Source: Myxococcales bacterium
GTDB lineage: Bacteria; Myxococcota_A; Polyangia; Polyangiales; Polyangiaceae
Assembly: GCA_903642325.1 (NCBI GenBank)
Contig: CAHJWM010000017.1
Span: 1-64,000 of the forward strand
Direction: 5' to 3'
DNA: 64,000 nt
The notes beneath the pieces are model-generated. The model was not told the origin of the DNA and made no database searches. It worked only from the letters and a program-made list of their open reading frames with translations. This document shows positions 1 to 64,000 of the stretch, one piece after another. How positions within the stretch are numbered: position 1 is the first letter of the stretch; each line of letters opens with the position of its first letter. The translations under genes and the position numbers were made by a program.

Positions 1-2079
1 GTACGCGCCGAGCGTTGGCCGGACGCGCGCGCCGCGCTCGCGGCCCTGCCCGTAGCAATGCGTGGCGAGGCGGAGGTGCGCTTTGCACGCGCGCGCGTCG
101 ACCTCGAGCTGGGTGACGCGCGCGCTGCGCTCACGGAGCTCGACGGGTTGGAGAGCGCGCTGCCCGCGTTGGTCGCGCAGATAGCTGCGGCGCGCGCGCG
201 CGCGCAAGCGAGCGTCGGACCGTTCGCGGACGCCGCGCGGTACTACGAGCGTCAGGGCGACACGGACGCGCTGATCTCGGCGGCAGAAGCCTACCAAGCC
301 GACGTCGCGCTGCCTAAAGCACGCCTCGCCTTGGACCGTGTGCTCGCCCGTCTCGGTAAATCGAAACGCCCGCGTGACGCGGAAGTGCGCGCCCGCGCCT
401 TACGCGCCGCACTGGCCGCGCAAATGGGGGACAAGGCCACCGCCAACGCCGACAACCGCTGGCTCGCCCTGGCGGCGCCGCTACGCCCCGAGGCCGACGC
501 CGCCATGCGTTCGCTCGAGCGCGTGGGCGGGGCGAATCGCTTGAGCAAGACGGAGCATTTGGATCGCGCGAGCGCTTTAGCCGAGGCCGGTAGCGTCGAG
601 GCGACCGAGGCTGAGCTTGCCTTCGTGCAGAAAGCGCCAGGTACTCCGGCGCCGGTCGGGCGGTCGACTTATTTGCGCGCATTTGCGCTGTACGCCGGGC
701 GCAGCAATTACGCCAAGGCCGCGGAGCTATTCGAGCGGGCCGCGCGCGAGGATCCCCAAAGTGCGGCGCAAGCCTCCTTCTATGCGGCGCGCGCACTTTC
801 GCGCGGGCAATTGGACGAGCAAGCCATCGTCGCTTACGAGCGCATCGCTCGGCAATTTCCTAAATCCAGTTGGGCGGAGCAAGCGCAATATTTATCGGCA
901 CGTCTGCGTTTCATTGCTGGGGAGTACATGAAAGCGCGCGGGCTCTACGATGCTTATCTGGCGCACTATGGCAAGCAAGCTCGCTTTGGCAATGACGCCA
1001 ACTACGAGCGGGCGCTCTGCGCGCTCGAAACCGATCAACCGTTGCTCGCCGCCGCGGGCTTCGAGCGGCTCGCCGCACGCGCCGAGGATCGCCACCTCGA
1101 AGCACGTTTGCGCTACCTAGAGGCTTTGGCTCGAGCCCTCGGCAATCAAAAGGAACGCGCGGTGGCCGCGTTCACTGAGATCGCGCGCACGCAGCCACTC
1201 TCATTTTTCGGCCTAGCCGCGCGCGCCCGGCTCGGGTTCGTTGGCGCACCCCCACCGGCCATGATCGCCCCGAGCGCAGCGGCTAGCCCCGTTCCATTGG
1301 CTTTCACGTTACCGTCGGACGTGGCGGCGCTGAATCGCGTGGGCTTGGCCCGCGACGCCGAACGCGAGCTAATGCGCCAAGAATTCGCTTTTTCACGCGC
1401 CTATACATCGCGTAGCAACGAGGCTTTGTGCGAAGCGTACGGCTCGCTCGGCGTCGCTCGACGCCGGTACCGCATAGCCCAAGACGTCGTCCGCGCCGCC
1501 GCCCTGGATTCGGCGCCCAGCGCAGCCAACAGCTGGGCCTGGCAATGCATTTATCCGACGCCCTATCTCGAGCTCGTGCAGTCCGTCGCCCAACTCGAAG
1601 GGCTGCCTCTTCCTTTACTATATGCAATCATGCGCCAAGAGAGCGCCTTCGACTCGCACGCGGCATCAGGAGCCAGCGCGCTCGGCCTCCTACAATTGAT
1701 CTCGCCGACCGCCAAACGGATCGCCGAACAACTGCACGAGCCCTTTACGGAGTCTGCACTCCTCACCCCCGACGTCAATGTACGCTACGGCGCGCACTAC
1801 TTGGCCCAGCTCAGCGCCTACTTTGGTGGCAACCTCGTGCTCATTGTCGCCGCCTACAACGCCGGGCCCGACGCGGTCTTCCGCTGGCTCAGCGCCCCGG
1901 AAAAACTCGGCATGGACGCCTTCGTGGCGCGCATTCCGTTCGAGCAAACGCGAAGTTATGTCGAGCGAGTGCTCGGTAACCTGGCACGCTATCAATATTT
2001 GAGCGGAGGAGAAGCGGCGGTGTCGGCGCTGAATTTGGACTTACCGCACACCACCGTGCGCCCCGAAGACGTCTTTTAA
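1..2079 (+). CDS. slt: Soluble lytic murein transglycosylase (Slt70-like), 5' end outside the window
   Basis: Periplasmic enzyme that cleaves the MurNAc-GlcNAc bond of peptidoglycan with formation of 1,6-anhydro-muropeptides. The frame is open from base 1, so the true start and any signal peptide lie upstream; the first internal ATG is at 58, and residue numbers here count from it. Roughly the first 400 residues are Ala-rich helical TPR-like repeats, as in the superhelical U-domain of Slt70. The C-terminal SLT domain has the catalytic Glu at residue 528 in RQESAFD, followed by the GASALGLLQL segment and the AAYNAGP motif near residue 600, all expected for the family. It converges with the trehalose gene, with about 34 bases between stops. 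The family assignment is secure; the exact protein length is unknown. Confidence 0.93.
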   Translation, partial: VRAERWPDARAALAALPVAMRGEAEVRFARARVDLELGDARAALTELDGLESALPALVAQIAAARARAQASVGPFADAARYYERQGDTDALISAAEAYQADVALPKARLALDRVLARLGKSKRPRDAEVRARALRAALAAQMGDKATANADNRWLALAAPLRPEADAAMRSLERVGGANRLSKTEHLDRASALAEAGSVEATEAELAFVQKAPGTPAPVGRSTYLRAFALYAGRSNYAKAAELFERAAREDPQSAAQASFYAARALSRGQLDEQAIVAYERIARQFPKSSWAEQAQYLSARLRFIAGEYMKARGLYDAYLAHYGKQARFGNDANYERALCALETDQPLLAAAGFERLAARAEDRHLEARLRYLEALARALGNQKERAVAAFTEIARTQPLSFFGLAARARLGFVGAPPPAMIAPSAAASPVPLAFTLPSDVAALNRVGLARDAERELMRQEFAFSRAYTSRSNEALCEAYGSLGVARRRYRIAQDVVRAAALDSAPSAANSWAWQCIYPTPYLELVQSVAQLEGLPLPLLYAIMRQESAFDSHAASGASALGLLQLISPTAKRIAEQLHEPFTESALLTPDVNVRYGAHYLAQLSAYFGGNLVLIVAAYNAGPDAVFRWLSAPEKLGMDAFVARIPFEQTRSYVERVLGNLARYQYLSGGEAAVSALNLDLPHTTVRPEDVF

Positions 2080-2113
2080 GAGCGACCGGCATGCCGTTCG
2101 CGCAGCACCGGTG

Positions 2114-4324
2114 TCAGCCCCGCGGAAGCGTACGGGTTTCGGCAAAGCGCCGGAGGAAGCGGCGCACTTGTTCGGGGCCGGATACACGATAGGCCGCGCG
2201 CGTAGCGAGCGTACCGGCGCAAAGGCTGATCGAGCCGTCGGGCAGCGCCGCGAATAAATCCTCGTCGGTACGGTCGTCGCCGGCGGCGGCGATCACCGCT
2301 TTCGTCCCGAACAGCGATAGAGAGTCACGCGCCGCCGAGCCTTTGTCCAGCCCTTGTGGACGAAGCTCGATTACCTTGCGCCCTCCCAAAATAGAGACCG
2401 GTAATTGGGCGAAGTGACGCACCAAGTGCACGCGCAACTCCCGCGCCAAGTGCACGCCCAAATACGGGTCGACGTTGCGATAGTGCCAGGCGAGGCCCGC
2501 CGTTTTTTCTTCCAATATCGCACCGGGAGCGCGCTCCACATAGGTTTCGAGTATCGCGCGCGCGTCACTGACCCAGCCCAACGCGCTCGGGTCGATGTGG
2601 CATTGCCAGCTCTCCTCATTTGCCCGTTTGGACCAAACCCCATGCTCGGCCACCAGATCGATAGGCAATTTTCCGAGCCACGCCGCCAGAGATGCCTGAG
2701 CACGTCCGCTCACCACGCACACACGCACGCCGCTCATCCCCGCGAGCATGTCGAGAAGCTCGGTCAGCCCGGAGTCGGGAACGGCAAGCTCCGGATTGCG
2801 AGCGATAGGCACCAAGGTGCCGTCGTAGTCGAGCGCGAAGATCACCTCTGCCTGCTCGGCAAGGGTGGTGGCTAGGCGGTCGAGCTCGCTCGAGTCCAGG
2901 CGAAGGTCGCGAGGCTCCGGCCCGCGCTCGCCCGCTTCGAGCGTGCTCACGAAGGACGTTGCCCACCGCTCGACCGGGTGCGCGCGCACTTTTTCGCGCA
3001 GCGCGCTCATGCGCTCCCGACGTTCGGCCTCTGGCATCGACAGCGCGCGGTCGAGGTTCAGCGCCATGCTCTCCACGTCGTACGGGTTGACGGTCAGGGC
3101 TTCCCCGAGCTCGCTCGCGGCGCCCGCGAGCTCACTCAACACGAGCACGCCATCGCCGTCCGTGCGCGCCGCGACGTACTCTTTTGCAACCAGGTTCATG
3201 CCATCACGCAGAGGCGTCACCACCATGACCTCCGCGGCACGGTAGCTGGCCACGAGCTCCGCCTGGGTTACCGGCTGATACAAGTAGTGAATCGGAGCTT
3301 CGTGCAGTGAGCCGCTCGAGCCATTGATACGCCCCACCAATTGCTCCACGTCCTGGCGCAGACTCTTGTATTCCGATACGGCTTCGCGCGAAGGCACGGC
3401 GATCTGCAGCAGCCTTACCTTGCCGCGGTATTGCGGGCTTCTTTGCAGCAAAAGCTCCATCGCCAAGAGCTTCCGCGGTAGCCCCTTGGTGTAGTCGAGA
3501 CGATCGACCCCGAGCAGCAACTGCTCGACACCCTGGGCTTGGCGCAGCTGAGCCACGCGTTCCGGCAGCTCCGGGCTCTCCGCCAAGCGCTCGAAGCTCT
3601 GGACGTCGATACCCATGGGGAAGACACCGATAGAGACGCTCCGCCCGTCGACGTCGACCCGGTCGAGCTCGGGCTCGATGCCCAGGGTGCCGAGCAGCGC
3701 GTCGGCAAAGTGCCGAGCAAAGCCGTAGGTGTGAAAACCGATCAGATTTGCGCCCAGCATGCCGCGCAGCAGTTGCTCGCGGTGCGGAAGCAAACGAAAT
3801 ATTTCCGACGACGGAAACGGGATGTGCAGAAAGAAGCCGATACGCGCGCGCGGGAGGCGCTCGCGCAAAATTCCGGGCAAGAGCAGCAAGTGATAATCGT
3901 GAATCCAAATCGTGTCGTCCTCGCCGGCCTCGGCGCACACGGCATCGGCGAACCGTTCGTTCACCGACCGGTAGTCGTCATAGTCGCTCACGAGGAGCGG
4001 CATGCGGTCCACCATGTAGTGAAATAATGGCCAAATGACGCTGTTGGACATGCCCTCGTAGAAACGCTCTGCATCGCGCGACGACAGATACACCGGCGTG
4101 GCCGAGTGCTCGCGCAGCTGCTTTTCCAAGCTCACGCGCTGCTCGTCGTTTTCCGGATAAGCCCCCGGCCAGCCCACCCACGATGTCTGTTCGGCCTTCG
4201 CCAGATTTCGCATCCCGGTCGCAAGCCCCCCGCTGCTCGCTTTGATATTCACCTGACCGTCACCGAGGTCGACGGAAACGGGCAGGCGATTGGCGACCAG
4301 AATGAGGCGACTCGTACCCGACAT
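2114..4324 (-). CDS. otsAB: Bifunctional trehalose-6-phosphate synthase/phosphatase (OtsA-OtsB fusion)
   Basis: Makes trehalose in one 736-residue polypeptide: UDP-glucose plus glucose-6-phosphate to trehalose-6-P, then dephosphorylation. The N-terminal GT20 half (about residues 5-470) shows [17 protein letters not shown], the HDYHL motif near residue 140 and the [10 protein letters not shown] stretch. The C-terminal HAD half carries the DYDGT nucleophile motif near residue 500 and [10 protein letters not shown] near residue 685, so both active sites look intact. The gene starts with ATG and has about 135 bases upstream before the fliP stop, enough for its own promoter, though I cannot pick one out. 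OtsA and OtsB are separate in Enterobacteria; fused forms are common in Bacteroidota, myxobacteria and plants. The GH15 gene further right may act on related sugars. Confidence 0.96.
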
Positions 4325-4459
4325 GCGGCGTCACATTGCACGAGCCGGGCCGTTCCGTCGTGCCAAAAATTCCCTCGTAAACGCCTGCACGCGTGGAACC
4401 TTGTAGCGCTTTGCCTCAACCGATTCCGCGGGCTTCGGCAGTGTGGCGGGCTGCGACGA

Positions 4460-5227
4460 TCAGCCTGACCGATAGCCCGTCACCAGCGCCTGCGCGAGCT
4501 GACCCCAGCCATCCACCGCAACGAACAGCAGCAACTTGAAGGGTAAGCTGACTTGCGTCGGATTCATCATCTGCATGCCGAGCGCCAAGAGCACATTGGA
4601 GACCACGAGGTCGATGACCAAGAACGGCAAATACAAGGCGAAGCCTAGCGCGAAGGCTGCAATCAGCTCACTCACGACGAACGCCGGCACGAGGATCACG
4701 AAGTCGTCACGCCCCACCTGGGCGCGCTCTTGAGGTGGCCGAGAAGCCCGCGCGATCTCGTAAAAGCGTTCCCTTTCACGCTTTGAAGCATTGGCGTTCA
4801 GAAAGCCCCGGATGGGTTCACGGGTTGCTCGAGCAAGCTCGATCAGCCATGCGCTCGTGTCGCGCTCCGCTCCAGGCTCGAACAATGGGCGTGAGCGCTC
4901 CTCGATGCGCGCGCCCACCGGCGCCATCGCCAAAAGCGTCAATGCCCCGGCCAGTGCCATGATCACGGTACTGGAAGGAATGTTTTGCGCGCCGATCGCG
5001 CCGCGCACGATCTGGAGCACCGTCGAGATCTTCACGAAAGCGGTGAGCGTCATGAATGCGAACGGCAGGAGCGCAGCCAGCGCCAAGATCACGACCAGGG
5101 TGACCGGTCGCATGTCGTCGAGGCCGCCGGTCGGCGTTGCCGCCGGCGCCGCGTGCGCGACGAGCGGGACGAGCAGCGCGCCCATGCCCGCCGCGACGCG
5201 CAGGCTACGACTTCTTGCCAAGCGCAC
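4460..5227 (-). CDS. fliP: FliP/SctR-family type III export gate protein
   Basis: Core membrane subunit of the flagellar or type III secretion export gate. The proposed GTG start gives 255 residues: a signal peptide (Arg-rich n-region, hydrophobic core ending in AHAAPA), a TM segment after TLVVILALAALLPF, the FVKISTVLQIVRGAIG block, a polar periplasmic-type central region, and the C-terminal signature SLPFKLLLFVAVDGW. Signal peptide and length match flagellar FliP (about 245 aa) better than SctR (about 215-220 aa, usually no signal peptide). An ATG at 5185 would give a shorter form lacking the n-region. The start overlaps the end of the upstream fliO-like gene by 23 bases, implying coupling. 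fliQ, fliR and flhB are absent on either side, unlike the usual fliOPQR order, so whether this belongs to a flagellum or to a T3SS-like apparatus cannot be decided here. Confidence 0.85.
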   Translation of the reverse strand: MRLARSRSLRVAAGMGALLVPLVAHAAPAATPTGGLDDMRPVTLVVILALAALLPFAFMTLTAFVKISTVLQIVRGAIGAQNIPSSTVIMALAGALTLLAMAPVGARIEERSRPLFEPGAERDTSAWLIELARATREPIRGFLNANASKRERERFYEIARASRPPQERAQVGRDDFVILVPAFVVSELIAAFALGFALYLPFLVIDLVVSNVLLALGMQMMNPTQVSLPFKLLLFVAVDGWGQLAQALVTGYRSG

Positions 5228-5534
5228 GGCCCAGGACCTCCCGAAACGACTCGCCACGAGCGGGCTCGACCGGCTGCTCGATGCTGCCCGCGGCCACCTC
5301 CCCCAGCTTGGCGATGCCCGCTTCACTGGCACCCACCACGTAAATGGTCGTGCCGACGCGCACCAGATACACGGCACGCCGCGCGTCCAGCGGCAAACGG
5401 CCCACTAACTCCAACGGCCCCGCCGCGCGTCCCATTCCGGCACGCCGAGCACCGATCAATACCAGCACCGCCAGAGCAACGATTGCGAGCAGCGTGACCA
5501 GCGTTTCCACCACGTAATGCGCGAGCGGCGACAT
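5205..5534 (-). CDS. fliO: FliO-like small membrane protein
   Basis: About 109 residues beginning at the ATG at 5534 (another ATG four codons upstream is possible). One N-terminal TM helix ([20 protein letters not shown]) is followed by a compact cytoplasmic domain with [21 protein letters not shown] and a conserved-looking [15 protein letters not shown] segment. This is the FliO/MopB pattern: one TM plus a small beta domain with an LxLDxR-xLxLVxVG core. FliO helps assemble FliP rings, and its position directly upstream of and overlapping fliP supports the call. The sequence family is short and divergent, so the name rests mostly on layout and neighbour. It is divergent from lysC, with about 108 bases between starts. 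Confidence 0.75.
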
Positions 5535-5642
5535 CCGACGGCCCATCGTAACACCCGTAGCGCGGCGAACGGGAGCGCCAATCTTGGGCGCGCCCACGCG
5601 CCCTTGACGCGCCCTGTCGCGGGGGTTACCAGCCGACACTGC

Positions 5643-6872
5643 GTGGCCCTCGTCGTTCAAAAATTCGGTGGTACCTCGGTCGCGAATCTCGACCGTATGC
5701 GGAACGTTTCGGAGTTGGCGCTGCGCACGCAGCGCGAGGGGAACCAGGTGGTGCTGATCGTGAGCGCCATGTCGGGCGAGACGAACCGGCTGCTCGGCTT
5801 GGCACATCAGATTTCAGCCACGCCCGACATGCGCGAGCTAGATTCTCTGGCTTCGACCGGCGAACAAGTGAGCGCGGCGCTGGTCGCGATGACCATTCAT
5901 CAGCTGGGCGGCAAGGCCAAGAGCTTCCTCGGCCACCAAGTGCGCATCAGCACCGATGCCGCCTACACCAAGGCGCGCATTCAAAACATCGAAGGGTCTA
6001 AATTGCTGCAGGCCGTCGCCGGCGGGAGCATCGCGGTGGTGGCGGGCTTTCAGGGCATCGACCCGGACGGCAGCATCACGACGCTCGGCCGCGGCGGCTC
6101 GGACACGACCGCGGTCGCGATTGCGGCGGCGATTAAAGCCGACGTGTGCGAAATCTATACGGACGTGGACGGGGTCTACACGACGGACCCGAACATCTGC
6201 CCCTCGGCGCGCAAGATCGACCGCATCAGCTACGAAGAGATGCTCGAGCTTGCCTCCTTGGGCGCCAAGGTGCTTCAGATTCGCTCCGTGGAAGTGGCCA
6301 TGAAATATGGAGTCCCGGTGCACGTGCGCTCATCCTTCAGCGATCGGACAGGTACGATGGTAGTCGGCGAAGAAGGTTTCGAATCGGTGGCGGTCGCGGG
6401 CGTCGCCTATGACAAGGGCGAGGCCAAGGTCCAGTTGGTGCGCGTCAACGACAAGCCCGGCGTCGTGGCCAAAATCTTCGGCATGCTGGCCGAGCAGAAT
6501 GTCTCGGTCGACATGATCATTCAGAGCCCCTCCCGCGGCGGCGGCCAAACCACGGACGTCACCTTTACCGTCGCCAAAACGGATCTCCCGCGCGCCAAAG
6601 AGCTGATCGAACGGACCGCCGCCGAGTACGGCAGCGAACCGGTCGAATACGACCCGGACATCGTCAAGGTCTCCATCGTGGGCCTCGGCATGCGCTCGCA
6701 CGCGGGCGTGGCCGCCAAAATGTTCGGCATTCTCGCGGGCGAGGGCATTAACATCCAGGCCATCAGCACCAGCGAGATCAAAATCAGTTGCATCATCGCC
6801 GCGAAGTACACGGAGCTCGCGGTACGAGCGCTCCACGAGGGGTTCGGGCTGGACAAGATCCCTGTCGTTTGA
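5643..6872 (+). CDS. lysC: Aspartate kinase
   Basis: Phosphorylates aspartate, the first step toward lysine, methionine, threonine and diaminopimelate. I choose the GTG at 5643 because it places the invariant KFGGTSV motif at residues 6-12 and gives 409 residues, typical of the alpha subunit; in-frame sequence upstream is poor coding DNA. The kinase domain includes [20 protein letters not shown] and [13 protein letters not shown]. Two ACT domains follow ([25 protein letters not shown] and a second copy ending in [11 protein letters not shown]), so feedback control by lysine and/or threonine is likely. An ATG at 6300, preceded by GGAAG, lies where some class members start a separate beta subunit. 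Confidence 0.97.
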
Positions 6873-6946
6873 GGCCGTGGGGCGGGATCGAGCCTCGGTT
6901 TTTTAGCGTCGGCGGATCGCGCATCGGAGCTCGATCTGCGGGCGAC

Positions 6947-8791
6947 TCAGCGCTCGTCCAAAGCGCGGTCCAAATTATAGGCCGCGCTGATCAGCGCCAG
7001 ATGAGTGAAGGCTTGCGGGAAGTTACCTAGAGCTTCGCCACTCGGACCAGTTTCTTCGGAATAAAGCCCGAGGTGATTGGCGTAGCCGAGCATGCGCTCG
7101 AACATGATGCGGGCGCTGTCGAGCTGGCTCGGGTCGCCTTTGCCGGAACGGGTCATGGCTTCGACCAACCAGAACGTGCACATGTTGAAGGTGCCTTCTG
7201 CGCCGTTGATGCCGTCTTGTGAACGTTCGTGGTCGTACCGGAACAACAAGCTGTCCGAGAGCAGGCCGCCCTCGCGGGGAGGCGCGCTGATCGCCTTGAT
7301 CGTGGAAAGCATGCGTGGGTCGGTCGGAGACATGAAAAATACCAGCGGCATGATCAGGTTCGAGGCGTCGATGTCATCACTGCCGAAGCTTTGCACGAAG
7401 GTCTGACGCTCTTCATTCCAACCCTTGGCCATGATCGCCTCGTAGATCTCGTCCCGAGTTCGGTACCAGCGCTCGCGGTTCGCCGGGAACGAACGTTTAT
7501 CGGCCAAGCGCAGGCCGCGGTCGACGGCGACCCAGCACATGAGCTTCGAGTACACGAAATGCCGGCGCCCACCGCGCGATTCCCAGATGCCTTCGTCCTC
7601 ACGCTGCCAGTTGTCGCACACCCAGTCGACCAAGTGCCGGAGGTAGCCCCAGAGCGCGTAGGAGATGGGCGCACCATGCTTGTTGTAGAGATAAACGGCG
7701 TCCATGAGCTCGCCGTAAATGTCCAGTTGCAGCTGCTGATAAGCCCCGTTGCCGATGCGCACGGGCCGAGAGCCGGCAAAGCCGCTCAAGTGATCCAGCG
7801 TGCTCTCGGCCAGCTCGTGGCGACCGTCGATTCCGTACACGATCTGCAGTGGGGATTCGTCGGGCTTCGACTCCGCACAGCGCGCCTCTAGCCAGCCCAT
7901 GAACGCGCGCGCCTCTTCCGTGAAACCAATGCGCAGGAAGCCGTACAGCGTGAACGCCGCGTCCCGGATCCAAGTGTAGCGGTAGTCCCAATTGCGCGTG
8001 CCGCCGATGGATTCCGGTAAGCTGCACGTCGCCGCCGCGATGATCGCCCCGGTCGGCTCGAACGTGAGCAGCTTCAGGACCAGGGCGGAGCGTTGGACGA
8101 CTTCTCGCCAGCGCCCCTTGTAAGCGCATTGCGCGAGCCACTTTTGCCAGAAGGAAACCGTCGCCTCGAACAGGCCCTGCACTTCCTCCTTGGCCGGAGC
8201 TTTGCCGCAAGAGTTTGCGTCGCGCAGCCCGCGCAGCACGAATACCGCGGATTGCCCCTCCGACAGCTCGAGCTCCGCGGATACGCCGCTGCCATCGGCC
8301 TGCAGCGGGACCTCGGTAGAAAGGCCCACGGTCAGGCGCGCGGTCGAAAAAATGGCTCCATCCGCGTCGATGGTCGTGTCGTGGGTTTCGCGGGCGTAAT
8401 CGAAACGCGGCTGACACTCTATGCGAAACACCATCTTGCCGCGCACGACGCGCACGCGGCGCACGACCTGCTCGTGCCAGTCAGGCTTTGCCGAGATGCC
8501 GGCGGGCATGAAATCTTCGAGCTCCCCCACCCCTTCGGGCGACATGAAGCGCGTGACGAGCACGTTCGTCTCGGGCCAATAAAATTGCTTCGTGCGCAGC
8601 CCGTCATCGCGCGGCGCGACTTTGAAGAAGCCGCCCTTCTCATCGTCGAGCAAGGAGCCGAATAGGCTGGGCGAGTCGAAGTGCGGGAAGCAAAACCAAT
8701 CGATGGATGCGCCGGTGCTGACGAGCGCGACGGTGCGCATGTTGCCAATCACGCCGTAATTTTGAATTTGCTTCGGTTCTCGAGTCGTCAT
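6947..8791 (-). CDS. Glycoside hydrolase family 15 protein (glucoamylase/trehalase type)
   Basis: Likely releases glucose from alpha-glucosides. The 614-residue protein has an N-terminal beta-rich super-sandwich domain (about 1-250, with [14 protein letters not shown] near residue 25) and an (alpha/alpha)6 barrel. GH15 landmarks are [20 protein letters not shown] near residue 270, the [18 protein letters not shown] block with the candidate acid Glu, and [17 protein letters not shown] with the candidate base Glu. I use the ATG at 8791 rather than the upstream one because the conserved [10 protein letters not shown] start follows directly. Bacterial GH15 enzymes of this architecture include both glucan-acting and trehalose-acting members. 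The nearby trehalose synthase makes trehalase activity attractive, but sequence alone does not separate them. It follows the DUF1003 gene on the same strand with a 98-base gap. Confidence 0.93.
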
Positions 8792-8889
8792 TGAAAGGCA
8801 CGCCTGCTTGGCGTCGGGAACATATAGCATCACACGGCCGCATCGGGCGGCGCGAGCGGAGCGCGGCGCCCTCTGGTCGCGTTTCGGCG

Positions 8890-9747
8890 TTAGCCCTTGC
8901 GCGGCAGGCTCGACTTCTCCAAGTTCGACATTCTTCGCATCACTTCTTCGTGGAAGTCGTCGAACTTTTCGTGCAGGTGACCGACTTCGAGCTCGGCTTT
9001 GAGGTTCACTTGGTATTCGATGTCATTGCGCACGCGGTCGCGCGCCACCTGGCGGTTTTGGCTGAGCAGGACGAACACGGACAGAATGATTGCTTCCAGG
9101 GACACGACCATGGTCAGCAGGCCGAAGGGGAACGGGTCGAAGTTGCCGATGGGCGTACGCGAAAGCGGTCCCACGTTCAGCACGATCCAAACAAAGAATA
9201 GGCCCAGGTGGATGAAGAGGAATTCCAAGCTGCCGCTGAACTCGGAAATCCAATCGGCGACCTTCATCACTCGCGTGCGCTTGTCCTCGGTCTCCTCGTT
9301 GATGTCACGGGATACGCTGTGGCGAAGCAGCTTGGACGTTTCTCGCAAGCGGCGGCCACTGGCTGTCAGTAGGCTGAACGCCGCCGCCGGCACCAAGCGT
9401 AAAAATTCTTCTAGGTCCTCGCGATCGACCACGACCGCGTCCAAGTCTTCTACGACGAGGGCGGAGGCGGTTCGGGGGCCGCCGTCGAGCAGCGAGATCT
9501 CACCGAAGAAGTCACCGGCTCGCGCGGTCTCGAGCACGATGCGCTCGCCCGTGTCATTTTTGGAAAATATTTCGACCGCGCCGCCGCGCACGATGTAGAG
9601 CGAATCCCCCGGATCGCCGTAGGAGAACATGATTGTGCCGGCGGGGGCGGTGGTCGTTTCGACGCGGTCTGCAAGCACGCCGCGTTGGGCTTGATCGAGC
9701 AACGCAAAGAACGGCACGTCTGCAAGGTGTTCGGGGTCTACGCTCAA
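8890..9747 (-). CDS. Cyclic nucleotide-binding domain plus DUF1003 membrane protein
   Basis: 285 residues. Residues about 10-130 form a CRP-type cyclic nucleotide-binding domain, with [15 protein letters not shown] and the phosphate-binding-cassette segment [19 protein letters not shown]. The C-terminal half is a DUF1003 domain: two TM helices ([17 protein letters not shown] and [21 protein letters not shown]), the FDPFPFGLL signature between them, and a charged tail with [16 protein letters not shown]. There is no DNA-binding helix-turn-helix, so this is a ligand-sensing membrane protein rather than a transcription factor. The function of DUF1003 is not established. It is divergent from the Ser/Thr kinase, sharing a 119-base intergenic region. 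Confidence 0.93.
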
Positions 9748-9866
9748 TGGTTACCTCTGCCGCGCAGATTAGCCGGCCGCCGCACGTGCGCAAATGGACG
9801 ACCTTGTCGAACTAGAACCGTGATGGGGCGGAGTTGAGCTAGGCTCGGCCTCTTCGAGACAGAGGC

Positions 9867-11222
9867 ATGTCGAGCGAGGTGCAGCAAGGCCAGGTCCTGG
9901 CCGGAAAGTTCCGGATCGAGCGCGTGCTCGGCCAGGGCGGCATGGGCGTAGTCGTCGCTGCGACACACCTCCTGCTCGACGAACGCGTGGCCTTGAAGTT
10001 CCTCCTGCCGGATGCCCTCGGTAACCCAGAAGCCGTCGAGCGCTTTGCTCGTGAAGCGCGCGCCGCGGTCAAGATCAAGAGTGAGCACGTCGCACGAGTG
10101 TCCGACGTGGGGACCTTGGAAAGTGGCTCGCCGTACATGGTGATGGAGTACCTAGAAGGGCAAGATCTGGCGAGCTACGTCCACGCCACGGGCGCGATGG
10201 CCGTGCCCAATGCCATCGAGTTCGTGCTGCAAGCCTGCGAAGCCATCGGTGAAGCGCACGCTCTCGGCATCGTGCATCGCGATCTCAAGCCCGCAAATTT
10301 GTTCGTTACCCGCCGGGTAGATGGTAGCCCGTGCATCAAAGTTCTAGATTTCGGGATCTCGAAGCTGACACTGCCCGGTGTCGGTCACGAGCTGGGCATG
10401 ACCAAGACCAATAGTGTCATGGGCTCGCCCCTGTATATGTCTCCCGAGCAGATGAGCTCGACACGCAGCGTCGATATGCGCACCGATATTTGGGCGCTGG
10501 GGGTCATTTTATACGAGATCTTGACGGGTCGCGTGCCATTCGAGGCCGAGACCATGCCGCAGCTGTGCGGCATGATCCTGCAGGATCCGCCGCCGTCATT
10601 GCGTGACACGCGCCCCGACATTCCGGAAACGCTGCAGTCGGTCGTGTTTCGCTGCCTCGAAAAAAAACGCGAACAACGCTTTGCCAACATCGCCGATCTG
10701 GCCGCGGCGCTCGCTCCGTTCGGCTCGACGTCCGCGCAGCGCTCGGCCGATCGCATCTCGCGCGTGCTCAGCGCGGCTGGCATTCAGAGTGGGCCGAGCG
10801 CCGCTGTTTCCGCGCGTTCCTCCCCAGTTGGCACGAATACGTCGACCAACTGGGGGTCGTCCGAGGCCGCGAAGAAGCTACATGCACCGTTGTTCATCGC
10901 TCTGAGCGTTGGATTGCTCGCGCTGACGGGTTCGTGGCTCTTCATGCGTAAGCACCTGAGCGCAAAGCCAGCCGCCGAACCGCCCACCCACGCTTCGCTC
11001 GCCGCCGCCTCGCCACCGGTCCCCACCGAGGTTCGTCCGACGAGCGTGCTGCCCGCGCTTCCGCCCACTCCCCTGTCGGCTGCGCCTGCCGTTCCATCTT
11101 CAGAAAAGGTTGTTCCCACGCGAACCGCGTCGCCGAAACCCAAGGCGAGCCCCGTAAAAGTGCGGCCGGCCCCGCCGCCGTTTGCCGCGCCAGCGATTGA
11201 TCCGTTGGACGGCCGCCGCTGA
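9867..11222 (+). CDS. Membrane-anchored eukaryotic-type Ser/Thr protein kinase
   Basis: 451 residues. The kinase domain (about 15-285) is complete: glycine loop GQGGMG at 22-27, Lys44 in VALKF, HRDLKPAN with Asp139, DFG at 161-163 and SPLYMSPEQM in the activation segment, so activity is expected. A low-complexity Ser-rich linker leads to one TM helix (about 341-360). Beyond it is a short Pro/Ala-rich region of about 90 residues with no recognisable sensor such as PASTA. This is the usual PknB-like layout, multiplied in myxobacteria. An AGAGG motif four bases before the ATG is too close to be an ideal ribosome binding site. No cognate substrate or phosphatase gene is adjacent. Confidence 0.95.
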   Translation: MSSEVQQGQVLAGKFRIERVLGQGGMGVVVAATHLLLDERVALKFLLPDALGNPEAVERFAREARAAVKIKSEHVARVSDVGTLESGSPYMVMEYLEGQDLASYVHATGAMAVPNAIEFVLQACEAIGEAHALGIVHRDLKPANLFVTRRVDGSPCIKVLDFGISKLTLPGVGHELGMTKTNSVMGSPLYMSPEQMSSTRSVDMRTDIWALGVILYEILTGRVPFEAETMPQLCGMILQDPPPSLRDTRPDIPETLQSVVFRCLEKKREQRFANIADLAAALAPFGSTSAQRSADRISRVLSAAGIQSGPSAAVSARSSPVGTNTSTNWGSSEAAKKLHAPLFIALSVGLLALTGSWLFMRKHLSAKPAAEPPTHASLAAASPPVPTEVRPTSVLPALPPTPLSAAPAVPSSEKVVPTRTASPKPKASPVKVRPAPPPFAAPAIDPLDGRR

Positions 11223-11285
11223 GCTCAGTGCGGGTTCGCACGTCGGTTTCTTGGCGAGCGGCGAACCGATGGGGGGCGCAGCTTC

Positions 11286-11300
11286 CGTGGCGCCGCCACG
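11286..11300. terminator. Candidate terminator hairpin between convergent kinase and zwf
   Basis: Perfect 6-bp stem CGTGGC/GCCACG around a 3-base loop, 64 bases after the kinase stop. A second pair, GGTTCGC at 11233-11239 with GCGAACC at 11261-11267, lies just upstream. Neither is followed by a T run, so intrinsic termination is only a possibility. Confidence 0.35.
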
Positions 11301-11327
11301 CGCGCCGTGGTGGCCCCGCTCCTAGAC

Positions 11328-11444
11328 GCCGAAGGCTTCGACGCGCCTCGATGCGCACGTTGACCATCAAACCCTAAACCCCAAACATGACCGATTCGAT
11401 GGGTGATGGTCACGCATCGCTGCGAAGCGCACGCAGCCTTCGGC
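11328..11444. repeat. Large imperfect inverted repeat in the kinase-zwf intergenic region
   Basis: Three nested complementary blocks: GCCGAAGGC (11328-11336) with GCCTTCGGC (11436-11444), CGATGCG (11349-11355) with CGCATCG (11413-11419), and TGACCATCA (11361-11369) with TGATGGTCA (11404-11412). A 5-base bulge (11356-11360) and unpaired stretches of 12 and 16 bases separate the blocks. The apical loop of 34 bases is A/C-rich. It lies outside any gene, between two convergent stops. Possible roles are bidirectional terminator, transcript 3' protector, REP-like element or relic of a small mobile element; the pairing itself is read directly from the sequence. Confidence 0.6.
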
Positions 11445-11486
11445 GGCCAAAGCCGGCCTCGAGCGGGCGAGCGGCGCGTGCGCGCT

Positions 11487-12866
11487 CTAGGGCGCCGAGG
11501 GCGCGGGATTGGCCCAGCCCGTTTCGGGGCCAACGCGGTTCGCCTCCTCCGGTCCCCACGAGCCTTCTTCGTAAATGTAAGCGGTCGAATCAGCTTTCAA
11601 CGCCGCATCGAACACCCGCCAAGATTCTTCGACCGCGCCCCGCTCTGCGTACATGCTCGCATCGCCATCGATGGCGTCGCCTAACAAGCGCTCGTAGGGC
11701 TTCAACGCACCCGCCGAGGAGCGACGTAACACGAGCTCCCCGGGCTCACCGATCATCGCCTCGCCTGGCGACTTCACGTTGGCGACGAGCGCGATCGCGT
11801 TATCGGGGCTGAGTCGGAAGCGGAAGGTGTTGGCCGCCGCCGGCTCTCGGTCGTCCAGCACGGGGTGGGCGGCGGCTTTGAAGCGCACGGTCGCGTCCGT
11901 GATGCTGACCGCGAGCGACTTGCCGGTGCGAATGTAGAACGGAACGCCGGCCCAGCGCGGCGAATCGATGAACAGACGCAGCGCGGCAAAGGTCTCGGTG
12001 CTGGAATCCTTGGCTACGCCCGGCTCGTCGCGATAGCCCCGCACTTGCCCGCGCACCAAGCTCTCGTGGCTGAGCTCACTCACCTGACTCAAGAGACGCG
12101 TGCGCGCGCCTCGCAGCGCCGCATGCCCACCTTCCTCCGGGAGATCGAGGGCAAGGCACGCTACCGCCTCGAGCAAGTGGTTCTGGACCACGTCGCGAAT
12201 GGCACCAACGGCGTCGTAGAATTCAGCGCGGCCTTTGACCCCGAAGTTTTCGGCCATGGTGATCTCCACGCTGGCCACGTGCTCGCGATTCCAGGCCGCT
12301 TCGAACAGCGGATTGGCGGCTCGGAAGTAGACGATGTTTTCGACCTGTTCTTTGCCCAAGTAATGGTCGATGCGAAAGAGTGCCTGTTCCGGAAAGAAAG
12401 CGTACAGCGCCTCGCTCAACGCCTTGGCCGATTCGGAATCGTGCGCAAAGGGCTTTTCCAAGACTAGCCGGGCGTCGCTTGCGAGCCCAGCGTGCGCGAG
12501 ATTCGCCGCGACCTTTTCGAACACGTCCGGCGGCAGCGCTACATAGCTCAACGGCCGGCGCGCTTGCCCTACCGCGACTTTGAGGGCGTCGAACGTGCTC
12601 GGATCGTCGTAGTCCACCGCCACGTAGCTGAGCCGTTTGGAAAATTGCTCGAACGCATCTGCCTCGAACGTCTTACTCTCGTCCAGGCTCTTTTTCGCCT
12701 TTGCACGAATGGCGTCGCTGCCGATGTCCTTCCGCCCCACCGCGACGATCGGCATGTCGAGCCGCCCCGCTTTCGACAACGCCAAAAGCGCCGGCCAGAT
12801 TTGCTTGGTCGCAAGATCGCCGGTCGCCCCAAAAAAAATGAAAGCATCCGAGCGCGGAGTATTCAT
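11487..12866 (-). CDS. zwf: Glucose-6-phosphate 1-dehydrogenase
   Basis: First enzyme of the oxidative pentose phosphate pathway: glucose-6-P to 6-phosphogluconolactone with NADP+ or NAD+. The 459-residue protein opens with a Rossmann motif (FFGATGDLATKQIWPAL, residues about 11-27) and carries the substrate-binding active-site block RIDHYLGKEQVENIVYFR. The VAGVPFYIRTGK-like segment is also present (WAGVPFYIRTGKSLA). It is slightly shorter than the usual 480-510 residues. The commonly linked pgl, gnd, tal and opcA genes are absent; neighbours are the kinase (convergent) and a glutathione transferase (divergent). A 12-bp palindrome sits in the shared upstream region. Confidence 0.95.
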   Translation of the reverse strand: MNTPRSDAFIFFGATGDLATKQIWPALLALSKAGRLDMPIVAVGRKDIGSDAIRAKAKKSLDESKTFEADAFEQFSKRLSYVAVDYDDPSTFDALKVAVGQARRPLSYVALPPDVFEKVAANLAHAGLASDARLVLEKPFAHDSESAKALSEALYAFFPEQALFRIDHYLGKEQVENIVYFRAANPLFEAAWNREHVASVEITMAENFGVKGRAEFYDAVGAIRDVVQNHLLEAVACLALDLPEEGGHAALRGARTRLLSQVSELSHESLVRGQVRGYRDEPGVAKDSSTETFAALRLFIDSPRWAGVPFYIRTGKSLAVSITDATVRFKAAAHPVLDDREPAAANTFRFRLSPDNAIALVANVKSPGEAMIGEPGELVLRRSSAGALKPYERLLGDAIDGDASMYAERGAVEESWRVFDAALKADSTAYIYEEGSWGPEEANRVGPETGWANPAPSAP

Positions 12867-12945
12867 GGCGAAAGGTTAGGACGTCGGCGGCATTCTGAAC
12901 AGAAGCTCTCCATTCGAAATCAAGCGAAAGGCAGGGCAAGTTCGG

Positions 12946-12957
12946 CCCACCGGTGGG
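12946..12957. promoter_or_regulatory. 12-bp perfect palindrome between divergent zwf and glutathione transferase
   Basis: CCCACCGGTGGG, self-complementary without a spacer, lies 80 bases upstream of the zwf start and 91 bases upstream of the transferase start. The position suits an operator shared by two divergent genes, but short GC palindromes arise often in such DNA. Confidence 0.25.
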
Positions 12958-13047
12958 TGTGCGTTGTGGCAATTTGGCGGGGTGTGGTGCGAGCGCCGTC
13001 GAGATCATCGCTTGTCGGCGGGCGAAGTCCGGCACAGGCTGCTGCCG

Positions 13048-13647
13048 ATGAAGCTCTATTACTCGCCCGGTGCGTGCAGCCTGGCCGCCGACATCGTGAT
13101 TCACGAAGCTAACCTGCCCACGACCTTCATCAAGGTCGATCTCAAGACGAAGCTCACCGAAAACGGCGACGACTACCGGGCGATCAACGCCAAGGGCTAT
13201 GTGCCCGCGCTCCAGCTCGATGACGGAGACGTGCTGACCGAAAACGTCGCCATACTTTCCTACCTCGCCAGCCTCACGCCGCGATTCATGCCCCAAGACG
13301 GCATGGCGAAATGGCATGCCTTGGAAACGCTCGCCTTCGTCTCGACGGAGCTTCACAAGTCGTTCAAGCCGATCTTCAACCCCGCGGCATCAGAAGAGCA
13401 GAAGACCGCCGCCAAAGCGCTGGTGGCCCAGCGCCTCGGGTTATTGGAGCAGGGGCTCGCCGAGCGCGACTTCATCGTCGGGGATGATTTCACCGTCGTG
13501 GACGCCTACCTGTTCGTGATGCTGCTTTGGGCGCAAAAACATGGCGTCTCGGTCCCGCCCTCCCTGACGCGCTACGCCGACACGCTGCGAAAGCGACCGT
13601 CCGTTAGTGCCGCGCTCAAAATGGAAGGGTTGAGCACGGGCAGCTGA
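13048..13647 (+). CDS. gst: Glutathione S-transferase, beta class
   Basis: 199 residues from the ATG at 13048. The N-terminal thioredoxin-like domain starts MKLYYSPGACSLA, with Cys at position 10 as in beta-class (proteobacterial) GSTs that use a catalytic Cys. It also has the cis-Pro motif GYVPALQL and the glutathione gamma-Glu-binding TENVAIL. The helical C-terminal domain contains the N-capping-type segment DFIVGDDFTVVDAYLF. The role is conjugation or thiol redox chemistry with glutathione; the substrate is unknown. Pairing with zwf across a divergent promoter is biologically sensible because zwf supplies NADPH for glutathione reduction, but that link is inference. Confidence 0.93.
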   Translation: MKLYYSPGACSLAADIVIHEANLPTTFIKVDLKTKLTENGDDYRAINAKGYVPALQLDDGDVLTENVAILSYLASLTPRFMPQDGMAKWHALETLAFVSTELHKSFKPIFNPAASEEQKTAAKALVAQRLGLLEQGLAERDFIVGDDFTVVDAYLFVMLLWAQKHGVSVPPSLTRYADTLRKRPSVSAALKMEGLSTGS

Positions 13648-13820
13648 GAGGCCGATTGGCTTCGGCGTGAGCGGCTGTAGACGGGGCGTTTCCAGGTCTC
13701 ACGGGAATCCGCTGACCGGCCGGTCGTCCGTGCGTGCGTGGTTCGAAAACGCGCGGACCGGGAATAGATCGGGGCTGATGCTGTTCTTCGCGTGCCGGAC
13801 TGCCGGCACCACCGACGGAG

Positions 13821-13848
13821 TTGACAGCGATCATTCACTCGCTAGGAT
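13821..13848 (+). promoter_or_regulatory. Sigma70-type promoter of the Gld-like ABC operon
   Basis: TTGACA at 13821-13826, a 16-base spacer and TAGGAT at 13843-13848: six of six and four of six matches to the housekeeping consensus. The predicted transcript starts near 13855, giving a leader of about 80 bases before the ATPase ATG. It is the best promoter match I noticed in the intergenic regions. Confidence 0.6.
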
Positions 13849-13881
13849 GCGCGGCCTTTGGCCGGAAACATTCCTGGTCGA

Positions 13882-13921
13882 GGTATTTTTACCGCTTTTT
13901 TCCCCAATAATTGGGGGTTTT
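13882..13921 (+). promoter_or_regulatory. Double-hairpin leader of the ABC operon (possible attenuator)
   Basis: Two inverted repeats lie back to back in an unusually AT-rich stretch: GGTA-TTTT-TACC (13882-13893), and CCCCAA-TAA-TTGGGG (13902-13916) followed by G and four T. The second looks like a weak intrinsic terminator and ends only about 13 bases before the GGAGG ribosome binding site (13926-13930), so it could act on transcription or on ribosome access. Confidence 0.45.
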
Positions 13922-13934
13922 GAACGGAGGTCGG

Positions 13935-15083
13935 ATGGCTACCGACGTCATGATCCAGGCGAATGGGCTGACTAAGCGATTTGGGGTCGTGCGCGCCCTG
14001 GATAAAGTTAATTTCGAAGTAAAGCGCGGCGAAGTCGTCGGATTTTTGGGGCCAAATGGCGCCGGCAAGTCGACGACGATGCGCATTTTGACCTGCTTCA
14101 TCTCGCCCAGCACCGGCTCGGCAAAGGTGAACGGCAGCGACGTGTTCGACAACCCGCTCGAGGTCCGTCGCTCCATCGGTTATCTCCCTCAGCGCGCGCC
14201 GCTGTACACGGACATGACCGTCTGGGAGTACCTGAAGTTCGCGGCCGAGATCCGTGGGCTGGACGAGAGCACGTTCAAGAAGCGCTTGAAGAAGGTGGTC
14301 GAAGTCTGCGGTTTGGCGCAGTCGCTCGGTAAAAACATCTCGACGCTGTCGCACGGTTATCGCCAACGCGTGGGCTTGGGCCAAGCGTTGATTCACGATC
14401 CGCCCATCCTGATCCTCGACGAGCCCACGAGCGACCTCGACCCGAACGAGAAGGCCGAGGTGCTTCGCTACATCAAAGAAATCGGCAAGGATCGCACGAT
14501 TTTACTGTCGACCCACAACTTGGCGGAGGTGGAAGAGGCGTGCGCCCGCGCCATCATCGTAAGCAAGGGCCGGGTGGTCGCCGACGGGCCGCTCGATCAG
14601 ATCCGCGGCACCACCGGCCGCGTGCGATACGTAGTCGCGATCGACGAGCAGCGCGCCGAAGCGGGGAACCAAGCGCCGGCAGCGGCTCAAGCGCAAGAGG
14701 CGCTGGAGCGACTGAGCGGGGTGAGGTCGGTGCGGGAGCTACCGACGGACGAAAGCGCGCACAAGTTCGAGCTGAGCGGCGCTCAGGACTCGGATATCCG
14801 TGCGGAGATCTTCCGCTTGATGGTGGCCAAGGGTTGGACGCTGCTCGAGCTTCGGCGCGACGCGCAGAGCCTGGACGCAGTGTTCCGCGATCTAACGCGC
14901 GGTGACGAGAAGCTAGACCGCGGCGCCGGCTGGGCGGCTGCGAACGACGACGACGAAGACGACGACGACGACGACGAAGAGCTGGACGCAAAAGTCAGCA
15001 CCGGCACCGAGCCGGACGACGAAGACGAGGATGAAGACGATGAAGACGATGAAGACGACGTGAAGTCCAAGGGAAAGAACTGA
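13935..15083 (+). CDS. ABC transporter ATP-binding protein (Gld/CcmA type) with acidic C-terminal tail
   Basis: ATPase subunit of an ABC-2 exporter. Start ATG at 13935, preceded by GGAGG. Residues about 5-235 are a standard ATPase: Walker A GPNGAGKST, Q-loop at YLPQRAP, signature LSHGYRQRVGLGQAL, Walker B ILILDEPTSDLDP and the switch His in STHNLAE. A C-terminal domain of about 100 residues follows. The last 46 residues (from about 337) are almost entirely Asp and Glu, ending in a short Lys-rich patch, which is not part of the usual family. First gene of a four-gene operon (ATPase, permease, GldG-like, DUF4340) with 3-17 base gaps. This set resembles GldA/GldF/GldG, needed for gliding in Flavobacterium, but similar operons occur widely in Myxococcota and the substrate is unknown. 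Confidence 0.94.
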   Translation: MATDVMIQANGLTKRFGVVRALDKVNFEVKRGEVVGFLGPNGAGKSTTMRILTCFISPSTGSAKVNGSDVFDNPLEVRRSIGYLPQRAPLYTDMTVWEYLKFAAEIRGLDESTFKKRLKKVVEVCGLAQSLGKNISTLSHGYRQRVGLGQALIHDPPILILDEPTSDLDPNEKAEVLRYIKEIGKDRTILLSTHNLAEVEEACARAIIVSKGRVVADGPLDQIRGTTGRVRYVVAIDEQRAEAGNQAPAAAQAQEALERLSGVRSVRELPTDESAHKFELSGAQDSDIRAEIFRLMVAKGWTLLELRRDAQSLDAVFRDLTRGDEKLDRGAGWAAANDDDEDDDDDDEELDAKVSTGTEPDDEDEDEDDEDDEDDVKSKGKN

Positions 15084-15086
15084 GCC

Positions 15087-15821
15087 ATGTCTCCCATGTT
15101 GATCATCGCCAAGCGCGAATTTCGTTCGTATTTCGACTCGCCCATCGCGTACATCGTGATCTGCCTGAGCTTCTTCGCGCTGGGCCTGATGTTCTTTTTT
15201 TTGAACGGCGGTTTTTGGCAGCTCGACCGTGCATCGGTGGCGCGCCTATTCGAGTCCGCGCCCATGGGCCTGTCCTTTTTGGTCGTACCGGTCGTGACCA
15301 TGCGCTTGCTCGCCGAAGAGCGCCGTAGCGGCACGCTCGAGATGCTGATCACCTTGCCCGTGAAAGACAGCGACGTGGTGCTCGGCAAGTATTTGGGCGC
15401 GTTAGGGCTGGTTTTGATTTTGGTCGTCTCGACGTTGGCCTACCCGATCATCATGTTCAAATGGCCTTGGAACTTGGGCCCACTAGACGCGGGGCCGGTC
15501 GCTAGCGGCTACCTCGGCATGATCTTGTTCAGCGCGGCGGCAGTCGCGGTGGGCCTCTTGATCAGCGCCCTCACCGAGAGCCAAGCGGTGGCGTTCTTCA
15601 TCACGTTCTTCGTGCTCGGCGCGCTCTGGCTATTCGGTGACCTCGCCAGCAAAGCGGGCGGCACGCTCGCCATTTTTCTCAACTACGTGAGCTTTCAATC
15701 GCGCCTGAACAATTTCTGGCGCGGCCTCGTCGACTCGCGCGACGTGGTCTTCTTTCTCTCGGTCACCGCGCTTTCGCTGATGGTGGCCTTTCGGGCGCTC
15801 GAGCGCCGAAAGTGGGCATGA
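15087..15821 (+). CDS. ABC-2 type permease (GldF-like)
   Basis: 244-residue integral membrane protein with about six TM segments, including AYIVICLSFFALGLMFFF, LGALGLVLILVVSTLAYPI and AVAFFITFFVLGALWLFG. The RLLAEERRSGTLEMLITLPV segment between helices is the ABC2_membrane coupling signature. It ends in a positively charged ERRKWA tail. The start lies three bases after the ATPase stop, so the two are made together as one transporter. The GldG-like product overlaps functionally as the substrate-facing partner. The family is clear; what is moved is not. Confidence 0.92.
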   Translation: MSPMLIIAKREFRSYFDSPIAYIVICLSFFALGLMFFFLNGGFWQLDRASVARLFESAPMGLSFLVVPVVTMRLLAEERRSGTLEMLITLPVKDSDVVLGKYLGALGLVLILVVSTLAYPIIMFKWPWNLGPLDAGPVASGYLGMILFSAAAVAVGLLISALTESQAVAFFITFFVLGALWLFGDLASKAGGTLAIFLNYVSFQSRLNNFWRGLVDSRDVVFFLSVTALSLMVAFRALERRKWA

Positions 15822-15824
15822 GCC

Positions 15825-17663
15825 ATGGCTACCCAAGAACATCGCCGTAAGGCGGCGGCGCAGACTGGTCTCTATATCCTGGTGATCGCAGCAATCGCGA
15901 TCGTCGCCAACGTGCTCGGCGCCAAGGCCTACAAGCGCTGGGACACCACGAAGACCGAGCGCTACACGCTTTCGGCCGGCAGCGGGCGCCTGATCCGGGG
16001 CTTGAACAGCACGGTGCAGGTCGACGCCTACGTGAAGACTGGCCTGCCGCAGCTCGATGCGTTCGTACGGGATCTGACCGATTTGCTCAAAGAGTACGAG
16101 CGAGCCGGCGGCGGGAAATTCAAGTTTACGATCATCGAACCGAACACGGACGAGCTTCGTGCGCAGGCCAAAGAGGCGGGCTTGACCGAAACACCGTTCG
16201 GCGAGACGAACCAAACCGGTGAAGACCAAGCCTCCATCACTCAAGGCTATATGGGCCTAGTGCTCAAGTACGGCAGCGAAAAAGCCGTCATCCCCCAGAT
16301 CATGCAGTCGGAGGGCCTGGAGTTCTGGATCACCAACAAGATCCGAGAAATTCGCGACAAGTCCGAGAACATCAAGCACCGTGTCGGCGTCGTCACCGGC
16401 AAGGACGAGTTCAAGCTGAGCGACGCGAACCTGGTGGCCAAGCAAGGCAAAGGCGGGCAAGGCCCGAGCATGCAGGGCATCATCGAGCAGGCATTTCCCT
16501 TCTACAAGCTGGAGGAAGTCGATCTGAAGGGCGGGGAGAGCGCGATTGACAAGGACCTGGTGGGGCTAATCATCACCGAGCCGCAGAAGGACTACGACGA
16601 GAAGGAGCTGCGCCGCGTCGATGAATTCCTGATGCTCGGCGGCAAGGCCTTGGTCGTATACGCCTCGGCCGTGACCATGAAGGCCAACGACGCGACGATG
16701 AGCGCCACGCTGAGCTTGCATGGGCTCGACAAATTACTGCCGGGTTACGGCATCACGATGAACAAGGACGCCGTCTTCGATTACGGCGCACAATTCCGCA
16801 TCGGCGTGCCCACGCAAGGTGGCGTCACCTGGATTCGCCACCCGGCGATTGCGCATGTCGTGTCTGACCCGCGTTTCGACGGCGACAGCGACAAGCTGCT
16901 CGACAACTCGTTTGCCGGTTTTTTCCGCATGGATGAGGCTATCTTCCCTTTCCCGTCGAGCTTGACGTTGAATAAGAGCAAGCAGCCCGCGGACGTCAAG
17001 GTTGTGGCCGTGGCGCGCACCACACCGGCCACGAGCGTGGTGACCTCGGATACGGTGGATATGAAGCTGCGCGAGCACTGGGACCCGAAGCCCCCGCAGG
17101 AGCAACGCATCATCGCCGCAACCGCGATTGGCAAGCTAAAGAGTGCATTCGCCGGAAGTCCATCGGACATCAAGCCTTCCGACCGGGCACCGACCGAATC
17201 GCGCGTGCTCGTGATCTCCTCGAGCGAATTCTTGACCAACCCCTTCGCTTACGCCGGCAACGGACCGGAGCTCGGCGGGCAGTTTCAGATGTTCGGCGCA
17301 GTCGGTGGTGATCCGCAGCTCTTGATGTTTGCTCAGCCGTACACCAAGTATCTGACCAGCACGATCCTCTCCCTCAAAAACACGCTCGACTGGATGGCGG
17401 GGGATTCGGACCTCGTTGCGGCCAGCGCCAAGCTGATCGGCGACCCGAACCTGACCTACTCGAACATCTCCAAGCCCAAATTCAAAGCCGGCGACGACGA
17501 GGCCGAGAGCAAGCGCAAAGACGAGGAATATCGATCGGCGCGCAAATCGATGCAAACCAACGTGCAGTGGACGCTCACGTTCGGCGTGCCGGTGCTGTTC
17601 GCAGCCTTTGGCTTACTGCGCTGGCGTCAGCGCCAAGCCCAACGGGATCTGCTCAAGATCTGA
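15825..17663 (+). CDS. GldG-like auxiliary protein of the ABC transporter
   Basis: 612 residues. An N-terminal TM helix (LYILVIAAIAIVANVLG, about 15-33) and a C-terminal TM helix (WTLTFGVPVLFAAFGLLRW) anchor a large extracytoplasmic region. That region begins with the TERYTLSAGSGRLIRGLNSTVQVDAYV motif typical of Gldg-family proteins (ABC_transp_aux domain) and includes LVGLIITEPQKDYDEKELRRVDEFLMLGGKALVVY, resembling the ABC-type_uncharacterised ligand-binding fold. Start codon three bases after the permease stop. Such proteins accompany ABC-2 permeases and probably shape substrate access; direct biochemical function is not established. Confidence 0.88.
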   Translation: MATQEHRRKAAAQTGLYILVIAAIAIVANVLGAKAYKRWDTTKTERYTLSAGSGRLIRGLNSTVQVDAYVKTGLPQLDAFVRDLTDLLKEYERAGGGKFKFTIIEPNTDELRAQAKEAGLTETPFGETNQTGEDQASITQGYMGLVLKYGSEKAVIPQIMQSEGLEFWITNKIREIRDKSENIKHRVGVVTGKDEFKLSDANLVAKQGKGGQGPSMQGIIEQAFPFYKLEEVDLKGGESAIDKDLVGLIITEPQKDYDEKELRRVDEFLMLGGKALVVYASAVTMKANDATMSATLSLHGLDKLLPGYGITMNKDAVFDYGAQFRIGVPTQGGVTWIRHPAIAHVVSDPRFDGDSDKLLDNSFAGFFRMDEAIFPFPSSLTLNKSKQPADVKVVAVARTTPATSVVTSDTVDMKLREHWDPKPPQEQRIIAATAIGKLKSAFAGSPSDIKPSDRAPTESRVLVISSSEFLTNPFAYAGNGPELGGQFQMFGAVGGDPQLLMFAQPYTKYLTSTILSLKNTLDWMAGDSDLVAASAKLIGDPNLTYSNISKPKFKAGDDEAESKRKDEEYRSARKSMQTNVQWTLTFGVPVLFAAFGLLRWRQRQAQRDLLKI

Positions 17664-17680
17664 GCCCGAGGAAATTTGCC

Positions 17681-18781
17681 ATGGCACTCAGCACGGAAAA
17701 CAAGTTGTACATCTCGCTCGGCGTGCTCGCCGTTTTGGGCGGCGCGCTGTTCCTACAGAACAAGAAGGAAGCTGCAGAGGCTCAATCTTACACGCTGTCC
17801 GGACAAACCGCGGCGCTGCCGAAGATCGAGCTCAGTGACGACGACTTGAAGAAAGTCGACAAAATCACGATCAGCAAACCCGCGGGGGACGCCGGCGCGC
17901 CGGTCGACGTGGAGCTGACCAAGAGCGGTGAGGACTGGAAACTCAGCAAGCCGGTGAGCGCTGCGGCCAATCAAGCCAACGTGAAGTCATTGCTCGACAA
18001 CCTAAAATCCCTGAAGGTCACCGAGCTCATCGACTCGAACAAGACCAACTACGGGCACTTCGAGGTGTCGGACGACAAAGCCCTGCACGCGGTATTCTCC
18101 AAGGGCAACGGCGTGGCCCTCGACCTGTACTTCGGCGAGAGCGGCGGGCGCGGCCAAATGACGCGCATTGCCGGCAAAGACGGGGTCTACGCGACCAAAG
18201 GCTACTCGAGCTACTTGTACGCCAGAGACGTGAAGGGCTGGCGCGACATGACGCTGCTCAAGTTCGAGGATCCCGACGTCACGAACGTGACGATCGACAA
18301 CGAGCACGGCAGCTTTGCCTTCGTCTACGACAAGGGCAAGACGACCAAGAACGAGTTCAAGCCGGCCAAGGACGGCACGGCAGGGCCGATCAAGGATTAC
18401 GACGAGTCGAAGCTCGTCGACCTATTGCGAGCCTACAAAGCCCTGAGCGCCGATAATTTCGCCGAAGCAGGCAAGACAGACGCCGACCTTGGCCTGGACA
18501 AGCCGCTGGCGACGCTCGTGATCACGTTCAAGGACGGCGCCAAACGCGAGCTCCGGTTCGGCGCCACTTCCGAAGGCCAGAGCCACTGGGCCAAGCTGAG
18601 TGGCAGCGACCAGATCTGGAGCATCAGCTCGTGGGCAACCGAGTGGGCAACCGCCGAGCCCAAGAAGTTCCAGAAGGCCGCACCGAGCGACGACAAAAAG
18701 CCAGCCGCCTCGGACGCCGATCACCCGAACGCCAAGCACATCACGACGAGCATCCCCAGCGGCGCCAAGCCGCATCCCTAG
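17681..18781 (+). CDS. DUF4340-domain protein of the ABC operon
   Basis: 366 residues from the ATG at 17681, 17 bases after the GldG-like stop, with GAGGAAA as ribosome binding site. One N-terminal TM helix (LYISLGVLAVLGGALFL) is followed by a periplasmic-type domain. It has the DUF4340 pattern of repeated strands: DLKKVDKITISKPAG, a short block of W-K-L-S-K-P-V near residue 90, then a central ALDLYFGESGGRGQMTRI segment and a C-terminal half of similar strands. The tail is Lys/Ser/Asp-rich. DUF4340 proteins routinely close Gld-type ABC operons in Myxococcota, and the molecular role is unknown. No gene in this operon encodes a recognisable substrate. Confidence 0.88.
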   Translation: MALSTENKLYISLGVLAVLGGALFLQNKKEAAEAQSYTLSGQTAALPKIELSDDDLKKVDKITISKPAGDAGAPVDVELTKSGEDWKLSKPVSAAANQANVKSLLDNLKSLKVTELIDSNKTNYGHFEVSDDKALHAVFSKGNGVALDLYFGESGGRGQMTRIAGKDGVYATKGYSSYLYARDVKGWRDMTLLKFEDPDVTNVTIDNEHGSFAFVYDKGKTTKNEFKPAKDGTAGPIKDYDESKLVDLLRAYKALSADNFAEAGKTDADLGLDKPLATLVITFKDGAKRELRFGATSEGQSHWAKLSGSDQIWSISSWATEWATAEPKKFQKAAPSDDKKPAASDADHPNAKHITTSIPSGAKPHP

Positions 18782-18837
18782 CCCCTCGCCGGTAGCTGGC
18801 GGCAAGCGCAGCCGCCGTCTCGCACTACGAGCTCGGC

Positions 18838-18857
18838 CCCCAGCCGCCGTGCTGGGG
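18838..18857 (+). terminator. Candidate hairpin after the ABC operon
   Basis: Perfect 7-bp stem CCCCAGC/GCTGGGG with a 6-base loop, 56 bases after the DUF4340 stop and 51 bases before pheT. There is no T tract, so termination would need Rho or another factor. Confidence 0.35.
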
Positions 18858-18908
18858 CGCCGAATCGGGGCCGTCGCGCTCGAGCATGCGTGCTAAAAGC
18901 CGGCCGTC

Positions 18909-21398
18909 ATGCGCGCTTCGTATCGTTGGCTGAAAGAGCTGCTTCCCGATCTGACGGCCTCTCCGGACGAGGTTGCGCGCCGCTTCGGGGCGGCAGGTTT
19001 GGCCGTCGATGGCGTGCGTCCATTCGGCTTTGGCCTCGAGTCGATCTTGGTCGTGAAGGTCCTGGCGAAGGAACCGCACCCGAAGCGTGCCGCGCTCAAC
19101 CTGGTGACCATCGATCGCGGCGGTATCGAGCAGCGAGTGGTGTGCGGAGCCGGCAATGTGCCGCCGCCAGGGGGTCTGGTCGTGCTGGCGCCGCTCGGCA
19201 CTTGGCTCCCGCATATGGACGGGCCGCTGACCCCAAAGGAGATCGGCGGTGTGCTGAGCGAAGGCATGCTGTGCAGCGAAACCGAGCTCGGTTTGGCCGA
19301 AAGCGCGGAGGGCATTCTCGTCTTGCCCGAGGGCTCAGCCGCCCCGGGCGCCCGCCTGATCGACGCCTTTCCGACGGAAGACACTATCTACGAATTGGAT
19401 GTGACGCCGAACCGATCGGACGCGCTCGGCCACGTGGGCTTGGCGCGAGAGCTTGCGGCATTGCTCGAGCTGCGCTTCACGCCGCCGCCCGCAGGCACCC
19501 CACCGCGCACGGCACATGTGCAACTCAGCTCGCTAATCGGGGTCGAGAACCGCGATACCGAGCGTTGTCCCCACTACGGCGCGGCCGTGGTCCTGGATGT
19601 GTCCGTGGCCGCTTCTCCATTGTGGCTCAAGTGGCGCCTACAAAGCCTGGGCGTGCGACCGATCTCCAATGTGGTCGACATCACGAATTTGCTGTTGCTG
19701 GAGTTCGGACAACCGCTGCACGCCTTCGACTTGGATCGGGTGCGGGGCGGGCGGATCATCGTGCGCCGCGCGCAGGCGAGCGAGCCGTTTTCGACCCTAG
19801 ACGGGGTGGCACGTACGCTCGACCCGGACGACTTGGTGATCGCGGATGCCGAAGGGCCGAGTGCCCTGGCCGGCGTGATGGGCGGTCAGGACAGTGAGAT
19901 CCGCGACGATACCCGGCGGGTGATGCTAGAATGCGCATACTTCACCCCGCGCGGCGTGCGGCGCACGGCACGCCGTTACGGTCTGCACACGGAGGCCAGC
20001 CACCGCTTCGAACGCGGTGTCGACTATGCGGTCACTTCACACGTGCTCGCGCGTGCCAAGACGCTGCTCTGCGAGCTCGCGTCGGGTGCGGCTGTGCCGG
20101 GCTCAATCGAGGCGCGGGGCGCCGAGCCCGTCTTGCCCGAGATCACACTGCGCTCCGGTCGCCTGGATGCCCTGCTCGGCGTGCATGTACCATTCGGTGA
20201 GGCTCGCGCGATCATCGAGCGGCTTGGCTTTCCCATACTGGATGCCACCGGTAGCGGCGGCGATGCCGCCTTGCGCGTGGGCGCGGTCTCGTTTCGACCC
20301 GATGTGACCCGTGAGGTCGATCTGATTGAAGAGGTGTGTCGAGTGCGGGGGCTCGACGCAATTCCGACTCGCTTGCCCGCCGTCATTCCCCAATCGCCGC
20401 GGACCACCGGCAAGCTCGAGCGCGACGTCGGCGCGGCCGCTGCGGCGCTAGGGCTATCCGAGGCCGTCACCTACGCGTTCGTCTCCGAAGCAGATCTCAC
20501 CAAGGTGCACGCACCCAAGCCATGGGTGCGGCTCGACAATCCACTCAGCGAAGAGCGAAACGTGATGCGAACTAGCCTATTGCCGGGGCTGCTGGAAGCG
20601 CTGCGTCGCGCACGCCGGCGAGGCGAAACGCGCGCGCGCCTGTTCACTCTGGGCAGCTGCTTTGGCGCGCCGGTGAGCGAGACACGCGCAGGCTCGCGCC
20701 CGCGACTGGCCGCAGACATCGGAATGTTGCCGCGAGAAGAGCTGCGCTTCGCCGCCGTTTTGGCCGGCTCGCGGCAAGAATACCTGGCGTTGAAGCCGGA
20801 AGAAGTAGACGTGTACGACGCAAAGGGCCTCGCGCTCGCGCTCGTGGAACGCGTCACCGGGCAATCCGCGGTCGTGCGCTTGGCTAGTGGCGAAGCCCGG
20901 CCGGCCCATTTGCACCCGCGCGGCGCCAGTCAGATCGTCATTGGGGACAGTCTGCTCGGCCACTTGGGACCTTTGCATCCGGACGTGGTCGAAGCGCTCG
21001 ACCTTGGAAGCAACGCGCAGATCGTGGAGCTCGACTTGGAGGCGATGGAGCGGCTCGGTCGAGCCGTCCCGCAATTTCGCGCCATCCCGCGCTTGCCCGC
21101 GGCGACACGCGACCTTTCGTTGGTCGTAGGCGAGGCGGTGGCGGCGGGAAAAGTTGGCGAGGTCTTGGAAGAAGCCGGCGGCGCGCTGTGCGAATCGATC
21201 GAATTGGTCGCGTTATTTCGCGGCGGCTCGCTCGGAGCTGAGCAAAAATCGCTGACTTTTCGGATAATCTGCCGCGATCCGAAGGCACGCTCGCAAAGCG
21301 AGGACGCTCGCACGTTGACCGACAAGGAGGTCGATGAAGTTCAGAGCCGCATGGTCAAGGCGGCGGAGAGCGCATTCGGAGCCACGCTGCGAGGCTGA
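18909..21398 (+). CDS. pheT: Phenylalanyl-tRNA synthetase beta subunit
   Basis: 829 residues, normal length for bacterial PheT. The domains are in the expected order: N-terminal RYRWLKELLP-type start, tRNA-binding OB fold (about 39-150, HPKRAALNLVTIDRG and GMLCSETELGL), B3/B4 editing region (RCPHYGAAVV-type segment, HAFDLDRV), B5 DNA-binding-like domain (PEITLRSGRLDALLG, RPDVTREVDLIEEVCRVRG), catalytic-like core with NPLSEERNVMRTSLLPGLLE, and C-terminal FDX-ACB anticodon-binding domain (PRLPAATRDLSLVV). It forms the alpha2beta2 enzyme with PheS. pheS, normally immediately upstream, is absent here; the preceding gene is the unrelated DUF4340 protein, so the two subunits must be encoded apart. 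Confidence 0.97.
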   Translation: MRASYRWLKELLPDLTASPDEVARRFGAAGLAVDGVRPFGFGLESILVVKVLAKEPHPKRAALNLVTIDRGGIEQRVVCGAGNVPPPGGLVVLAPLGTWLPHMDGPLTPKEIGGVLSEGMLCSETELGLAESAEGILVLPEGSAAPGARLIDAFPTEDTIYELDVTPNRSDALGHVGLARELAALLELRFTPPPAGTPPRTAHVQLSSLIGVENRDTERCPHYGAAVVLDVSVAASPLWLKWRLQSLGVRPISNVVDITNLLLLEFGQPLHAFDLDRVRGGRIIVRRAQASEPFSTLDGVARTLDPDDLVIADAEGPSALAGVMGGQDSEIRDDTRRVMLECAYFTPRGVRRTARRYGLHTEASHRFERGVDYAVTSHVLARAKTLLCELASGAAVPGSIEARGAEPVLPEITLRSGRLDALLGVHVPFGEARAIIERLGFPILDATGSGGDAALRVGAVSFRPDVTREVDLIEEVCRVRGLDAIPTRLPAVIPQSPRTTGKLERDVGAAAAALGLSEAVTYAFVSEADLTKVHAPKPWVRLDNPLSEERNVMRTSLLPGLLEALRRARRRGETRARLFTLGSCFGAPVSETRAGSRPRLAADIGMLPREELRFAAVLAGSRQEYLALKPEEVDVYDAKGLALALVERVTGQSAVVRLASGEARPAHLHPRGASQIVIGDSLLGHLGPLHPDVVEALDLGSNAQIVELDLEAMERLGRAVPQFRAIPRLPAATRDLSLVVGEAVAAGKVGEVLEEAGGALCESIELVALFRGGSLGAEQKSLTFRIICRDPKARSQSEDARTLTDKEVDEVQSRMVKAAESAFGATLRG

Positions 21399-21400
21399 CG

Positions 21401-21706
21401 ATGCGCGCGTGCCCGCTCTCCTCGTTGCTCGTCGCGCTCACGCTCGTCGGGGGCAGCTCCGCTTCTCTCGGCTGCGAACGCAAAGCGCCGGGGCCCGAAG
21501 AGTGTGCGCGCTTCTCGGAAATGGTCGAGCAACTGAGCGGTAGCGGACCGGTAATGACGCCCGAAATCCAAGCGCAGATCGACGAGCTGACTCGGCAGTG
21601 TCTGACCAAGCCCTATGATCGGGCACTCCTCGCGTGCGTCGAGCGCACGCACCAAACGCGCGGCTGTCTGGAGAGCTTCCGGTTGCGCGCGGAGCGAGCG
21701 CAATGA
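21401..21706 (+). CDS. Small predicted lipoprotein
   Basis: 101 residues starting two bases after the pheT stop. The N-terminus has a Leu/Val-rich signal segment with a lipobox-like SASLGC, putting the lipidated Cys at residue 25. The rest is short, charged and helical, with four further Cys (CARF, QCLT, ACVE, GCLE) that could form two disulfides. Small Cys-rich lipoproteins of this kind are frequent in myxobacteria; I do not recognise a family. Its stop overlaps the start of the next gene (ATGA), so it is probably co-translated with it. Confidence 0.7.
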   Translation: MRACPLSSLLVALTLVGGSSASLGCERKAPGPEECARFSEMVEQLSGSGPVMTPEIQAQIDELTRQCLTKPYDRALLACVERTHQTRGCLESFRLRAERAQ

Positions 21707-22086
21707 ATCCTTCCGATCCCGGGGCTCCGGAAAACGGCTGGGCGAGCCCCGCGCCGCGTCCGAATCCGTTCGAGCCGCCGCCGGCGGGCAGCTACACTGG
21801 CCCGAGCGCCCAACGCCCGTACGCGCCGCCCACGTCTTCCGAGGCGATTGGAGCCATCGTTTGCGGGGTGATGGCCTGGAGCTGCTTTCCACTCGGCATC
21901 CTGGCGATCTGGCTCGGGTTTCGCGCGCGGCGAGCGGTTCGTGAAAGCCAAGGTCAGCTCGCCGGCGAACAGCTGGCGCTCGCCGGCATGATCGTGGGCG
22001 GCATTTTCGGCGGCCTTTGGTTGCTGTTCTGGTTGGCTTACGCCGCGTTTGCCGTGTTCGCCATCGGCTTTCACGGCTTCAAGTGA
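21703..22086 (+). CDS. DUF4190-type small membrane protein
   Basis: 127 residues from the ATG that overlaps the upstream stop. The first 45 residues are Pro/Ala/Ser-rich and probably disordered (NPSDPGAPENGWASPAPRPN). Two TM helices follow: AIGAIVCGVMAWSCFPLGILAIWLG and LALAGMIVGGIFGGLWLLFW, separated by a basic FRARRAVRES loop. The duplicated small-residue TM pattern with GxxLGxxAIxxG matches DUF4190, a widespread two-TM domain of unknown function. It converges with the Clp-like ATPase. Confidence 0.8.
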   Translation: MNPSDPGAPENGWASPAPRPNPFEPPPAGSYTGPSAQRPYAPPTSSEAIGAIVCGVMAWSCFPLGILAIWLGFRARRAVRESQGQLAGEQLALAGMIVGGIFGGLWLLFWLAYAAFAVFAIGFHGFK

Positions 22087-22106
22087 AGCAACGCGCTCGC
22101 CGGTAA

Positions 22107-24617
22107 TTAAGCCTCGAAGCTGAGCGTTTCGCCCGCGACGCGCACACGGATCGTCGAGCCATCGCCGAATTTACCCGAGAGCAGTGCGTGAGCGAGTGGA
22201 TCCTGGAGGTTGCGCAAGATGCTGCGTTTGATCGGGCGGGCCCCGAGCGCAGGCTCGTAACCTCGGTCGACGAGGAAGCTCTTGGCGGCTTCGTCCAGGT
22301 CGAGCTTGACTCGGCGCTCGTCCAGCAGGCGTTCCAGGTGTCGTAGCTGAATGTCGACTACCTGGCGTAGGTGGTGCTTGGTCAGCGGGCGGAAAATCAA
22401 GGTCTCGTCGATGCGATTGAGAAATTCGGGTCGGAAGAAATCGCGCAGGCGCTCGAGCAACACGTCGCGCAGGGCGTCGCGGCCCATCTCGCTTTCGAAC
22501 AAGCTCGGGTCGCTCTCCAAGATACGGTCCGAGCCGATGTTGCTGGTCATGATCACGACCGTGTTCGAAAAATCGGCGAGCCGGCCTCGGCCGTCCGTGA
22601 GACGGCCGTCGTCCAGCACCTGGAGTAAGAGATTGAACACGTCTTGATGCGCTTTCTCCACCTCGTCGAAAAGCAGCACCGAGTAAGGACGTTTGCGAAC
22701 CGCCTCCGTAAGAAACCCGCCCTGTTCGCTGTCTGCATAACCCGGCGGGGCGCCGATCAAGCGTTGTGCCATGTGACGTTCCATGAACTCGCTCATGTCC
22801 AGACGCGTGAGCGCCTGATCATCGTCGAATAAAAAGCGCGCCAAGGCCTTGGCCAGCTCGGTCTTGCCGACACCACTCGGGCCCAAAAACAAGAACGACC
22901 CGATTGGCTTTCCGGGATCCCGCAAGCCGACCCGACCCCGACGCACAGCGCGTGCAACCGCCGCGACGGCGTCCGCTTGTCCGACGACACGCTGGGCAAG
23001 GCGCTCTTCCATCTTCAGTAATTTTTCCGCCTCGCCCTCCAGCATTTTGGCGACGGGAATGCCCGTCCAAAGCGCAAGCGTCGCTGCGACCTCTGCCTCT
23101 CCCAGGATGGGCGGGGCGCTGGCCGCGCCATTTTTTGCCGACGCTTCGGCTTTTGCGAGGCGGTCTCTGAGCTCTTCACGACTGGGCTCGTCGCGCGCGA
23201 CCTCGAGCTCCATTCGCAACTGGCGAACGGCTCCGACAACGCCGCGCCGGGCCGCCCGATCCGAGCGAATGAGCTGCGTCTTGGTCTCGAGCTCTGGCCG
23301 CTCTTCGAGCAGGCGTTGGCGCGTGCGGCGGCTCTCGGCATCCTCGCTGTGCTCGAGGGTACGAAGCTGTGCCTGCACCGATTCCAGGCGACGGAGCAGG
23401 TTGTCGGACTCGGCGGACACGCCGTCGATTTCCACTCGCTTCGCGGCCGAGGCCTCGTCCAGCAGATCCAGCGCGCTATCGGGCAAGCGTCGGTCGGTAA
23501 CGTAGCGCTTGGCGAGCTGAACCGAGAGCACGATGGCGCGTTCGCTAATTTCAACGCCGTGATGGCGCTCATAACGCGCCGCTGCGCCGCGCACGATTTC
23601 GGTCGCTTCCTCGAGCGACGGTTCGGCAATCGGTAAGACCGTGAACAAGCGCAGCACTTGCGCATCTCGCTCTTCCAGCCGCTTCAGACCCTCTGGAGTC
23701 GTGGTCGCGAGCAGCCGAAACTCGGCGCGGAGCAACGCCGGTTTCAGCACCTCACCGATCGCGGTCCCCGACGGGCCCTGAGAAAACAGCTGCTCGACAT
23801 TTCTGATCACTAAAATGACGGGCGATAAGGCGATCTCCGCGAGCAGCTTCTTGACGCGCTCTTCGATTTCGCCCCGCAGCCGCGCACCGCTGACCAAGGC
23901 GCCGGTATCGATTTCCAAAAGCCGGCTCGAGGCCAAGCTGGTCGGCACGTCGCCCGAAGCAATGCGTTGTGCCAACGCTCGCACGACGGCGCCTTTTCCC
24001 ACCCCTGCTTCACCGACCAAGAGCGGGTGACTCTTCTGACTGCGCTCCAAAATCGTGAGCAGGCGACGAACCTCCGCCACCCGCAATAAGACGGGCTCGG
24101 CGGGGTCGCCCAAAAGCGGACGCGTGAAGCTTCCCGGAACGGAGGTCAGGCTGCGGGCGGTCGGCGGCAACGAGCGCAGCGCGGCCATGTGCGGCCGCAG
24201 TGAGCCAGGGAGCACCCCGAACGCGCTCATCAACTCGCCTGCCGGACCGCGAATTTCCTGCGACAACGCGTTCAAGACGTGCTCGACCAGCACCTTTTCC
24301 GAGTGTTCACGATCGGCCTCCCGTTGTGAGCGCTCGAGCAGATCGAGCATCGCCACCGACAGGTACGCGGGCTCGGCGGCTCGCGGTAAGCCGTTCAATG
24401 CACGTTCCAAACCCGCTTCTAGCTCCAGCAGATTGCTGACACCGCGCTCGAACACCGCGCGCACCCCCAAGTCCCGGCCCAGCGCGCGCACCAGTAAGTG
24501 CAACGGTTGCACCTCTGCGTGCTTGCGCTCGTCCGCCAACGCTTGCGCCGCCACCACGAGGGCCTTGGCGTCTGGCGCGTAGCGTTCGAGCGAAAGGGTG
24601 CTCGCTTGATCGGCCAT
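22107..24617 (-). CDS. ClpB-like AAA+ ATPase with degenerate first nucleotide-binding domain
   Basis: 836 residues with Hsp100 order: Clp N-domain (about 1-150), NBD1 (160-390), coiled-coil middle domain (400-510, rich in R/E/L), NBD2 and C-terminal small domain. NBD2 is intact: GPSGVGKTELAKALA, LLFDEVEKAH, TSNIGSD and the FRPEFLNRIDE finger. NBD1 is not. Its Walker A reads GEAGVGKG, with Gly209 where Thr coordinates magnesium. The Walker B IDE is IRN (Arg272, Asn273), one of the paired arginine-finger residues is Leu (LRLF at 322-325), and the pore-loop Tyr in GAxYRGE is Leu. ATP hydrolysis in ring 1 is therefore unlikely. The middle domain argues for a ClpB/disaggregase paralogue rather than ClpA, which lacks that domain. 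There are no T6SS genes here, so ClpV is unlikely. ATG start; the prepilin peptidase is divergent. Confidence 0.9.
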   Translation of the reverse strand: MADQASTLSLERYAPDAKALVVAAQALADERKHAEVQPLHLLVRALGRDLGVRAVFERGVSNLLELEAGLERALNGLPRAAEPAYLSVAMLDLLERSQREADREHSEKVLVEHVLNALSQEIRGPAGELMSAFGVLPGSLRPHMAALRSLPPTARSLTSVPGSFTRPLLGDPAEPVLLRVAEVRRLLTILERSQKSHPLLVGEAGVGKGAVVRALAQRIASGDVPTSLASSRLLEIDTGALVSGARLRGEIEERVKKLLAEIALSPVILVIRNVEQLFSQGPSGTAIGEVLKPALLRAEFRLLATTTPEGLKRLEERDAQVLRLFTVLPIAEPSLEEATEIVRGAAARYERHHGVEISERAIVLSVQLAKRYVTDRRLPDSALDLLDEASAAKRVEIDGVSAESDNLLRRLESVQAQLRTLEHSEDAESRRTRQRLLEERPELETKTQLIRSDRAARRGVVGAVRQLRMELEVARDEPSREELRDRLAKAEASAKNGAASAPPILGEAEVAATLALWTGIPVAKMLEGEAEKLLKMEERLAQRVVGQADAVAAVARAVRRGRVGLRDPGKPIGSFLFLGPSGVGKTELAKALARFLFDDDQALTRLDMSEFMERHMAQRLIGAPPGYADSEQGGFLTEAVRKRPYSVLLFDEVEKAHQDVFNLLLQVLDDGRLTDGRGRLADFSNTVVIMTSNIGSDRILESDPSLFESEMGRDALRDVLLERLRDFFRPEFLNRIDETLIFRPLTKHHLRQVVDIQLRHLERLLDERRVKLDLDEAAKSFLVDRGYEPALGARPIKRSILRNLQDPLAHALLSGKFGDGSTIRVRVAGETLSFEA

Positions 24618-24675
24618 TGCCTCACGTTAGCGCGATGTGGATGGAGCGTCATAGCGTCAATCCTGCTATGACCGG

Positions 24676-25632
24676 GTGAGCTTGGTCACACTTGCCGACC
24701 TCCCTGGGCCGTTCGTCACGATCATTGCCGTGGCGCTCGGGCTCGTATTCGGCAGCTTTCTGAACGTGGTCATCTACCGTTTGCCGCGCGCGCAGAGCTT
24801 GTCTCACCCGGGCTCGCGTTGCCCGGGTTGCGGCGAGCCCATCCGCGTCTACGACAACATCCCCGTCCTCGGTTGGCTTGTTTTGCGCGGCCGCGCTCGT
24901 TGCTGCGGCATTAAAATTCCGCTGCGCTATCCGCTGGTCGAAGCATTGGGCGGCCTCTTGGCTTGGGCGATCGTGCGCGCCATCATTTTCGAGCTCCCAG
25001 AGGAGACGTCGTGGTGGAGGGTCGTCCTTTTGTTCGCGCTGTACCTGGCGCTCGCGCTCGGCTTGCTGGCGGCCTCGTTCATCGATCTAGATCACATGTA
25101 TCTGCCTGACCCCATCACCGTGGGAGGCACCGCGCTCGGCTTCGCGAGCGTGCTGCTGCGCGACTTGACACTGCGGGAGGCCGCCGTCGGGGCAGCCATT
25201 GGCTTTCTCGTCGTGTGGTTGCCCTTCGACTTCTTGTATCGCAGGCTACGCGGGCAGTCGGGCATGGGGCTTGGCGACGCGAAGCTCGTGATGCTGGCGG
25301 GCGCTTGGTTCGGTTGGCGAGGCGCGCTATTCGCGCTGCTCGGCGGCGCGGTGCAAGCGAGCCTCACGGCGGTCGTGGTCTACCTGACACGCGGGCGTCT
25401 CGACGAGCCCGCCGCCGTAATCCGCGAACGGCAGGAGCTGCGCGAGCTGCTCGAGAGCAGCGAAGGTGAGGCGCGTGCCGAGCTCGAACGCGAAATCGCG
25501 CTCGATCCATTGGCGTCCGAGCCCGAGCCAGGGCTCGGCAAAGCCCGCCTTGCGTTCGGACCGTTTTTAGCACTGGCAACGATCGAGTACATGCTGTTCG
25601 GGGACGTGATCCTGCAGGCGGTCTTCCCATGA
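24676..25632 (+). CDS. pilD: Prepilin peptidase (type IV leader peptidase, A24 family)
   Basis: Membrane aspartic protease that cleaves and N-methylates type IV prepilins and pseudopilins. GTG start, 318 residues. The N-terminal domain has GSFLNVVIYRLPR and a zinc ribbon, CPGC followed by ARCC, where most homologues have CxxC; the third zinc Cys is Ala, with an extra Cys beside the fourth. The catalytic aspartates sit in FIDLDHMYLPD and GMGLGDAKL. About eight TM helices; the C-terminal 90 residues include a charged insertion (RERQELRELLESSEGEARAE) between the last helices, longer than usual. The stop overlaps the next ATG (ATGA). Confidence 0.94.
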   Translation: MSLVTLADLPGPFVTIIAVALGLVFGSFLNVVIYRLPRAQSLSHPGSRCPGCGEPIRVYDNIPVLGWLVLRGRARCCGIKIPLRYPLVEALGGLLAWAIVRAIIFELPEETSWWRVVLLFALYLALALGLLAASFIDLDHMYLPDPITVGGTALGFASVLLRDLTLREAAVGAAIGFLVVWLPFDFLYRRLRGQSGMGLGDAKLVMLAGAWFGWRGALFALLGGAVQASLTAVVVYLTRGRLDEPAAVIRERQELRELLESSEGEARAELEREIALDPLASEPEPGLGKARLAFGPFLALATIEYMLFGDVILQAVFP

Positions 25633-26057
25633 TGCGTGCCGCTCGCGGCATTACTGCAGCCTCGTTGTGGGTCGCGGGCTGCGCGAGCAACCAGCTCGTC
25701 ACGGTCCCGAGAGGCCCCCAGCCGGAGCAGGCCAAGGCCGTGAGCGTCGACTTTCCACCGCCCCCGGCGAAGATCGAAGAAATCCCGCTTTCGCACCGCG
25801 CTCACAATCGCTGCGTGTGGCGCGATGGGTTTTGGGATTGGACGGGCCGGCGCTGGGAGTGGCAAGTGGGACACGCCGTGCTGAGCCCAGAAGGCTGTTA
25901 CTTCGCTCAAGCAAAGCTCGAGTGGGGTACGGATTCACTCTCGTTTCAGCGGCCTGCGTGGTACCCAGATGCCGCCGAGCCCAAGCCGCCCAAGGTCTGC
26001 CTGGAAGTCGTATGCCTCCCCCCGGTGGGCACCCCCAGCGCCACGCAAAACCAGTGA
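25629..26057 (+). CDS. Predicted lipoprotein with YXWXXGXW-like motif
   Basis: 142 residues. The signal peptide ends in WVAGC (lipidated Cys at 18). The mature part has a Pro-rich spacer (DFPPPPAKIEEIP) and one copy of an aromatic repeat, CVWRDGFWDWTGRRWEWQ, close to the WxxGxW hairpin repeat of small exported proteins of unknown function, followed by GHAVLSPEGCYF. The C-terminus has two further Cys (CLEVVCLPP). It is translated between pilD and prmC with 4-base overlaps on both sides, so its expression is tied to theirs, although no functional link is evident. The lipoprotein call is good; function unknown. Confidence 0.75.
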   Translation: MMRAARGITAASLWVAGCASNQLVTVPRGPQPEQAKAVSVDFPPPPAKIEEIPLSHRAHNRCVWRDGFWDWTGRRWEWQVGHAVLSPEGCYFAQAKLEWGTDSLSFQRPAWYPDAAEPKPPKVCLEVVCLPPVGTPSATQNQ

Positions 26058-26932
26058 CTGATTCGAGCTTAGAGCCATGGTCGATCAAGCGTGTGTTGGC
26101 CTGGGCCAGCGACGACTTTCGACGTCGCGGAAATCCGAGCGCTCGCCTCGATGCCGAGCTATTGCTCGCCGAAGCGCTGGGTTGTGATCGCATCAAGCTC
26201 ATTTTAGACAGCGCTCGACCGCTCGCAGAGGGGGAGCTTGGTCGCTACCGCACGCTCATCAAGCGCCGGCGTGTCGGCGAGCCGGTCGCCTACATTTTGG
26301 GACGCCGGGAGTTCTTCGCGCTGCCTTTGCGCGTCGACCGCCGCGTGCTCATTCCGCGGCCGGACACCGAAGTATTGGTCGAGAGCGCGCTCCGCGAAAC
26401 CCACGACCGCAACTTGTATGGCCGCATGCTCGATCTCTGCACGGGCTCCGGCTGCGTGGCGATTGCATTCGCGAAAGCGCGGCCTACCTGGCGCGTCGTT
26501 GCCGCGGATTTATCGGCAGAGGCCGCGGCTTTGGCGCGCGAGAACGTGCAACGAGCGGGCGTCGCGCACAACGTGGCAGTGCTCGAAGGCGACCTGTTCG
26601 CTGCCGTCTCGGACCGTTCCTGCTTCGAGTTGATCACGGCGAATCCCCCGTACATCCCGAGCGGCGAGATCGAAAGCTTGGACGCAGACGTGCGCGATTT
26701 CGAGCCGCGGCTCGCGCTCGACGGCGGCGCCGACGGCCTCTCCATCACGCGCCGCATCGTGCAGAACGCAGCACGCTACTTGAGCCCCGGTGGGTTGCTG
26801 GCGCTCGAGGGCGGCTTCGACCAAGCGCCGGCTGTCGCCGGCTTGCTTGCAGATTCGGGCTTCGGCGAGATCGCCCGCGCCAAAGATCTGGCCGGCATCG
26901 AGCGCGTAGTGCTAGGCCGAAAACCGCGCTGA
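26054..26932 (+). CDS. prmC: Peptide chain release factor N5-glutamine methyltransferase
   Basis: Methylates the GGQ glutamine of release factors RF1 and RF2 using SAM. The GTG at 26054 overlaps the upstream stop and gives 292 residues, the family norm; a longer frame upstream runs through the lipoprotein in another phase and is not credible. N-terminal helical domain (about 1-80) with ARLDAELLLAEALGCDR, then VGEPVAYILGRREFFALPLRVDRRVLIPRPDTEVLVE. The SAM-binding domain follows with LDLCTGSGCVAIAFA. The catalytic NPPY motif is in ELITANPPYIPSGE, and a trailing FEPRLALDGGADGL block completes the signature. prfA, the usual neighbour, is absent. Confidence 0.95.
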   Translation: MTDSSLEPWSIKRVLAWASDDFRRRGNPSARLDAELLLAEALGCDRIKLILDSARPLAEGELGRYRTLIKRRRVGEPVAYILGRREFFALPLRVDRRVLIPRPDTEVLVESALRETHDRNLYGRMLDLCTGSGCVAIAFAKARPTWRVVAADLSAEAAALARENVQRAGVAHNVAVLEGDLFAAVSDRSCFELITANPPYIPSGEIESLDADVRDFEPRLALDGGADGLSITRRIVQNAARYLSPGGLLALEGGFDQAPAVAGLLADSGFGEIARAKDLAGIERVVLGRKPR

Positions 26933-26982
26933 GGTTTGGCGCAGCCCGCCGGGGCGCGGCCCCCAAACGCAAGCGACGCGAC

Positions 26983-27618
26983 CTAGGAACCCACGAGGGT
27001 GAGACGCGCTTCGAGTGAAACCGTATCCGCGTCGAGCGATTGGCTCCATAAGTGGAAGTACTCGACGGCGGGCCCGAACCGAAGCTTCCAAAAACGCACC
27101 GCCTCCCAGCCCGCACCTAAACCAATGACGCTCATCAGGCCACCGTCGGCTTGGGGGCGGTCGCGGCCGGTGATCTTCATACCGCCGGCGCCGAAATCCC
27201 CGAACAAGGAAAGGTCCCGGAATATGCCGCCGCGTTCGAAGAGCGGGTAGCCCTCGACGTGGAAGACGAACGCGCCGCCCGATGCCCGGACATCGTGGTG
27301 CTCGACGCTCACCCCGACCAGGCCGACCCCGAACACGAACCAGTCGGTCAACGCGCCGCCGAGCCACAAGCGGTTGACCGCGCCCAAGCCAAGCGCGGTG
27401 TTGCGCTCGTACAGTGGGTTATCGAGCTTCGCGAGCTCGTTCGGAAAACCTTGCGCATGGCCTAGGGCAAGGCCGGTCGTGATGCCGAGCATGAAGCCGG
27501 ACCGGCGCGTAGCCACTTGTTTGTAGCCACCGTCCCAATCGTCGGAGGCGGCGGCGCGCGCGCCACCGGAAAGCGATCCCAAAACGAGCAGCGCACCTAC
27601 ACAAACCAGTCGCTTCAT
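26983..27618 (-). CDS. Predicted outer-membrane beta-barrel protein
   Basis: 211 residues. Signal peptide (KRLVCVGALLVLGSLSGGARA) cleaved near residue 24, then alternating hydrophobic/polar strands rich in Gly and aromatic residues (GFMLGITTGLALGHAQG, LWLGGALTDWFVFGVGLVG, FRDLSLFGDFGAGGM, SVIGLGAGWEAVRFWKLRFGPAVEY, VSLEARLTLVGS). This is the small OmpW/OMP_b-brl style of barrel. No family name can be assigned by eye. The ATG at 27618 is preferred to a GTG three codons earlier because it begins a standard MKRL signal peptide. Same strand as the XRE regulator, 100 bases downstream of it, with a short hairpin between. Confidence 0.72.
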   Translation of the reverse strand: MKRLVCVGALLVLGSLSGGARAAASDDWDGGYKQVATRRSGFMLGITTGLALGHAQGFPNELAKLDNPLYERNTALGLGAVNRLWLGGALTDWFVFGVGLVGVSVEHHDVRASGGAFVFHVEGYPLFERGGIFRDLSLFGDFGAGGMKITGRDRPQADGGLMSVIGLGAGWEAVRFWKLRFGPAVEYFHLWSQSLDADTVSLEARLTLVGS

Positions 27619-27648
27619 GAGCCGCACCGATCTCGGTCACCCGGCCCT

Positions 27649-27662
27649 GGGGGTCAACCCCC
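27649..27662 (-). promoter_or_regulatory. Short perfect hairpin between XRE regulator and outer-membrane protein
   Basis: GGGGG-TCAA-CCCCC, a 5-bp all-GC stem. On the minus strand it reads GGGGGTTGACCCCC and contains TTGAC, a -35-like core, 31 bases before the barrel-protein start. It could end the regulator transcript or mark a promoter or operator for the barrel gene. Confidence 0.3.
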
Positions 27663-27718
27663 GTGCCGCCGTTCATCCATTAACACCAGCGAATACACGA
27701 CTAACGCGCGAAGCCGGC

Positions 27719-28069
27719 TCAGCGACGACGCTTCGTGACTGCGCGCGCCAGCTCGAGAATTGCGTCCTGCATCTCCGGCGGCGCCGCTTCCATCAGGCGT
27801 GCAATCTCCATGGCAACGGGCCCGAGCTCGGCGACGCCCCCCACGAGCTCCCCCGCCGGGACACCGAGACCTTCGGCCAGAGACAGCACGGTGCTCAGCG
27901 AGGGATCGCGTCGACCGTTCTCGACGGTGCCGATATAGTTAGGAGTGAGCGCGGAGCGCTCCGCGAGTTGCTCGAGCGTCAACCCGAGCGCGATGCGACG
28001 CCGGCGCACTTCCCTTCCGAAGAGAGTTGGCAAGGGGAAGCGATTTCTTCTCACTCTTGGTCCAGACAT
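27719..28069 (-). CDS. XRE-family helix-turn-helix transcriptional regulator
   Basis: 116 residues from the ATG at 28069; a TTG at 28033 would begin closer to the HTH. The DNA-binding domain has the Cro/CI pattern GREVRRRRIALGLTLEQLAERSALTPNYIGTVENGRRDPSLSTVLSLAEGLGV, with the recognition helix at TPNYIGTVENG. A short C-terminal helix pair (PVAMEIARLMEAAPPEMQDAILELARAV) probably dimerises the protein. There is no ligand domain. A 17-base inverted repeat just upstream of the start (28082-28098) is a good candidate for autoregulation, and the divergent gene is the inactive YkuD-like lipoprotein, a possible target. Confidence 0.9.
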   Translation of the reverse strand: MSGPRVRRNRFPLPTLFGREVRRRRIALGLTLEQLAERSALTPNYIGTVENGRRDPSLSTVLSLAEGLGVPAGELVGGVAELGPVAMEIARLMEAAPPEMQDAILELARAVTKRRR

Positions 28070-28081
28070 GAACCACTGATA

Positions 28082-28098
28082 GTGTTGACGCTCAACAC
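28082..28098. promoter_or_regulatory. Candidate operator of the XRE regulator
   Basis: GTGTTGA-CGC-TCAACAC, a perfect 7-bp inverted repeat with a 3-base spacer, starting 13 bases upstream of the proposed regulator ATG. Size and symmetry fit a dimeric XRE protein. Its closeness to the ATG implies either repression at the start region or a downstream true start. Confidence 0.5.
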
Positions 28099-28134
28099 GA
28101 TGGTACACCGGTCTGCCCGCCAGGGACCCCTTTA

Positions 28135-28150
28135 AGCGGCGCGCGCCGCT
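28135..28150. promoter_or_regulatory. 16-bp perfect palindrome in the XRE/YkuD divergent region
   Basis: AGCGGCGCGCGCCGCT, fully self-complementary, 131 bases before the YkuD-like gene and 66 bases before the regulator. It could be a second operator or a hairpin in the lipoprotein leader. Confidence 0.3.
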
Positions 28151-28280
28151 CATTCGCACGCGCCGAGCCCCGCGGCGTGAGCGGCCAGCACGATCGTTCA
28201 GCCGGAGGGTCGGCTGCCTAGAAGCGGCGTTGAAGCTCCGAACTTGGCCGAATCGCTCGAATGATGGCACCCGCTACGAC

Positions 28281-29615
28281 ATGGCCCTCGAGCTCGCTTT
28301 GTGGTTCGCGCGCGTTCATCGTTGCGCGCTGCCCTTGCTGCTGTGCCTCGGAGCCTGTCGCTCACATGCGGGCGATCCGGGCCTATCGAAGGCCGTGGCG
28401 GACGACGCTATTCCGAACGTGCCCGAACCAGCGGCGAACGGACCCAAGCTCGGCGCGGTCGCCAACGTAACACCCATTCTGGAACGGCCCGTACCCGGCG
28501 CCCGCACGCTCGGTTACCTGCATGCTGGCGCGCGTGTGGCTCGCGCGGCCGAGCCCTTTTCACGACGCGGCTGTGGAGGTGGCTGGTACCCGGTGCGACC
28601 GCGCGGCTTCGTGTGCGCAACCGAGAGCGCTACTCTGGACATGGCTCACCCAACCTTGACCGCGATGGCGCTCACTCCGAACCTCGACCAGCCCCTGCCC
28701 TTCGCGTACGCCCGCACGCGCGTCGATACCCCTATTTTCGAACGTGACCCCAGCCAGGACACGGCCATCCGCGAGGTCGGAAAGCTCAAGCGACGGGCCG
28801 GCATGGCCGTGGTCGGTTCGTGGTCAGCGCGCGACCCAGAAGGGACGACACAACGCTTGGCGCTGCTCACGAACGGCCGCTTCGTGCGCTCGAGCGATCT
28901 CGAACCGGCGGAACCCTCCACGTTCCGCGGGGTGGAGCTGCAAAACAAGGAGGACCTACCGCTCGCATTCGTGGTCAAGCGCGGGGTGCGCTCGTTCAAA
29001 TTGGACGGTGAGGAGAGCCAAAAATCCGACGTGCTCTCGATGCACGATGTGCTGCACCTGAGTGGGCGCTTCCACAACATAGGGGACGTCAAGTTCTGGG
29101 CGACGAGCGACGGCCGCTGGGTCCGGCATCGCGACGTCGTGGTCGTGCAAAGCCGAAGCACATTCCCCGACTTCGCCCAGGGCGCCCAGCGCTGGCTCGA
29201 TCTGAGCGTGGTTACGGGCGTACTCACCCTATACGAGGGCAAAAAGCCGACTTTTGTCACGCTCGCCAGCGTGAACCGAGACGCCCACCAAAACGACGCG
29301 AACGACTGGCTTGGAACCTTCGAGGTCACGGGTAAAGAGATCACGCTTGCGACGCGCGAGCCTCGTGCCTTTGGCGAAAGCTTCGAGCTGTTCGACGCGC
29401 CTTGGGGGCTTACCCTTTCGTCTGGCGCTCTGCTTTATGGCGCGTACTGGCACGACCGCTTCGGCGTGGAGCACGGCGCGGGCGATATCGAGCTGTCGCC
29501 CGCGGACGCGGAGCGTGTTTACCAGTGGGCAACGCCGGCGTTGCCCGAGGGCTGGCACGGGTTAGCCAGCCCGTTGCAGGCGGGCGATAAGACGCGGGTC
29601 GTAATCCGAAAATGA
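28281..29615 (+). CDS. Lipoprotein with inactive L,D-transpeptidase (YkuD-like) domain
   Basis: 444 residues. The ATG at 28281 starts a signal peptide ending in LLCLGAC (lipobox). An SH3-like module (NVTPILERPVPGARTLGYLHAGARVARA... WYPVRPRGFVC) precedes a long middle region and a C-terminal YkuD-type domain. In active lipoproteins of this kind known to me, a YWHD..FG motif is followed by SHGCVNLSPADA. Here YWHDRFG (389-395) is followed by GAGDIELSPADA, an ungapped match in which the catalytic Cys is Asp402 and the preceding His is Ala400. The fold therefore looks kept while peptidoglycan cross-linking activity should be lost. A binding or scaffolding role in the periplasm is plausible. Divergent from the XRE regulator. 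Confidence 0.8.
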   Translation: MALELALWFARVHRCALPLLLCLGACRSHAGDPGLSKAVADDAIPNVPEPAANGPKLGAVANVTPILERPVPGARTLGYLHAGARVARAAEPFSRRGCGGGWYPVRPRGFVCATESATLDMAHPTLTAMALTPNLDQPLPFAYARTRVDTPIFERDPSQDTAIREVGKLKRRAGMAVVGSWSARDPEGTTQRLALLTNGRFVRSSDLEPAEPSTFRGVELQNKEDLPLAFVVKRGVRSFKLDGEESQKSDVLSMHDVLHLSGRFHNIGDVKFWATSDGRWVRHRDVVVVQSRSTFPDFAQGAQRWLDLSVVTGVLTLYEGKKPTFVTLASVNRDAHQNDANDWLGTFEVTGKEITLATREPRAFGESFELFDAPWGLTLSSGALLYGAYWHDRFGVEHGAGDIELSPADAERVYQWATPALPEGWHGLASPLQAGDKTRVVIRK

Positions 29616-29631
29616 CATGGCTTGCGCGACT

Positions 29632-30495
29632 TCAGCCGCGCAAGCGCTCCAGCACCTCGACCGTGGCCGTGGAGCGATTCAAGGTGTAGAAGTGAATGCC
29701 GGGGGCACCGCCCGCGAGCAGCTGCCGGCACTGCTCGGTCGCGTGCTCGACGCCGATGGCTTGCACCGCGGTCGAATCCGCGCCGGCCGCGTCCAAGCGC
29801 GCCAACAGCGAATCTGGGATGGAAGCGCCGCACATGGCCGTAAACCGTTTGACTTGCGAGACGTTGGTGATTGGCATGATGCCCGCAATCACTGGCACGT
29901 GAATGCCGGCGGCGCGCGCCCGCGCCACGAACGAAAAATAGCTGCGGCTATCGAAGAACAGCTGGGTGACCAAGACCTGGACGCCCGCGTCGACCTTGCG
30001 CTTCACACTCTCGAGATCCAGCTCCGGTGTGCTCGATTCCGGATGGCACTCTGGATAGCAGGCACCCGCCAAACAAAAATCGTACTTGGATGCGATGAAC
30101 TCGGCCAGCTCCGATGCATAGCCGAAGCCCTGTTCGGACTTCACGAAGCTCGCTTCCCCCTTCGGCGGGTCGCCGCGCAGCACGAGCACGTTGTCGATGC
30201 CTCCGTCGCGCAGCTGATCGAGCACGCTCTCGATTTCGCCGCGTGTCGCCCCCACGCAGGTCAGATGCGCCATCGCCTCGAGGCCGACCTCCCGCTTGAT
30301 GCGCTTCACCAGATCCACCGTCAGCCGACGGGTACTGCCGCCGGCGCCGTAGGTCACGGACACGTACGCCGGCTCGTAGACTTGCAAACGAGCCACCGTT
30401 TCGAACAAGCGGTCCACCCCCGCTTGGTCCTTCGGCGGGAAGAATTCGAAAGAAAAAGCGGGTGATTTTGAGGAAAGCTTGCTCGTGATTTTCAT
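29632..30495 (-). CDS. metF: Methylenetetrahydrofolate reductase
   Basis: Reduces 5,10-methylene-THF to 5-methyl-THF with FAD, feeding methionine synthesis. 287 residues from the ATG at 30495; an ATG ten codons upstream is possible but adds non-conserved sequence. The TIM-barrel signatures are all visible: FSFEFFPPK near the start, YVSVTYGAGGSTR, HLTCVGATRGEIES, NVLVLRGDPP, and the GACYPECHPES and TQLFFDSRSYF blocks followed by PVIAGIMPITN. Length fits the bacterial single-domain enzyme. Convergent with the YkuD-like gene (16 bases apart) and divergent from mpl. Confidence 0.97.
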   Translation of the reverse strand: MKITSKLSSKSPAFSFEFFPPKDQAGVDRLFETVARLQVYEPAYVSVTYGAGGSTRRLTVDLVKRIKREVGLEAMAHLTCVGATRGEIESVLDQLRDGGIDNVLVLRGDPPKGEASFVKSEQGFGYASELAEFIASKYDFCLAGACYPECHPESSTPELDLESVKRKVDAGVQVLVTQLFFDSRSYFSFVARARAAGIHVPVIAGIMPITNVSQVKRFTAMCGASIPDSLLARLDAAGADSTAVQAIGVEHATEQCRQLLAGGAPGIHFYTLNRSTATVEVLERLRG

Positions 30496-30574
30496 CTGTA
30501 AAACGGGCGGCGAGGCAATGGCCACGCTAGCAGCGCGCGCCAGGGCATGCCAATAAGACAGCCGTCGCGCTCAC

Positions 30575-30598
30575 ATCCATCTATGGAGACGGATGGAT
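30575..30598. promoter_or_regulatory. Inverted repeat between divergent metF and mpl
   Basis: ATCCATC/GATGGAT, a 7-bp perfect repeat with a 10-base spacer, 16 bases before the mpl ATG and about 80 before metF. It is the only clear dyad in that region. It does not match MetJ or MetR consensus sites I know. Confidence 0.3.
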
Positions 30599-30614
30599 CG
30601 CCGAAGCCACGTTC

Positions 30615-32069
30615 ATGCATATTCACATCATAGCCGTGTCGGGGACGGGCATGGGAGCACTGGCCGGATTGCTCAGCGAGCTCGGTCATCACGTGTCCGG
30701 CAGTGACATCGCGTTCGACCCGCCCATGGGACCGGCCCTGGAGCGTTGGGGCGTGCGGTGCTTGCCCGGTTTCGACGCTCGCAATCTGGAACCGACGCCG
30801 GATTTGACCGTGATCGGCAACGTGTGCCGTAAGGACAACCCCGAGGTCGTGGCCGTGATCGAGCGCGGCTTGCCGTACACGCACATCGCTGGCGCGCTCG
30901 CGGACTTCGTGCTCGGAAACTGTTCGCCACTGGTCGTCGCCGGTACGCATGGCAAAACCACGACCACGGCCATGGCCGCACACCTGCTGGAAGCGAGCGG
31001 CTTTGCCCCAGGTTTTTTGATCGGCGGCTTGCCCAAGAATTTTCCGCGCAGCTTTCGCGCGCCGCAAGCCGGTAAGCCTCGCTTGGCGATGGGCGACCGC
31101 CCGCTCCGCAAGCCACCATTCGTGATCGAAGGCGACGAGTACGACACTGCCTTTTACGAGAAGTCAGCGAAGTTTTTGCATTACCGGCCCGAGGTCGCCG
31201 TTCTCACGTCCATCGAACACGACCACGTCGACATTTACCCCGACCTCGAGAGCTACCTGAACGCGTTCGAACGGTTCGTGGCTTTGGTTCCGGAGGGCGG
31301 CCTGATCATCGCGAATGCCGCCGACGCGCACGTGGTGCGCGTCGTCGACCGGCATGCGCGGGCGGAGGTAGCGTGGTTCGCGCTCGAAGGCGAGGACACG
31401 CATGGCAAGCCGCCACACTGGCTGGCCGCGCCATCGACATCCGACGCGGCCGGCACGCGCTTCGATCTGTACGCGGGCGGCGTGGCCTGCGGGCGCTTAG
31501 CGCTCACCGTGCCCGGCCGACACAACCTAAAAAATGCACTGGCGGCGCTCGGCGCGGCAGCGCAGGGCTATGGCGCCCGGATCGCGGATATTGGCCCGGC
31601 ATTGGCTCAATTCGAAGGCGTGAGGCGGCGCCAAGATCTGATCGGAACTCCGCGCGGCAGCTTCGTGTACGACGACTTTGCCCACCACCCCACTGCCGTA
31701 CGCGAAACGCTAGCCGCGCTGCGCAGCAAACACCCGGGCGCCAGACTCGTCGCGGTGTTCGAGCCGCGCAGCGCCACCGCGTGCCGTCGCATGCACCAAG
31801 AAGACTACACAGGCGCTTTCGAAGCCGCCGATGAAGTCGTGCTCGCCCCGCTCGGGCGCTCGAACCTTCCGCCGGAGCAAGCGCTGGATGTCACACGTTT
31901 GGCGCGTGACTTGCGAGAGCGGGGTAAGCCCGCGCAGGCCGTCGCCGACGTGGATGCCATCGTCGATTACTTAGCGTCGACCGTGAGCCCTGGCAGCGTG
32001 GTCGCTTTGCTATCGAACGGGTCCTTCGGCGGCATTCACGGGAAATTACTGGAGCGCTTGGCCCGCTGA
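30615..32069 (+). CDS. mpl: UDP-N-acetylmuramate:L-alanyl-gamma-D-glutamyl-meso-diaminopimelate ligase
   Basis: Peptidoglycan recycling: reattaches the salvaged tripeptide to UDP-MurNAc. 484 residues with Mur-ligase architecture. The N-terminus MHIHIIAVSGTGMGALAGLL and the GSDIAFDPPMGPALERWGV segment distinguish Mpl from MurC. The P-loop GTHGKTTTT starts at residue 110; the EGDEYDTAFYEKSAKFLHYRP block and the C-terminal DDFAHHPTAVRETL and FEPRSATA motifs are typical of Mpl. With the lytic transglycosylase at the left end it implies muropeptide recycling in this organism. ATG start, divergent from metF. Confidence 0.96.
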   Translation: MHIHIIAVSGTGMGALAGLLSELGHHVSGSDIAFDPPMGPALERWGVRCLPGFDARNLEPTPDLTVIGNVCRKDNPEVVAVIERGLPYTHIAGALADFVLGNCSPLVVAGTHGKTTTTAMAAHLLEASGFAPGFLIGGLPKNFPRSFRAPQAGKPRLAMGDRPLRKPPFVIEGDEYDTAFYEKSAKFLHYRPEVAVLTSIEHDHVDIYPDLESYLNAFERFVALVPEGGLIIANAADAHVVRVVDRHARAEVAWFALEGEDTHGKPPHWLAAPSTSDAAGTRFDLYAGGVACGRLALTVPGRHNLKNALAALGAAAQGYGARIADIGPALAQFEGVRRRQDLIGTPRGSFVYDDFAHHPTAVRETLAALRSKHPGARLVAVFEPRSATACRRMHQEDYTGAFEAADEVVLAPLGRSNLPPEQALDVTRLARDLRERGKPAQAVADVDAIVDYLASTVSPGSVVALLSNGSFGGIHGKLLERLAR

Positions 32070-32141
32070 ACGATCCTCGTGCGGTCGCTCGCGAAGAATG
32101 CTAGACGCGGGCGCTCTGAAACACTCGGAAAGAGGCGAACC

Positions 32142-32633
32142 GTGACGTGTCCATGCGGCAAGGGTGAATCGATCGAAGTCTGCTGCGGCCCCATCTTGAG
32201 CGGCACGAAAAAGGCGGAAACAGCCGAAGAGCTGATGCGCGCGCGCTATACCGCATACGCCACGCACGACGTAGACTTCGTCATCTCGTCTCACGATCCG
32301 AAAACCTCCGGAGAGGTCGATCGCGCCAATACGGAGGCTTGGGCCAAGAGCTCGGAATGGCTCGGTCTACAGATCTTGGCGACCGATGGCGGCAGCGCGG
32401 CCGATACCGAGGGCACGGTAGAGTTCATTGCCAGTTACAAGCTGCAGAAGATGAAGCTCGACCACCGCGAGCGCGCTAGCTTCAAAAAAGAAGATGGCAC
32501 CTGGTTCTTCGTCGATGGCGTCGAGCTGAAAGGCCCGCCCATAGTACGCAGCGAGCCGCGCGTCGGAAGGAACGATCCCTGCCCGTGCGGCAGCGGCAAG
32601 AAATACAAAAAGTGTCACGGTGTCGACGCCTGA
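32142..32633 (+). CDS. YchJ-family protein with SEC-C motif
   Basis: 163 residues from a GTG preceded by AAGAGG. The start is [19 protein letters not shown], a Cys-rich YchJ-type zinc motif. An NTF2-like middle follows ([24 protein letters not shown].. EFIASYKL), and the C-terminus has a SEC-C motif ([19 protein letters not shown]) that binds zinc in SecA and elsewhere. Two zinc modules flank the domain. The family's biochemical function is not established. It sits 8 bases ahead of the IMPase gene, suggesting co-transcription. Confidence 0.92.
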
Positions 32634-32642
32634 GGCGCTTGC

Positions 32643-33428
32643 ATGACGACCCGCTCGCCCGAAGAGCTCGCTCGGATCGCCTTCGACGTCGCTACGGAGG
32701 CCGCGCTCATCCTGCTCGGCGGATTTAGGAAGCACCCCGCGGTGACCGAGAAGGGCCGCGCGGATCTCGTCACCGAGTATGATCTGGCAAGCGAGCGTTT
32801 GATCCGACAGCGGCTCGCCGAACGCACGCCGGAAATGGCGATCGTCGGCGAAGAGCAAGGCGGAAGCGCGGCTCCTGACGGGGCGCCGACGTGGTTTTGC
32901 GACCCGCTCGACGGCACCACGAACTTCGTGCACGGACACTTTTTCTTCTGCGTGAGCATCGGCGCGGCGGAAGCGGGGCGGCCGCTGGCGGGCGCGGTGG
33001 TTGCGCCCGCCCTGAGCACCCATTGGCTGGGCTGGGATGGCGGACATGCCCTTCGCGACGGCGAGCCGTGTCACGTCAGCGAGACGAGCGCGCTCGAGCA
33101 TGCCCTCGTAGCGACCGGATTTCCGAGCGATCGCACCCAGCCAACGACCAATAATTTTGCGGCCTTTACGCGCGTGAAGCCGCGCGTGCGCGGGATTCGC
33201 CGCTGCGGGTCGGCCGCCATCGATCTGTGTCTGGTGGCGGACGGGACCTACGACGCGTACTGGGAACGCCGCTTGGCCGCCTGGGACGTGATGGCCGGCG
33301 CCGCGGTCGTCTTGGCCGCGGGAGGCAAGCTCAGCGCACTCGATGGCACGGCGCCCGACTTGTCGGTCGGACACCTCTTGGCGTCCAACGGTTTGATCCA
33401 CTCCGAGCTGTCCGTTCTGATCACTTAA
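32643..33428 (+). CDS. Inositol monophosphatase family protein
   Basis: 261 residues with the metal-binding motifs of the IMPase/FIG superfamily: GEEQGG near residue 70, WFCDPLDGTTNFVHG near residue 90, and the C-terminal AAWDVMAGAAVVLAAGG. Members dephosphorylate inositol-1-P, PAP (CysQ), histidinol-P or fructose-1,6-bisphosphate. The LDGTTNF motif and length fit SuhB/IMPase better than CysQ. In an actinobacterial or archaeal setting it might make inositol; here the substrate cannot be settled. Ceramide synthesis at the right end makes inositol-containing sphingolipids imaginable, but nothing links the loci. Confidence 0.92.
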   Translation: MTTRSPEELARIAFDVATEAALILLGGFRKHPAVTEKGRADLVTEYDLASERLIRQRLAERTPEMAIVGEEQGGSAAPDGAPTWFCDPLDGTTNFVHGHFFFCVSIGAAEAGRPLAGAVVAPALSTHWLGWDGGHALRDGEPCHVSETSALEHALVATGFPSDRTQPTTNNFAAFTRVKPRVRGIRRCGSAAIDLCLVADGTYDAYWERRLAAWDVMAGAAVVLAAGGKLSALDGTAPDLSVGHLLASNGLIHSELSVLIT

Positions 33429-33500
33429 CGAAGCGCGCCGGTCCTCCCCACGCGCAAGTTGGCTGGCCCAGCACGCGCTGCTGGTGAATGATTGACCCGT

Positions 33501-34721
33501 ATGGATGAATGCGCGTCGGCGCGACCGGAGCTCGGGTCCGCTCAGGCAGATGCCCCGCATCACGCGTACTCCGAGCGCGACGGGGAACACGGTAGGCCAC
33601 GTCCGCTCGATCGATCCGCCACGAGCGGCTCACGCGGTCGCGCGACGGTCGGCCGCCGACGCGCACGCAGCGGCGTCAGTCTGCCGATTGCCGTCGTTTT
33701 GATCGCGCTCGCCGCCCTGCAAGGCGCGCTGATGGCCGGCACGCTGAGCTTGCTGTTCCGCGAGCGGCGCGGCGTCTCGCGCGCTTCAAGTCCGCCGACG
33801 AGCGTGAGCGCGTCGAATGGTCGCCGGAGCCCGACCGAGGTCGCGGGTTCGGCCGCTACGAGCTCCCTGATCACCGCTATTACTAGGGCGGCCCCCGCAA
33901 AAGCCCCCTCGTCGCCCCAGCCCACCACGCCCGTCGCGTTGGCTGATCGTGCCTTGCCCATCGACGCGGGCGTGAGCGCGCCGACCTGCGACGAGCTCTT
34001 GCGGAGGGCCGGTTCCACCGGCGAAAGCGGGCCGCTCGCGGCGGCGTACGGACAGCTGCGCGAAGCCCAGCGCGCACTCGTCATGGGCGACATGGACGGC
34101 GCCCAACGCGCGCTCTGCAAAGCTGCGCTTGGGGACCCCAAAAATCCCGCCATTCCCCTCGAGCTCGCGCAGCTCATGCTCTTGCGCGGAGACGGAGCGA
34201 GCGCCGTGGATTGGGCCAGGAAGGGTCTGGCCCAGGCCCCGGGCGACGTACGAGGCCAAAGCGTTTTGGGCGACGGCTTGGCCAGGCTCGGCGATTACGA
34301 AGGCGCACGCCGAGCGTGGCTGAAGTCGCTGAAGATCGACGACCCGTCGAAGGCAAAGCTCGATTTGCTCTCGCGGCTCAGTGTGCAGGAGGCAAAATCT
34401 TCGCTGAAGCAAAGAGACCTCGCCCGCGCGGAGCGCTATTTTCGTCGCGCAGTGACCCTCAACGCGGACGCCGCCGTTGCCAGCATCGGGCTCGCCGAAG
34501 CGCAACTCATGCTCGGCGACGCGAGCACGGCACTGCACTGGGCAACCTACGCAGTCGCCGTGGCGCCGCGAACGTCCGCGGCGCGGGTCGTGCTCGGCGA
34601 CGCGCTCCGGCGCCAAGGCGAGCTCAGCCAAGCCGAGAACGAATGGCGCACCGCGCTGCAATTAGATCCGAGCAACTTCGCGGCTCGGCTGCGCATGAGC
34701 CGGCTGAAGAAGACGCGCTGA
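33501..34721 (+). CDS. Membrane-anchored TPR-repeat protein
   Basis: 406 residues from the ATG at 33501 (a TTG nine bases upstream is less likely). A charged cytoplasmic N-terminus (about 55 residues, Arg-rich) precedes one TM helix (SLPIAVVLIALAALQGALMAGTLSLLF) and a Ser/Pro/Ala linker. TPR-like helix pairs then occupy the C-terminal 220 residues (RALVMGDMDGAQRALCKAALGDP, GLAQAPGDVRGQSVLGDGLARLGDYEGARRAWLKSL, VVLGDALRRQGELSQAENEWRTALQLDP). It is probably a periplasmic scaffold or assembly factor. The gene ends one base before the globin start, so they look co-transcribed. Function unknown. Confidence 0.85.
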   Translation: MDECASARPELGSAQADAPHHAYSERDGEHGRPRPLDRSATSGSRGRATVGRRRARSGVSLPIAVVLIALAALQGALMAGTLSLLFRERRGVSRASSPPTSVSASNGRRSPTEVAGSAATSSLITAITRAAPAKAPSSPQPTTPVALADRALPIDAGVSAPTCDELLRRAGSTGESGPLAAAYGQLREAQRALVMGDMDGAQRALCKAALGDPKNPAIPLELAQLMLLRGDGASAVDWARKGLAQAPGDVRGQSVLGDGLARLGDYEGARRAWLKSLKIDDPSKAKLDLLSRLSVQEAKSSLKQRDLARAERYFRRAVTLNADAAVASIGLAEAQLMLGDASTALHWATYAVAVAPRTSAARVVLGDALRRQGELSQAENEWRTALQLDPSNFAARLRMSRLKKTR

Positions 34722-34722
34722 C

Positions 34723-35220
34723 GTGACGCTACCGGCGAATCGCGCTACACCGCCAACAATGCCGGATACGCTTCCCGCCAAGCGAGCGGGTGAGGCACCG
34801 CCCCCCGAAAGCTCGGAGCTCTTCCAGGCCGTCGGCGGCGAGCCTGGGCTGCGTGCCATCATCGACCACTTCGTAGACCGCCTCTTCGAAGACGTGATGA
34901 TAGGCTATCTATTTCGTGCCGCGGACCGCTCGCGCGTGAAAGCCAAAGAGTACGAGTTTGCGGCAAGGCAGTTGGGCGCGCCAATCACCTACTCCGGCCG
35001 CCCCATCCCGGATGCGCACCGCGCGCACCGCATCACCGGCGGCCAATTCATGCGTCGTTTGCAGATCTTGAAAGAGACACTGCTGACGTTTCGGGTGCCG
35101 GCCAACGTCAGCGAGCCGTGGCTCGCGCACACCTTGTCTTTGCAATCGGAAATCACGAACAACGCGCTCGATGAGTGCGATCCGAGTCACACGAACCGCG
35201 CCCGGTCGACGCCGGGATGA
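34723..35220 (+). CDS. Truncated haemoglobin (trHb family)
   Basis: 165 residues from the GTG directly after the TPR gene; an ATG at residue 13 is an alternative. The core (about 30-150) has ELFQAVGGEPGLRAIIDHFVDRLFED, the YLF..AD segment, and AARQLGAPITYSGRPIPDAHRAHRITGGQFMRRL, which contains the proximal F8 His within AHRAHRI. This matches the 2-on-2 globin fold (COG2346). The N-terminal 25 residues are Pro/Glu-rich and extra. Likely roles are oxygen or NO binding. The stop overlaps the next start (ATGA). Confidence 0.88.
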   Translation: MTLPANRATPPTMPDTLPAKRAGEAPPPESSELFQAVGGEPGLRAIIDHFVDRLFEDVMIGYLFRAADRSRVKAKEYEFAARQLGAPITYSGRPIPDAHRAHRITGGQFMRRLQILKETLLTFRVPANVSEPWLAHTLSLQSEITNNALDECDPSHTNRARSTPG

Positions 35221-36104
35221 AAGCCCTTTGGCTGGCGTTCAGCGCCGTGCCCATGGCCTGCGCCACGAGCGGTTCCGCGTGGTTGAACGAACCGCTGTCC
35301 ACGCGCCCCTGGGGTGCCGATCCCGCGCCCCGGGCGATCGACACCGCTGCGAGTGAGACGAGCATTGCTCCGGTGCCGGGGGTGCAAGCCAGGGTGCTCG
35401 GCGAATCGCCATCCATAGGGGAGGACCGCTTCGTCGCCCCAGAGCCAGCTTCAGGCGAAGACACCCGGACCGCACCGAAGCTACCGGCCCTGATGCTGAA
35501 TGCTCCGGCCTCGGGCGGGCGGGTGCTCGGCACGTTTCGCAATACTTATTACGACTTTCCCGGTGAAACCGATTTCGACGGTGAGCGTGTCGCCCTAAAA
35601 AGCGCGAGCTGTACGACCATCAAAGCGGTTCCGCGCTCGTTTTACGAGGCCGTGTGCGTGCAGGGCAGCGGCACGCTGGCGAACGGCAGCACGGTGAGCT
35701 TTGCCAGACGCGATTGCGAGTGCGCGGAGACATGTCCCCGCACTGGGCAACGTATTTGCTTCGACGAGCTCGACGCCAAAGCCTTCCCCTGGGGCCGGGG
35801 CGCCACCGGCCGTGCCATCACGCCGCTTCTCACGGTAGCGGTCGACAGCGACCTCGTGCCGCTCGACACGCCCATCTACGTCCCGGAGTACGATGGCTTG
35901 CCGCGCGATTCCGCGCGCAGCGCACGGCACGATGGCTGTTTCATCGCTCAGGATCGCGGCGTGCGCGTGAAGGGCCAGCATGTCGATATTTTCACTGGCC
36001 AGCGCCAGATTACGGCGCTGTGGAACGGTTTGGTGCCCAGCAATCGCGGCGTAACGATCGTGATCGATAGCCCGCACTGCGCCCGCGCGCTCGCTCCGCC
36101 TTGA
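35217..36104 (+). CDS. Secreted 3D-domain (MltA-like) protein
   Basis: 295 residues. A short signal segment (KALWLAFSAVPMACA) suggests export, possibly as a lipoprotein, though the lipobox is poor. A low-complexity Pro/Ala/Glu-rich region fills residues 20-100. The C-terminus is a 3D domain: DSDLVPLDTPIYVPEYDG, then HDGCFIAQDRGVRVKGQHVDIFTG with the three conserved aspartates, as in MltA lytic transglycosylases and spore-germination Rpf-like proteins. Cysteines upstream (CECAETCP, ICFDE) are unusual and may form disulfides. A peptidoglycan-lytic role is likely, but the rest of MltA is missing. Confidence 0.82.
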   Translation: MKALWLAFSAVPMACATSGSAWLNEPLSTRPWGADPAPRAIDTAASETSIAPVPGVQARVLGESPSIGEDRFVAPEPASGEDTRTAPKLPALMLNAPASGGRVLGTFRNTYYDFPGETDFDGERVALKSASCTTIKAVPRSFYEAVCVQGSGTLANGSTVSFARRDCECAETCPRTGQRICFDELDAKAFPWGRGATGRAITPLLTVAVDSDLVPLDTPIYVPEYDGLPRDSARSARHDGCFIAQDRGVRVKGQHVDIFTGQRQITALWNGLVPSNRGVTIVIDSPHCARALAPP

Positions 36105-36142
36105 CCCGCGCCGGAAGCGCGAGCAGCGCGGCCGGCAGAGTG

Positions 36143-37582
36143 TCACCCTTCGCGGCTGATCGGTGAGCCTTGCTCGACTTGGCGGAGCTGAAGCGAGTCA
36201 ATCACACGGCCTTGGGCGAGCACATTCGTGATCACGACTAGCCACGTGCCATCACCGCACCAATCCTGGCGTTTGAGGTAGCCCAGCGCATTTTGCACCG
36301 TTTGCTCCGGATCCTCACTGAAGGGCATGAGGAACGGCTCGACGCCCCAGGGCAAGAGCAGCTGTCGAAACGTCTCTTCGTCATCCGTAAAGGCGTAAAT
36401 TGGCACGCCAACGGCGCGCAGGGCGGCCAGTGTGTATGCCAAGAAGCCGCTGCGCGTGAAGACCACGATCCCCGAGTCGCCAAGCTGACAGGCAAGCGTC
36501 GCCGCCGCGCGCAGCATCTTCGTCTTTGGCTGTGTCAGCTCGATCGTATGGTTGAGGTTACGCTTTTCGGTCGGCTCGATACTGCCGACGATGTTCTTCA
36601 TCACGTCCACGCATTCGAGCGGGTAAAGCCCAGTGGTGGTTTCGCCGGACAGCATCACGGCATCGGCTCGCTCGCGAACCGCCGTAGATATGTCGGAGAT
36701 TTCCGCGCGAGTCGGCATGGGCGCGCTGATCATCGACTCCAACAGGTGAGTCGCAATGATCACCGGTTTCCCCTCCTTCAGGCACAAATCGACAATCTGA
36801 GTCTGCACCAGAGGCAGCGTGTGATAATCGATCTCGATACCCAAGTCACCGCGCGCAACCATCACTGCATCCGTCGCTTTCACGATGCTGTGCAGGTTGC
36901 GTACCCCACTTTGGTCCTCGATCTTGGCGATGATGCGCGCCTTGGAGCCGAGCTGCTTCAGAAAATTCCTGAGCAGCTCGATGTCTTCGGACCGGCGCAC
37001 GAAAGACAGCGCAACGAAGTCGAGCCCGGCCTCGACGCCTGCGCGCACGTCGATTTCGTCCTTCTGCGTGAGGGCCGGCAGGTTCACGTTCATACCCGGT
37101 AGATTGACGTGACGGCGCGAGGTGAGCTTGCCCGGCGTGAGCACGCGACAGCGCACATGGGTTGGCCCAATCTCGAGCACCGTCAGGCGGATCAAGCCGC
37201 TGTCCACCAAGATCGTGGCCCCCAACGTCACGTCACCGGGCAAGCCCGGGTAATTGACGTTGATACCCCGCACATCGCCGGTAGGTTTGTCCGTGTAAAA
37301 TTCGAAGACGTCGCCCACGCGCAGCTCGATTGGCTCCGGCACCACGCCGGTGCGGATCTCGGGGCCCTTTACGTCCATCATGATCGCGACGTGGCGGTCC
37401 AACTCCGTCGAGACCTTGCGTGCACGGCGAATCAGGGCCTGCGCCCACTCCCCGCTGCCGTGCGCCATGTTGAGCCTCAAGACGTCGACGCCGGCGGTGA
37501 TGAGCTCCCCGAGCTTTTCTTCTGTTTCCGTGGCAGGTCCGATTGTCGCAATGATCTTCGTGTGCCTGTAGTAACCGCGCAT
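36143..37582 (-). CDS. pyk: Pyruvate kinase
   Basis: Last step of glycolysis: phosphoenolpyruvate plus ADP to pyruvate plus ATP. 479 residues from the ATG at 37582; the open frame continues 69 codons upstream, but that part is not conserved. Motifs in order: RHTKIIATIGPATE, RLNMAHGSGEWAQ, MMDVKGPEIRTG, DVRAGVEAGLDFVALSFVRR, IIAKIEDQSGV, MVARGDLGIEI, ATHLLESMISAPMPTRAEISDISTAVRERADAVMLSGETTTG. The canonical NF/MSHG before the catalytic region reads NMAHG. The C-terminal allosteric domain is present, so regulation by sugar phosphates is possible. Convergent with the 3D-domain gene. Confidence 0.97.
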   Translation of the reverse strand: MRGYYRHTKIIATIGPATETEEKLGELITAGVDVLRLNMAHGSGEWAQALIRRARKVSTELDRHVAIMMDVKGPEIRTGVVPEPIELRVGDVFEFYTDKPTGDVRGINVNYPGLPGDVTLGATILVDSGLIRLTVLEIGPTHVRCRVLTPGKLTSRRHVNLPGMNVNLPALTQKDEIDVRAGVEAGLDFVALSFVRRSEDIELLRNFLKQLGSKARIIAKIEDQSGVRNLHSIVKATDAVMVARGDLGIEIDYHTLPLVQTQIVDLCLKEGKPVIIATHLLESMISAPMPTRAEISDISTAVRERADAVMLSGETTTGLYPLECVDVMKNIVGSIEPTEKRNLNHTIELTQPKTKMLRAAATLACQLGDSGIVVFTRSGFLAYTLAALRAVGVPIYAFTDDEETFRQLLLPWGVEPFLMPFSEDPEQTVQNALGYLKRQDWCGDGTWLVVITNVLAQGRVIDSLQLRQVEQGSPISREG

Positions 37583-37649
37583 GGCCCCGTCTAACCACGA
37601 TCGACCCGGCGAGTCCATCGCCCGGGAATCAGGAAACGCAGAGCGGGCT

Positions 37650-38723
37650 CTAAAACGCCGGTTGACCACGCAGCTCGCGGAGTAGGTCTTCCACGCGGCG
37701 AAACGCATCCTTGCGGCCGAGTTGCAGTAAGTGACCGCCGTGCCAGGAAACGAGCGGCGCACCCAAGTGTGCGGCGAGCTTTCGCGCATGGCCGACCGGA
37801 GTAATGCGGTCGGCCTTGGCGGCCACGACCAGGGTCCGCCCCGGCGCCAGTAACGGGCGGCGGGCGAGCGGGCTCACCACGCGGTAGATGCGCTCGAGCA
37901 AAGCGTGCTCCTCGGCCTCCGCTGCCGGCTCGACGCTGAGCTCACCCTGCTCGCGCGCAAAGTCGGCCAAGGACGCCAGCGGGATCACGGGCACGCAAAA
38001 CGATAACCCCGCCTGCACGGTCGAAAGTAGCGCCGCCGAATAGCCTCCGAGACTCATGCCCATGACGCCGACTTCGGGATGGCCCTGCACGGTGAGCCAG
38101 CGGATGAAATCTCTCAGGTCCCCGATCACCTGCCGAAATCCCTCATTGCTGAAGCGCGGATCGCCGGCCGGAAACTCGGGTGCGCCTCGCCGGTGGGGGT
38201 TGCCGCGCACACCGTGGAACGGCAGCGTGAAGAACGCTACGTCGTAGCCGCTGCGCAAAAATCGCCGCACGGGCCAAAGCCGAGCTTCGACTTGATAGTT
38301 GCCGGCCATGTAGCCATGAATCAAAATCGCGACCGGGCGCTTCTGCTCGTCGAGCCGACCTACCAGACGCACCGCAGCCGCGTGGTTCTCTACCGTGCGC
38401 TGGTAGCGTTCGCGAATACCCGAGGCGAAGGGCGCGTAATCACTGGCCCAAGACAGATCAACGGCGCGCGCGCCTTGGACGTCGATGGTAGCGGCGCGCG
38501 CGACCGGCGAGATGTCGCGCACGGGCAGGAAAAAATCGTCGTCTAGGTGCTCCGGGTAAAGCTCGGCGAAGCCGCGCAGCAACTCCGCGCGACCGGCGGC
38601 CGAGGACGGTCGCGGCGAGGTCAGTCGGCGCGCGTTGTTTCGTGCCTGAACCGCCAGGGTGACGGCGCGGTCGACGGCGCCGGCTGCGCTGCCCAGGGCT
38701 CGGCGCGTGGCACGGCCGATCAT
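37650..38723 (-). CDS. Alpha/beta hydrolase
   Basis: 357 residues, no signal peptide. After a positively charged helical N-terminal region (about 90 residues) comes the hydrolase core: RPVAILIHGYMAGN (oxyanion region), GMSLGGYSAALL with the nucleophile Ser near residue 225, the acid in AAKADRITPVGHARKL and the His in SWHGGHLLQLG. All triad positions are present. The substrate cannot be inferred; size and HGYMAGN suggest a lipase/esterase-type member. The start overlaps the stop of the upstream hydrolase by four bases, and a third gene (CPBP protease) overlaps that one, giving a tight operon. Confidence 0.9.
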   Translation of the reverse strand: MIGRATRRALGSAAGAVDRAVTLAVQARNNARRLTSPRPSSAAGRAELLRGFAELYPEHLDDDFFLPVRDISPVARAATIDVQGARAVDLSWASDYAPFASGIRERYQRTVENHAAAVRLVGRLDEQKRPVAILIHGYMAGNYQVEARLWPVRRFLRSGYDVAFFTLPFHGVRGNPHRRGAPEFPAGDPRFSNEGFRQVIGDLRDFIRWLTVQGHPEVGVMGMSLGGYSAALLSTVQAGLSFCVPVIPLASLADFAREQGELSVEPAAEAEEHALLERIYRVVSPLARRPLLAPGRTLVVAAKADRITPVGHARKLAAHLGAPLVSWHGGHLLQLGRKDAFRRVEDLLRELRGQPAF

Positions 38724-39619
38724 TCGCGCACGCTACCTTGCAGGGCTCGCGCCTGAAAGAGGAGCATCTCGAGCGTGCCGGCCTCGCGCAAAAAAGTTTG
38801 GTCATGCGGCCCCTCGGCGAGCGTGAGGGTCGGAGCCAGGCCGCGCTCCATCAGCCGTAGCGAGAGCCGCTCCGCCGCCGCGCGGAACGGATCGAGGCTC
38901 GAGGTCGTGATATGCACGCGGCGCGGACCGAGCTCGGCCGACGCGTCGGCGATGCGCCGCGCGTACACCTCGGCCAATTGCATTCCAAACGCGCCTTGCA
39001 TGGTTCCGACGACCCCGAACAGCTCCGGCTTACGCGAGAACACTTCCAGCGATACGTAGCCACCGAGCGAAACGCCATCGACGCCAAGATGCGCGGCTCC
39101 GATCAGCGTCGGCGTGGCGGCGCGCACGGCGGGTAGCAGCGCGCGTTCCACGTAGTCTGCGTAGTGATCGAGCACGGGCGAGTTCGGGTCTTTACCGAGT
39201 ACGTTGGGCGTGAAAGGACACACGATGGCCAAGTCCTGAAACGGCACCGCGGCAAGCTCAGCGTTGATGGCGGTCAGGCGTTCATCGGAAAGGTAGCGCT
39301 TTTTAGGCAGCGTGCGGACGACGGGCGGCGCGCTCAAACGCGCGTACGCTTCGGGCAGCCCATAGCGCTCGTACCAGGCCCGAATGCCGAGCGCCTCGCG
39401 GCCGGTTTCGCCGAGCCCGTGGAACAGCACCACGAGCTTGAGTGGGGTGCTCTCGAGCGCGCGCGTCGGCCGCAAGAGCAGGCACTTTTGAGCGAAATTT
39501 CCCGCACCGGGCACTGCCAGCTCGCGGACCGTGAGCGAAGCAAGCTCGGCGCGCGCGGGCTCCGTCAGCAGCGTACTGCCGAGTGCGAGCAAGTGCCGGC
39601 GGCTGAGCGCTCGGCTCAA
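38720..39619 (-). CDS. Exported alpha/beta hydrolase (esterase-like)
   Basis: 299 residues from a TTG that overlaps the CPBP-gene stop (TTGA). The N-terminus has SRRHLLALGSTLLTEPARAE: two arginines before a short hydrophobic stretch and an ALA-type cleavage site, suggesting Tat or Sec export. The core contains LVVLFHGLGETGREALG, the nucleophile elbow GVDGVSLGGYVSLEVF (Ser near residue 182) and a C-terminal AEGPHDQTFLREAG with the probable His. It resembles secreted esterase/PHB-depolymerase-like proteins. Membrane protease and second hydrolase genes in the same operon suggest an envelope role, but no substrate is indicated. Confidence 0.88.
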   Translation of the reverse strand: MSRALSRRHLLALGSTLLTEPARAELASLTVRELAVPGAGNFAQKCLLLRPTRALESTPLKLVVLFHGLGETGREALGIRAWYERYGLPEAYARLSAPPVVRTLPKKRYLSDERLTAINAELAAVPFQDLAIVCPFTPNVLGKDPNSPVLDHYADYVERALLPAVRAATPTLIGAAHLGVDGVSLGGYVSLEVFSRKPELFGVVGTMQGAFGMQLAEVYARRIADASAELGPRRVHITTSSLDPFRAAAERLSLRLMERGLAPTLTLAEGPHDQTFLREAGTLEMLLFQARALQGSVRE

Positions 39620-40509
39620 GGACGATGCCCGAAGGTCGGTCGCAACCGAGCGGGTGAGCTAACCATCAGCAATGTGCCGAGCGCAGCCACTCCTAACCCG
39701 GCCCCAACGCGCCCGAAGTGCAGCGCATGGTCGCCAAAACGCCCGACGAAGCGCACATCCAAAAGCACGACGGTATTGTAAACCGTATGGGCGATGATCG
39801 AAGGCACGAGAGAGCCACTGTACAGGCGCGTGAGCCCGAACCCGACCCCCAGCACTATCGTGCCCGCAATCTGCGTGGGCTCGAGGTGAAAAAGCCCGAA
39901 CAAAAGGCTCGGGATCAAGATCATCTCGGCGTGCGACCGCTTTTCGAACGCGCGCGTCAACAAGCCGCGGAACATCAGCTCCTCGACCAATGCCGGCAGC
40001 AGCGCCGCCGCGCACAACACCAAGACGAGCCCGCCGCTGCTGGCGTTGCGAGCGACGGCCACCAGCAGCCGCTCGGCATTCGCGTCTCTCCCTAAAAAAC
40101 GAAAGGCTAGCTCACCAGCGAGCTCCGCCAACGGACCGAACCCAAAGACGATCAGCAAACCTGCGCCGATCGTGCGCAGCGTGGGCTGCCCGATCGGAAA
40201 CACACGTCCAACGTCTGGCCGATGCCGCATCACCCAAACGAAGAGCGTGGTGGCCACGGCTAGCTCATTCAGAGCGATTGACGTGGCGATCCAGGTCGAG
40301 CTCGAGACCAGGGGCGACGAGCGCGGGTCGCTGACGAAGGCCAAGGCGCGATCGAGCGGTAAGCCTGCGCGCACGGCGAGCATGGCGGCCGTCGCCGCCA
40401 CGCTTGCGCCAGTGACCAGCACGACAAGCAGCGCCAGGGCCCAAACCAAGACCGCTTGCACCCGCGTTGGAATCTCGCTGACCGGTCGCGCGACGCTCGA
40501 GGCCGACAT
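39616..40509 (-). CDS. CPBP-family intramembrane glutamic/metalloprotease
   Basis: 297 residues, about eight TM helices. The Rce1/Abi family motifs are all present in order: EELMFRG (diagnostic EExxxR), LLFGLFHLEP (FxxxH) and IIAHTVYN (HxxxN). Members process prenylated or other substrates or confer bacteriocin immunity; most bacterial ones are uncharacterised. First gene of the three-gene operon with two hydrolases (4-base overlaps). ATG start; the upstream region (97 bases) is shared with the divergent Cys-rich lipoprotein gene. Confidence 0.93.
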   Translation of the reverse strand: MSASSVARPVSEIPTRVQAVLVWALALLVVLVTGASVAATAAMLAVRAGLPLDRALAFVSDPRSSPLVSSSTWIATSIALNELAVATTLFVWVMRHRPDVGRVFPIGQPTLRTIGAGLLIVFGFGPLAELAGELAFRFLGRDANAERLLVAVARNASSGGLVLVLCAAALLPALVEELMFRGLLTRAFEKRSHAEMILIPSLLFGLFHLEPTQIAGTIVLGVGFGLTRLYSGSLVPSIIAHTVYNTVVLLDVRFVGRFGDHALHFGRVGAGLGVAALGTLLMVSSPARLRPTFGHRP

Positions 40510-40606
40510 CGGAAGCTGATTCTACGCCGCCGCGGAGGCAGAGACGGCGCCAAAGACTTCGGTCGCGAGCCTTCCTCGTGTATCTTCCGGAAAAGAAGGA
40601 CTTTGC

Positions 40607-41395
40607 ATGAAAATTATCATCATTGCACTCGGTTTACTGGTGGCGGCTGGCTGCTCGAGCAAAGACGAAAGCCCCGACCCCAATGGCACGGTCGACCTGT
40701 TTTGCAGCAACTGGGGTAAGGCCGCCTGCTCACCGACCGTGGTGGCGAATTGCTCCGGCACCGACTCGACGAGTCTGACCGATGCTCTGACGCACGCCTG
40801 CATCGAAAGCCAGCGATCATTCTGCGAGGGGCTAGTGCCAGACGGCTTTAGCTCCGCCCAGGCCAAGAGCTGTTTGGACGGGGTGGCGCAGGCATATAGC
40901 GATGCGACGCTGAGCGCATTGGAGGTGGCGACGGTGCGCCATCGCGGTCCACCGTGTAACCATCTGATCAAAGGCCCGGCCCTAGCCGGCGAAGCCTGCA
41001 ACAGTGATGACGACTGCAACACGCTGCAAAACTACTTGTGCGTGCAAAAGAGTGGCGTGGGCAGTTGCGAGATCCCAATGGTGGTCGACAATGGCACGTC
41101 CTGTACTGCCGCCAACGCCGCGTGCAACCCAGGCTTTTATTGCGACGGCGACAACTGCGTCCAAAGCAAGGCGGCGGATGGCAAATGCGCAGACAATTTC
41201 GAGTGTGGGGCGGGGCTCAGTTGCGACGCGGACACGAAAAAATGCGCCGTGCGCGTCGACCAAAAAGAATGCACCAGCGACGACGACTGCACGGCTAAAC
41301 ACGTGTGTGACATCGCCGCCGGCGCCAAGACCGGAACATGCGTGACTTCGATCATACTCACGTCGACCGACAAGCTGTGTGAGGACCTCCGATGA
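40607..41395 (+). CDS. Cys-rich lipoprotein
   Basis: 262 residues with a clear lipobox (LLVAAGC, Cys16) and an AAGAAGGA ribosome binding site. The N-terminal part has an alpha-helical Cys-bearing region (FCSNWGKAACSPTVVANC). From residue 130 there are repeated CxSDDDC-type modules (EACNSDDDCNTLQNYLC, CNPGFYCDGDNC, CADNFECGAGLSC, ECTSDDDCTAKHVC) like the Dickkopf/EGF-ish motifs seen in myxobacterial surface lipoproteins. Spacing of CNSDDDC and CTSDDDC suggests Ca or disulfide stabilisation. Function unknown. The last codon overlaps the next lipoprotein's start (ATGA), indicating joint expression. Confidence 0.85.
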   Translation: MKIIIIALGLLVAAGCSSKDESPDPNGTVDLFCSNWGKAACSPTVVANCSGTDSTSLTDALTHACIESQRSFCEGLVPDGFSSAQAKSCLDGVAQAYSDATLSALEVATVRHRGPPCNHLIKGPALAGEACNSDDDCNTLQNYLCVQKSGVGSCEIPMVVDNGTSCTAANAACNPGFYCDGDNCVQSKAADGKCADNFECGAGLSCDADTKKCAVRVDQKECTSDDDCTAKHVCDIAAGAKTGTCVTSIILTSTDKLCEDLR

Positions 41396-42150
41396 AAGGC
41401 CGCGCTCCACGTTGGCCGATTTTTTTTGGTTGGGGGTGCTCCTGCGCGGCGCTTGCCTGCGATGAACAGCCGGAAAAGGCGGCGCGGAGCGCGCCCTCGG
41501 TAACCGCGCCAGCAACGGCGCCGACCAAGCCGGCGGGGCCTCCAAACTTCGAGATCGACACGCTGGGCGCAAAAGTCGGCTACGAGCGAGCGCTGCTCGA
41601 TAAAAGCGACGGGCGCGGCACGCTCCACCAATTGCTCGAGCCGACCGGCGATTTCGTGGCCGGCAAGGACGTGTCCTTGCTCGTCGACCGCAACGCAAAA
41701 CTAAGCTGGGTGATCGCCTTCATCGACGAGCTCGGCAAGCTGGGCGCTAAGCACGCGTTGGTGAAGACCGAGACCCGCAAGGAGCTGTCCGACAGCCTGC
41801 CATTTTTTCCCTCGCTGTCCCTTAAAGTGCCCCCGGACTGCAGCGTGGTCGCGATGGTGCTGGAAGACCGTGGCACCGCCGTGTGGAAGCTTGCCGGCGG
41901 CGTCGCAAGCAAGCACGGCAAGGGCATGGCTGGCCCCGATCTCAGCATGACTGGCGAAAACATTGAGCGCTTTGCCAAGGCCTGTAAACAGTCCAGCACG
42001 ATCTTTTTCTCGGCCGCACCGAGCGTGGAATGGGGGCTGGTTTACGACTTGGCCGCGTCCTCGAAAGTCATCGAAAAGGTATCGTTCGATACGTTCGTGT
42101 TGTTGGAGGAGACGCCGGTGCCGGGCCGTCGAGTCTCTCTCGGCCGTTAG
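41392..42150 (+). CDS. Predicted lipoprotein, function unknown
   Basis: 252 residues. The N-terminus (WPIFFGWGCSCAALACDEQPEK) reads as a signal peptide with a lipobox at ALAC. A Pro/Ala-rich linker leads to a globular domain of about 190 residues. Its block DVSLLVDRNAKLSWVIAFIDELGKLGAKHALVKTETRKE has the strand-helix-strand spacing of the periplasmic ExbD/TolR domain, but no TM anchor of that family is present, so this is only a hint. It ends with a strand-rich region and a basic tail. Coupled to the Cys-rich lipoprotein by a 4-base overlap. Convergent with the receiver gene (14 bases apart). Confidence 0.75.
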   Translation: MKGRAPRWPIFFGWGCSCAALACDEQPEKAARSAPSVTAPATAPTKPAGPPNFEIDTLGAKVGYERALLDKSDGRGTLHQLLEPTGDFVAGKDVSLLVDRNAKLSWVIAFIDELGKLGAKHALVKTETRKELSDSLPFFPSLSLKVPPDCSVVAMVLEDRGTAVWKLAGGVASKHGKGMAGPDLSMTGENIERFAKACKQSSTIFFSAAPSVEWGLVYDLAASSKVIEKVSFDTFVLLEETPVPGRRVSLGR

Positions 42151-42164
42151 CTTGCTTCCCGCCC

Positions 42165-42629
42165 TCAACCCACAGGGGCTTCGGCTCGACGCACGTTCAG
42201 CGCGCTCATCAAGCGATCGACATCCTCAATGGTGAAGGGCTTTTCGAGCTGCGCGCCGGGGTAGCGATCCAAAAATTCACGCGCCGACTCGGTGAATGCG
42301 CCACCGGTCATGAAAACGAATCGCCCCATCAGCTCGGGGCGGCGCAGTCTGACGAATTCGTAAACTGCGGCGCCGCTCACGCCCGGCATCATCAGGTCGC
42401 AAAGGACGAGGTCGAAGCGCCCGTCCTCCTCCAGCTTGCTCAACGCTTCCCGGCCGCTCACACAGACCGAGACGTCATAACGCCCTTTGAAAGCATACAG
42501 GAGGGTTTGGCCGAGCAGGGGCTCGTCGTCCACGATCAGAATACGCGAGCGGAGTGAGCCCGCTTCCGATGGCGGCTCGACGACGGCGCGACGCGCCGCG
42601 CTCTCCTCAGGCGCGAACGGCAAAACCAC
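42165..42629 (-). CDS. Stand-alone response regulator receiver protein
   Basis: 154 residues from a GTG. After about 28 variable residues comes a complete CheY-like receiver: ILIVDDEPLLG (acidic pocket), DLVLCDLMMPG with the phosphoacceptor Asp, FMTGG (switch Thr) and EKPF (Lys). No output domain is attached and no histidine kinase is next to it, so the partner is elsewhere; single-domain receivers are abundant in myxobacteria. The C-terminal 15 residues are non-conserved. Confidence 0.92.
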   Translation of the reverse strand: MVLPFAPEESAARRAVVEPPSEAGSLRSRILIVDDEPLLGQTLLYAFKGRYDVSVCVSGREALSKLEEDGRFDLVLCDLMMPGVSGAAVYEFVRLRRPELMGRFVFMTGGAFTESAREFLDRYPGAQLEKPFTIEDVDRLMSALNVRRAEAPVG

Positions 42630-43019
42630 GTCTCGAACTTATCATGCTTGCAGCCGCCCACCACGCCAGAACTCCGCCCCTGATTCCGCCCTGACCATCT
42701 CCGCGGAACGCTCGCGAGTCTCGACGAGCTCGGCCCACGCGCGGCGGGACAGAAGAGACGGGGCGTTCGCGAAGAGCGGGAGCCGTCGTTGTCCCCCTCT
42801 GTGCATGGGCGGCGGGCATCGGCGGAACCTTGCAAAAACCGGAAATGGACGGGCTCGCGGCGGCAGGCGATCCTGACGCGGCTCCAACACTTGACGACGC
42901 ACGGTCAGGGGCACACGCTCTCCGACGGCCGAAAGGCGCCCGCCCGCGCCCCTCTTCGTCACTCTTCCCGCCTCTTCGCGCCCCCCTTGCCTTCCCTCGC
43001 GACCGGTTCGAGCAGCTCC
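42630..43019. other. Intergenic region upstream of the RpoH-like sigma factor gene
   Basis: About 390 bases between divergent genes. The frame of the sigma factor stays open upstream to an ATG at 42789, but the translation there is compositionally poor, so I treat it as leader and promoter DNA. No consensus promoter or strong dyad was recognised. Confidence 0.5.
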
Positions 43020-44156
43020 GTGACAGCAAAAGTAGACGCAAAGAAACGCGCGAAACCGAGCGCACGCACGAAGGTGCCACGCGGCGAAGCGAAGGGCTCC
43101 GTGCGCGAGCCGACCGATAACGACGACGAGCGCGAAGAGGAGGAGCCGGAGCTAGCGTCCGACCCGGAAACGTTCGACACCGAGGGCGAGGTCGTCGACG
43201 ACACCGATCCGGACGAAGTCGACGACGAGCGAAGGCCAGCGGAAGACGCGGAGCCTTCGGACGAGTCCGAGGGCGACGCCGCGAGCGAACGCGGCCTCGC
43301 CAAGTTCGACGCTCTGCAGGCCTACATGCGTGAGGTGCAGCGCCACCCCCTGCTCTCCGCCGATGACGAGCATAAGCTTGCCGTCGATTACGTGAAGGGC
43401 GGGCAGGATCGCGACGTCGCCGCACGCTTGGTCACGGCAAATCTGCGCTTGGTAGTCAAGATTGCGTACGAGTACCGACGCGCTTACCGGAACATGATGG
43501 ACCTCGTACAAGAGGGCAACATCGGCTTGATGCAGGCCGTTAAACGCTACGACCCATACCGCGGCGTCAAGCTGTCGAGCTACGCCGCGTGGTGGATCCG
43601 CGCTTACATGCTGCGCTTCATCCTGAACAACTGGCGCCTGGTCAAGGTCGGCACCACGCAAGCGCAGCGCAAGTTGTTCTTCAACCTGAACAAAGAAAAG
43701 GCGCGGCTCACCGCCATGGGTATCGAGCCCAGCCACGCCGAAATTGCCAAGCGCTTGAACGTCGCCGAGGCAGAAGTGACGGAGATGGATCGCCGGCTTG
43801 CACGAGCCGATGCCTCGCTCGATGCGACCGTCAACGAGGCCGACGGTCGCTCGACCACGCGCCTGGAGCTGATGCCTTCCAGCAGCGCGACTCCCGACCA
43901 GATCGCCGAGGGCTCCGAGTTCTCGGCATTGCTGCATACCGAGCTCGGTGAGTTCAGAAAAACGCTGAGCGGTAAGGACGTCGATATCTTCGAGAAGCGC
44001 GTGGTTGCCGACGACCCGCTCACGCTTCAAGAGCTGGGTGATCAGTTCGGGGTCTCGCGCGAACGCGTGCGACAGCTGGAGTCCCGCCTCATGGGCAAGC
44101 TACGCGAGCATCTGCGCGCAAATTTCGGTGACGCGGTCGGCGTCGGCGGCGCCTGA
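43020..44156 (+). CDS. rpoH: RNA polymerase sigma factor, RpoH (sigma-32) type
   Basis: 378 residues from the GTG at 43020. The first 95 residues are highly acidic with a basic start, an extension absent from E. coli RpoH. Region 2 begins at [22 protein letters not shown] and includes [14 protein letters not shown] and the -10-binding [37 protein letters not shown]. The diagnostic RpoH box [12 protein letters not shown] follows. Region 3 and region 4.2 ([30 protein letters not shown]) complete it. It probably drives heat-shock or related stress genes; myxobacteria have several RpoH-box sigmas with developmental roles. The acidic leader might regulate stability or activity. rsmI follows 20 bases downstream. 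Confidence 0.93.
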
Positions 44157-44176
44157 ACCGCGCCGGATCAAGCGGC

Positions 44177-45022
44177 GTGGCCGGCAAGTTGTATGTGGTC
44201 GGTACGCCGATCGGCAATCTGGGTGACATCACGCTACGCGCGCTGGAGACGCTGAAGCAGACGATGCACTTGGCCGCCGAAGACACGCGGCACACCCGTC
44301 AGCTCCTCACCCACTTCGCGATCCATGAACGCGCGCTGCATGCGCTGGACGCGAACGCCGGCCCGCGCAAGGTCGAAGAGCTCATCACGCTGCTCGAAGG
44401 CGGCAATGACGTCGCGCTCGTCACTGACGCGGGCATGCCTTCGGTAAGCGATCCCGGCGCCGCGCTGGTGCGTGCCGCTCATGGCCGCGGCATCTTGGTT
44501 TGCCCCATCCCTGGCCCGAGCGCGGTGACGGCGGCGGTGGGGGCGTCGGGCCTGGTCGACGGCGCCTTCGTGTTCTTGGGTTTTCTGCCGCGCCGTGGCC
44601 GGAAGCGCAAAGATGCGCTGTTGCGCATCGAGAAGAGCGAGGATCCCGTGTTGATCTTCGAATCCCCACAGCGCCTGTCCGCGACGCTGAACGAGCTTGC
44701 CGAGCGCATGCCCACCCGTGCCTGCACGCTGTGCCGAGAGATCAGCAAGCTGTACGAGGAGATCACGCCGTCCACGCTGCTCGCGCTCAGTCAGCGCCAA
44801 ACAGAATGGCGCGGTGAAATCACGCTCGTGATCGCCGCCACCGACCCGCGCGAGGAGGCGGAGGTCGACCTCGCGCCGCTCGAGGCGCGCATCATGGGTC
44901 GGCTCGCCGAGGGGGCCACGGTGAAGACGTTGGTCAGCGAGTTGAGCGATGAAGCGGCTTTACCCCGCCGCGAGCTGTATGCACTCGTACAACGGCTGCG
45001 CGAGCAGAGCACGAGCGGATAG
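44177..45022 (+). CDS. rsmI: 16S rRNA (cytidine1402-2'-O)-methyltransferase
   Basis: 281 residues from the GTG at 44177. Motifs: LYVVGTPIGNLGDITLRALETL at the N-terminus, AAEDTRHTRQLLTHF, LVTDAGMPSVSDPGAALVRAAHG (SAM binding), CPIPGPSAVTAAVGASG and the FLPRRGRKRKDALLRI, IFESPQRL and CREISKLYEEI series characteristic of RsmI in the tetrapyrrole methylase fold. Methylates C1402 in the decoding centre. It follows the sigma factor by 20 bases on the same strand and ends near a hairpin facing the AMP-ligase operon. Confidence 0.96.
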   Translation: MAGKLYVVGTPIGNLGDITLRALETLKQTMHLAAEDTRHTRQLLTHFAIHERALHALDANAGPRKVEELITLLEGGNDVALVTDAGMPSVSDPGAALVRAAHGRGILVCPIPGPSAVTAAVGASGLVDGAFVFLGFLPRRGRKRKDALLRIEKSEDPVLIFESPQRLSATLNELAERMPTRACTLCREISKLYEEITPSTLLALSQRQTEWRGEITLVIAATDPREEAEVDLAPLEARIMGRLAEGATVKTLVSELSDEAALPRRELYALVQRLREQSTSG

Positions 45023-45035
45023 CGTCTCCGGTTCA

Positions 45036-45053
45036 GCCCCGCGCATTCGGGGC
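45036..45053. terminator. Candidate bidirectional terminator between rsmI and the AMP-ligase operon
   Basis: GCCCCG-CGCATT-CGGGGC, a perfect 6-bp stem with a 6-base loop, 13 bases after the rsmI stop. No T tract on either side. Confidence 0.4.
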
Positions 45054-45090
45054 CCACGCTTGACGCATCGCCCGAAGACGACGCCAGACT

Positions 45091-46434
45091 TTAGCCACTC
45101 CGGAGCTTCTTGAAGCGCGATCCATACTGCGCATCATCGGAGATTTCGACCACCCTGGGCGTCTGATAGGCCGCCATACGGGGGCGGCAGAATGCGCCCA
45201 AGCGGCGCTTGAAATCAGGTAAAGGCTCGGGCGACTTCAAATTGAAGCGCGCGCTCACGACCTGACCCATCATCGGGTGAGGTCTGCCGAACACCGCGAC
45301 GTCTTGCACGTTGTCCATCTGCAATAACAGGTTCTCGACCTCGGCTGGGTAGACCTTCTGCCCGCCAACGTTGATCAAGTCGCTGACCCGACCCAAAATC
45401 CGCAAGTACTCGCCATCGACTTCGACTGCGTCTTGGGTGTTCAGCCAGCCGTCCTCGTCGATCAGGTCCGGAGCGTTCAAATAACCAAGCATGGCGGCGT
45501 CCGCTTTCACCCACAAAATATGGTCGATGATTTTGGTTCGAAAGCCATCGCCGGTGAACTTGATCCAGAGCGACTCGGAGTCACGCGACCGTGAACGCAA
45601 CACCCCCAGCTCCGACATGCCGTATGTCTGCACCAAGGCCACGTCGGGCAAGATTTCGTGCAGCTTTTTCAGTGTGCTCGGCGGCATGGGCTCGGTGCCG
45701 TACGCGATCACCTTCAAAGAAGAGAAGTCATATTGCTCGAACAGCTGGGAAATGAGCCACAAGTTCAAAAACGTGGGTGACGTGGGCAGGGTGTGCACGC
45801 GGTACTTTTCGATCGCCCGAGACACCGCCTCTGGGTCGCGGGTCGGAACCGTGACCATGGTTCCGCCGCTGGCGAGCGCATTGAACAACGTGTCGATACC
45901 CCCGATGTGATCGAACAACAGGAACGTGAGCGTGGTCTTCCGCCTTCTGGGCTTATGGAATTTCTCCAGCAGAGCCACCAGATCGTGCAGGATTGCTTTG
46001 GGCTTGCCGGTCGAGCCGGAAGAAAAGATGACCAGGCCGGCGTGCTCGCGCGCAATCAACTTCTTGGTGACGGCGTTCGTTACGGTGCGGGGAAACTCAT
46101 GGAACGTGTACGCGTCGGCTGCATCGAACACCACCAGAAGTCGCGCCTCCGCGATGTCCAAGAACTGCTCCCGCTGGCTGCGCAGCAGCGGCGTGAGCGG
46201 AACGCAGACGGCTCCGAGCCTCAGCAGCGCAATTAGCGCGGCGCACGTGTTCGGCGAAAAGTTGCCCTCCACCGCAACGACCTGGCCTGGTCCGACCTGA
46301 CGCGCAGATAGCTCTTCGTGCCAGGCGTCCGCGAGCTTGGCGAGCTCGCGATAGCTCGTGACCGTGTCGCTCCAAACCAGAGCCGGGGCGTCACCCCAGG
46401 CGACGATTCGCTCGAACAGCCAGGGCGCGATCAT
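45091..46434 (-). CDS. AMP-dependent ligase (acyl-CoA/acyl-ACP synthetase type)
   Basis: 447 residues of the ANL superfamily: ATP-binding LVIFSSGSTGKPKAILHD, QTYGMSELG, and DGWLNTQDAVEVDGEYLRILGR with the hinge Asp. The C-terminal GQVVSARF and YGSRFKKLRSG carry the probable catalytic Lys. At 447 residues it is about 60-100 shorter than most acyl-CoA synthetases, with a reduced N-terminal lobe. It is followed, on the same strand in order of transcription, by nothing; upstream lie an SDR and an ACP gene, so it probably charges a carboxylic acid onto that ACP. Spacing to the SDR is 23 bases. The acid is unknown. Base composition seems lower in GC than surrounding genes. Confidence 0.9.
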   Translation of the reverse strand: MIAPWLFERIVAWGDAPALVWSDTVTSYRELAKLADAWHEELSARQVGPGQVVAVEGNFSPNTCAALIALLRLGAVCVPLTPLLRSQREQFLDIAEARLLVVFDAADAYTFHEFPRTVTNAVTKKLIAREHAGLVIFSSGSTGKPKAILHDLVALLEKFHKPRRRKTTLTFLLFDHIGGIDTLFNALASGGTMVTVPTRDPEAVSRAIEKYRVHTLPTSPTFLNLWLISQLFEQYDFSSLKVIAYGTEPMPPSTLKKLHEILPDVALVQTYGMSELGVLRSRSRDSESLWIKFTGDGFRTKIIDHILWVKADAAMLGYLNAPDLIDEDGWLNTQDAVEVDGEYLRILGRVSDLINVGGQKVYPAEVENLLLQMDNVQDVAVFGRPHPMMGQVVSARFNLKSPEPLPDFKRRLGAFCRPRMAAYQTPRVVEISDDAQYGSRFKKLRSG

Positions 46435-46457
46435 GGGCGGGAACGCTCGCCTCCCGC

Positions 46458-47177
46458 TCAGCTCACGCCGCCTAGATAAATGACTTGGCCGGTAATGTTA
46501 TCGCTACCAGGGCTGATGAAAAAGTCGCACACATTGGCGCAATCGAAGTTCGTGCCCAAGCGCTTGATCGCGAGGTTATTGACTACGGCGTCGATCTTGT
46601 CCTGAGGCACGCCGCGAATCATGTCGGTCATGATTGGAGTCGCGCCGAACGAGTTGCAAGTGATACCCCACTGGCCGAGCTCGAACGCCAAGATACGCGT
46701 AAACGTGACGACCGCGGCCTTGGAAGCGGCGTACATTGCTTCGCCCGCGAGCGCGATTGGCGCAACGATCGTGGTAAAGTTTACGATTCGGCCGTACTTA
46801 CGACGAATCATCACTTTCGCCGCGTCCCGACACACGAGCATGGTGCCCGTGACGTTGACCGACAGCATGCGGTCAGCGGTCTTTGCTGGCGTCAATAGAA
46901 TGTGATTCATGCTGGCGATGGCCGCGTTGTTCAGCACCACGTCGATCCGGCCATGGCGCTTCGTCATGTCGGCGACCATCAAGCGTACGGCACGTTCATC
47001 GGCCACGTCCACCTCGTGATGCGTGTACGCCGGATCTTTGAGATCACTATCACCGCGGCTGCAGCCTTCGACCCAGTAGCCCTTGCTCAGGTAGTACTCA
47101 CACAAGTAACGACCGATGCCTTTTCGACTGCCGGTGATCAACATCACCGGGCGCTCGCTCGTTACGTTCTCCCTCAT
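46458..47177 (-). CDS. Short-chain dehydrogenase/reductase
   Basis: 239 residues. Rossmann motif TGSRKGIG near residue 16, NNAAIASMNH (NAG-type) and the catalytic YAASK. The catalytic serine of FabG-like SDRs aligns with the second T of NFTTIVAP, thirteen residues before the Tyr, so the Ser-Tyr-Lys triad is Thr-Tyr-Lys here. Otherwise it resembles FabG-type 3-oxoacyl-ACP reductases, fitting the adjacent ACP. Overlaps the ACP stop by four bases (ATGA). Probable role: reducing a keto group on an ACP-bound or related substrate. Confidence 0.93.
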   Translation of the reverse strand: MRENVTSERPVMLITGSRKGIGRYLCEYYLSKGYWVEGCSRGDSDLKDPAYTHHEVDVADERAVRLMVADMTKRHGRIDVVLNNAAIASMNHILLTPAKTADRMLSVNVTGTMLVCRDAAKVMIRRKYGRIVNFTTIVAPIALAGEAMYAASKAAVVTFTRILAFELGQWGITCNSFGATPIMTDMIRGVPQDKIDAVVNNLAIKRLGTNFDCANVCDFFISPGSDNITGQVIYLGGVS

Positions 47178-47482
47178 GCTGCACCCAGCTCGGCCACCGT
47201 CGCCAGGACGTGATCGGCCAAGACGCCGACGGTGCGGAACGGGCTGTTGCGCGCGGACATCGCCTTGTCGTTGGCCAACGTAACGGACGCGCCATGCTCG
47301 GCCTCGACCCGGTGCTCGACCTCCACGATCAGCGAAACGACGCCCAGCGAGTCCAGGACCGCGTCCTTACCGACCAACACGGTGTCTTCGTTCAAAGTAG
47401 CGGGCGCGCTATCCCCGGTTTGCGCGAATACTTCTTGAATGCTCGCAACGACGATACTGACTGCGGATGAACGTTCAATCAT
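47174..47482 (-). CDS. Acyl carrier protein
   Basis: 102 residues from the ATG at 47482; the frame extends upstream but that part is not ACP-like. Helical and acidic, with the phosphopantetheine attachment Ser in LDSLGVVSLIVEVEHRVEAEHG. Slightly longer than type II fatty-acid ACPs (about 80 aa), with a variable C-terminal extension (PFRTVGVLADHVLATVAEL). As first gene of the ACP-SDR-ligase operon it probably carries the acyl or aminoacyl unit made and modified by the other two. Confidence 0.86.
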   Translation of the reverse strand: MIERSSAVSIVVASIQEVFAQTGDSAPATLNEDTVLVGKDAVLDSLGVVSLIVEVEHRVEAEHGASVTLANDKAMSARNSPFRTVGVLADHVLATVAELGAA

Positions 47483-47981
47483 TGGACTTGAGCTCGATAC
47501 GTGAAGGCACGTTGATATTAGCGCCATTTCGCAATAGAACCGGTACGGTTTCGAGTCAGCGACACGTTGCATGGAACGACCTTCGCCACGACGAATGAAG
47601 CTCCAATCAAGGATCCACGCCGATTTTGCCGCTTGGCAGAATGGCCCACCGGGCTCAGAGCGAGGATGCCATGGCCAACGTTCGGCGCACGCATCGCTTG
47701 GGCCGTTGCCACGCACGCCGCGTACCGTTCAGCCTGACCGTTGCGGGCGGAGCGTGCGAGCCTGAGGAAAAGCGGAGCATCGCCTTGGTCGGCGCGCACC
47801 TCTGTGGTCAGATCACGAAACACTGGGCTCAACGCCCAGATATCCAGAATCGTAAGCCAACGCCGAGACCAAGCCGCGCGCCCTCGGATTATCGATTTCT
47901 CGCCCGGGAAACCTCGCAGCGTCTAGACTTCCTTTCTTTGCGGCGCGACCGGGAAAGCCTTTTGGCCGACCCTCGTCTACG
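47483..47981. other. Intergenic region between the ACP operon and the acyltransferase gene
   Basis: About 500 bases with lower GC than the neighbourhood and only short, unsupported open frames. It contains small dyads (AACCG-GTA-CGGTT, TGGGC-TCAAC-GCCCA) of no clear meaning. It holds the promoters of the two divergent units and may include decayed DNA. Confidence 0.5.
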
Positions 47982-49178
47982 TTGGGCAGCGAGCACTGTG
48001 TTCCGAGAAACAGCGCACATTTGGAAAAAAGAGCAGCCTTAAGACTCGAGTACCTAGACGGCTTGCGGGCGCTAGCGGCGGTGTACGTGGTGCTCTTCCA
48101 CGCCGGGCTGGGCTTTTTTCGGCCCGACGGTCGGCTATCGCACTCGGTGCGCAACCTGCAGCGTGCCTTGAGCTTCGGTCACGACGCAGTGGGGGTGTTC
48201 ATCGTGCTGTCGGGTTATTGCCTGATGCTGCCGGTGGCACGCGCCGAGGGCCACCTCGTGCGCGGACTGCAAGATTACGCCGCGCGCCGAGCGTGGCGAA
48301 TTCTCCCGCCCTATTACGCGGCGCTGATCCTGAGTGTGCTGCTCATTGCGTGCTTCCCGATACTCCGAACACCCACGGAAACCATCTGGCAGGACTCATT
48401 TCCCACCTTTGGCTTCTGGCCACTCGCTAGCCACCTCCTCTTGATTCACAACCTGTCGCCATCGGTAGCGCACACCATCAATGGCCCGCTATGGAGCGTG
48501 GCCACTGAATGGCAGATTTATTTTTTCTTTCCGCTACTGCTGTTGCCCATCTGGCGCCGCTTCGGCCCGCTGCCGACAATCGCACTGGGTTTCGGAGTGG
48601 GCGCCGCCCTTACCGTCGCCGCGCCCGACGCCGCGTATTCCGCCGCCTCCTGGTACCTTGGCCTATTCGCGCTCGGCATGTGCGCAGCCGGCATTGGCTT
48701 CGCCACTCGCCCGCTGGAACGCTCGCTACGTGAACGCGTGCCATGGGCGGTCGTCAGCTGGTTTCTGCTGGGCTCGGTCGCGGTCGGCATAACGCTGCTG
48801 ATCAAGGTTTGGTTCACGGTCATGCCGTTCAGCGATTCGCTAGTCGGTGCCGCCACCGCGAGCGCGCTCGTCTACTTGACGAGGCATGCTCTGACGCAGA
48901 CGCCGGCGATGCGGCCCGCGCTGCTGCGGCTCTTGGAGTGGTCACCGTTGGTTAAGCTGGGCAGGTTTTCTTACAGCCTATACCTCACGCACCTGCCCGT
49001 GGTTGCGCTGTGCTACTTCTGCGTGCGCCGCTTGGCGGTCTCCCCGAGCTGGCAACTGCTCGCGCTGATCGCGCTCAGTCTGCCGCTCTCGGTGCTGTTT
49101 TCGTACGCATTTTTCTGGGTGTTCGAGCGCCGCTTCGTGGGTAGCCCGGGCGCGTTTTTCCGCAGGCGCGCGGTTTAA
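47982..49178 (+). CDS. Acyltransferase 3 family membrane protein (OafA/YrhL-like)
   Basis: About 398 residues; start uncertain, since the frame opens with TTG at 47982 and another TTG at 48021 is closer to the conserved LEYLDGLRALAAVYVVLFHAG, which has the His of the family near the first TM helix. About ten TM helices follow (FHAGLGF, VGVFIVLSGYCLMLP, RAWRILPPYYAALILSVLL with the conserved R-x-x-R/P block). Members O-acylate lipopolysaccharide, exopolysaccharide, antibiotics or peptidoglycan using acyl-CoA. Divergent from the ACP-SDR-ligase operon, which could prepare its acyl donor; the pairing is inferred from proximity. Confidence 0.9.
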   Translation: MGSEHCVPRNSAHLEKRAALRLEYLDGLRALAAVYVVLFHAGLGFFRPDGRLSHSVRNLQRALSFGHDAVGVFIVLSGYCLMLPVARAEGHLVRGLQDYAARRAWRILPPYYAALILSVLLIACFPILRTPTETIWQDSFPTFGFWPLASHLLLIHNLSPSVAHTINGPLWSVATEWQIYFFFPLLLLPIWRRFGPLPTIALGFGVGAALTVAAPDAAYSAASWYLGLFALGMCAAGIGFATRPLERSLRERVPWAVVSWFLLGSVAVGITLLIKVWFTVMPFSDSLVGAATASALVYLTRHALTQTPAMRPALLRLLEWSPLVKLGRFSYSLYLTHLPVVALCYFCVRRLAVSPSWQLLALIALSLPLSVLFSYAFFWVFERRFVGSPGAFFRRRAV

Positions 49179-49232
49179 CGCGGGCCGCGCGAGCCGTCAC
49201 AAACGGGCCGCGACTATGCTAAGACCCCGGCC

Positions 49233-50893
<1,661 letters not shown>

Positions 50894-50897
<4 letters not shown>

Positions 50898-52426
50898 CTT
50901 CGCGTAAACTAACGTTGACATTGAGCTTCGCGTTGCTGACGGCTTGCGTCGGAAGCCCGACCACCTCCACGACCACTAGCAAGCCGCACGACGCTAAGGC
51001 GGCGGCGGAGCGCCTAAAAACGTTCATCTTGAACGAGCCGCCGGCCGATATGGGCACGCAGCTGGACGTCGACTTGGACGGTAAGCTGAAGTTGCTCGCC
51101 GCTCGCGTCGAGGCAGCCACGCCGGCCAAGCCCGGCGATCGGGTGAAGGTGACCCTTTACTGGCAAGCACAGAAAAAGCTCGAGGCCGGTTGGAAACTCT
51201 TCACGCACGTGGTGGACGGCTCCGGCGAGCGCTTGATCAATATCGACAGCGTCGGCCCGCTGCGCGAGCTTTGGGACGGCACGCCGTCCTTGCCGCCGGA
51301 CGATTGGGAGCCGGGAAAGACCTACGTGGACGAACAGGTTTTTACCATCCCGTCCAAGGCCCGGAGCGACCGATTGCAGATTTTGACCGGCGCTTTCCGC
51401 GGTCATGACCGCATGAAGGTCGTTTCCGGCCCGCACGACACCACGAACCGGGCAATCGTGGCCACTCTGGCTCTCAACGGCCGCCCGAGCGGCAAGAACG
51501 AGCACCTGCCAACACTGCGCGTCGACAAGCTGGAGCCCAGCTCGAAGATCAAGCTCGACGGCAAGCTCGATGAGCCCGCTTGGCTAACTGCCGCCAGCAC
51601 CGGACCGCTCGTCGACGTGAGCACGGGGGAACTGAAAAAAACTGCGCCCGTGAATGGCGACGTGAAAGTCCTCTGGAATGACGAGGGCATCTATGTCGGG
51701 TTCTCCGTCGCCGACACCGACATCATCGGTGGCTTCAAGAAGGGTGAGAAAGACCCGCATCTGTGGACGAAAGATACGGTCGAGATCATGGTCGACCCCG
51801 ACGGCGACGGCGATAACAAGGACTATTACGAGATTCAGATTGGCCCCCAGAATCTGGTCTTCGATTCCCAGTTCGATGCCTACAACGAGCCCAAAGTCGA
51901 GCCCGACGGCCCGTACGGGCATCAAGAATGGTCGTCCAACCTGAAGAGCGCGGTCGCGCTCGACGGCACCGTGGACAAGAGCGACGACGAAGACCGGGGC
52001 TACACGGTCGAGGCGCTGATCCCGTGGAAGTCGTTCAGCAAGGCCCTGAAGCTCCCGCCGGAGCTCGGCTCTACGTGGCGCATCAATTTTTACGCCATGA
52101 AGAACAACGCCGGAGTGGCTTGGTCCCCGATCTTGGGCCAAGGCAACTTTCATCGTGCCCCTCGCTTTGGCCGCGTGACTTGGTCCAAAAAAGGGATGGA
52201 TGCCACGCCCAGCGCGTCCGGCTCGGCGAAGGCGCTGAGCTCGGCGAGCCCAGCCAACTCCGCGGCGGTACCGCCCGGTGCGGCGAGTGCGGCGACCCTA
52301 GGCTCCGCGCGGGCCAGCTCGGGAACGGGGATTACGACCGGAGCGCCGCGTGTCACCGGCGCTGCTACCAGCACCGCTCCGCGCGCGATCGTGCACGTGC
52401 CGGCCGGTGTCCCGGTAGCCCGTTGA
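50894..52426 (+). CDS. Lipoprotein with a carbohydrate-binding family 9-like domain
   Basis: 510 residues, ATG overlapping the ffh stop. Signal peptide with lipobox LLTAC. Residues about 45-190 form a beta-rich domain (VKVTLYWQAQKKLEAGWKLFTHVVDGSGERLINIDSV). Residues about 215-430 match CBM9-like domains: KLDGKLDEPAWLTAA, NDEGIYVGFSVADTDIIGG, TVEIMVDPDGDGDNKDYYEIQI, GYTVEALIPWKSF and SPILGQGNFHRAPRFGRVTW, whose aromatics bind sugars. The last 80 residues are low-complexity Ala/Ser/Thr. Probably surface or periplasmic carbohydrate binding. The pairing with ffh is by overlap only. Confidence 0.88.
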
Positions 52427-52443
52427 TGGCCTTGCGGAGTTGA

Positions 52444-52467
52444 GTCGCGCTCGCGCGCGAGCGCGAC
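52444..52467 (+). terminator. 24-bp perfect palindrome downstream of the CBM9 lipoprotein
   Basis: GTCGCGCTCGCG followed directly by its exact reverse complement, 18 bases after the stop. It can fold to a 10-bp stem with a 4-base loop. No T tract follows, so it may be a Rho-assisted terminator or 3'-protecting hairpin. Confidence 0.5.
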
Positions 52468-52532
52468 GAAGCGCTGACGCAGCCAGGGCGGGTAATCACG
52501 CAAGTCGAGTCGCTCACGGGCGACACCGACTG

Positions 52533-52559
52533 CGCGCGGGGCGACATGAGCCCCGCGCG
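52533..52559. terminator. Second strong hairpin in the convergent intergenic region
   Basis: CGCGCGGGGC-GACATGA-GCCCCGCGCG: perfect 10-bp stem, 7-base loop, nearly all G-C pairs. Together with the palindrome 66 bases upstream it may form a two-part terminator. Confidence 0.45.
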
Positions 52560-52864
52560 TGGACTCGAGCCCAGCCTAGAACGGGTCGGGCTTGGTATGG
52601 TCACGGGCCGCGCCGGAGAGCACTCAGCCTTCGGCGTCGCGGCCAGCCACGGAGGTCCGCGAGCGTCACTGCCGCGCGCTGCCTTGCCGAGTCACCCTCT
52701 GCGACAACTCGCGCTGGCTCGCGCAAAAGAACCGAGGGCTCCCCTTATTTAGCTTTCCGACGACCGCGCGAGTGCAGGAGTTACCGTTAGCGACGCTTGG
52801 TGGCGCGGTACCGGTTAGTGTCGCCGCGTGATCGCGAGGCGTTCGACCGGGCCTCTCCGGGCGG

Positions 52865-53266
52865 TCAAGGCCGGTACTTGCGGATGGTGGCGCCTTGAGC
52901 GTCGGCGCATTGCGCGAGTTCGCGGGCGGCTTCGGTCAGCTGGGCTCGCGCGGTGTCCAGGGCTTTTGCGGCTTCGGTCTGCGCGCTTGGCTCGGCCAAC
53001 AACGCCTTGGCGTGTGCGGTCTCGCGGAGAGCGCGCAGGTGCACGGTGAACCCCGCCACGCAGATTCGTTTCAACTGACACAGCTCTGGGGTCTCGCAAG
53101 ATGCGCTCGCTAGCGCACCGAATAGCTCGCGCTTGGCGGAGTTGGGCGCGGCGCGCAAAGCATCGATGGCGCGTCCGATGCGGCCGGCTTCCGCCTTTTG
53201 CGCGGCGGAGGGGCCAAAGGAGCACTGGCTCAGCAGCACGAGCCAGAAGAACGCAGCGCGCCTCAG
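52865..53266 (-). CDS. Small predicted lipoprotein or exported protein, start unclear
   Basis: About 133 residues. A hydrophobic segment (RRAAFFWLVLLSQCSFGP) resembles a lipoprotein signal with Cys after LLSQ, followed by Ala/Glu/Lys-rich helices containing four Cys (SCETPELCQLKRIC, QCAD). No ATG lies in a sensible place. The CTG at 53266 overlaps the upstream TGA stop (CTGA), which would couple translation; a GTG at 53239 would remove most of the signal. Not recognised as a known family. The reading frame continues upstream as a shadow of the next gene, so only this part is likely real. Confidence 0.5.
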   Translation of the reverse strand: MRRAAFFWLVLLSQCSFGPSAAQKAEAGRIGRAIDALRAAPNSAKRELFGALASASCETPELCQLKRICVAGFTVHLRALRETAHAKALLAEPSAQTEAAKALDTARAQLTEAARELAQCADAQGATIRKYRP

Positions 53267-53799
53267 TCCGCGGCTTTCGGGGGCGGACCCATCTGGATGC
53301 GCTCGCCGATGTATGCGCCGATCAGCGTGAAAAGCACCCCGAGCGCGGCGTACAGCACGTACATGAAGGCGGGCATCGTCTTCACCGTCTGATTGACGTA
53401 GAGCAGAAATGCCGTTGGAATTGCGACCAAGAAAACCGCGACCATCGGTTCGATGAAGGTCTTGCCCGGGGAAATCAGGCCGATCAACATGCCGCCCAAG
53501 AACCAAACCGGGATGGCGATGCGCATGCCGGCCGAGCCCTCGAAGTCGAATGCAGGCACGACCATGGGCAAGCCCATGACCAAGGCTGCGGTGATCACGG
53601 TCATGATCGCGACCGAGACCCCGAACCAGAGCGGGCTGAAGCCCTCTTGTTGGTAACGCCGCTCGAGCTCCTCCTGACGCGTCAGCGAACGCTTCAGATC
53701 GTCGATCTTTGCACCGCACGACACGCAACGATTGTTGGCGAGCGGAGGCGTGTTCGAGAAGCCACACGATGGACAGATGATCTTGGTAGCAACGGCCAT
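53263..53799 (-). CDS. Zinc-ribbon membrane protein
   Basis: 178 residues from the ATG at 53799. The N-terminal zinc ribbon (ICPSCGFSNTPPLANNRCVSCG: two CxxC pairs) is followed by a charged helical linker (KRSLTRQEELERRYQQEGF) and four TM helices (FGVSVAIMTVITAALVMG, IPVWFLGGMLIGLISPG, MVAVFLVAIPTAFLLYV, FMYVLYAALGVLFTLIGAYIGERI). The ribbon plus short multi-TM architecture is common among uncharacterised Myxococcota proteins. Overlaps the small lipoprotein that follows. Confidence 0.85.
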   Translation of the reverse strand: MAVATKIICPSCGFSNTPPLANNRCVSCGAKIDDLKRSLTRQEELERRYQQEGFSPLWFGVSVAIMTVITAALVMGLPMVVPAFDFEGSAGMRIAIPVWFLGGMLIGLISPGKTFIEPMVAVFLVAIPTAFLLYVNQTVKTMPAFMYVLYAALGVLFTLIGAYIGERIQMGPPPKAAD

Positions 53800-54050
53800 T
53801 TTCAAACCCTGATGGTACTCGTAAAAACTTACACGGTCCGAGCCGACTTGTCGCGGCGTCGAGCTCCGCACCCTCTGGAACACACCGGCCTACAGTCCCG
53901 CCGCGACTTTGGCCTTCATTTGCCTGATAGCCGCGGTTGGCCGCTCAGCCGGGCTTCTGCGCCGCGTTCCGCGCGGTCTCGGGCGATGCTCGGCGTGGCG
54001 CGCAACGCGGAACAAAGTGCCGCGTCGAGTGTCGGATAAACTTGGCGCCG

Positions 54051-54707
54051 ATGCCCCGATACCCTTCAAGCCCGGATGTCGTCGGCGCCCCCGCCGCCTC
54101 TGACCACGACCTCGAAGCCCTGCCCGCTCCTCGCCGGCCCTGGCGGCGAGCGACGCTCAGCGCGTTGACTTTGTCCGCCGTCGGCTCGCTCGTGCTCGCG
54201 TATCAGCTGCGCGGCGAAGCATTCTTTGCGCTCGAAGGCGGACCGCCCTTCGATCTCGGTGAGCTGAGCCAATTTCGCCCGGCGCCGAGCAACGAAAACA
54301 CCTGGGTGCATGGCAATGCCGCGCTGCATGTCGATGGCGCCGTGCACTACGCGAGGCCGCTCGAGCGAGACACCTATCGCTTGGCTCGGGTCGAGGGCAA
54401 CGAGAGGCTATGGGTTCAAATCAGCGTGCCCGATGAGCCTTCCGATCCGGATGGGATGCACTTCGTGCCACCCACCTCCTTCGTCGGGCGGCTAATCCCG
54501 GTAAGCCGCGCTGGCCTCCGTCACGGCGTGGTACGCGCCGCGGTCAGCGACGCGTGGCAAGGGTCGGTGCCCGAAGACGCCTGGCTCTTGGTGGATGGTG
54601 AAGCGCCGCACACGACGCGTTGGGCGCTCGGGCTGTGCGGTTTGTTTCTCGGCTTTGCGACTTTCAGCGTGATCGGCCTCGGAAAGTTGACGCAGAAGGT
54701 GGGCTGA
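54051..54707 (+). CDS. Membrane protein of unknown function
   Basis: 218 residues from the ATG at 54051. One TM helix near residues 33-52 (LSALTLSAVGSLVLAYQL) and one at the C-terminus (LGLCGLFLGFATFSVIGL) flank an exported domain of about 140 residues. That domain has strand-like patterns: VHGNAALHVDGAVHYARPLERDTYRLARVEGNERLWVQISVP and TSFVGRLIPVSRAGLRHG. I do not recognise the family. It ends 21 bases before the thiO-like gene on the same strand. Confidence 0.75.
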   Translation: MPRYPSSPDVVGAPAASDHDLEALPAPRRPWRRATLSALTLSAVGSLVLAYQLRGEAFFALEGGPPFDLGELSQFRPAPSNENTWVHGNAALHVDGAVHYARPLERDTYRLARVEGNERLWVQISVPDEPSDPDGMHFVPPTSFVGRLIPVSRAGLRHGVVRAAVSDAWQGSVPEDAWLLVDGEAPHTTRWALGLCGLFLGFATFSVIGLGKLTQKVG

Positions 54708-54728
54708 GCAAAACCGCGCGTGCGCAGC

Positions 54729-55874
54729 ATGCCTCGCACCGCCGCTTCGGTTGCTCAAGAAATCCCAGATGTCCTGATCGTTGGCGCTGGTATCATGGGC
54801 ACGATCTGCGCCTGGGAGCTGGCGGGCCACGGCTGCAAGGTAACGGTGCTCGAACGCAGCGTGCCGGGCGCAGAAGCGTCCAGCGCGGCCGCCGGGATTC
54901 TGGGAGCTCAGGCCGAAGCGCACGCACCGGGCCCCATGACCGAGCTCTGTTTGGCGAGCCGCGCCCGCTACGCCAAATTCGCCGCCACGCTCGTCAAAGA
55001 AACGCGGATAGACGTCGGATATCGGGAGTGCGGGGTTCTGCAGGTCGCCTTCACGCGGCAAACGGTATCCGAGCTAACGCGCAAAGCTTTATGGCAGAAG
55101 AAACGCGGCTTACCGAGCGAGCCACTCACACCCCGCGCGCTTGCGAAGTACGAGCCTACTCTGTCACCGAAGCTCAGCGGTGGCCTCCGCTTTACCGCGG
55201 ACGCGCGCGTCGAGCCGAAGGCACTACTGCGAGCGCTCCATATCGCGGCCCTGCAACGCGGCGTGATCTTTCGAAGGGGCTCCTTCGTGCGGCGCGTCGT
55301 GGTCGAGGGGGAGCGCGCGCGGGGTGTGGCGCTCGACGACGGCAGCATCCTGAGAGCGCACAATGTCGTCGTCGCCGCGGGCAGCTGGACATCCCTAATC
55401 GATGGGCTGGGCTTGCCGACGGGGCGCGTGATCCCCGCGCGCGGACAGATCGTGGAGCTCGAGCTACCCGCGCCCCCGCTGTCCCACGTGGTGTTCGGTC
55501 CCGGCGCGTACCTCGTGCCACGCGACGACGGGCGCGTACTGATCGGCTCGACGCTCGAGTTCGTTGGCTACGAGCGCGAGGTGACCGCGGGAGCGGTGCG
55601 CGATCTGCTAGTGCAAGCGACCGCCATTTTACCGGGTCTTGCGCAGGCGGCCCTGCGCGCCACTTGGTCCAACTTTCGCCCCTACACGAAGGACGAATTG
55701 CCGCTGATCGGCCGCACCGAGATCGCGCGTTTGTTCTTGGCCACCGGCCACTACCGAAACGGCATCTTGCTCGCGCCAATCAGCGCCGAGATCATCAGAG
55801 CCGCGGTGCTGGGCGAACGTGCGCCGCTCGCGGCGGCGTGGCTCGAAGCCTTTCGCCCGGAGCGCGCCGTTTGA
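54729..55874 (+). CDS. thiO: FAD-dependent amine oxidase, glycine oxidase (ThiO) type
   Basis: 381 residues (ATG at 54729; a GTG three codons earlier is possible). Dinucleotide-binding motif VLIVGAGIMGTICAWELAGHG near residue 18, the ERSVPGAEASSAAAGILGAQAE block that lines FAD in DAO-family oxidases, and C-terminal GSTLEFVGYEREV and RPYTKDELPLIGRTEIARLFLATGHYRNGILLAPISA. This is the glycine oxidase/DadA family; ThiO makes iminoglycine for thiamine synthesis, but no thiamine genes are near, so a broader amino-acid oxidase role is possible. Confidence 0.9.
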   Translation: MPRTAASVAQEIPDVLIVGAGIMGTICAWELAGHGCKVTVLERSVPGAEASSAAAGILGAQAEAHAPGPMTELCLASRARYAKFAATLVKETRIDVGYRECGVLQVAFTRQTVSELTRKALWQKKRGLPSEPLTPRALAKYEPTLSPKLSGGLRFTADARVEPKALLRALHIAALQRGVIFRRGSFVRRVVVEGERARGVALDDGSILRAHNVVVAAGSWTSLIDGLGLPTGRVIPARGQIVELELPAPPLSHVVFGPGAYLVPRDDGRVLIGSTLEFVGYEREVTAGAVRDLLVQATAILPGLAQAALRATWSNFRPYTKDELPLIGRTEIARLFLATGHYRNGILLAPISAEIIRAAVLGERAPLAAAWLEAFRPERAV

Positions 55875-55896
55875 GCTGTGCTATGAACCGCGCGAG

Positions 55897-56505
55897 ATGA
55901 CCGCCCCGCCCCCGCTCGATCTTGGCGTACTGGTCTCGGGCACCGGGTCGAACTTACAAGCCATTCTCGACGCCGTTGCGACAGGTGCGCTGAGCGCGCG
56001 CGTGAAGATCGTGATCTCCAATCGCCCCGGCGTGCCGGCCCTGGAGCGCGCCCGCGCCGCCGGCGTGCCCGCGCTGTGCATCCCACACCAAGGTTTTCCG
56101 AACCGTGAGGCGTTCGACCGAGCGCTCGTGGCGGCACTGCGCGAAGCAGAGGTAAGCTGGGTCGTGCTGGCCGGCTTCATGCGCCTGCTGACGCCGGAGA
56201 TACTGGACGCCTATCCGGGTCGAATCATCAATATTCATCCCGCACTGCTGCCCTCTTTTCCGGGTCTGGAAGCCGCGCGGCAGGCGCTCGAGTACGGCGT
56301 CAAGATCACGGGCTGCACCGTGCATTTCGTCGACCGTGGGGTGGATTCGGGAAAGATAATCGCGCAACGCGCGGTCGCCGTCGAGCCTCGAGACGTGCTC
56401 GCCACGCTTTCTGCGCGTATACATCGCGCCGAGCACGAGCTGTTCGTGAGCGTGCTGCGGGACATCGCCGCCGGACAGATTACGCCATTTTCGACCGAGG
56501 CTTGA
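55897..56505 (+). CDS. purN: Phosphoribosylglycinamide formyltransferase
   Basis: Third step of purine synthesis, using 10-formyl-THF. 202 residues from the ATG at 55897, the PurN norm; the frame upstream overlaps thiO and is a shadow. VLVSGTGSNLQAILDAV at the N-terminus; WVVLAGFMRLLTPEILDAYPGRIINIHPALLPSFPG contains the catalytic Asn and His; CTVHFVDRGVDSGKIIAQRAV contains the Asp. purM, often next to purN, is absent. Directly abuts the next gene. Confidence 0.97.
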   Translation: MTAPPPLDLGVLVSGTGSNLQAILDAVATGALSARVKIVISNRPGVPALERARAAGVPALCIPHQGFPNREAFDRALVAALREAEVSWVVLAGFMRLLTPEILDAYPGRIINIHPALLPSFPGLEAARQALEYGVKITGCTVHFVDRGVDSGKIIAQRAVAVEPRDVLATLSARIHRAEHELFVSVLRDIAAGQITPFSTEA

Positions 56506-58077
56506 GTGACGTCTAGGCATTATGACGTCGTCGTCCTGGGCCGATCACTGGGAGCGCTGGCCGCCGCCGCCGTGCTCGCACGTCGGGACTTCAGGGTACT
56601 CTTGCTCGGCCAAGGCCAGCGCGGGCAGACTTACCGTTTCGAAGAGCATGTGCTTTGTCGACGCGCATTCACGCTGCTCGGCGGCTCATCGCCGACCTGG
56701 CGGCGCATCCTCCACGAGCTGGCCCAGAGCCCGCAGTTTCGGCGACGCAGCATCCCGCTCGACCCGATGTTCGTGATGCTCAGTGAAGGTCGACGCGTCG
56801 AGGTGCCGCCAGACATGGAGCTCTTCGGCCGCGAGATCGAGCGCGAATTTCCGGAAGTGAGGCAGCTCGTGGATGAGCTCTACAACACCATTGCGCAGGC
56901 GAACGCAGCCGCCGATGCGGCCTTCGAGAAAGACGCGCTCTGGCCGCCCGGAAGCTTCTGGGAGCGCTTCGAAACCAACCGGCTCGCCGCTACGCTGCCG
57001 CTCGCTCAGGGTGAGCGCAGCTTCGATCTGCTCGCTAAATTTCCGCCTGGACATGCGTATCGCGACATCACCACGGTGCCGGCGACCTTCGCCTCGAACA
57101 AGGCGCTGACGGGCAGGGAATTTTCGCCCTTCGCGCTGGCGCGCCTGCACGGCGCATGGACACGTGGCGTGCAATCTCTCGCCCGCGGCGAGGATGAGCT
57201 CTCGGAATTTTTATGCGAGCGCATCGAAACCCATGGGGGGGTGATCGAGCTGAGCCGGCGCGCCGAGTCACTGGTCACGCGGCGCGGCGTCGCGGTTGGG
57301 GTGGTGCAGGACGGCGAGGAGGCCGCTACGGGCGCTGGCGCGGTGCTCAGCGACCAACCGGGTGAAGCGCTCGCGCAGCTCTCTGGTGGAGAGGGCATCA
57401 CCAAGTCTGCGCGCGACGATTGGCCCCGCTTGAACGTCGAGGCCGGCCGCTTCGTGCTCAGCGTGGTCGCCAGCACGCGCGGACTACCCGGCCCGCTTTC
57501 GAAGGAGTCCTTCGTCTTGCCGCCGGAGCGCTCGCGGCGTGATCCGCGGCATCCGACCGTGCACCTGCAGCGCTTCGAAGCGTCGGCATTTTCCGAAGGG
57601 CGCGCCCAAGCGCGCCGTGAAACACTGCTCGTGGCGGAGGCCATTTTGCCGGCGCGAGGCCCGCTCAGCCTGCTCGAGGCGCGCGAGGCGGTGCTCGGCG
57701 TTTTGCGCGAGGCGCTGCCATTTCTCGACGAGCACCTGTTGATCGTTGATTCGCCACATGACGGGTTGCCTCTGTACGACTACAGAAGCGGCAGCCGGCG
57801 CGAGGTCGATCGCGTACACTTGCAGGGCGCCCTGCCCGGGCAGGAGGCGATGGAGCCCGTGTGGGCCATCGAGCCCGCGGGCTACCTCGATTTGGCGGGT
57901 GAGCCCGTGCGCGGTCCGATTCCCAACACCTACTTGGTGGGCAAGACGGTGTTGCCCGGTCTAGGGCAGGAGGGCGAGCTGATGGCAGCCTTCGGAGCGG
58001 CCCGGCTCATCACCCGAAAAGATGGTGCGCGCCAGAAAATGCGTCGGCAAATGTGGAGCAAAATCGAGACGACGTGA
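56506..58077 (+). CDS. FAD-dependent desaturase/oxidoreductase-like protein
   Basis: 523 residues from a GTG that follows purN with no spacer. The N-terminal Rossmann segment YDVVVLGRSLGALAAAAVLARRDFRVLLL has the phytoene-desaturase/amine-oxidase shape, but its GxGxxG reads G-R-S-L-G, with Ser replacing the middle Gly. An acidic residue at the end of the second strand is also missing (LLLGQG). The C-terminus has NTYLVGKTVLPGLGQEGELMAAFGAARLI, matching the FAD-binding end of CrtI-like proteins (GxxxxPGxGxxG variant). The middle is divergent. It could act on carotenoid, lipid or retinoid-type substrates or be a non-catalytic FAD-fold protein. Confidence 0.8.
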   Translation: MTSRHYDVVVLGRSLGALAAAAVLARRDFRVLLLGQGQRGQTYRFEEHVLCRRAFTLLGGSSPTWRRILHELAQSPQFRRRSIPLDPMFVMLSEGRRVEVPPDMELFGREIEREFPEVRQLVDELYNTIAQANAAADAAFEKDALWPPGSFWERFETNRLAATLPLAQGERSFDLLAKFPPGHAYRDITTVPATFASNKALTGREFSPFALARLHGAWTRGVQSLARGEDELSEFLCERIETHGGVIELSRRAESLVTRRGVAVGVVQDGEEAATGAGAVLSDQPGEALAQLSGGEGITKSARDDWPRLNVEAGRFVLSVVASTRGLPGPLSKESFVLPPERSRRDPRHPTVHLQRFEASAFSEGRAQARRETLLVAEAILPARGPLSLLEAREAVLGVLREALPFLDEHLLIVDSPHDGLPLYDYRSGSRREVDRVHLQGALPGQEAMEPVWAIEPAGYLDLAGEPVRGPIPNTYLVGKTVLPGLGQEGELMAAFGAARLITRKDGARQKMRRQMWSKIETT

Positions 58078-58121
58078 CCAGCTTCCACTCTCAACTTTCG
58101 ATCGAGCTCGAGGCGTAAGTC

Positions 58122-58730
58122 GTGCGGGTCGTTGCCGGGCAATTTGGCGGGCGTGCGTTGACCACCGCGTCGGGCGAGGCGACGCGGCCCACGGCCGCGC
58201 GCGCTCGAGAAGCGCTCTTTGCGATCCTCGCGGATGTGAGACACGAGCGTGTGCTCGACTTGTATGCGGGCAGCGGCGCTTTGGGCATCGAGGCCCTGTC
58301 GCGCGGCGCTGAGCACCTCGTTCTCGTCGAGTCGAACCGTGCGGCGCAGCGCGCGATCCGAACTAACTTGGACGTGCTCGGCATCGGCGAGCGCGCGCAG
58401 CTCCTGCCGCTACGCGCCGAGGCGGCGCTCAAGGCGCTGACGCGTCACGCGCCCTTCTCGCTCGTCTTTGCAGATCCGCCCTGGGCGGATGGCCAGCCTG
58501 CTCTCGAGTTTCTCGAAGAGCTCGCGCGCCGATCGTTGCTCACTCCGGCCGCGCGGCTTGTTCTGGAGCACGCGGCGCGCGCTGCGCCCGCGCTCGGCTC
58601 GAGCTCGCCGCTGGCCGCGCTCGATACGCGCCGTTGGGGTGACACCGGGATTACGCTTTTCGGTCTTCGCGCACCGCCGCCGAGGAACGACGGGGGGCCG
58701 GACTCCGACTGCACGCCGTCCACCTCTTAA
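58122..58730 (+). CDS. rsmD: 16S rRNA (guanine966-N2)-methyltransferase
   Basis: 202 residues from the GTG at 58122. RVVAGQFGGRALTT start, RPTAARAREALFAIL, SAM motif VLDLYAGSGALGIEALSRGAEHLVLVE and catalytic DPPW in LVFADPPWADGQ. The last 25 residues are a non-conserved tail. Methylates G966 of 16S rRNA. coaD, often the neighbour, is absent. Confidence 0.95.
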   Translation: MRVVAGQFGGRALTTASGEATRPTAARAREALFAILADVRHERVLDLYAGSGALGIEALSRGAEHLVLVESNRAAQRAIRTNLDVLGIGERAQLLPLRAEAALKALTRHAPFSLVFADPPWADGQPALEFLEELARRSLLTPAARLVLEHAARAAPALGSSSPLAALDTRRWGDTGITLFGLRAPPPRNDGGPDSDCTPSTS

Positions 58731-58823
58731 GAACCCTCGCGCTCGGTCGGAGGGGTAGCTATAGTCGAGCCGCTCTTAAAGCCGCGGTTTTCGTGTTGAC
58801 GATGACGAAAGTGGAGTGCCCCG

Positions 58824-59414
58824 ATGTCTGAAACCACCCCGCCCGTTCCGAAGTCCGGCGGCAGCGGTCCGTTCATTCTTGCTGCAATAGTCATGCTTCT
58901 GCTGATGGGCGGCCTCATCTATTGGAAGACCAAGACCGGCGATACGGAGACCGCCAAAACCGAAGCCCCGAAGCCATCAGCCACGGTTGAGCAACCCACA
59001 TTGGACGAGCCGCCGCCTCCGCCGCCTCCCGTCGCCTCGACCGATAGCTCTGCGAAACCGGATACGACGCCCGGCACGAAAAAGGTGGGAAGCACGGGTG
59101 GCGGGTCCGCGTGCGGTGAATGCACGGGGGATCCGAATCCCGGGCTGCAAGCGGCGCTAAGCGGCAAGGCTGGCCAGAGTCGCGCTTGTTACGAGAAGGC
59201 CCTGAGCTCCAACGCGACTCTTTCTGGGCGGATGACGGTTGCCATGAAGATCAATGCGCAAGGCTTCGTATGTAGTGCGAGCGTCAAGAGCGATCTGGGT
59301 AATCCACTGGTCGAAAATTGCGTGCTGCAGAACTTCCGGTCCGCGACATTTCCGGCGCCCAAGGGCGGCTGCGTCGAGGCATCCGTGCCGTTGTACTTCA
59401 AGCCCAAGACCTGA
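58824..59414 (+). CDS. AgmX/PglI C-terminal-domain protein
   Basis: 196 residues. A short cytoplasmic N-terminus, one TM helix (FILAAIVMLLLMGGLIYW, about 14-31), a Pro/Glu/Thr-rich periplasmic spacer with a polyproline run, a CGEC motif near 95 and the C-terminal domain. That domain (QSRACYEKALSSNATLSGRMTVAMKINAQGFVCSASVKSD... VENCVLQNFRSATFPAPKGGCVEASVPLYF) is the TonB-like AgmX/PglI module found in myxobacterial gliding-motility proteins. It is membrane-anchored like TonB, with paired Cys in the domain. An ATG preceded by GTGGAG is the start. Last base overlaps the next gene. Confidence 0.9.
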   Translation: MSETTPPVPKSGGSGPFILAAIVMLLLMGGLIYWKTKTGDTETAKTEAPKPSATVEQPTLDEPPPPPPPVASTDSSAKPDTTPGTKKVGSTGGGSACGECTGDPNPGLQAALSGKAGQSRACYEKALSSNATLSGRMTVAMKINAQGFVCSASVKSDLGNPLVENCVLQNFRSATFPAPKGGCVEASVPLYFKPKT

Positions 59415-59743
59415 TGCGCTGCGGCGTTTGCCTGAAATATCTGGCGTTCGTTGCCGGTGGCGTCATGGCCTGCGGCGGAGCTTCGTGTGGTGGAAAGGAT
59501 GTTACGTCGATTTGCCCGAGCCTTCCGCGCTTTGGCGACTCTGCAGTCGGAGATAGTTCGAACGCGGGCGCGGCCGGCGATGACGCGCAGGCCGCGCTTG
59601 CTCGTGCCATGGACGCGGGCTGTGTGACTGCGCCGATGTCCTCTGCCAACGGCGGCGGGGACGGCGGCATGGGCCGCGCCTCGAACAACGGCCACGATGC
59701 AGGCGCGGGTGGAAGCAGTGCCGGTGCGGCAGGACAGGATTGA
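59414..59743 (+). CDS. Small predicted lipoprotein
   Basis: 109 residues with ATG sharing one base with the upstream stop (TGATG). The signal segment CLKYLAFVAGGVMAC gives a lipobox at VMAC, Cys19. The mature part is Gly/Ala/Ser-rich (GNGG.. GGDGGMGR..) with a CPSLPRFGD element and few hydrophobic residues. It might function with the AgmX/PglI protein upstream, with which it is surely co-transcribed. The stop overlaps the truA start region. No known family. Confidence 0.6.
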   Translation: MRCGVCLKYLAFVAGGVMACGGASCGGKDVTSICPSLPRFGDSAVGDSSNAGAAGDDAQAALARAMDAGCVTAPMSSANGGGDGGMGRASNNGHDAGAGGSSAGAAGQD

Positions 59744-60650
59744 GGAAGACCGCGGCGCGGCTGTCGTCAGTGCTTCCGACGCGCAGCGCCCACGAGCAGG
59801 CGCGCGCTTTGGTATCTTGCTGACCGTTGCCTACGACGGTCGCCGGTTTTCTGGATGGGCGAGACAAGCCAATGCGCGCAGCATCGCGGGCGAGCTCGAC
59901 GGCGCGATCACCGCCATCGATCCCAAGGCGAGTGCCACGCGCGGGCTGAGCCGCACCGACGCGGGCGTACACGCCCGTGAGCAGCTCGCGGCGTTCGACA
60001 CCGATAAGGACATTGCGCTCCGCGGCTGGGTCCTGGCCATTTCACAGCACTTGCCCGACGAGATCGCGATCGTGCGTGCGGCGCGCGTTCCGCCGGGGTT
60101 CGATGCGCGTCGTCACCTCACGCGCAAGGTGTATCGTTATACGGTCCTTCACAGCCTGGTCCGCGATCCCTTTTTAGAGGGCCGGGCCTGGCGCATCCTG
60201 GAGAGGTTCAACCACTCCGACCTGAACGCAATTGCGCAGTCCCTGGTCGGCACGCATGACTTCGCCGCATTCCGTGGCGCGGCCGACACACGCACGGACA
60301 CGGTGCGACAGATATTTCGCATCGACGTGGGCCCAGCGCATAGCGATCACCGCATCACCCTGATCGATGTCGAAGGCGACAAGTTCTTGTACAATATGGT
60401 GCGAATCATCGTGGGGACGCTGATTGACATCGGCCGCGAACGGCGCCCGAAGGACGCGCTCGTCCGTGCGCTCGCGAGTCATGCGCGAACGGATCTAGGC
60501 ATCACGGCTCCGCCAGACGGCCTCTGTCTAGAACGTGTCACGCTCGACGCGTGGCAACTAACCGAGCCCTCTCTGTCTGAACGACGGAGCGCGCCCGACG
60601 AAGCGCCGCTCGGCTTGAATAAGCTCGTTTCCTGGCCGCCCGCGCATTGA
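59697..60650 (+). CDS. truA: tRNA pseudouridine(38-40) synthase
   Basis: Modifies U38-U40 in the anticodon arm of tRNAs. 317 residues if starting at the ATG 59697; a GTG at 59724 is an alternative that reduces the overlap with the small lipoprotein. The first 40 residues are extra compared with most TruA. Core: LLTVAYDGRRFSGWARQAN, the catalytic Asp in GLSRTDAGVHAREQ, and FDARRHLTRKVYRYTVLH, VGTHDFAAFRGA and FLYNMVRIIVGTLIDIGRER. The C-terminal 30 residues are also non-conserved. Spt follows after a structured 130-base gap. Confidence 0.94.
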   Translation: MQARVEAVPVRQDRIEEDRGAAVVSASDAQRPRAGARFGILLTVAYDGRRFSGWARQANARSIAGELDGAITAIDPKASATRGLSRTDAGVHAREQLAAFDTDKDIALRGWVLAISQHLPDEIAIVRAARVPPGFDARRHLTRKVYRYTVLHSLVRDPFLEGRAWRILERFNHSDLNAIAQSLVGTHDFAAFRGAADTRTDTVRQIFRIDVGPAHSDHRITLIDVEGDKFLYNMVRIIVGTLIDIGRERRPKDALVRALASHARTDLGITAPPDGLCLERVTLDAWQLTEPSLSERRSAPDEAPLGLNKLVSWPPAH

Positions 60651-60666
60651 CGGACGTCGCACCGTC

Positions 60667-60730
60667 GCGTAGCTTCCGCCGGCGACAACGCGGGCTAGGA
60701 CCCGTTCGTCGAGCTACGCTCAGTCGGGTC
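60667..60730 (+). promoter_or_regulatory. Structured leader upstream of the ceramide operon
   Basis: Two complementary pairs interlock: GCGTAGCT (60667-60674) with AGCTACGC (60712-60719), and GACCCG (60699-60704) with CGGGTC (60725-60730). Because one arm of each lies inside the other's span, they form either a pseudoknot or two mutually exclusive folds, 50 bases before the spt ATG. A GGAG at 60762-60765 serves as ribosome binding site. Confidence 0.4.
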
Positions 60731-60780
60731 TAGCGACAGCGACTTATCGAGCGAGCAGCCTCAGGAGCTTTGAAACGAAG

Positions 60781-62397
60781 ATGGGCCTCAAGCAAAAGAT
60801 CGTCGACCGAAGCAAGCAGGCACTTCTTCGTCCAAGCGTCTTGCGCTGGGTCACCGACGATCGCGTCATGAAGGCGACGGAGGGTTTCATGGACGCACGG
60901 ACACGCGTCCGTGACGCGTGGAACGTGCTCTTGAACGGCAACGAGCTCCCGAACATCGACCCTGCCCTCGACGAGCACATCGGCCAGTCCGCGCCCGAGG
61001 TCACGACCCGCAAAGCGGTGAACGGGAGCAACGGAAACGGGAGCAGCGGCCACGGCGTCAATGGCGCCAGCGGGCACGCCTCCGAGATCAACGGGCATGC
61101 CACCACGAACGGCGCGCGCATCAACATGACCGACCGAGAAGGGTCGTCGGACATGGGTGAGTCGCTGAAAGAGCGCGGCAGCCTCGCCAATATCGGCGGC
61201 AAAGACGTATTCGAGAAGTGCTTCAAATTCATGGCGGCGGACAACGCCCGCAAGATGGGCATCTATCCCTTCTTCCGCCCGCTCGATTTCGCGGACGGTC
61301 CAGAAGCGCAGATCAACGGCAAACGCGTGGTGATGTTCGGATCGAACAACTACTTGGGCCTCACCACCCACCCCAAGGTGCGGGACGCCGCCAAAGCCGC
61401 GATCGACAAATATGGCACCAGCATGACCGGCTCACGCCTGGTCAACGGCTCGATGCGCCTGCATGAAGAGTTCGAAGAAAAGCTCGCCAAGTGGTTCAAC
61501 AAGGAATCCGCGCTGGTGTTCACGACGGGTTACCAGGTCAACATCGCGACCTGCGCCGCGCTGCTTTCGAACAAGCAGTCGGTAGCGGTGATCGACCGCA
61601 ACGTGCACGCTTCGCTGTACGATGGCACCCGGCTCGGGCAATCCGCGGGCGCCCGGCTCGTTCGCTATCGACACAATGATGCGGAATCACTCGATAAAGC
61701 GCTGGAGAAGCTGGAGGCGGGGGACGGCGCGTTCGTCCTCACCGATGGCGTCTTCAGCGCCGAGGGCGAGATCGCGAAGCTCGACGAGATCGTGCCCATC
61801 GTCAAAAAACACGGCGCGCGCCTGTTCGTGGACGACGCCCACGCGTTGGGGGTGATCGGGCCGGGCGGCATGGGCACGGCCGCGCACTTTGGTTTGGTGG
61901 ATCAGGTCGACCTGATGGGTGGCACGTTTTCGAAATCGTTGGCCAGTATCGGTGGCTGGCTGGTGGGTGAGCGCAAAGTGCTCGACTACATCCGTCATTT
62001 CGCGCCTTCCTTCATGTTCGCCGCCAGCGCCGCGCCGCCTTCCGTCGCTGCCGCCATGGCCGCCTTCGACGTCATGCGCGAAGAAACGTGGCGCATCGAC
62101 AAGCTGCGCGAAAACTTCACCTATATGCGGGACGAGCTCACCAAACTGGGCTTCGAGCTCGGCCACACGCAAACCGCCGTCATTCCCATCTACATTCGCC
62201 AAGATTTGCGCACGATCATGATGTGGCGAGATCTATTGGAAGAATACGGCATTTATACCAACCCCTTCATTTCGCCAGGGGTTCCGCCGAAGAGCGCGAT
62301 GCTCCGCACCAGCTACATGGCGACGCACGACCGGCACCATTTGGATCGCGCGCTCGAGGCTTTTCAAAAGGTCGGCAAGAAGTACGGCGTGATTTAG
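60781..62397 (+). CDS. spt: Serine palmitoyltransferase (first enzyme of sphingolipid synthesis) with N-terminal extension
   Basis: PLP enzyme condensing L-serine with a fatty acyl thioester to 3-ketodihydrosphingosine. 538 residues against about 400 for typical bacterial Spt. The alpha-oxoamine synthase core starts near 140: FGSNNYLGLTTHPKV, TGYQVNIATCAAL, DRNVHASLYDGTR, the PLP-His stacking region, and VDDAHALGVIGPGGMGT. The PLP Lys is residue 385 in GGTFSKSLASIGGW, and the end is PPKSAMLRTSYMATHD. The ATG is preceded by a GGAG. The extra N-terminus has a helical start (VLRWVTDDRVMKATEGFMDARTRVRDAWNVLL) and an Asn-Gly-Ser linker (about 80-115). Followed by bcerS and cerR, which together fix the reaction as sphingolipid rather than biotin or heme synthesis. 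Confidence 0.9.
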   Translation: MGLKQKIVDRSKQALLRPSVLRWVTDDRVMKATEGFMDARTRVRDAWNVLLNGNELPNIDPALDEHIGQSAPEVTTRKAVNGSNGNGSSGHGVNGASGHASEINGHATTNGARINMTDREGSSDMGESLKERGSLANIGGKDVFEKCFKFMAADNARKMGIYPFFRPLDFADGPEAQINGKRVVMFGSNNYLGLTTHPKVRDAAKAAIDKYGTSMTGSRLVNGSMRLHEEFEEKLAKWFNKESALVFTTGYQVNIATCAALLSNKQSVAVIDRNVHASLYDGTRLGQSAGARLVRYRHNDAESLDKALEKLEAGDGAFVLTDGVFSAEGEIAKLDEIVPIVKKHGARLFVDDAHALGVIGPGGMGTAAHFGLVDQVDLMGGTFSKSLASIGGWLVGERKVLDYIRHFAPSFMFAASAAPPSVAAAMAAFDVMREETWRIDKLRENFTYMRDELTKLGFELGHTQTAVIPIYIRQDLRTIMMWRDLLEEYGIYTNPFISPGVPPKSAMLRTSYMATHDRHHLDRALEAFQKVGKKYGVI

Positions 62398-62409
62398 GGC
62401 GGAGGCTGG

Positions 62410-62500
62410 GTTCGAGAAGCTTCGAACGCAGTACCGAGCGTCGCGGTGAGCTCGTGCCCGACGAGCTCGGTGTGGGCGCGGCCGCCGCCAACGGCGGCGG
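62410..62500 (+). promoter_or_regulatory. Three consecutive hairpins between spt and bcerS
   Basis: GTTCGA-GAAGCT-TCGAAC (62410-62427), GAGCTCGT-GCCCG-ACGAGCTC (62448-62468) and CCGCCGCC-AAC-GGCGGCGG (62482-62500) sit in the 181-base gap. All stems are perfect. No T tract follows. They could attenuate, terminate in part, or stabilise the spt message relative to bcerS. Confidence 0.45.
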
Positions 62501-62578
62501 TCGCCAGCGGTGGCCCCCGCCCGATGCTTAGACCGCCGATTGACGCGACTTGCGGCTCAACGTTAGCTGCGGAGCTCG

Positions 62579-63706
62579 ATGACTCTTACGCTGAAGCAAA
62601 GCGCGATCGGATCAAAGGTCCCCGACTTCCTCGATGTCGTGGATTACATTTACAAGCGCGATTCGAACTATGTCCGACCCTTGGACATGGACATGAAGAA
62701 TCGATTGAGCTTGAAGAACCCATTTTTCGAGCACGGCGATGGCGTGATCTTCACGGCGTATCGTAACGGCTTTTGCGTGGGGCGTTGCACGGCGCAAATC
62801 GATCGCGGGCACCTTGCCCGTTACAAGGACAGTGCGGGGTTCTTCGGCTTCTTCGACACCGTCGACGACGCAGCGGTCGCAAAGCTACTGCTGGACGCGG
62901 CAGCGCGCTGGCTGAGCGAACGAGGCATGAAGAAAATCCGTGGCCCGTTCTCGTTGTCGATCAATGAAGAGCTGGGCTGCCTAGTCGAAGGTTTCGATAC
63001 TCCGCCGATGGTGATGATGCCGCATCACATGCCCTACCAAGGCTCGCTCATCGAGCAGTGCGGGTTCGAAAAGCTGAAAGACGCTTACGCTTGGCGTTAC
63101 AAGGTCGGCAACATTCCGGAACGCGCTCGCAAAGCCCATGACGAGGTCGCCGCGCTGCCCGAGGTCAAAACACGGCACATCGATCTGCGCAACCTCGACC
63201 AAGAAATGCGGACCGTGATGGACGTTTTCAATGACGCGTGGAGCGAAAATTGGAGCTTCGTGCCGTTCACGCAGAAGGAGCTGTCGAAGCTAGCCGCCGA
63301 CCTCAAGCTAATCGCGATTCCGCAATTGACGTTCATTGCGGAGATAGACGGCGAGGCGGCCGCAGTGGCCGTGGCGCTGCCAAATGTGAATGAGTTGATC
63401 CGCGACATGAAGGGCAAGCTCGGCCCACTCGAGCTTGGCAAGTTGCTCTGGCGCCTGAAGGTCGTGGGGCCGAAAACGGTGCGTTTGGCCATCCTAGGCA
63501 TTCGCAAAAAGTATCGGAACCAGCGCAAATACGCCGGTCTCAGCACGTACCTATATGCCGAAATGAACGAATCCGGCCGAAAGCTCGGAGTCGATTGGGG
63601 CGAGCTGTCTTGGACCCTCGAAGACAACGGCCCCGTGAACGTGGCCATCCGCATGATGGGCGGAAAGATTTACAAGAAGTATCGCATCTACGAGAAGAAC
63701 CTATGA
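62579..63706 (+). CDS. bcerS: Bacterial ceramide synthase (GNAT-like N-acyltransferase)
   Basis: Acylates the amine of the long-chain base; in Caulobacter this occurs before reduction, unlike in eukaryotes. 375 residues, no TM. Features: KVPDFLDVVDYIYKRDSNYVRP start, GRCTAQIDRGH, AGFFGFFDTVDDAAVAKLLLDAAARWL, KIRGPFSLSINEELGCLVEGFDTPP and HMPYQGSLIEQCGFEK in the first GNAT-like half, then FNDAWSENWSFVPFTQKEL and the conserved C-terminal DWGELSWTLEDNGPVNVAIRMMGGKIYKKYRIYEK. These match the N-acyltransferase family of bacterial ceramide synthases. ATG with GGAG upstream. Overlaps the next start (ATGA). Confidence 0.85.
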   Translation: MTLTLKQSAIGSKVPDFLDVVDYIYKRDSNYVRPLDMDMKNRLSLKNPFFEHGDGVIFTAYRNGFCVGRCTAQIDRGHLARYKDSAGFFGFFDTVDDAAVAKLLLDAAARWLSERGMKKIRGPFSLSINEELGCLVEGFDTPPMVMMPHHMPYQGSLIEQCGFEKLKDAYAWRYKVGNIPERARKAHDEVAALPEVKTRHIDLRNLDQEMRTVMDVFNDAWSENWSFVPFTQKELSKLAADLKLIAIPQLTFIAEIDGEAAAVAVALPNVNELIRDMKGKLGPLELGKLLWRLKVVGPKTVRLAILGIRKKYRNQRKYAGLSTYLYAEMNESGRKLGVDWGELSWTLEDNGPVNVAIRMMGGKIYKKYRIYEKNL

Positions 63707-64000
63707 CCATCCTCGTTACTGGCGGCACGGGTTTCTTGGGGTCGCACGTGGTCGAGCTGCTTTCCCAGATGGGGCGTCCGGTGCGGGCCTTGGTGCGGCG
63801 CTCGAGTGACACCAAGTTTTTGCGCAGCCTCGCCGACGTGGAGCTGGTTGACGGCTCGGTCGATGATCGCGCGAGCTTGGAACGCGCGGTCATCGGCGTG
63901 ACCGCGGTCGTGCATTCAGCGGGCCTGGTGAAAGCGCGCGGTCTCGAAGAATTCATGCGCGTGAACGCGCGTGGCACCGAAAATTTGCTCGAGGCTTGCG
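63703..64000 (+). CDS. cerR: Ceramide reductase (NAD-dependent epimerase/dehydratase family), 3' end outside the window
   Basis: 99 codons of an extended SDR run off the right end. MTILVTGGTGFLGSHVVELL gives the TGxxGxxG motif, then RALVRRSSDTKFLRSL, DVELVDGSVDD (the adenine/ribose-side acidic residue) and AVVHSAGLVKARGLEEFMRVNARGTENLLEAC, as in the NAD(P)-binding half. The catalytic YxxxK lies beyond the window. As the third gene of the spt-bcerS set and in the Caulobacter order, it is most likely CerR, which reduces the 3-keto ceramide. Start overlaps the bcerS stop. Confidence 0.8.
   Translation, partial: MTILVTGGTGFLGSHVVELLSQMGRPVRALVRRSSDTKFLRSLADVELVDGSVDDRASLERAVIGVTAVVHSAGLVKARGLEEFMRVNARGTENLLEAC

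Follow-up and report, generated by a model that had tools for sequence, protein, structure and literature searches.

Two subgroups of bacterial serine palmitoyltransferase (SPT, encoded by spt) have been distinguished, one comprising the enzymes of Bacteroidetes and delta-proteobacteria, Sorangium included, and the other those of Rhodobacteria (PMC9386255). The rhodobacterial Spt prefers acyl-AcpR, and AcpR is charged by AasR; in the same study YghO is listed as the counterpart of Caulobacter CC_1154 (PMC9386255). The ceramide reductase CerR of Caulobacter has been reported as periplasmic and as acting after acylation (PMC11087976), and clusters of Spt, bacterial ceramide synthase (bCerS) and CerR are present in many phyla (PMC11334938). 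The DNA analysed here is a stretch of 64,000 nucleotides (the window). It covers positions 1-64000 of a contig that is 101,140 bases long and belongs to a draft genome of 5.83 Mb. The three genes at the right end of the window very probably encode the core of the dihydroceramide pathway in a myxobacterium of Polyangiaceae type.

The initial annotation had described spt, bcerS and cerR as lying in order on one strand, with a gap of 181 bases between the first two and a 4-base overlap linking cerR to bcerS, and the coordinates of the open reading frames (ORFs) agree with this layout in full (Table 1). The cerR gene is cut by the window edge only, and it is complete on the contig, where it runs from an ATG at 63703 to its end at 64689. 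Two bases past its stop, the ATG of an NnrU-family gene begins a fourth gene in the row on the same strand, to the right of which the genes are on the opposite strand. The truA gene is the neighbour of spt in most of the window-type spt loci of the family, and the order truA-spt-bcerS(-cerR) was seen again in related genomes, indicating that the arrangement is not due to chance. On the basis of the spacing and of this conserved order, we infer that spt, bcerS and cerR form one operon. The NnrU gene was also considered as a conserved member of the operon and was discarded. Its homologue is located on a different contig from spt-bcerS in five congeners, and a role of NnrU in sphingolipid synthesis is therefore doubtful.

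Table 1. Position of the genes and protein regions discussed in the text (window positions unless otherwise stated).
Feature	Location	Strand	Basis
truA-like tRNA pseudouridine synthase, upstream neighbour of spt	59697..60650	+	PF01416
spt, serine palmitoyltransferase, 538 aa	60781..62397	+	NCBIfam SPT models, PDB match, tree, fold, active-site residues
Spt conserved N-terminal extension, residues 1-75	60781..61005	+	Spts of relatives; followed by variable low-complexity linker
Spt catalytic part	about residues 143-538		
bcerS, bacterial ceramide synthase (N-acyltransferase with tandem GNAT fold), 375 aa	62579..63706	+	YghO identity, AlphaFold model, tandem GNAT match
cerR, ceramide reductase (extended SDR), 328 aa	63703..64689 (63703..64000 in window)	+	PF01370, identity to E. 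coli B CerR
NnrU-family membrane protein, 226 aa, right of window	contig 64692-65372	+	PF07298, E=5e-40
Trio of AMP-binding ligase, classical SDR and small protein with ACP-like DSL motif	45091-47716	-	
Second-clade synthase loci	L179-L196, L198, L251, L253, L255-L259, L263		

Comparison with the characterised proteins of the pathway gave a match for each of the three gene products. The acyltransferase, bCerS (ACYLTRANSFERASE), which is encoded beside the reductase, had been proposed as a GNAT-like ceramide synthase. No match was found for it in Pfam or NCBIfam. It shares 38.8% identity over 361 amino acids (E=1e-89) with YghO of E. coli BL21 (E. coli B), and its AlphaFold model (pLDDT 93.6) matches tandem-repeat GNAT enzymes (Foldseek E=1e-14), so the proposal stands. 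The closest relatives of bCerS, at 70-71% identity, belong to metagenome-assembled genomes named Sorangium sp. and Polyangiaceae bacterium, which marks the host as a myxobacterium of Polyangiaceae type. The protein is present in 58 of the 59 relatives. The third product is, as annotated, an extended SDR (PF01370), and it is 32% identical over 295 amino acids to CerR of E. coli B. The acyltransferase and the reductase are thus homologues of YghO and CerR, and the closer resemblance to non-sphingolipid families that would have argued against their assignment did not appear.

The assignment of the first gene to spt draws on its phylogeny and its predicted fold. Maximum-likelihood analysis of 95 sequences grouped Spt with the characterised SPT of Sphingobacterium multivorum and with Spt of E. 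coli B (support 99/97). The S. multivorum enzyme is also the best PDB match (43% identity), and the predicted structure of Spt aligns with it at a TM score of 0.97, normalised by the target. The best NCBIfam model was the Bacteroidetes-type (CFB) serine palmitoyltransferase, with 451 bits, below the 640-bit equivalog cut-off of a model that was built for another phylum, and this limits the subfamily name that Spt can be given and not its superfamily placement. The phylum of the host and the best matches place Spt in the Bacteroidetes/delta-proteobacterial subgroup. The PLP lysine (K385) and the other active-site residues are kept: N189, H276, D351, H354, K385 and R509, which we take to be the PLP- and serine-binding residues, are invariant among 32 homologues and align with N52, H138, D210, H213, K244 and R367 of the S. 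multivorum enzyme.

Spt, BioF, Kbl and HemA belong to a common superfamily, and the first gene might on that account encode a synthase of BioF, Kbl or HemA type, the other two genes then acting in a non-sphingolipid pathway. Nothing beyond the common superfamily speaks for this reading, which deserves hardly any credence: Kbl, BioF and HemA fall outside the Spt group in the tree, with none of the clustering of Spt with 8-amino-7-oxononanoate or 5-aminolevulinate synthases that had been named as a warning sign; the host has a further gene whose product, though on a long branch, is placed with BioF; and the homology of the bcerS and cerR products to YghO and CerR of E. coli B also stands against it. 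The operon could instead make a ceramide analogue, its synthase using alanine (1-deoxyceramides), cysteate (sulfonolipids) or another non-serine amino acid. The amino acid does vary among alpha-oxoamine synthases of this kind, cysteate acyltransferases also match Spt in sequence and fold, and 1-deoxyceramides have been reported from environmental bacteria (PMC11334938). However, the nearest solved enzyme was crystallised with serine, Spt keeps every one of the residues aligned to the S. multivorum positions given above, and the cysteate enzymes score about 100 bits below S. multivorum SPT as matches to Spt, all of which makes a ceramide analogue improbable.

According to the dihydroceramide pathway that we favour, Spt, a member of the serine palmitoyltransferase family, would use serine and a long-chain acyl thioester to form 3-ketosphinganine. 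By the example of their orthologues, bCerS would N-acylate this product and CerR would then reduce the 3-keto group, an order of acylation before reduction that is taken from the Caulobacter model. The final product is probably destined for an outer membrane that has no lipid A, as may also be the case in Sorangium.

The locus departs from the AcpR/AasR-dependent rhodobacterial system in that neither a specialised acyl carrier protein (ACP) nor an acyl-ACP synthetase accompanies spt. No AcpR-like ORF was detected at contig 40-100 kb (E<=1), and the host draft genome contains no good AasR homologue, its best ligase reaching 77 bits and 29% identity. This absence points to acyl-CoA or ordinary acyl-ACP as the likely donor for Spt. 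Many relatives have AasR-like ligases at 340-375 bits; the presence of such ligases was considered as a marker and dropped, since they are common fatty acyl-AMP ligases and not diagnostic. The initial annotation had doubted that the trio of genes at 45-47 kb serves the pathway, and with good reason: its ligase is 21% identical to AasR and its small protein has no Pfam match and no resemblance to AcpR, which rules the trio out as AasR/AcpR. The expectation that headgroup and ACP genes would lie further right failed. No lipid kinase or headgroup transferase was recognised right of cerR up to contig 100 kb, among ORFs with a minimum length of 200 amino acids to contig 80 kb and of 250 amino acids to 100 kb, with a Pfam scan of the nearest genes. 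Reading on to the right, the NnrU-family gene is followed by trpE on the opposite strand. Elsewhere on the contig, an ORF at 97462-98274 (L003: 17463-18275) is a candidate for an encapsulin shell protein, judged from its N-terminal sequence alone.

The window Spt exceeds S. multivorum SPT in length by about 140 N-terminal residues. The first 70 residues or so are conserved in 23 of the 59 relatives, and in all but one of these (22/23) the extension is found at the start of Spt; in the remaining relative, a draft genome, it is found on another short contig. A variable, low-complexity linker separates the extension from the catalytic part. The predicted model places helices at residues 3-15, 18-24 and 27-52, with a confidence that is low to moderate, and leaves the linker unordered. 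The extension was not found on the Spts of other phyla that were compared and, within this comparison, it appears to be confined to the Spts of the host's family. One might guess that it binds the membrane or a partner.

Window-type Spts were identified in 28 genomes and a second clade of alpha-oxoamine synthases, which branches outside the characterised SPTs in the tree, in 27. The two types are mutually exclusive among the 59 relatives, with the exception of one second-clade genome in which a distant sister of the window-type Spt is present as well. Because the type of synthase switches just twice on the bCerS tree, the mutual exclusion may be due to inheritance alone. An AasR-like ligase is located a few kb from the second-clade synthase in about 9 of the 27 genomes. 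An ACP beside this synthase was considered as a rule and rejected, being present in 1 of 19 loci. A 1495-aa protein of genome G027 (L197: 3401-7888, - strand) unites fatty acyl-AMP ligase, phosphopantetheine carrier, luciferase-like monooxygenase and Spt-like synthase domains, and thereby fuses AasR-, ACP- and Spt-like parts in one natural polypeptide. The order spt-bcerS-cerR was also observed on a plasmid of Rubrobacter radiotolerans (Actinomycetota; NZ_CP007515.1 11320-18498; L178: 2911-6278), where the three genes are annotated merely as aminotransferase, hypothetical protein and oxidoreductase.

Within the genus, cerR is found in G000, G003 and G007 and is missing from G001, G002, G004, G005 and G006, that is, from five of the eight species. 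The best match in a search of these five draft genomes had an E value of 4e-27, the matches being other SDRs, and no SDR gene follows bcerS at the corresponding spt-bcerS loci (L151, L152, L154, L155 and L156), at which truA-spt-bcerS is retained. The five congeners with spt-bcerS and without cerR show that the set of three is not obligate. The species of the window is sister to G005/G006 in the bCerS tree, apart from G001/G002/G004, and the presence and absence of cerR requires four changes by parsimony on the Spt tree of 22 genomes. Together, these results indicate that cerR has probably been lost more than once in the genus. As a tentative and rather doubtful suggestion, cerR might be dispensable in a lineage without lipid A genes, the cerR-less species either carrying 3-keto-ceramides or using an unrelated reductase. 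Congeners with and without cerR offer a natural and direct way to test whether acylation or reduction is the last step, a matter in dispute: cerR-less species could accumulate keto-ceramide if acylation precedes reduction.

None of LpxC, LpxK and LpxB was detected in the eight genomes of the genus (drafts of the host and seven congeners), but many other genera of the family and the control genomes gave matches. The three were likewise not found in G026, the Sorangium species of the set, whose DNA is 81-93% identical to that of named Sorangium records. Sorangium cellulosum makes sphingolipids. It is also said to have been described by Keck and colleagues in 2011, in a paper whose title is cited in PMC11324152, as a bacterium without LPS and with unusual outer-membrane lipids. 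The absence of the Lpx genes in G026 agrees with the published lack of LPS in Sorangium. It is plausible that sphingolipids stand in for LPS in the host lineage. A link between the type of Spt and the loss of Lpx genes was also contemplated and abandoned, since the bCerS tree gives it no support. The locus is of interest as a compact ceramide operon that has no special ACP and ligase and comes from a lineage in which lipid A genes are lacking and sphingolipids may assume part of the role of LPS.

In comparison with known systems, the locus adds to a pathway that is already known, and since Spt-bCerS-CerR clusters have been reported from many phyla (PMC11334938), the locus, for which the main claim holds, is ordinary in kind. 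Homologues of Spt, bCerS and CerR are common to the window and to the genes of Caulobacter crescentus and E. coli B (aasR, cerR, acpR, spt, cerS or yghO). Contrary to these, the window locus has no AcpR or AasR, its gene order differs, and its Spt belongs to the other bacterial subgroup and carries an N-terminal extension. The SPT of S. multivorum (PDB 3A2B, 8GUH) shares the fold and the active-site residues of the window enzyme and differs in its shorter N-terminus. Sorangium cellulosum, a member of the same family, has a window-type Spt, bCerS and CerR, and no LpxC, LpxK or LpxB was detected in it; its spt is apart from bcerS-cerR, whereas in the window host all three genes are adjacent. The clusters of many phyla have the same three genes close together, but among the Spts compared, the conserved N-terminal extension is seen only in the window lineage; this extension and the losses of cerR are the parts worth following.
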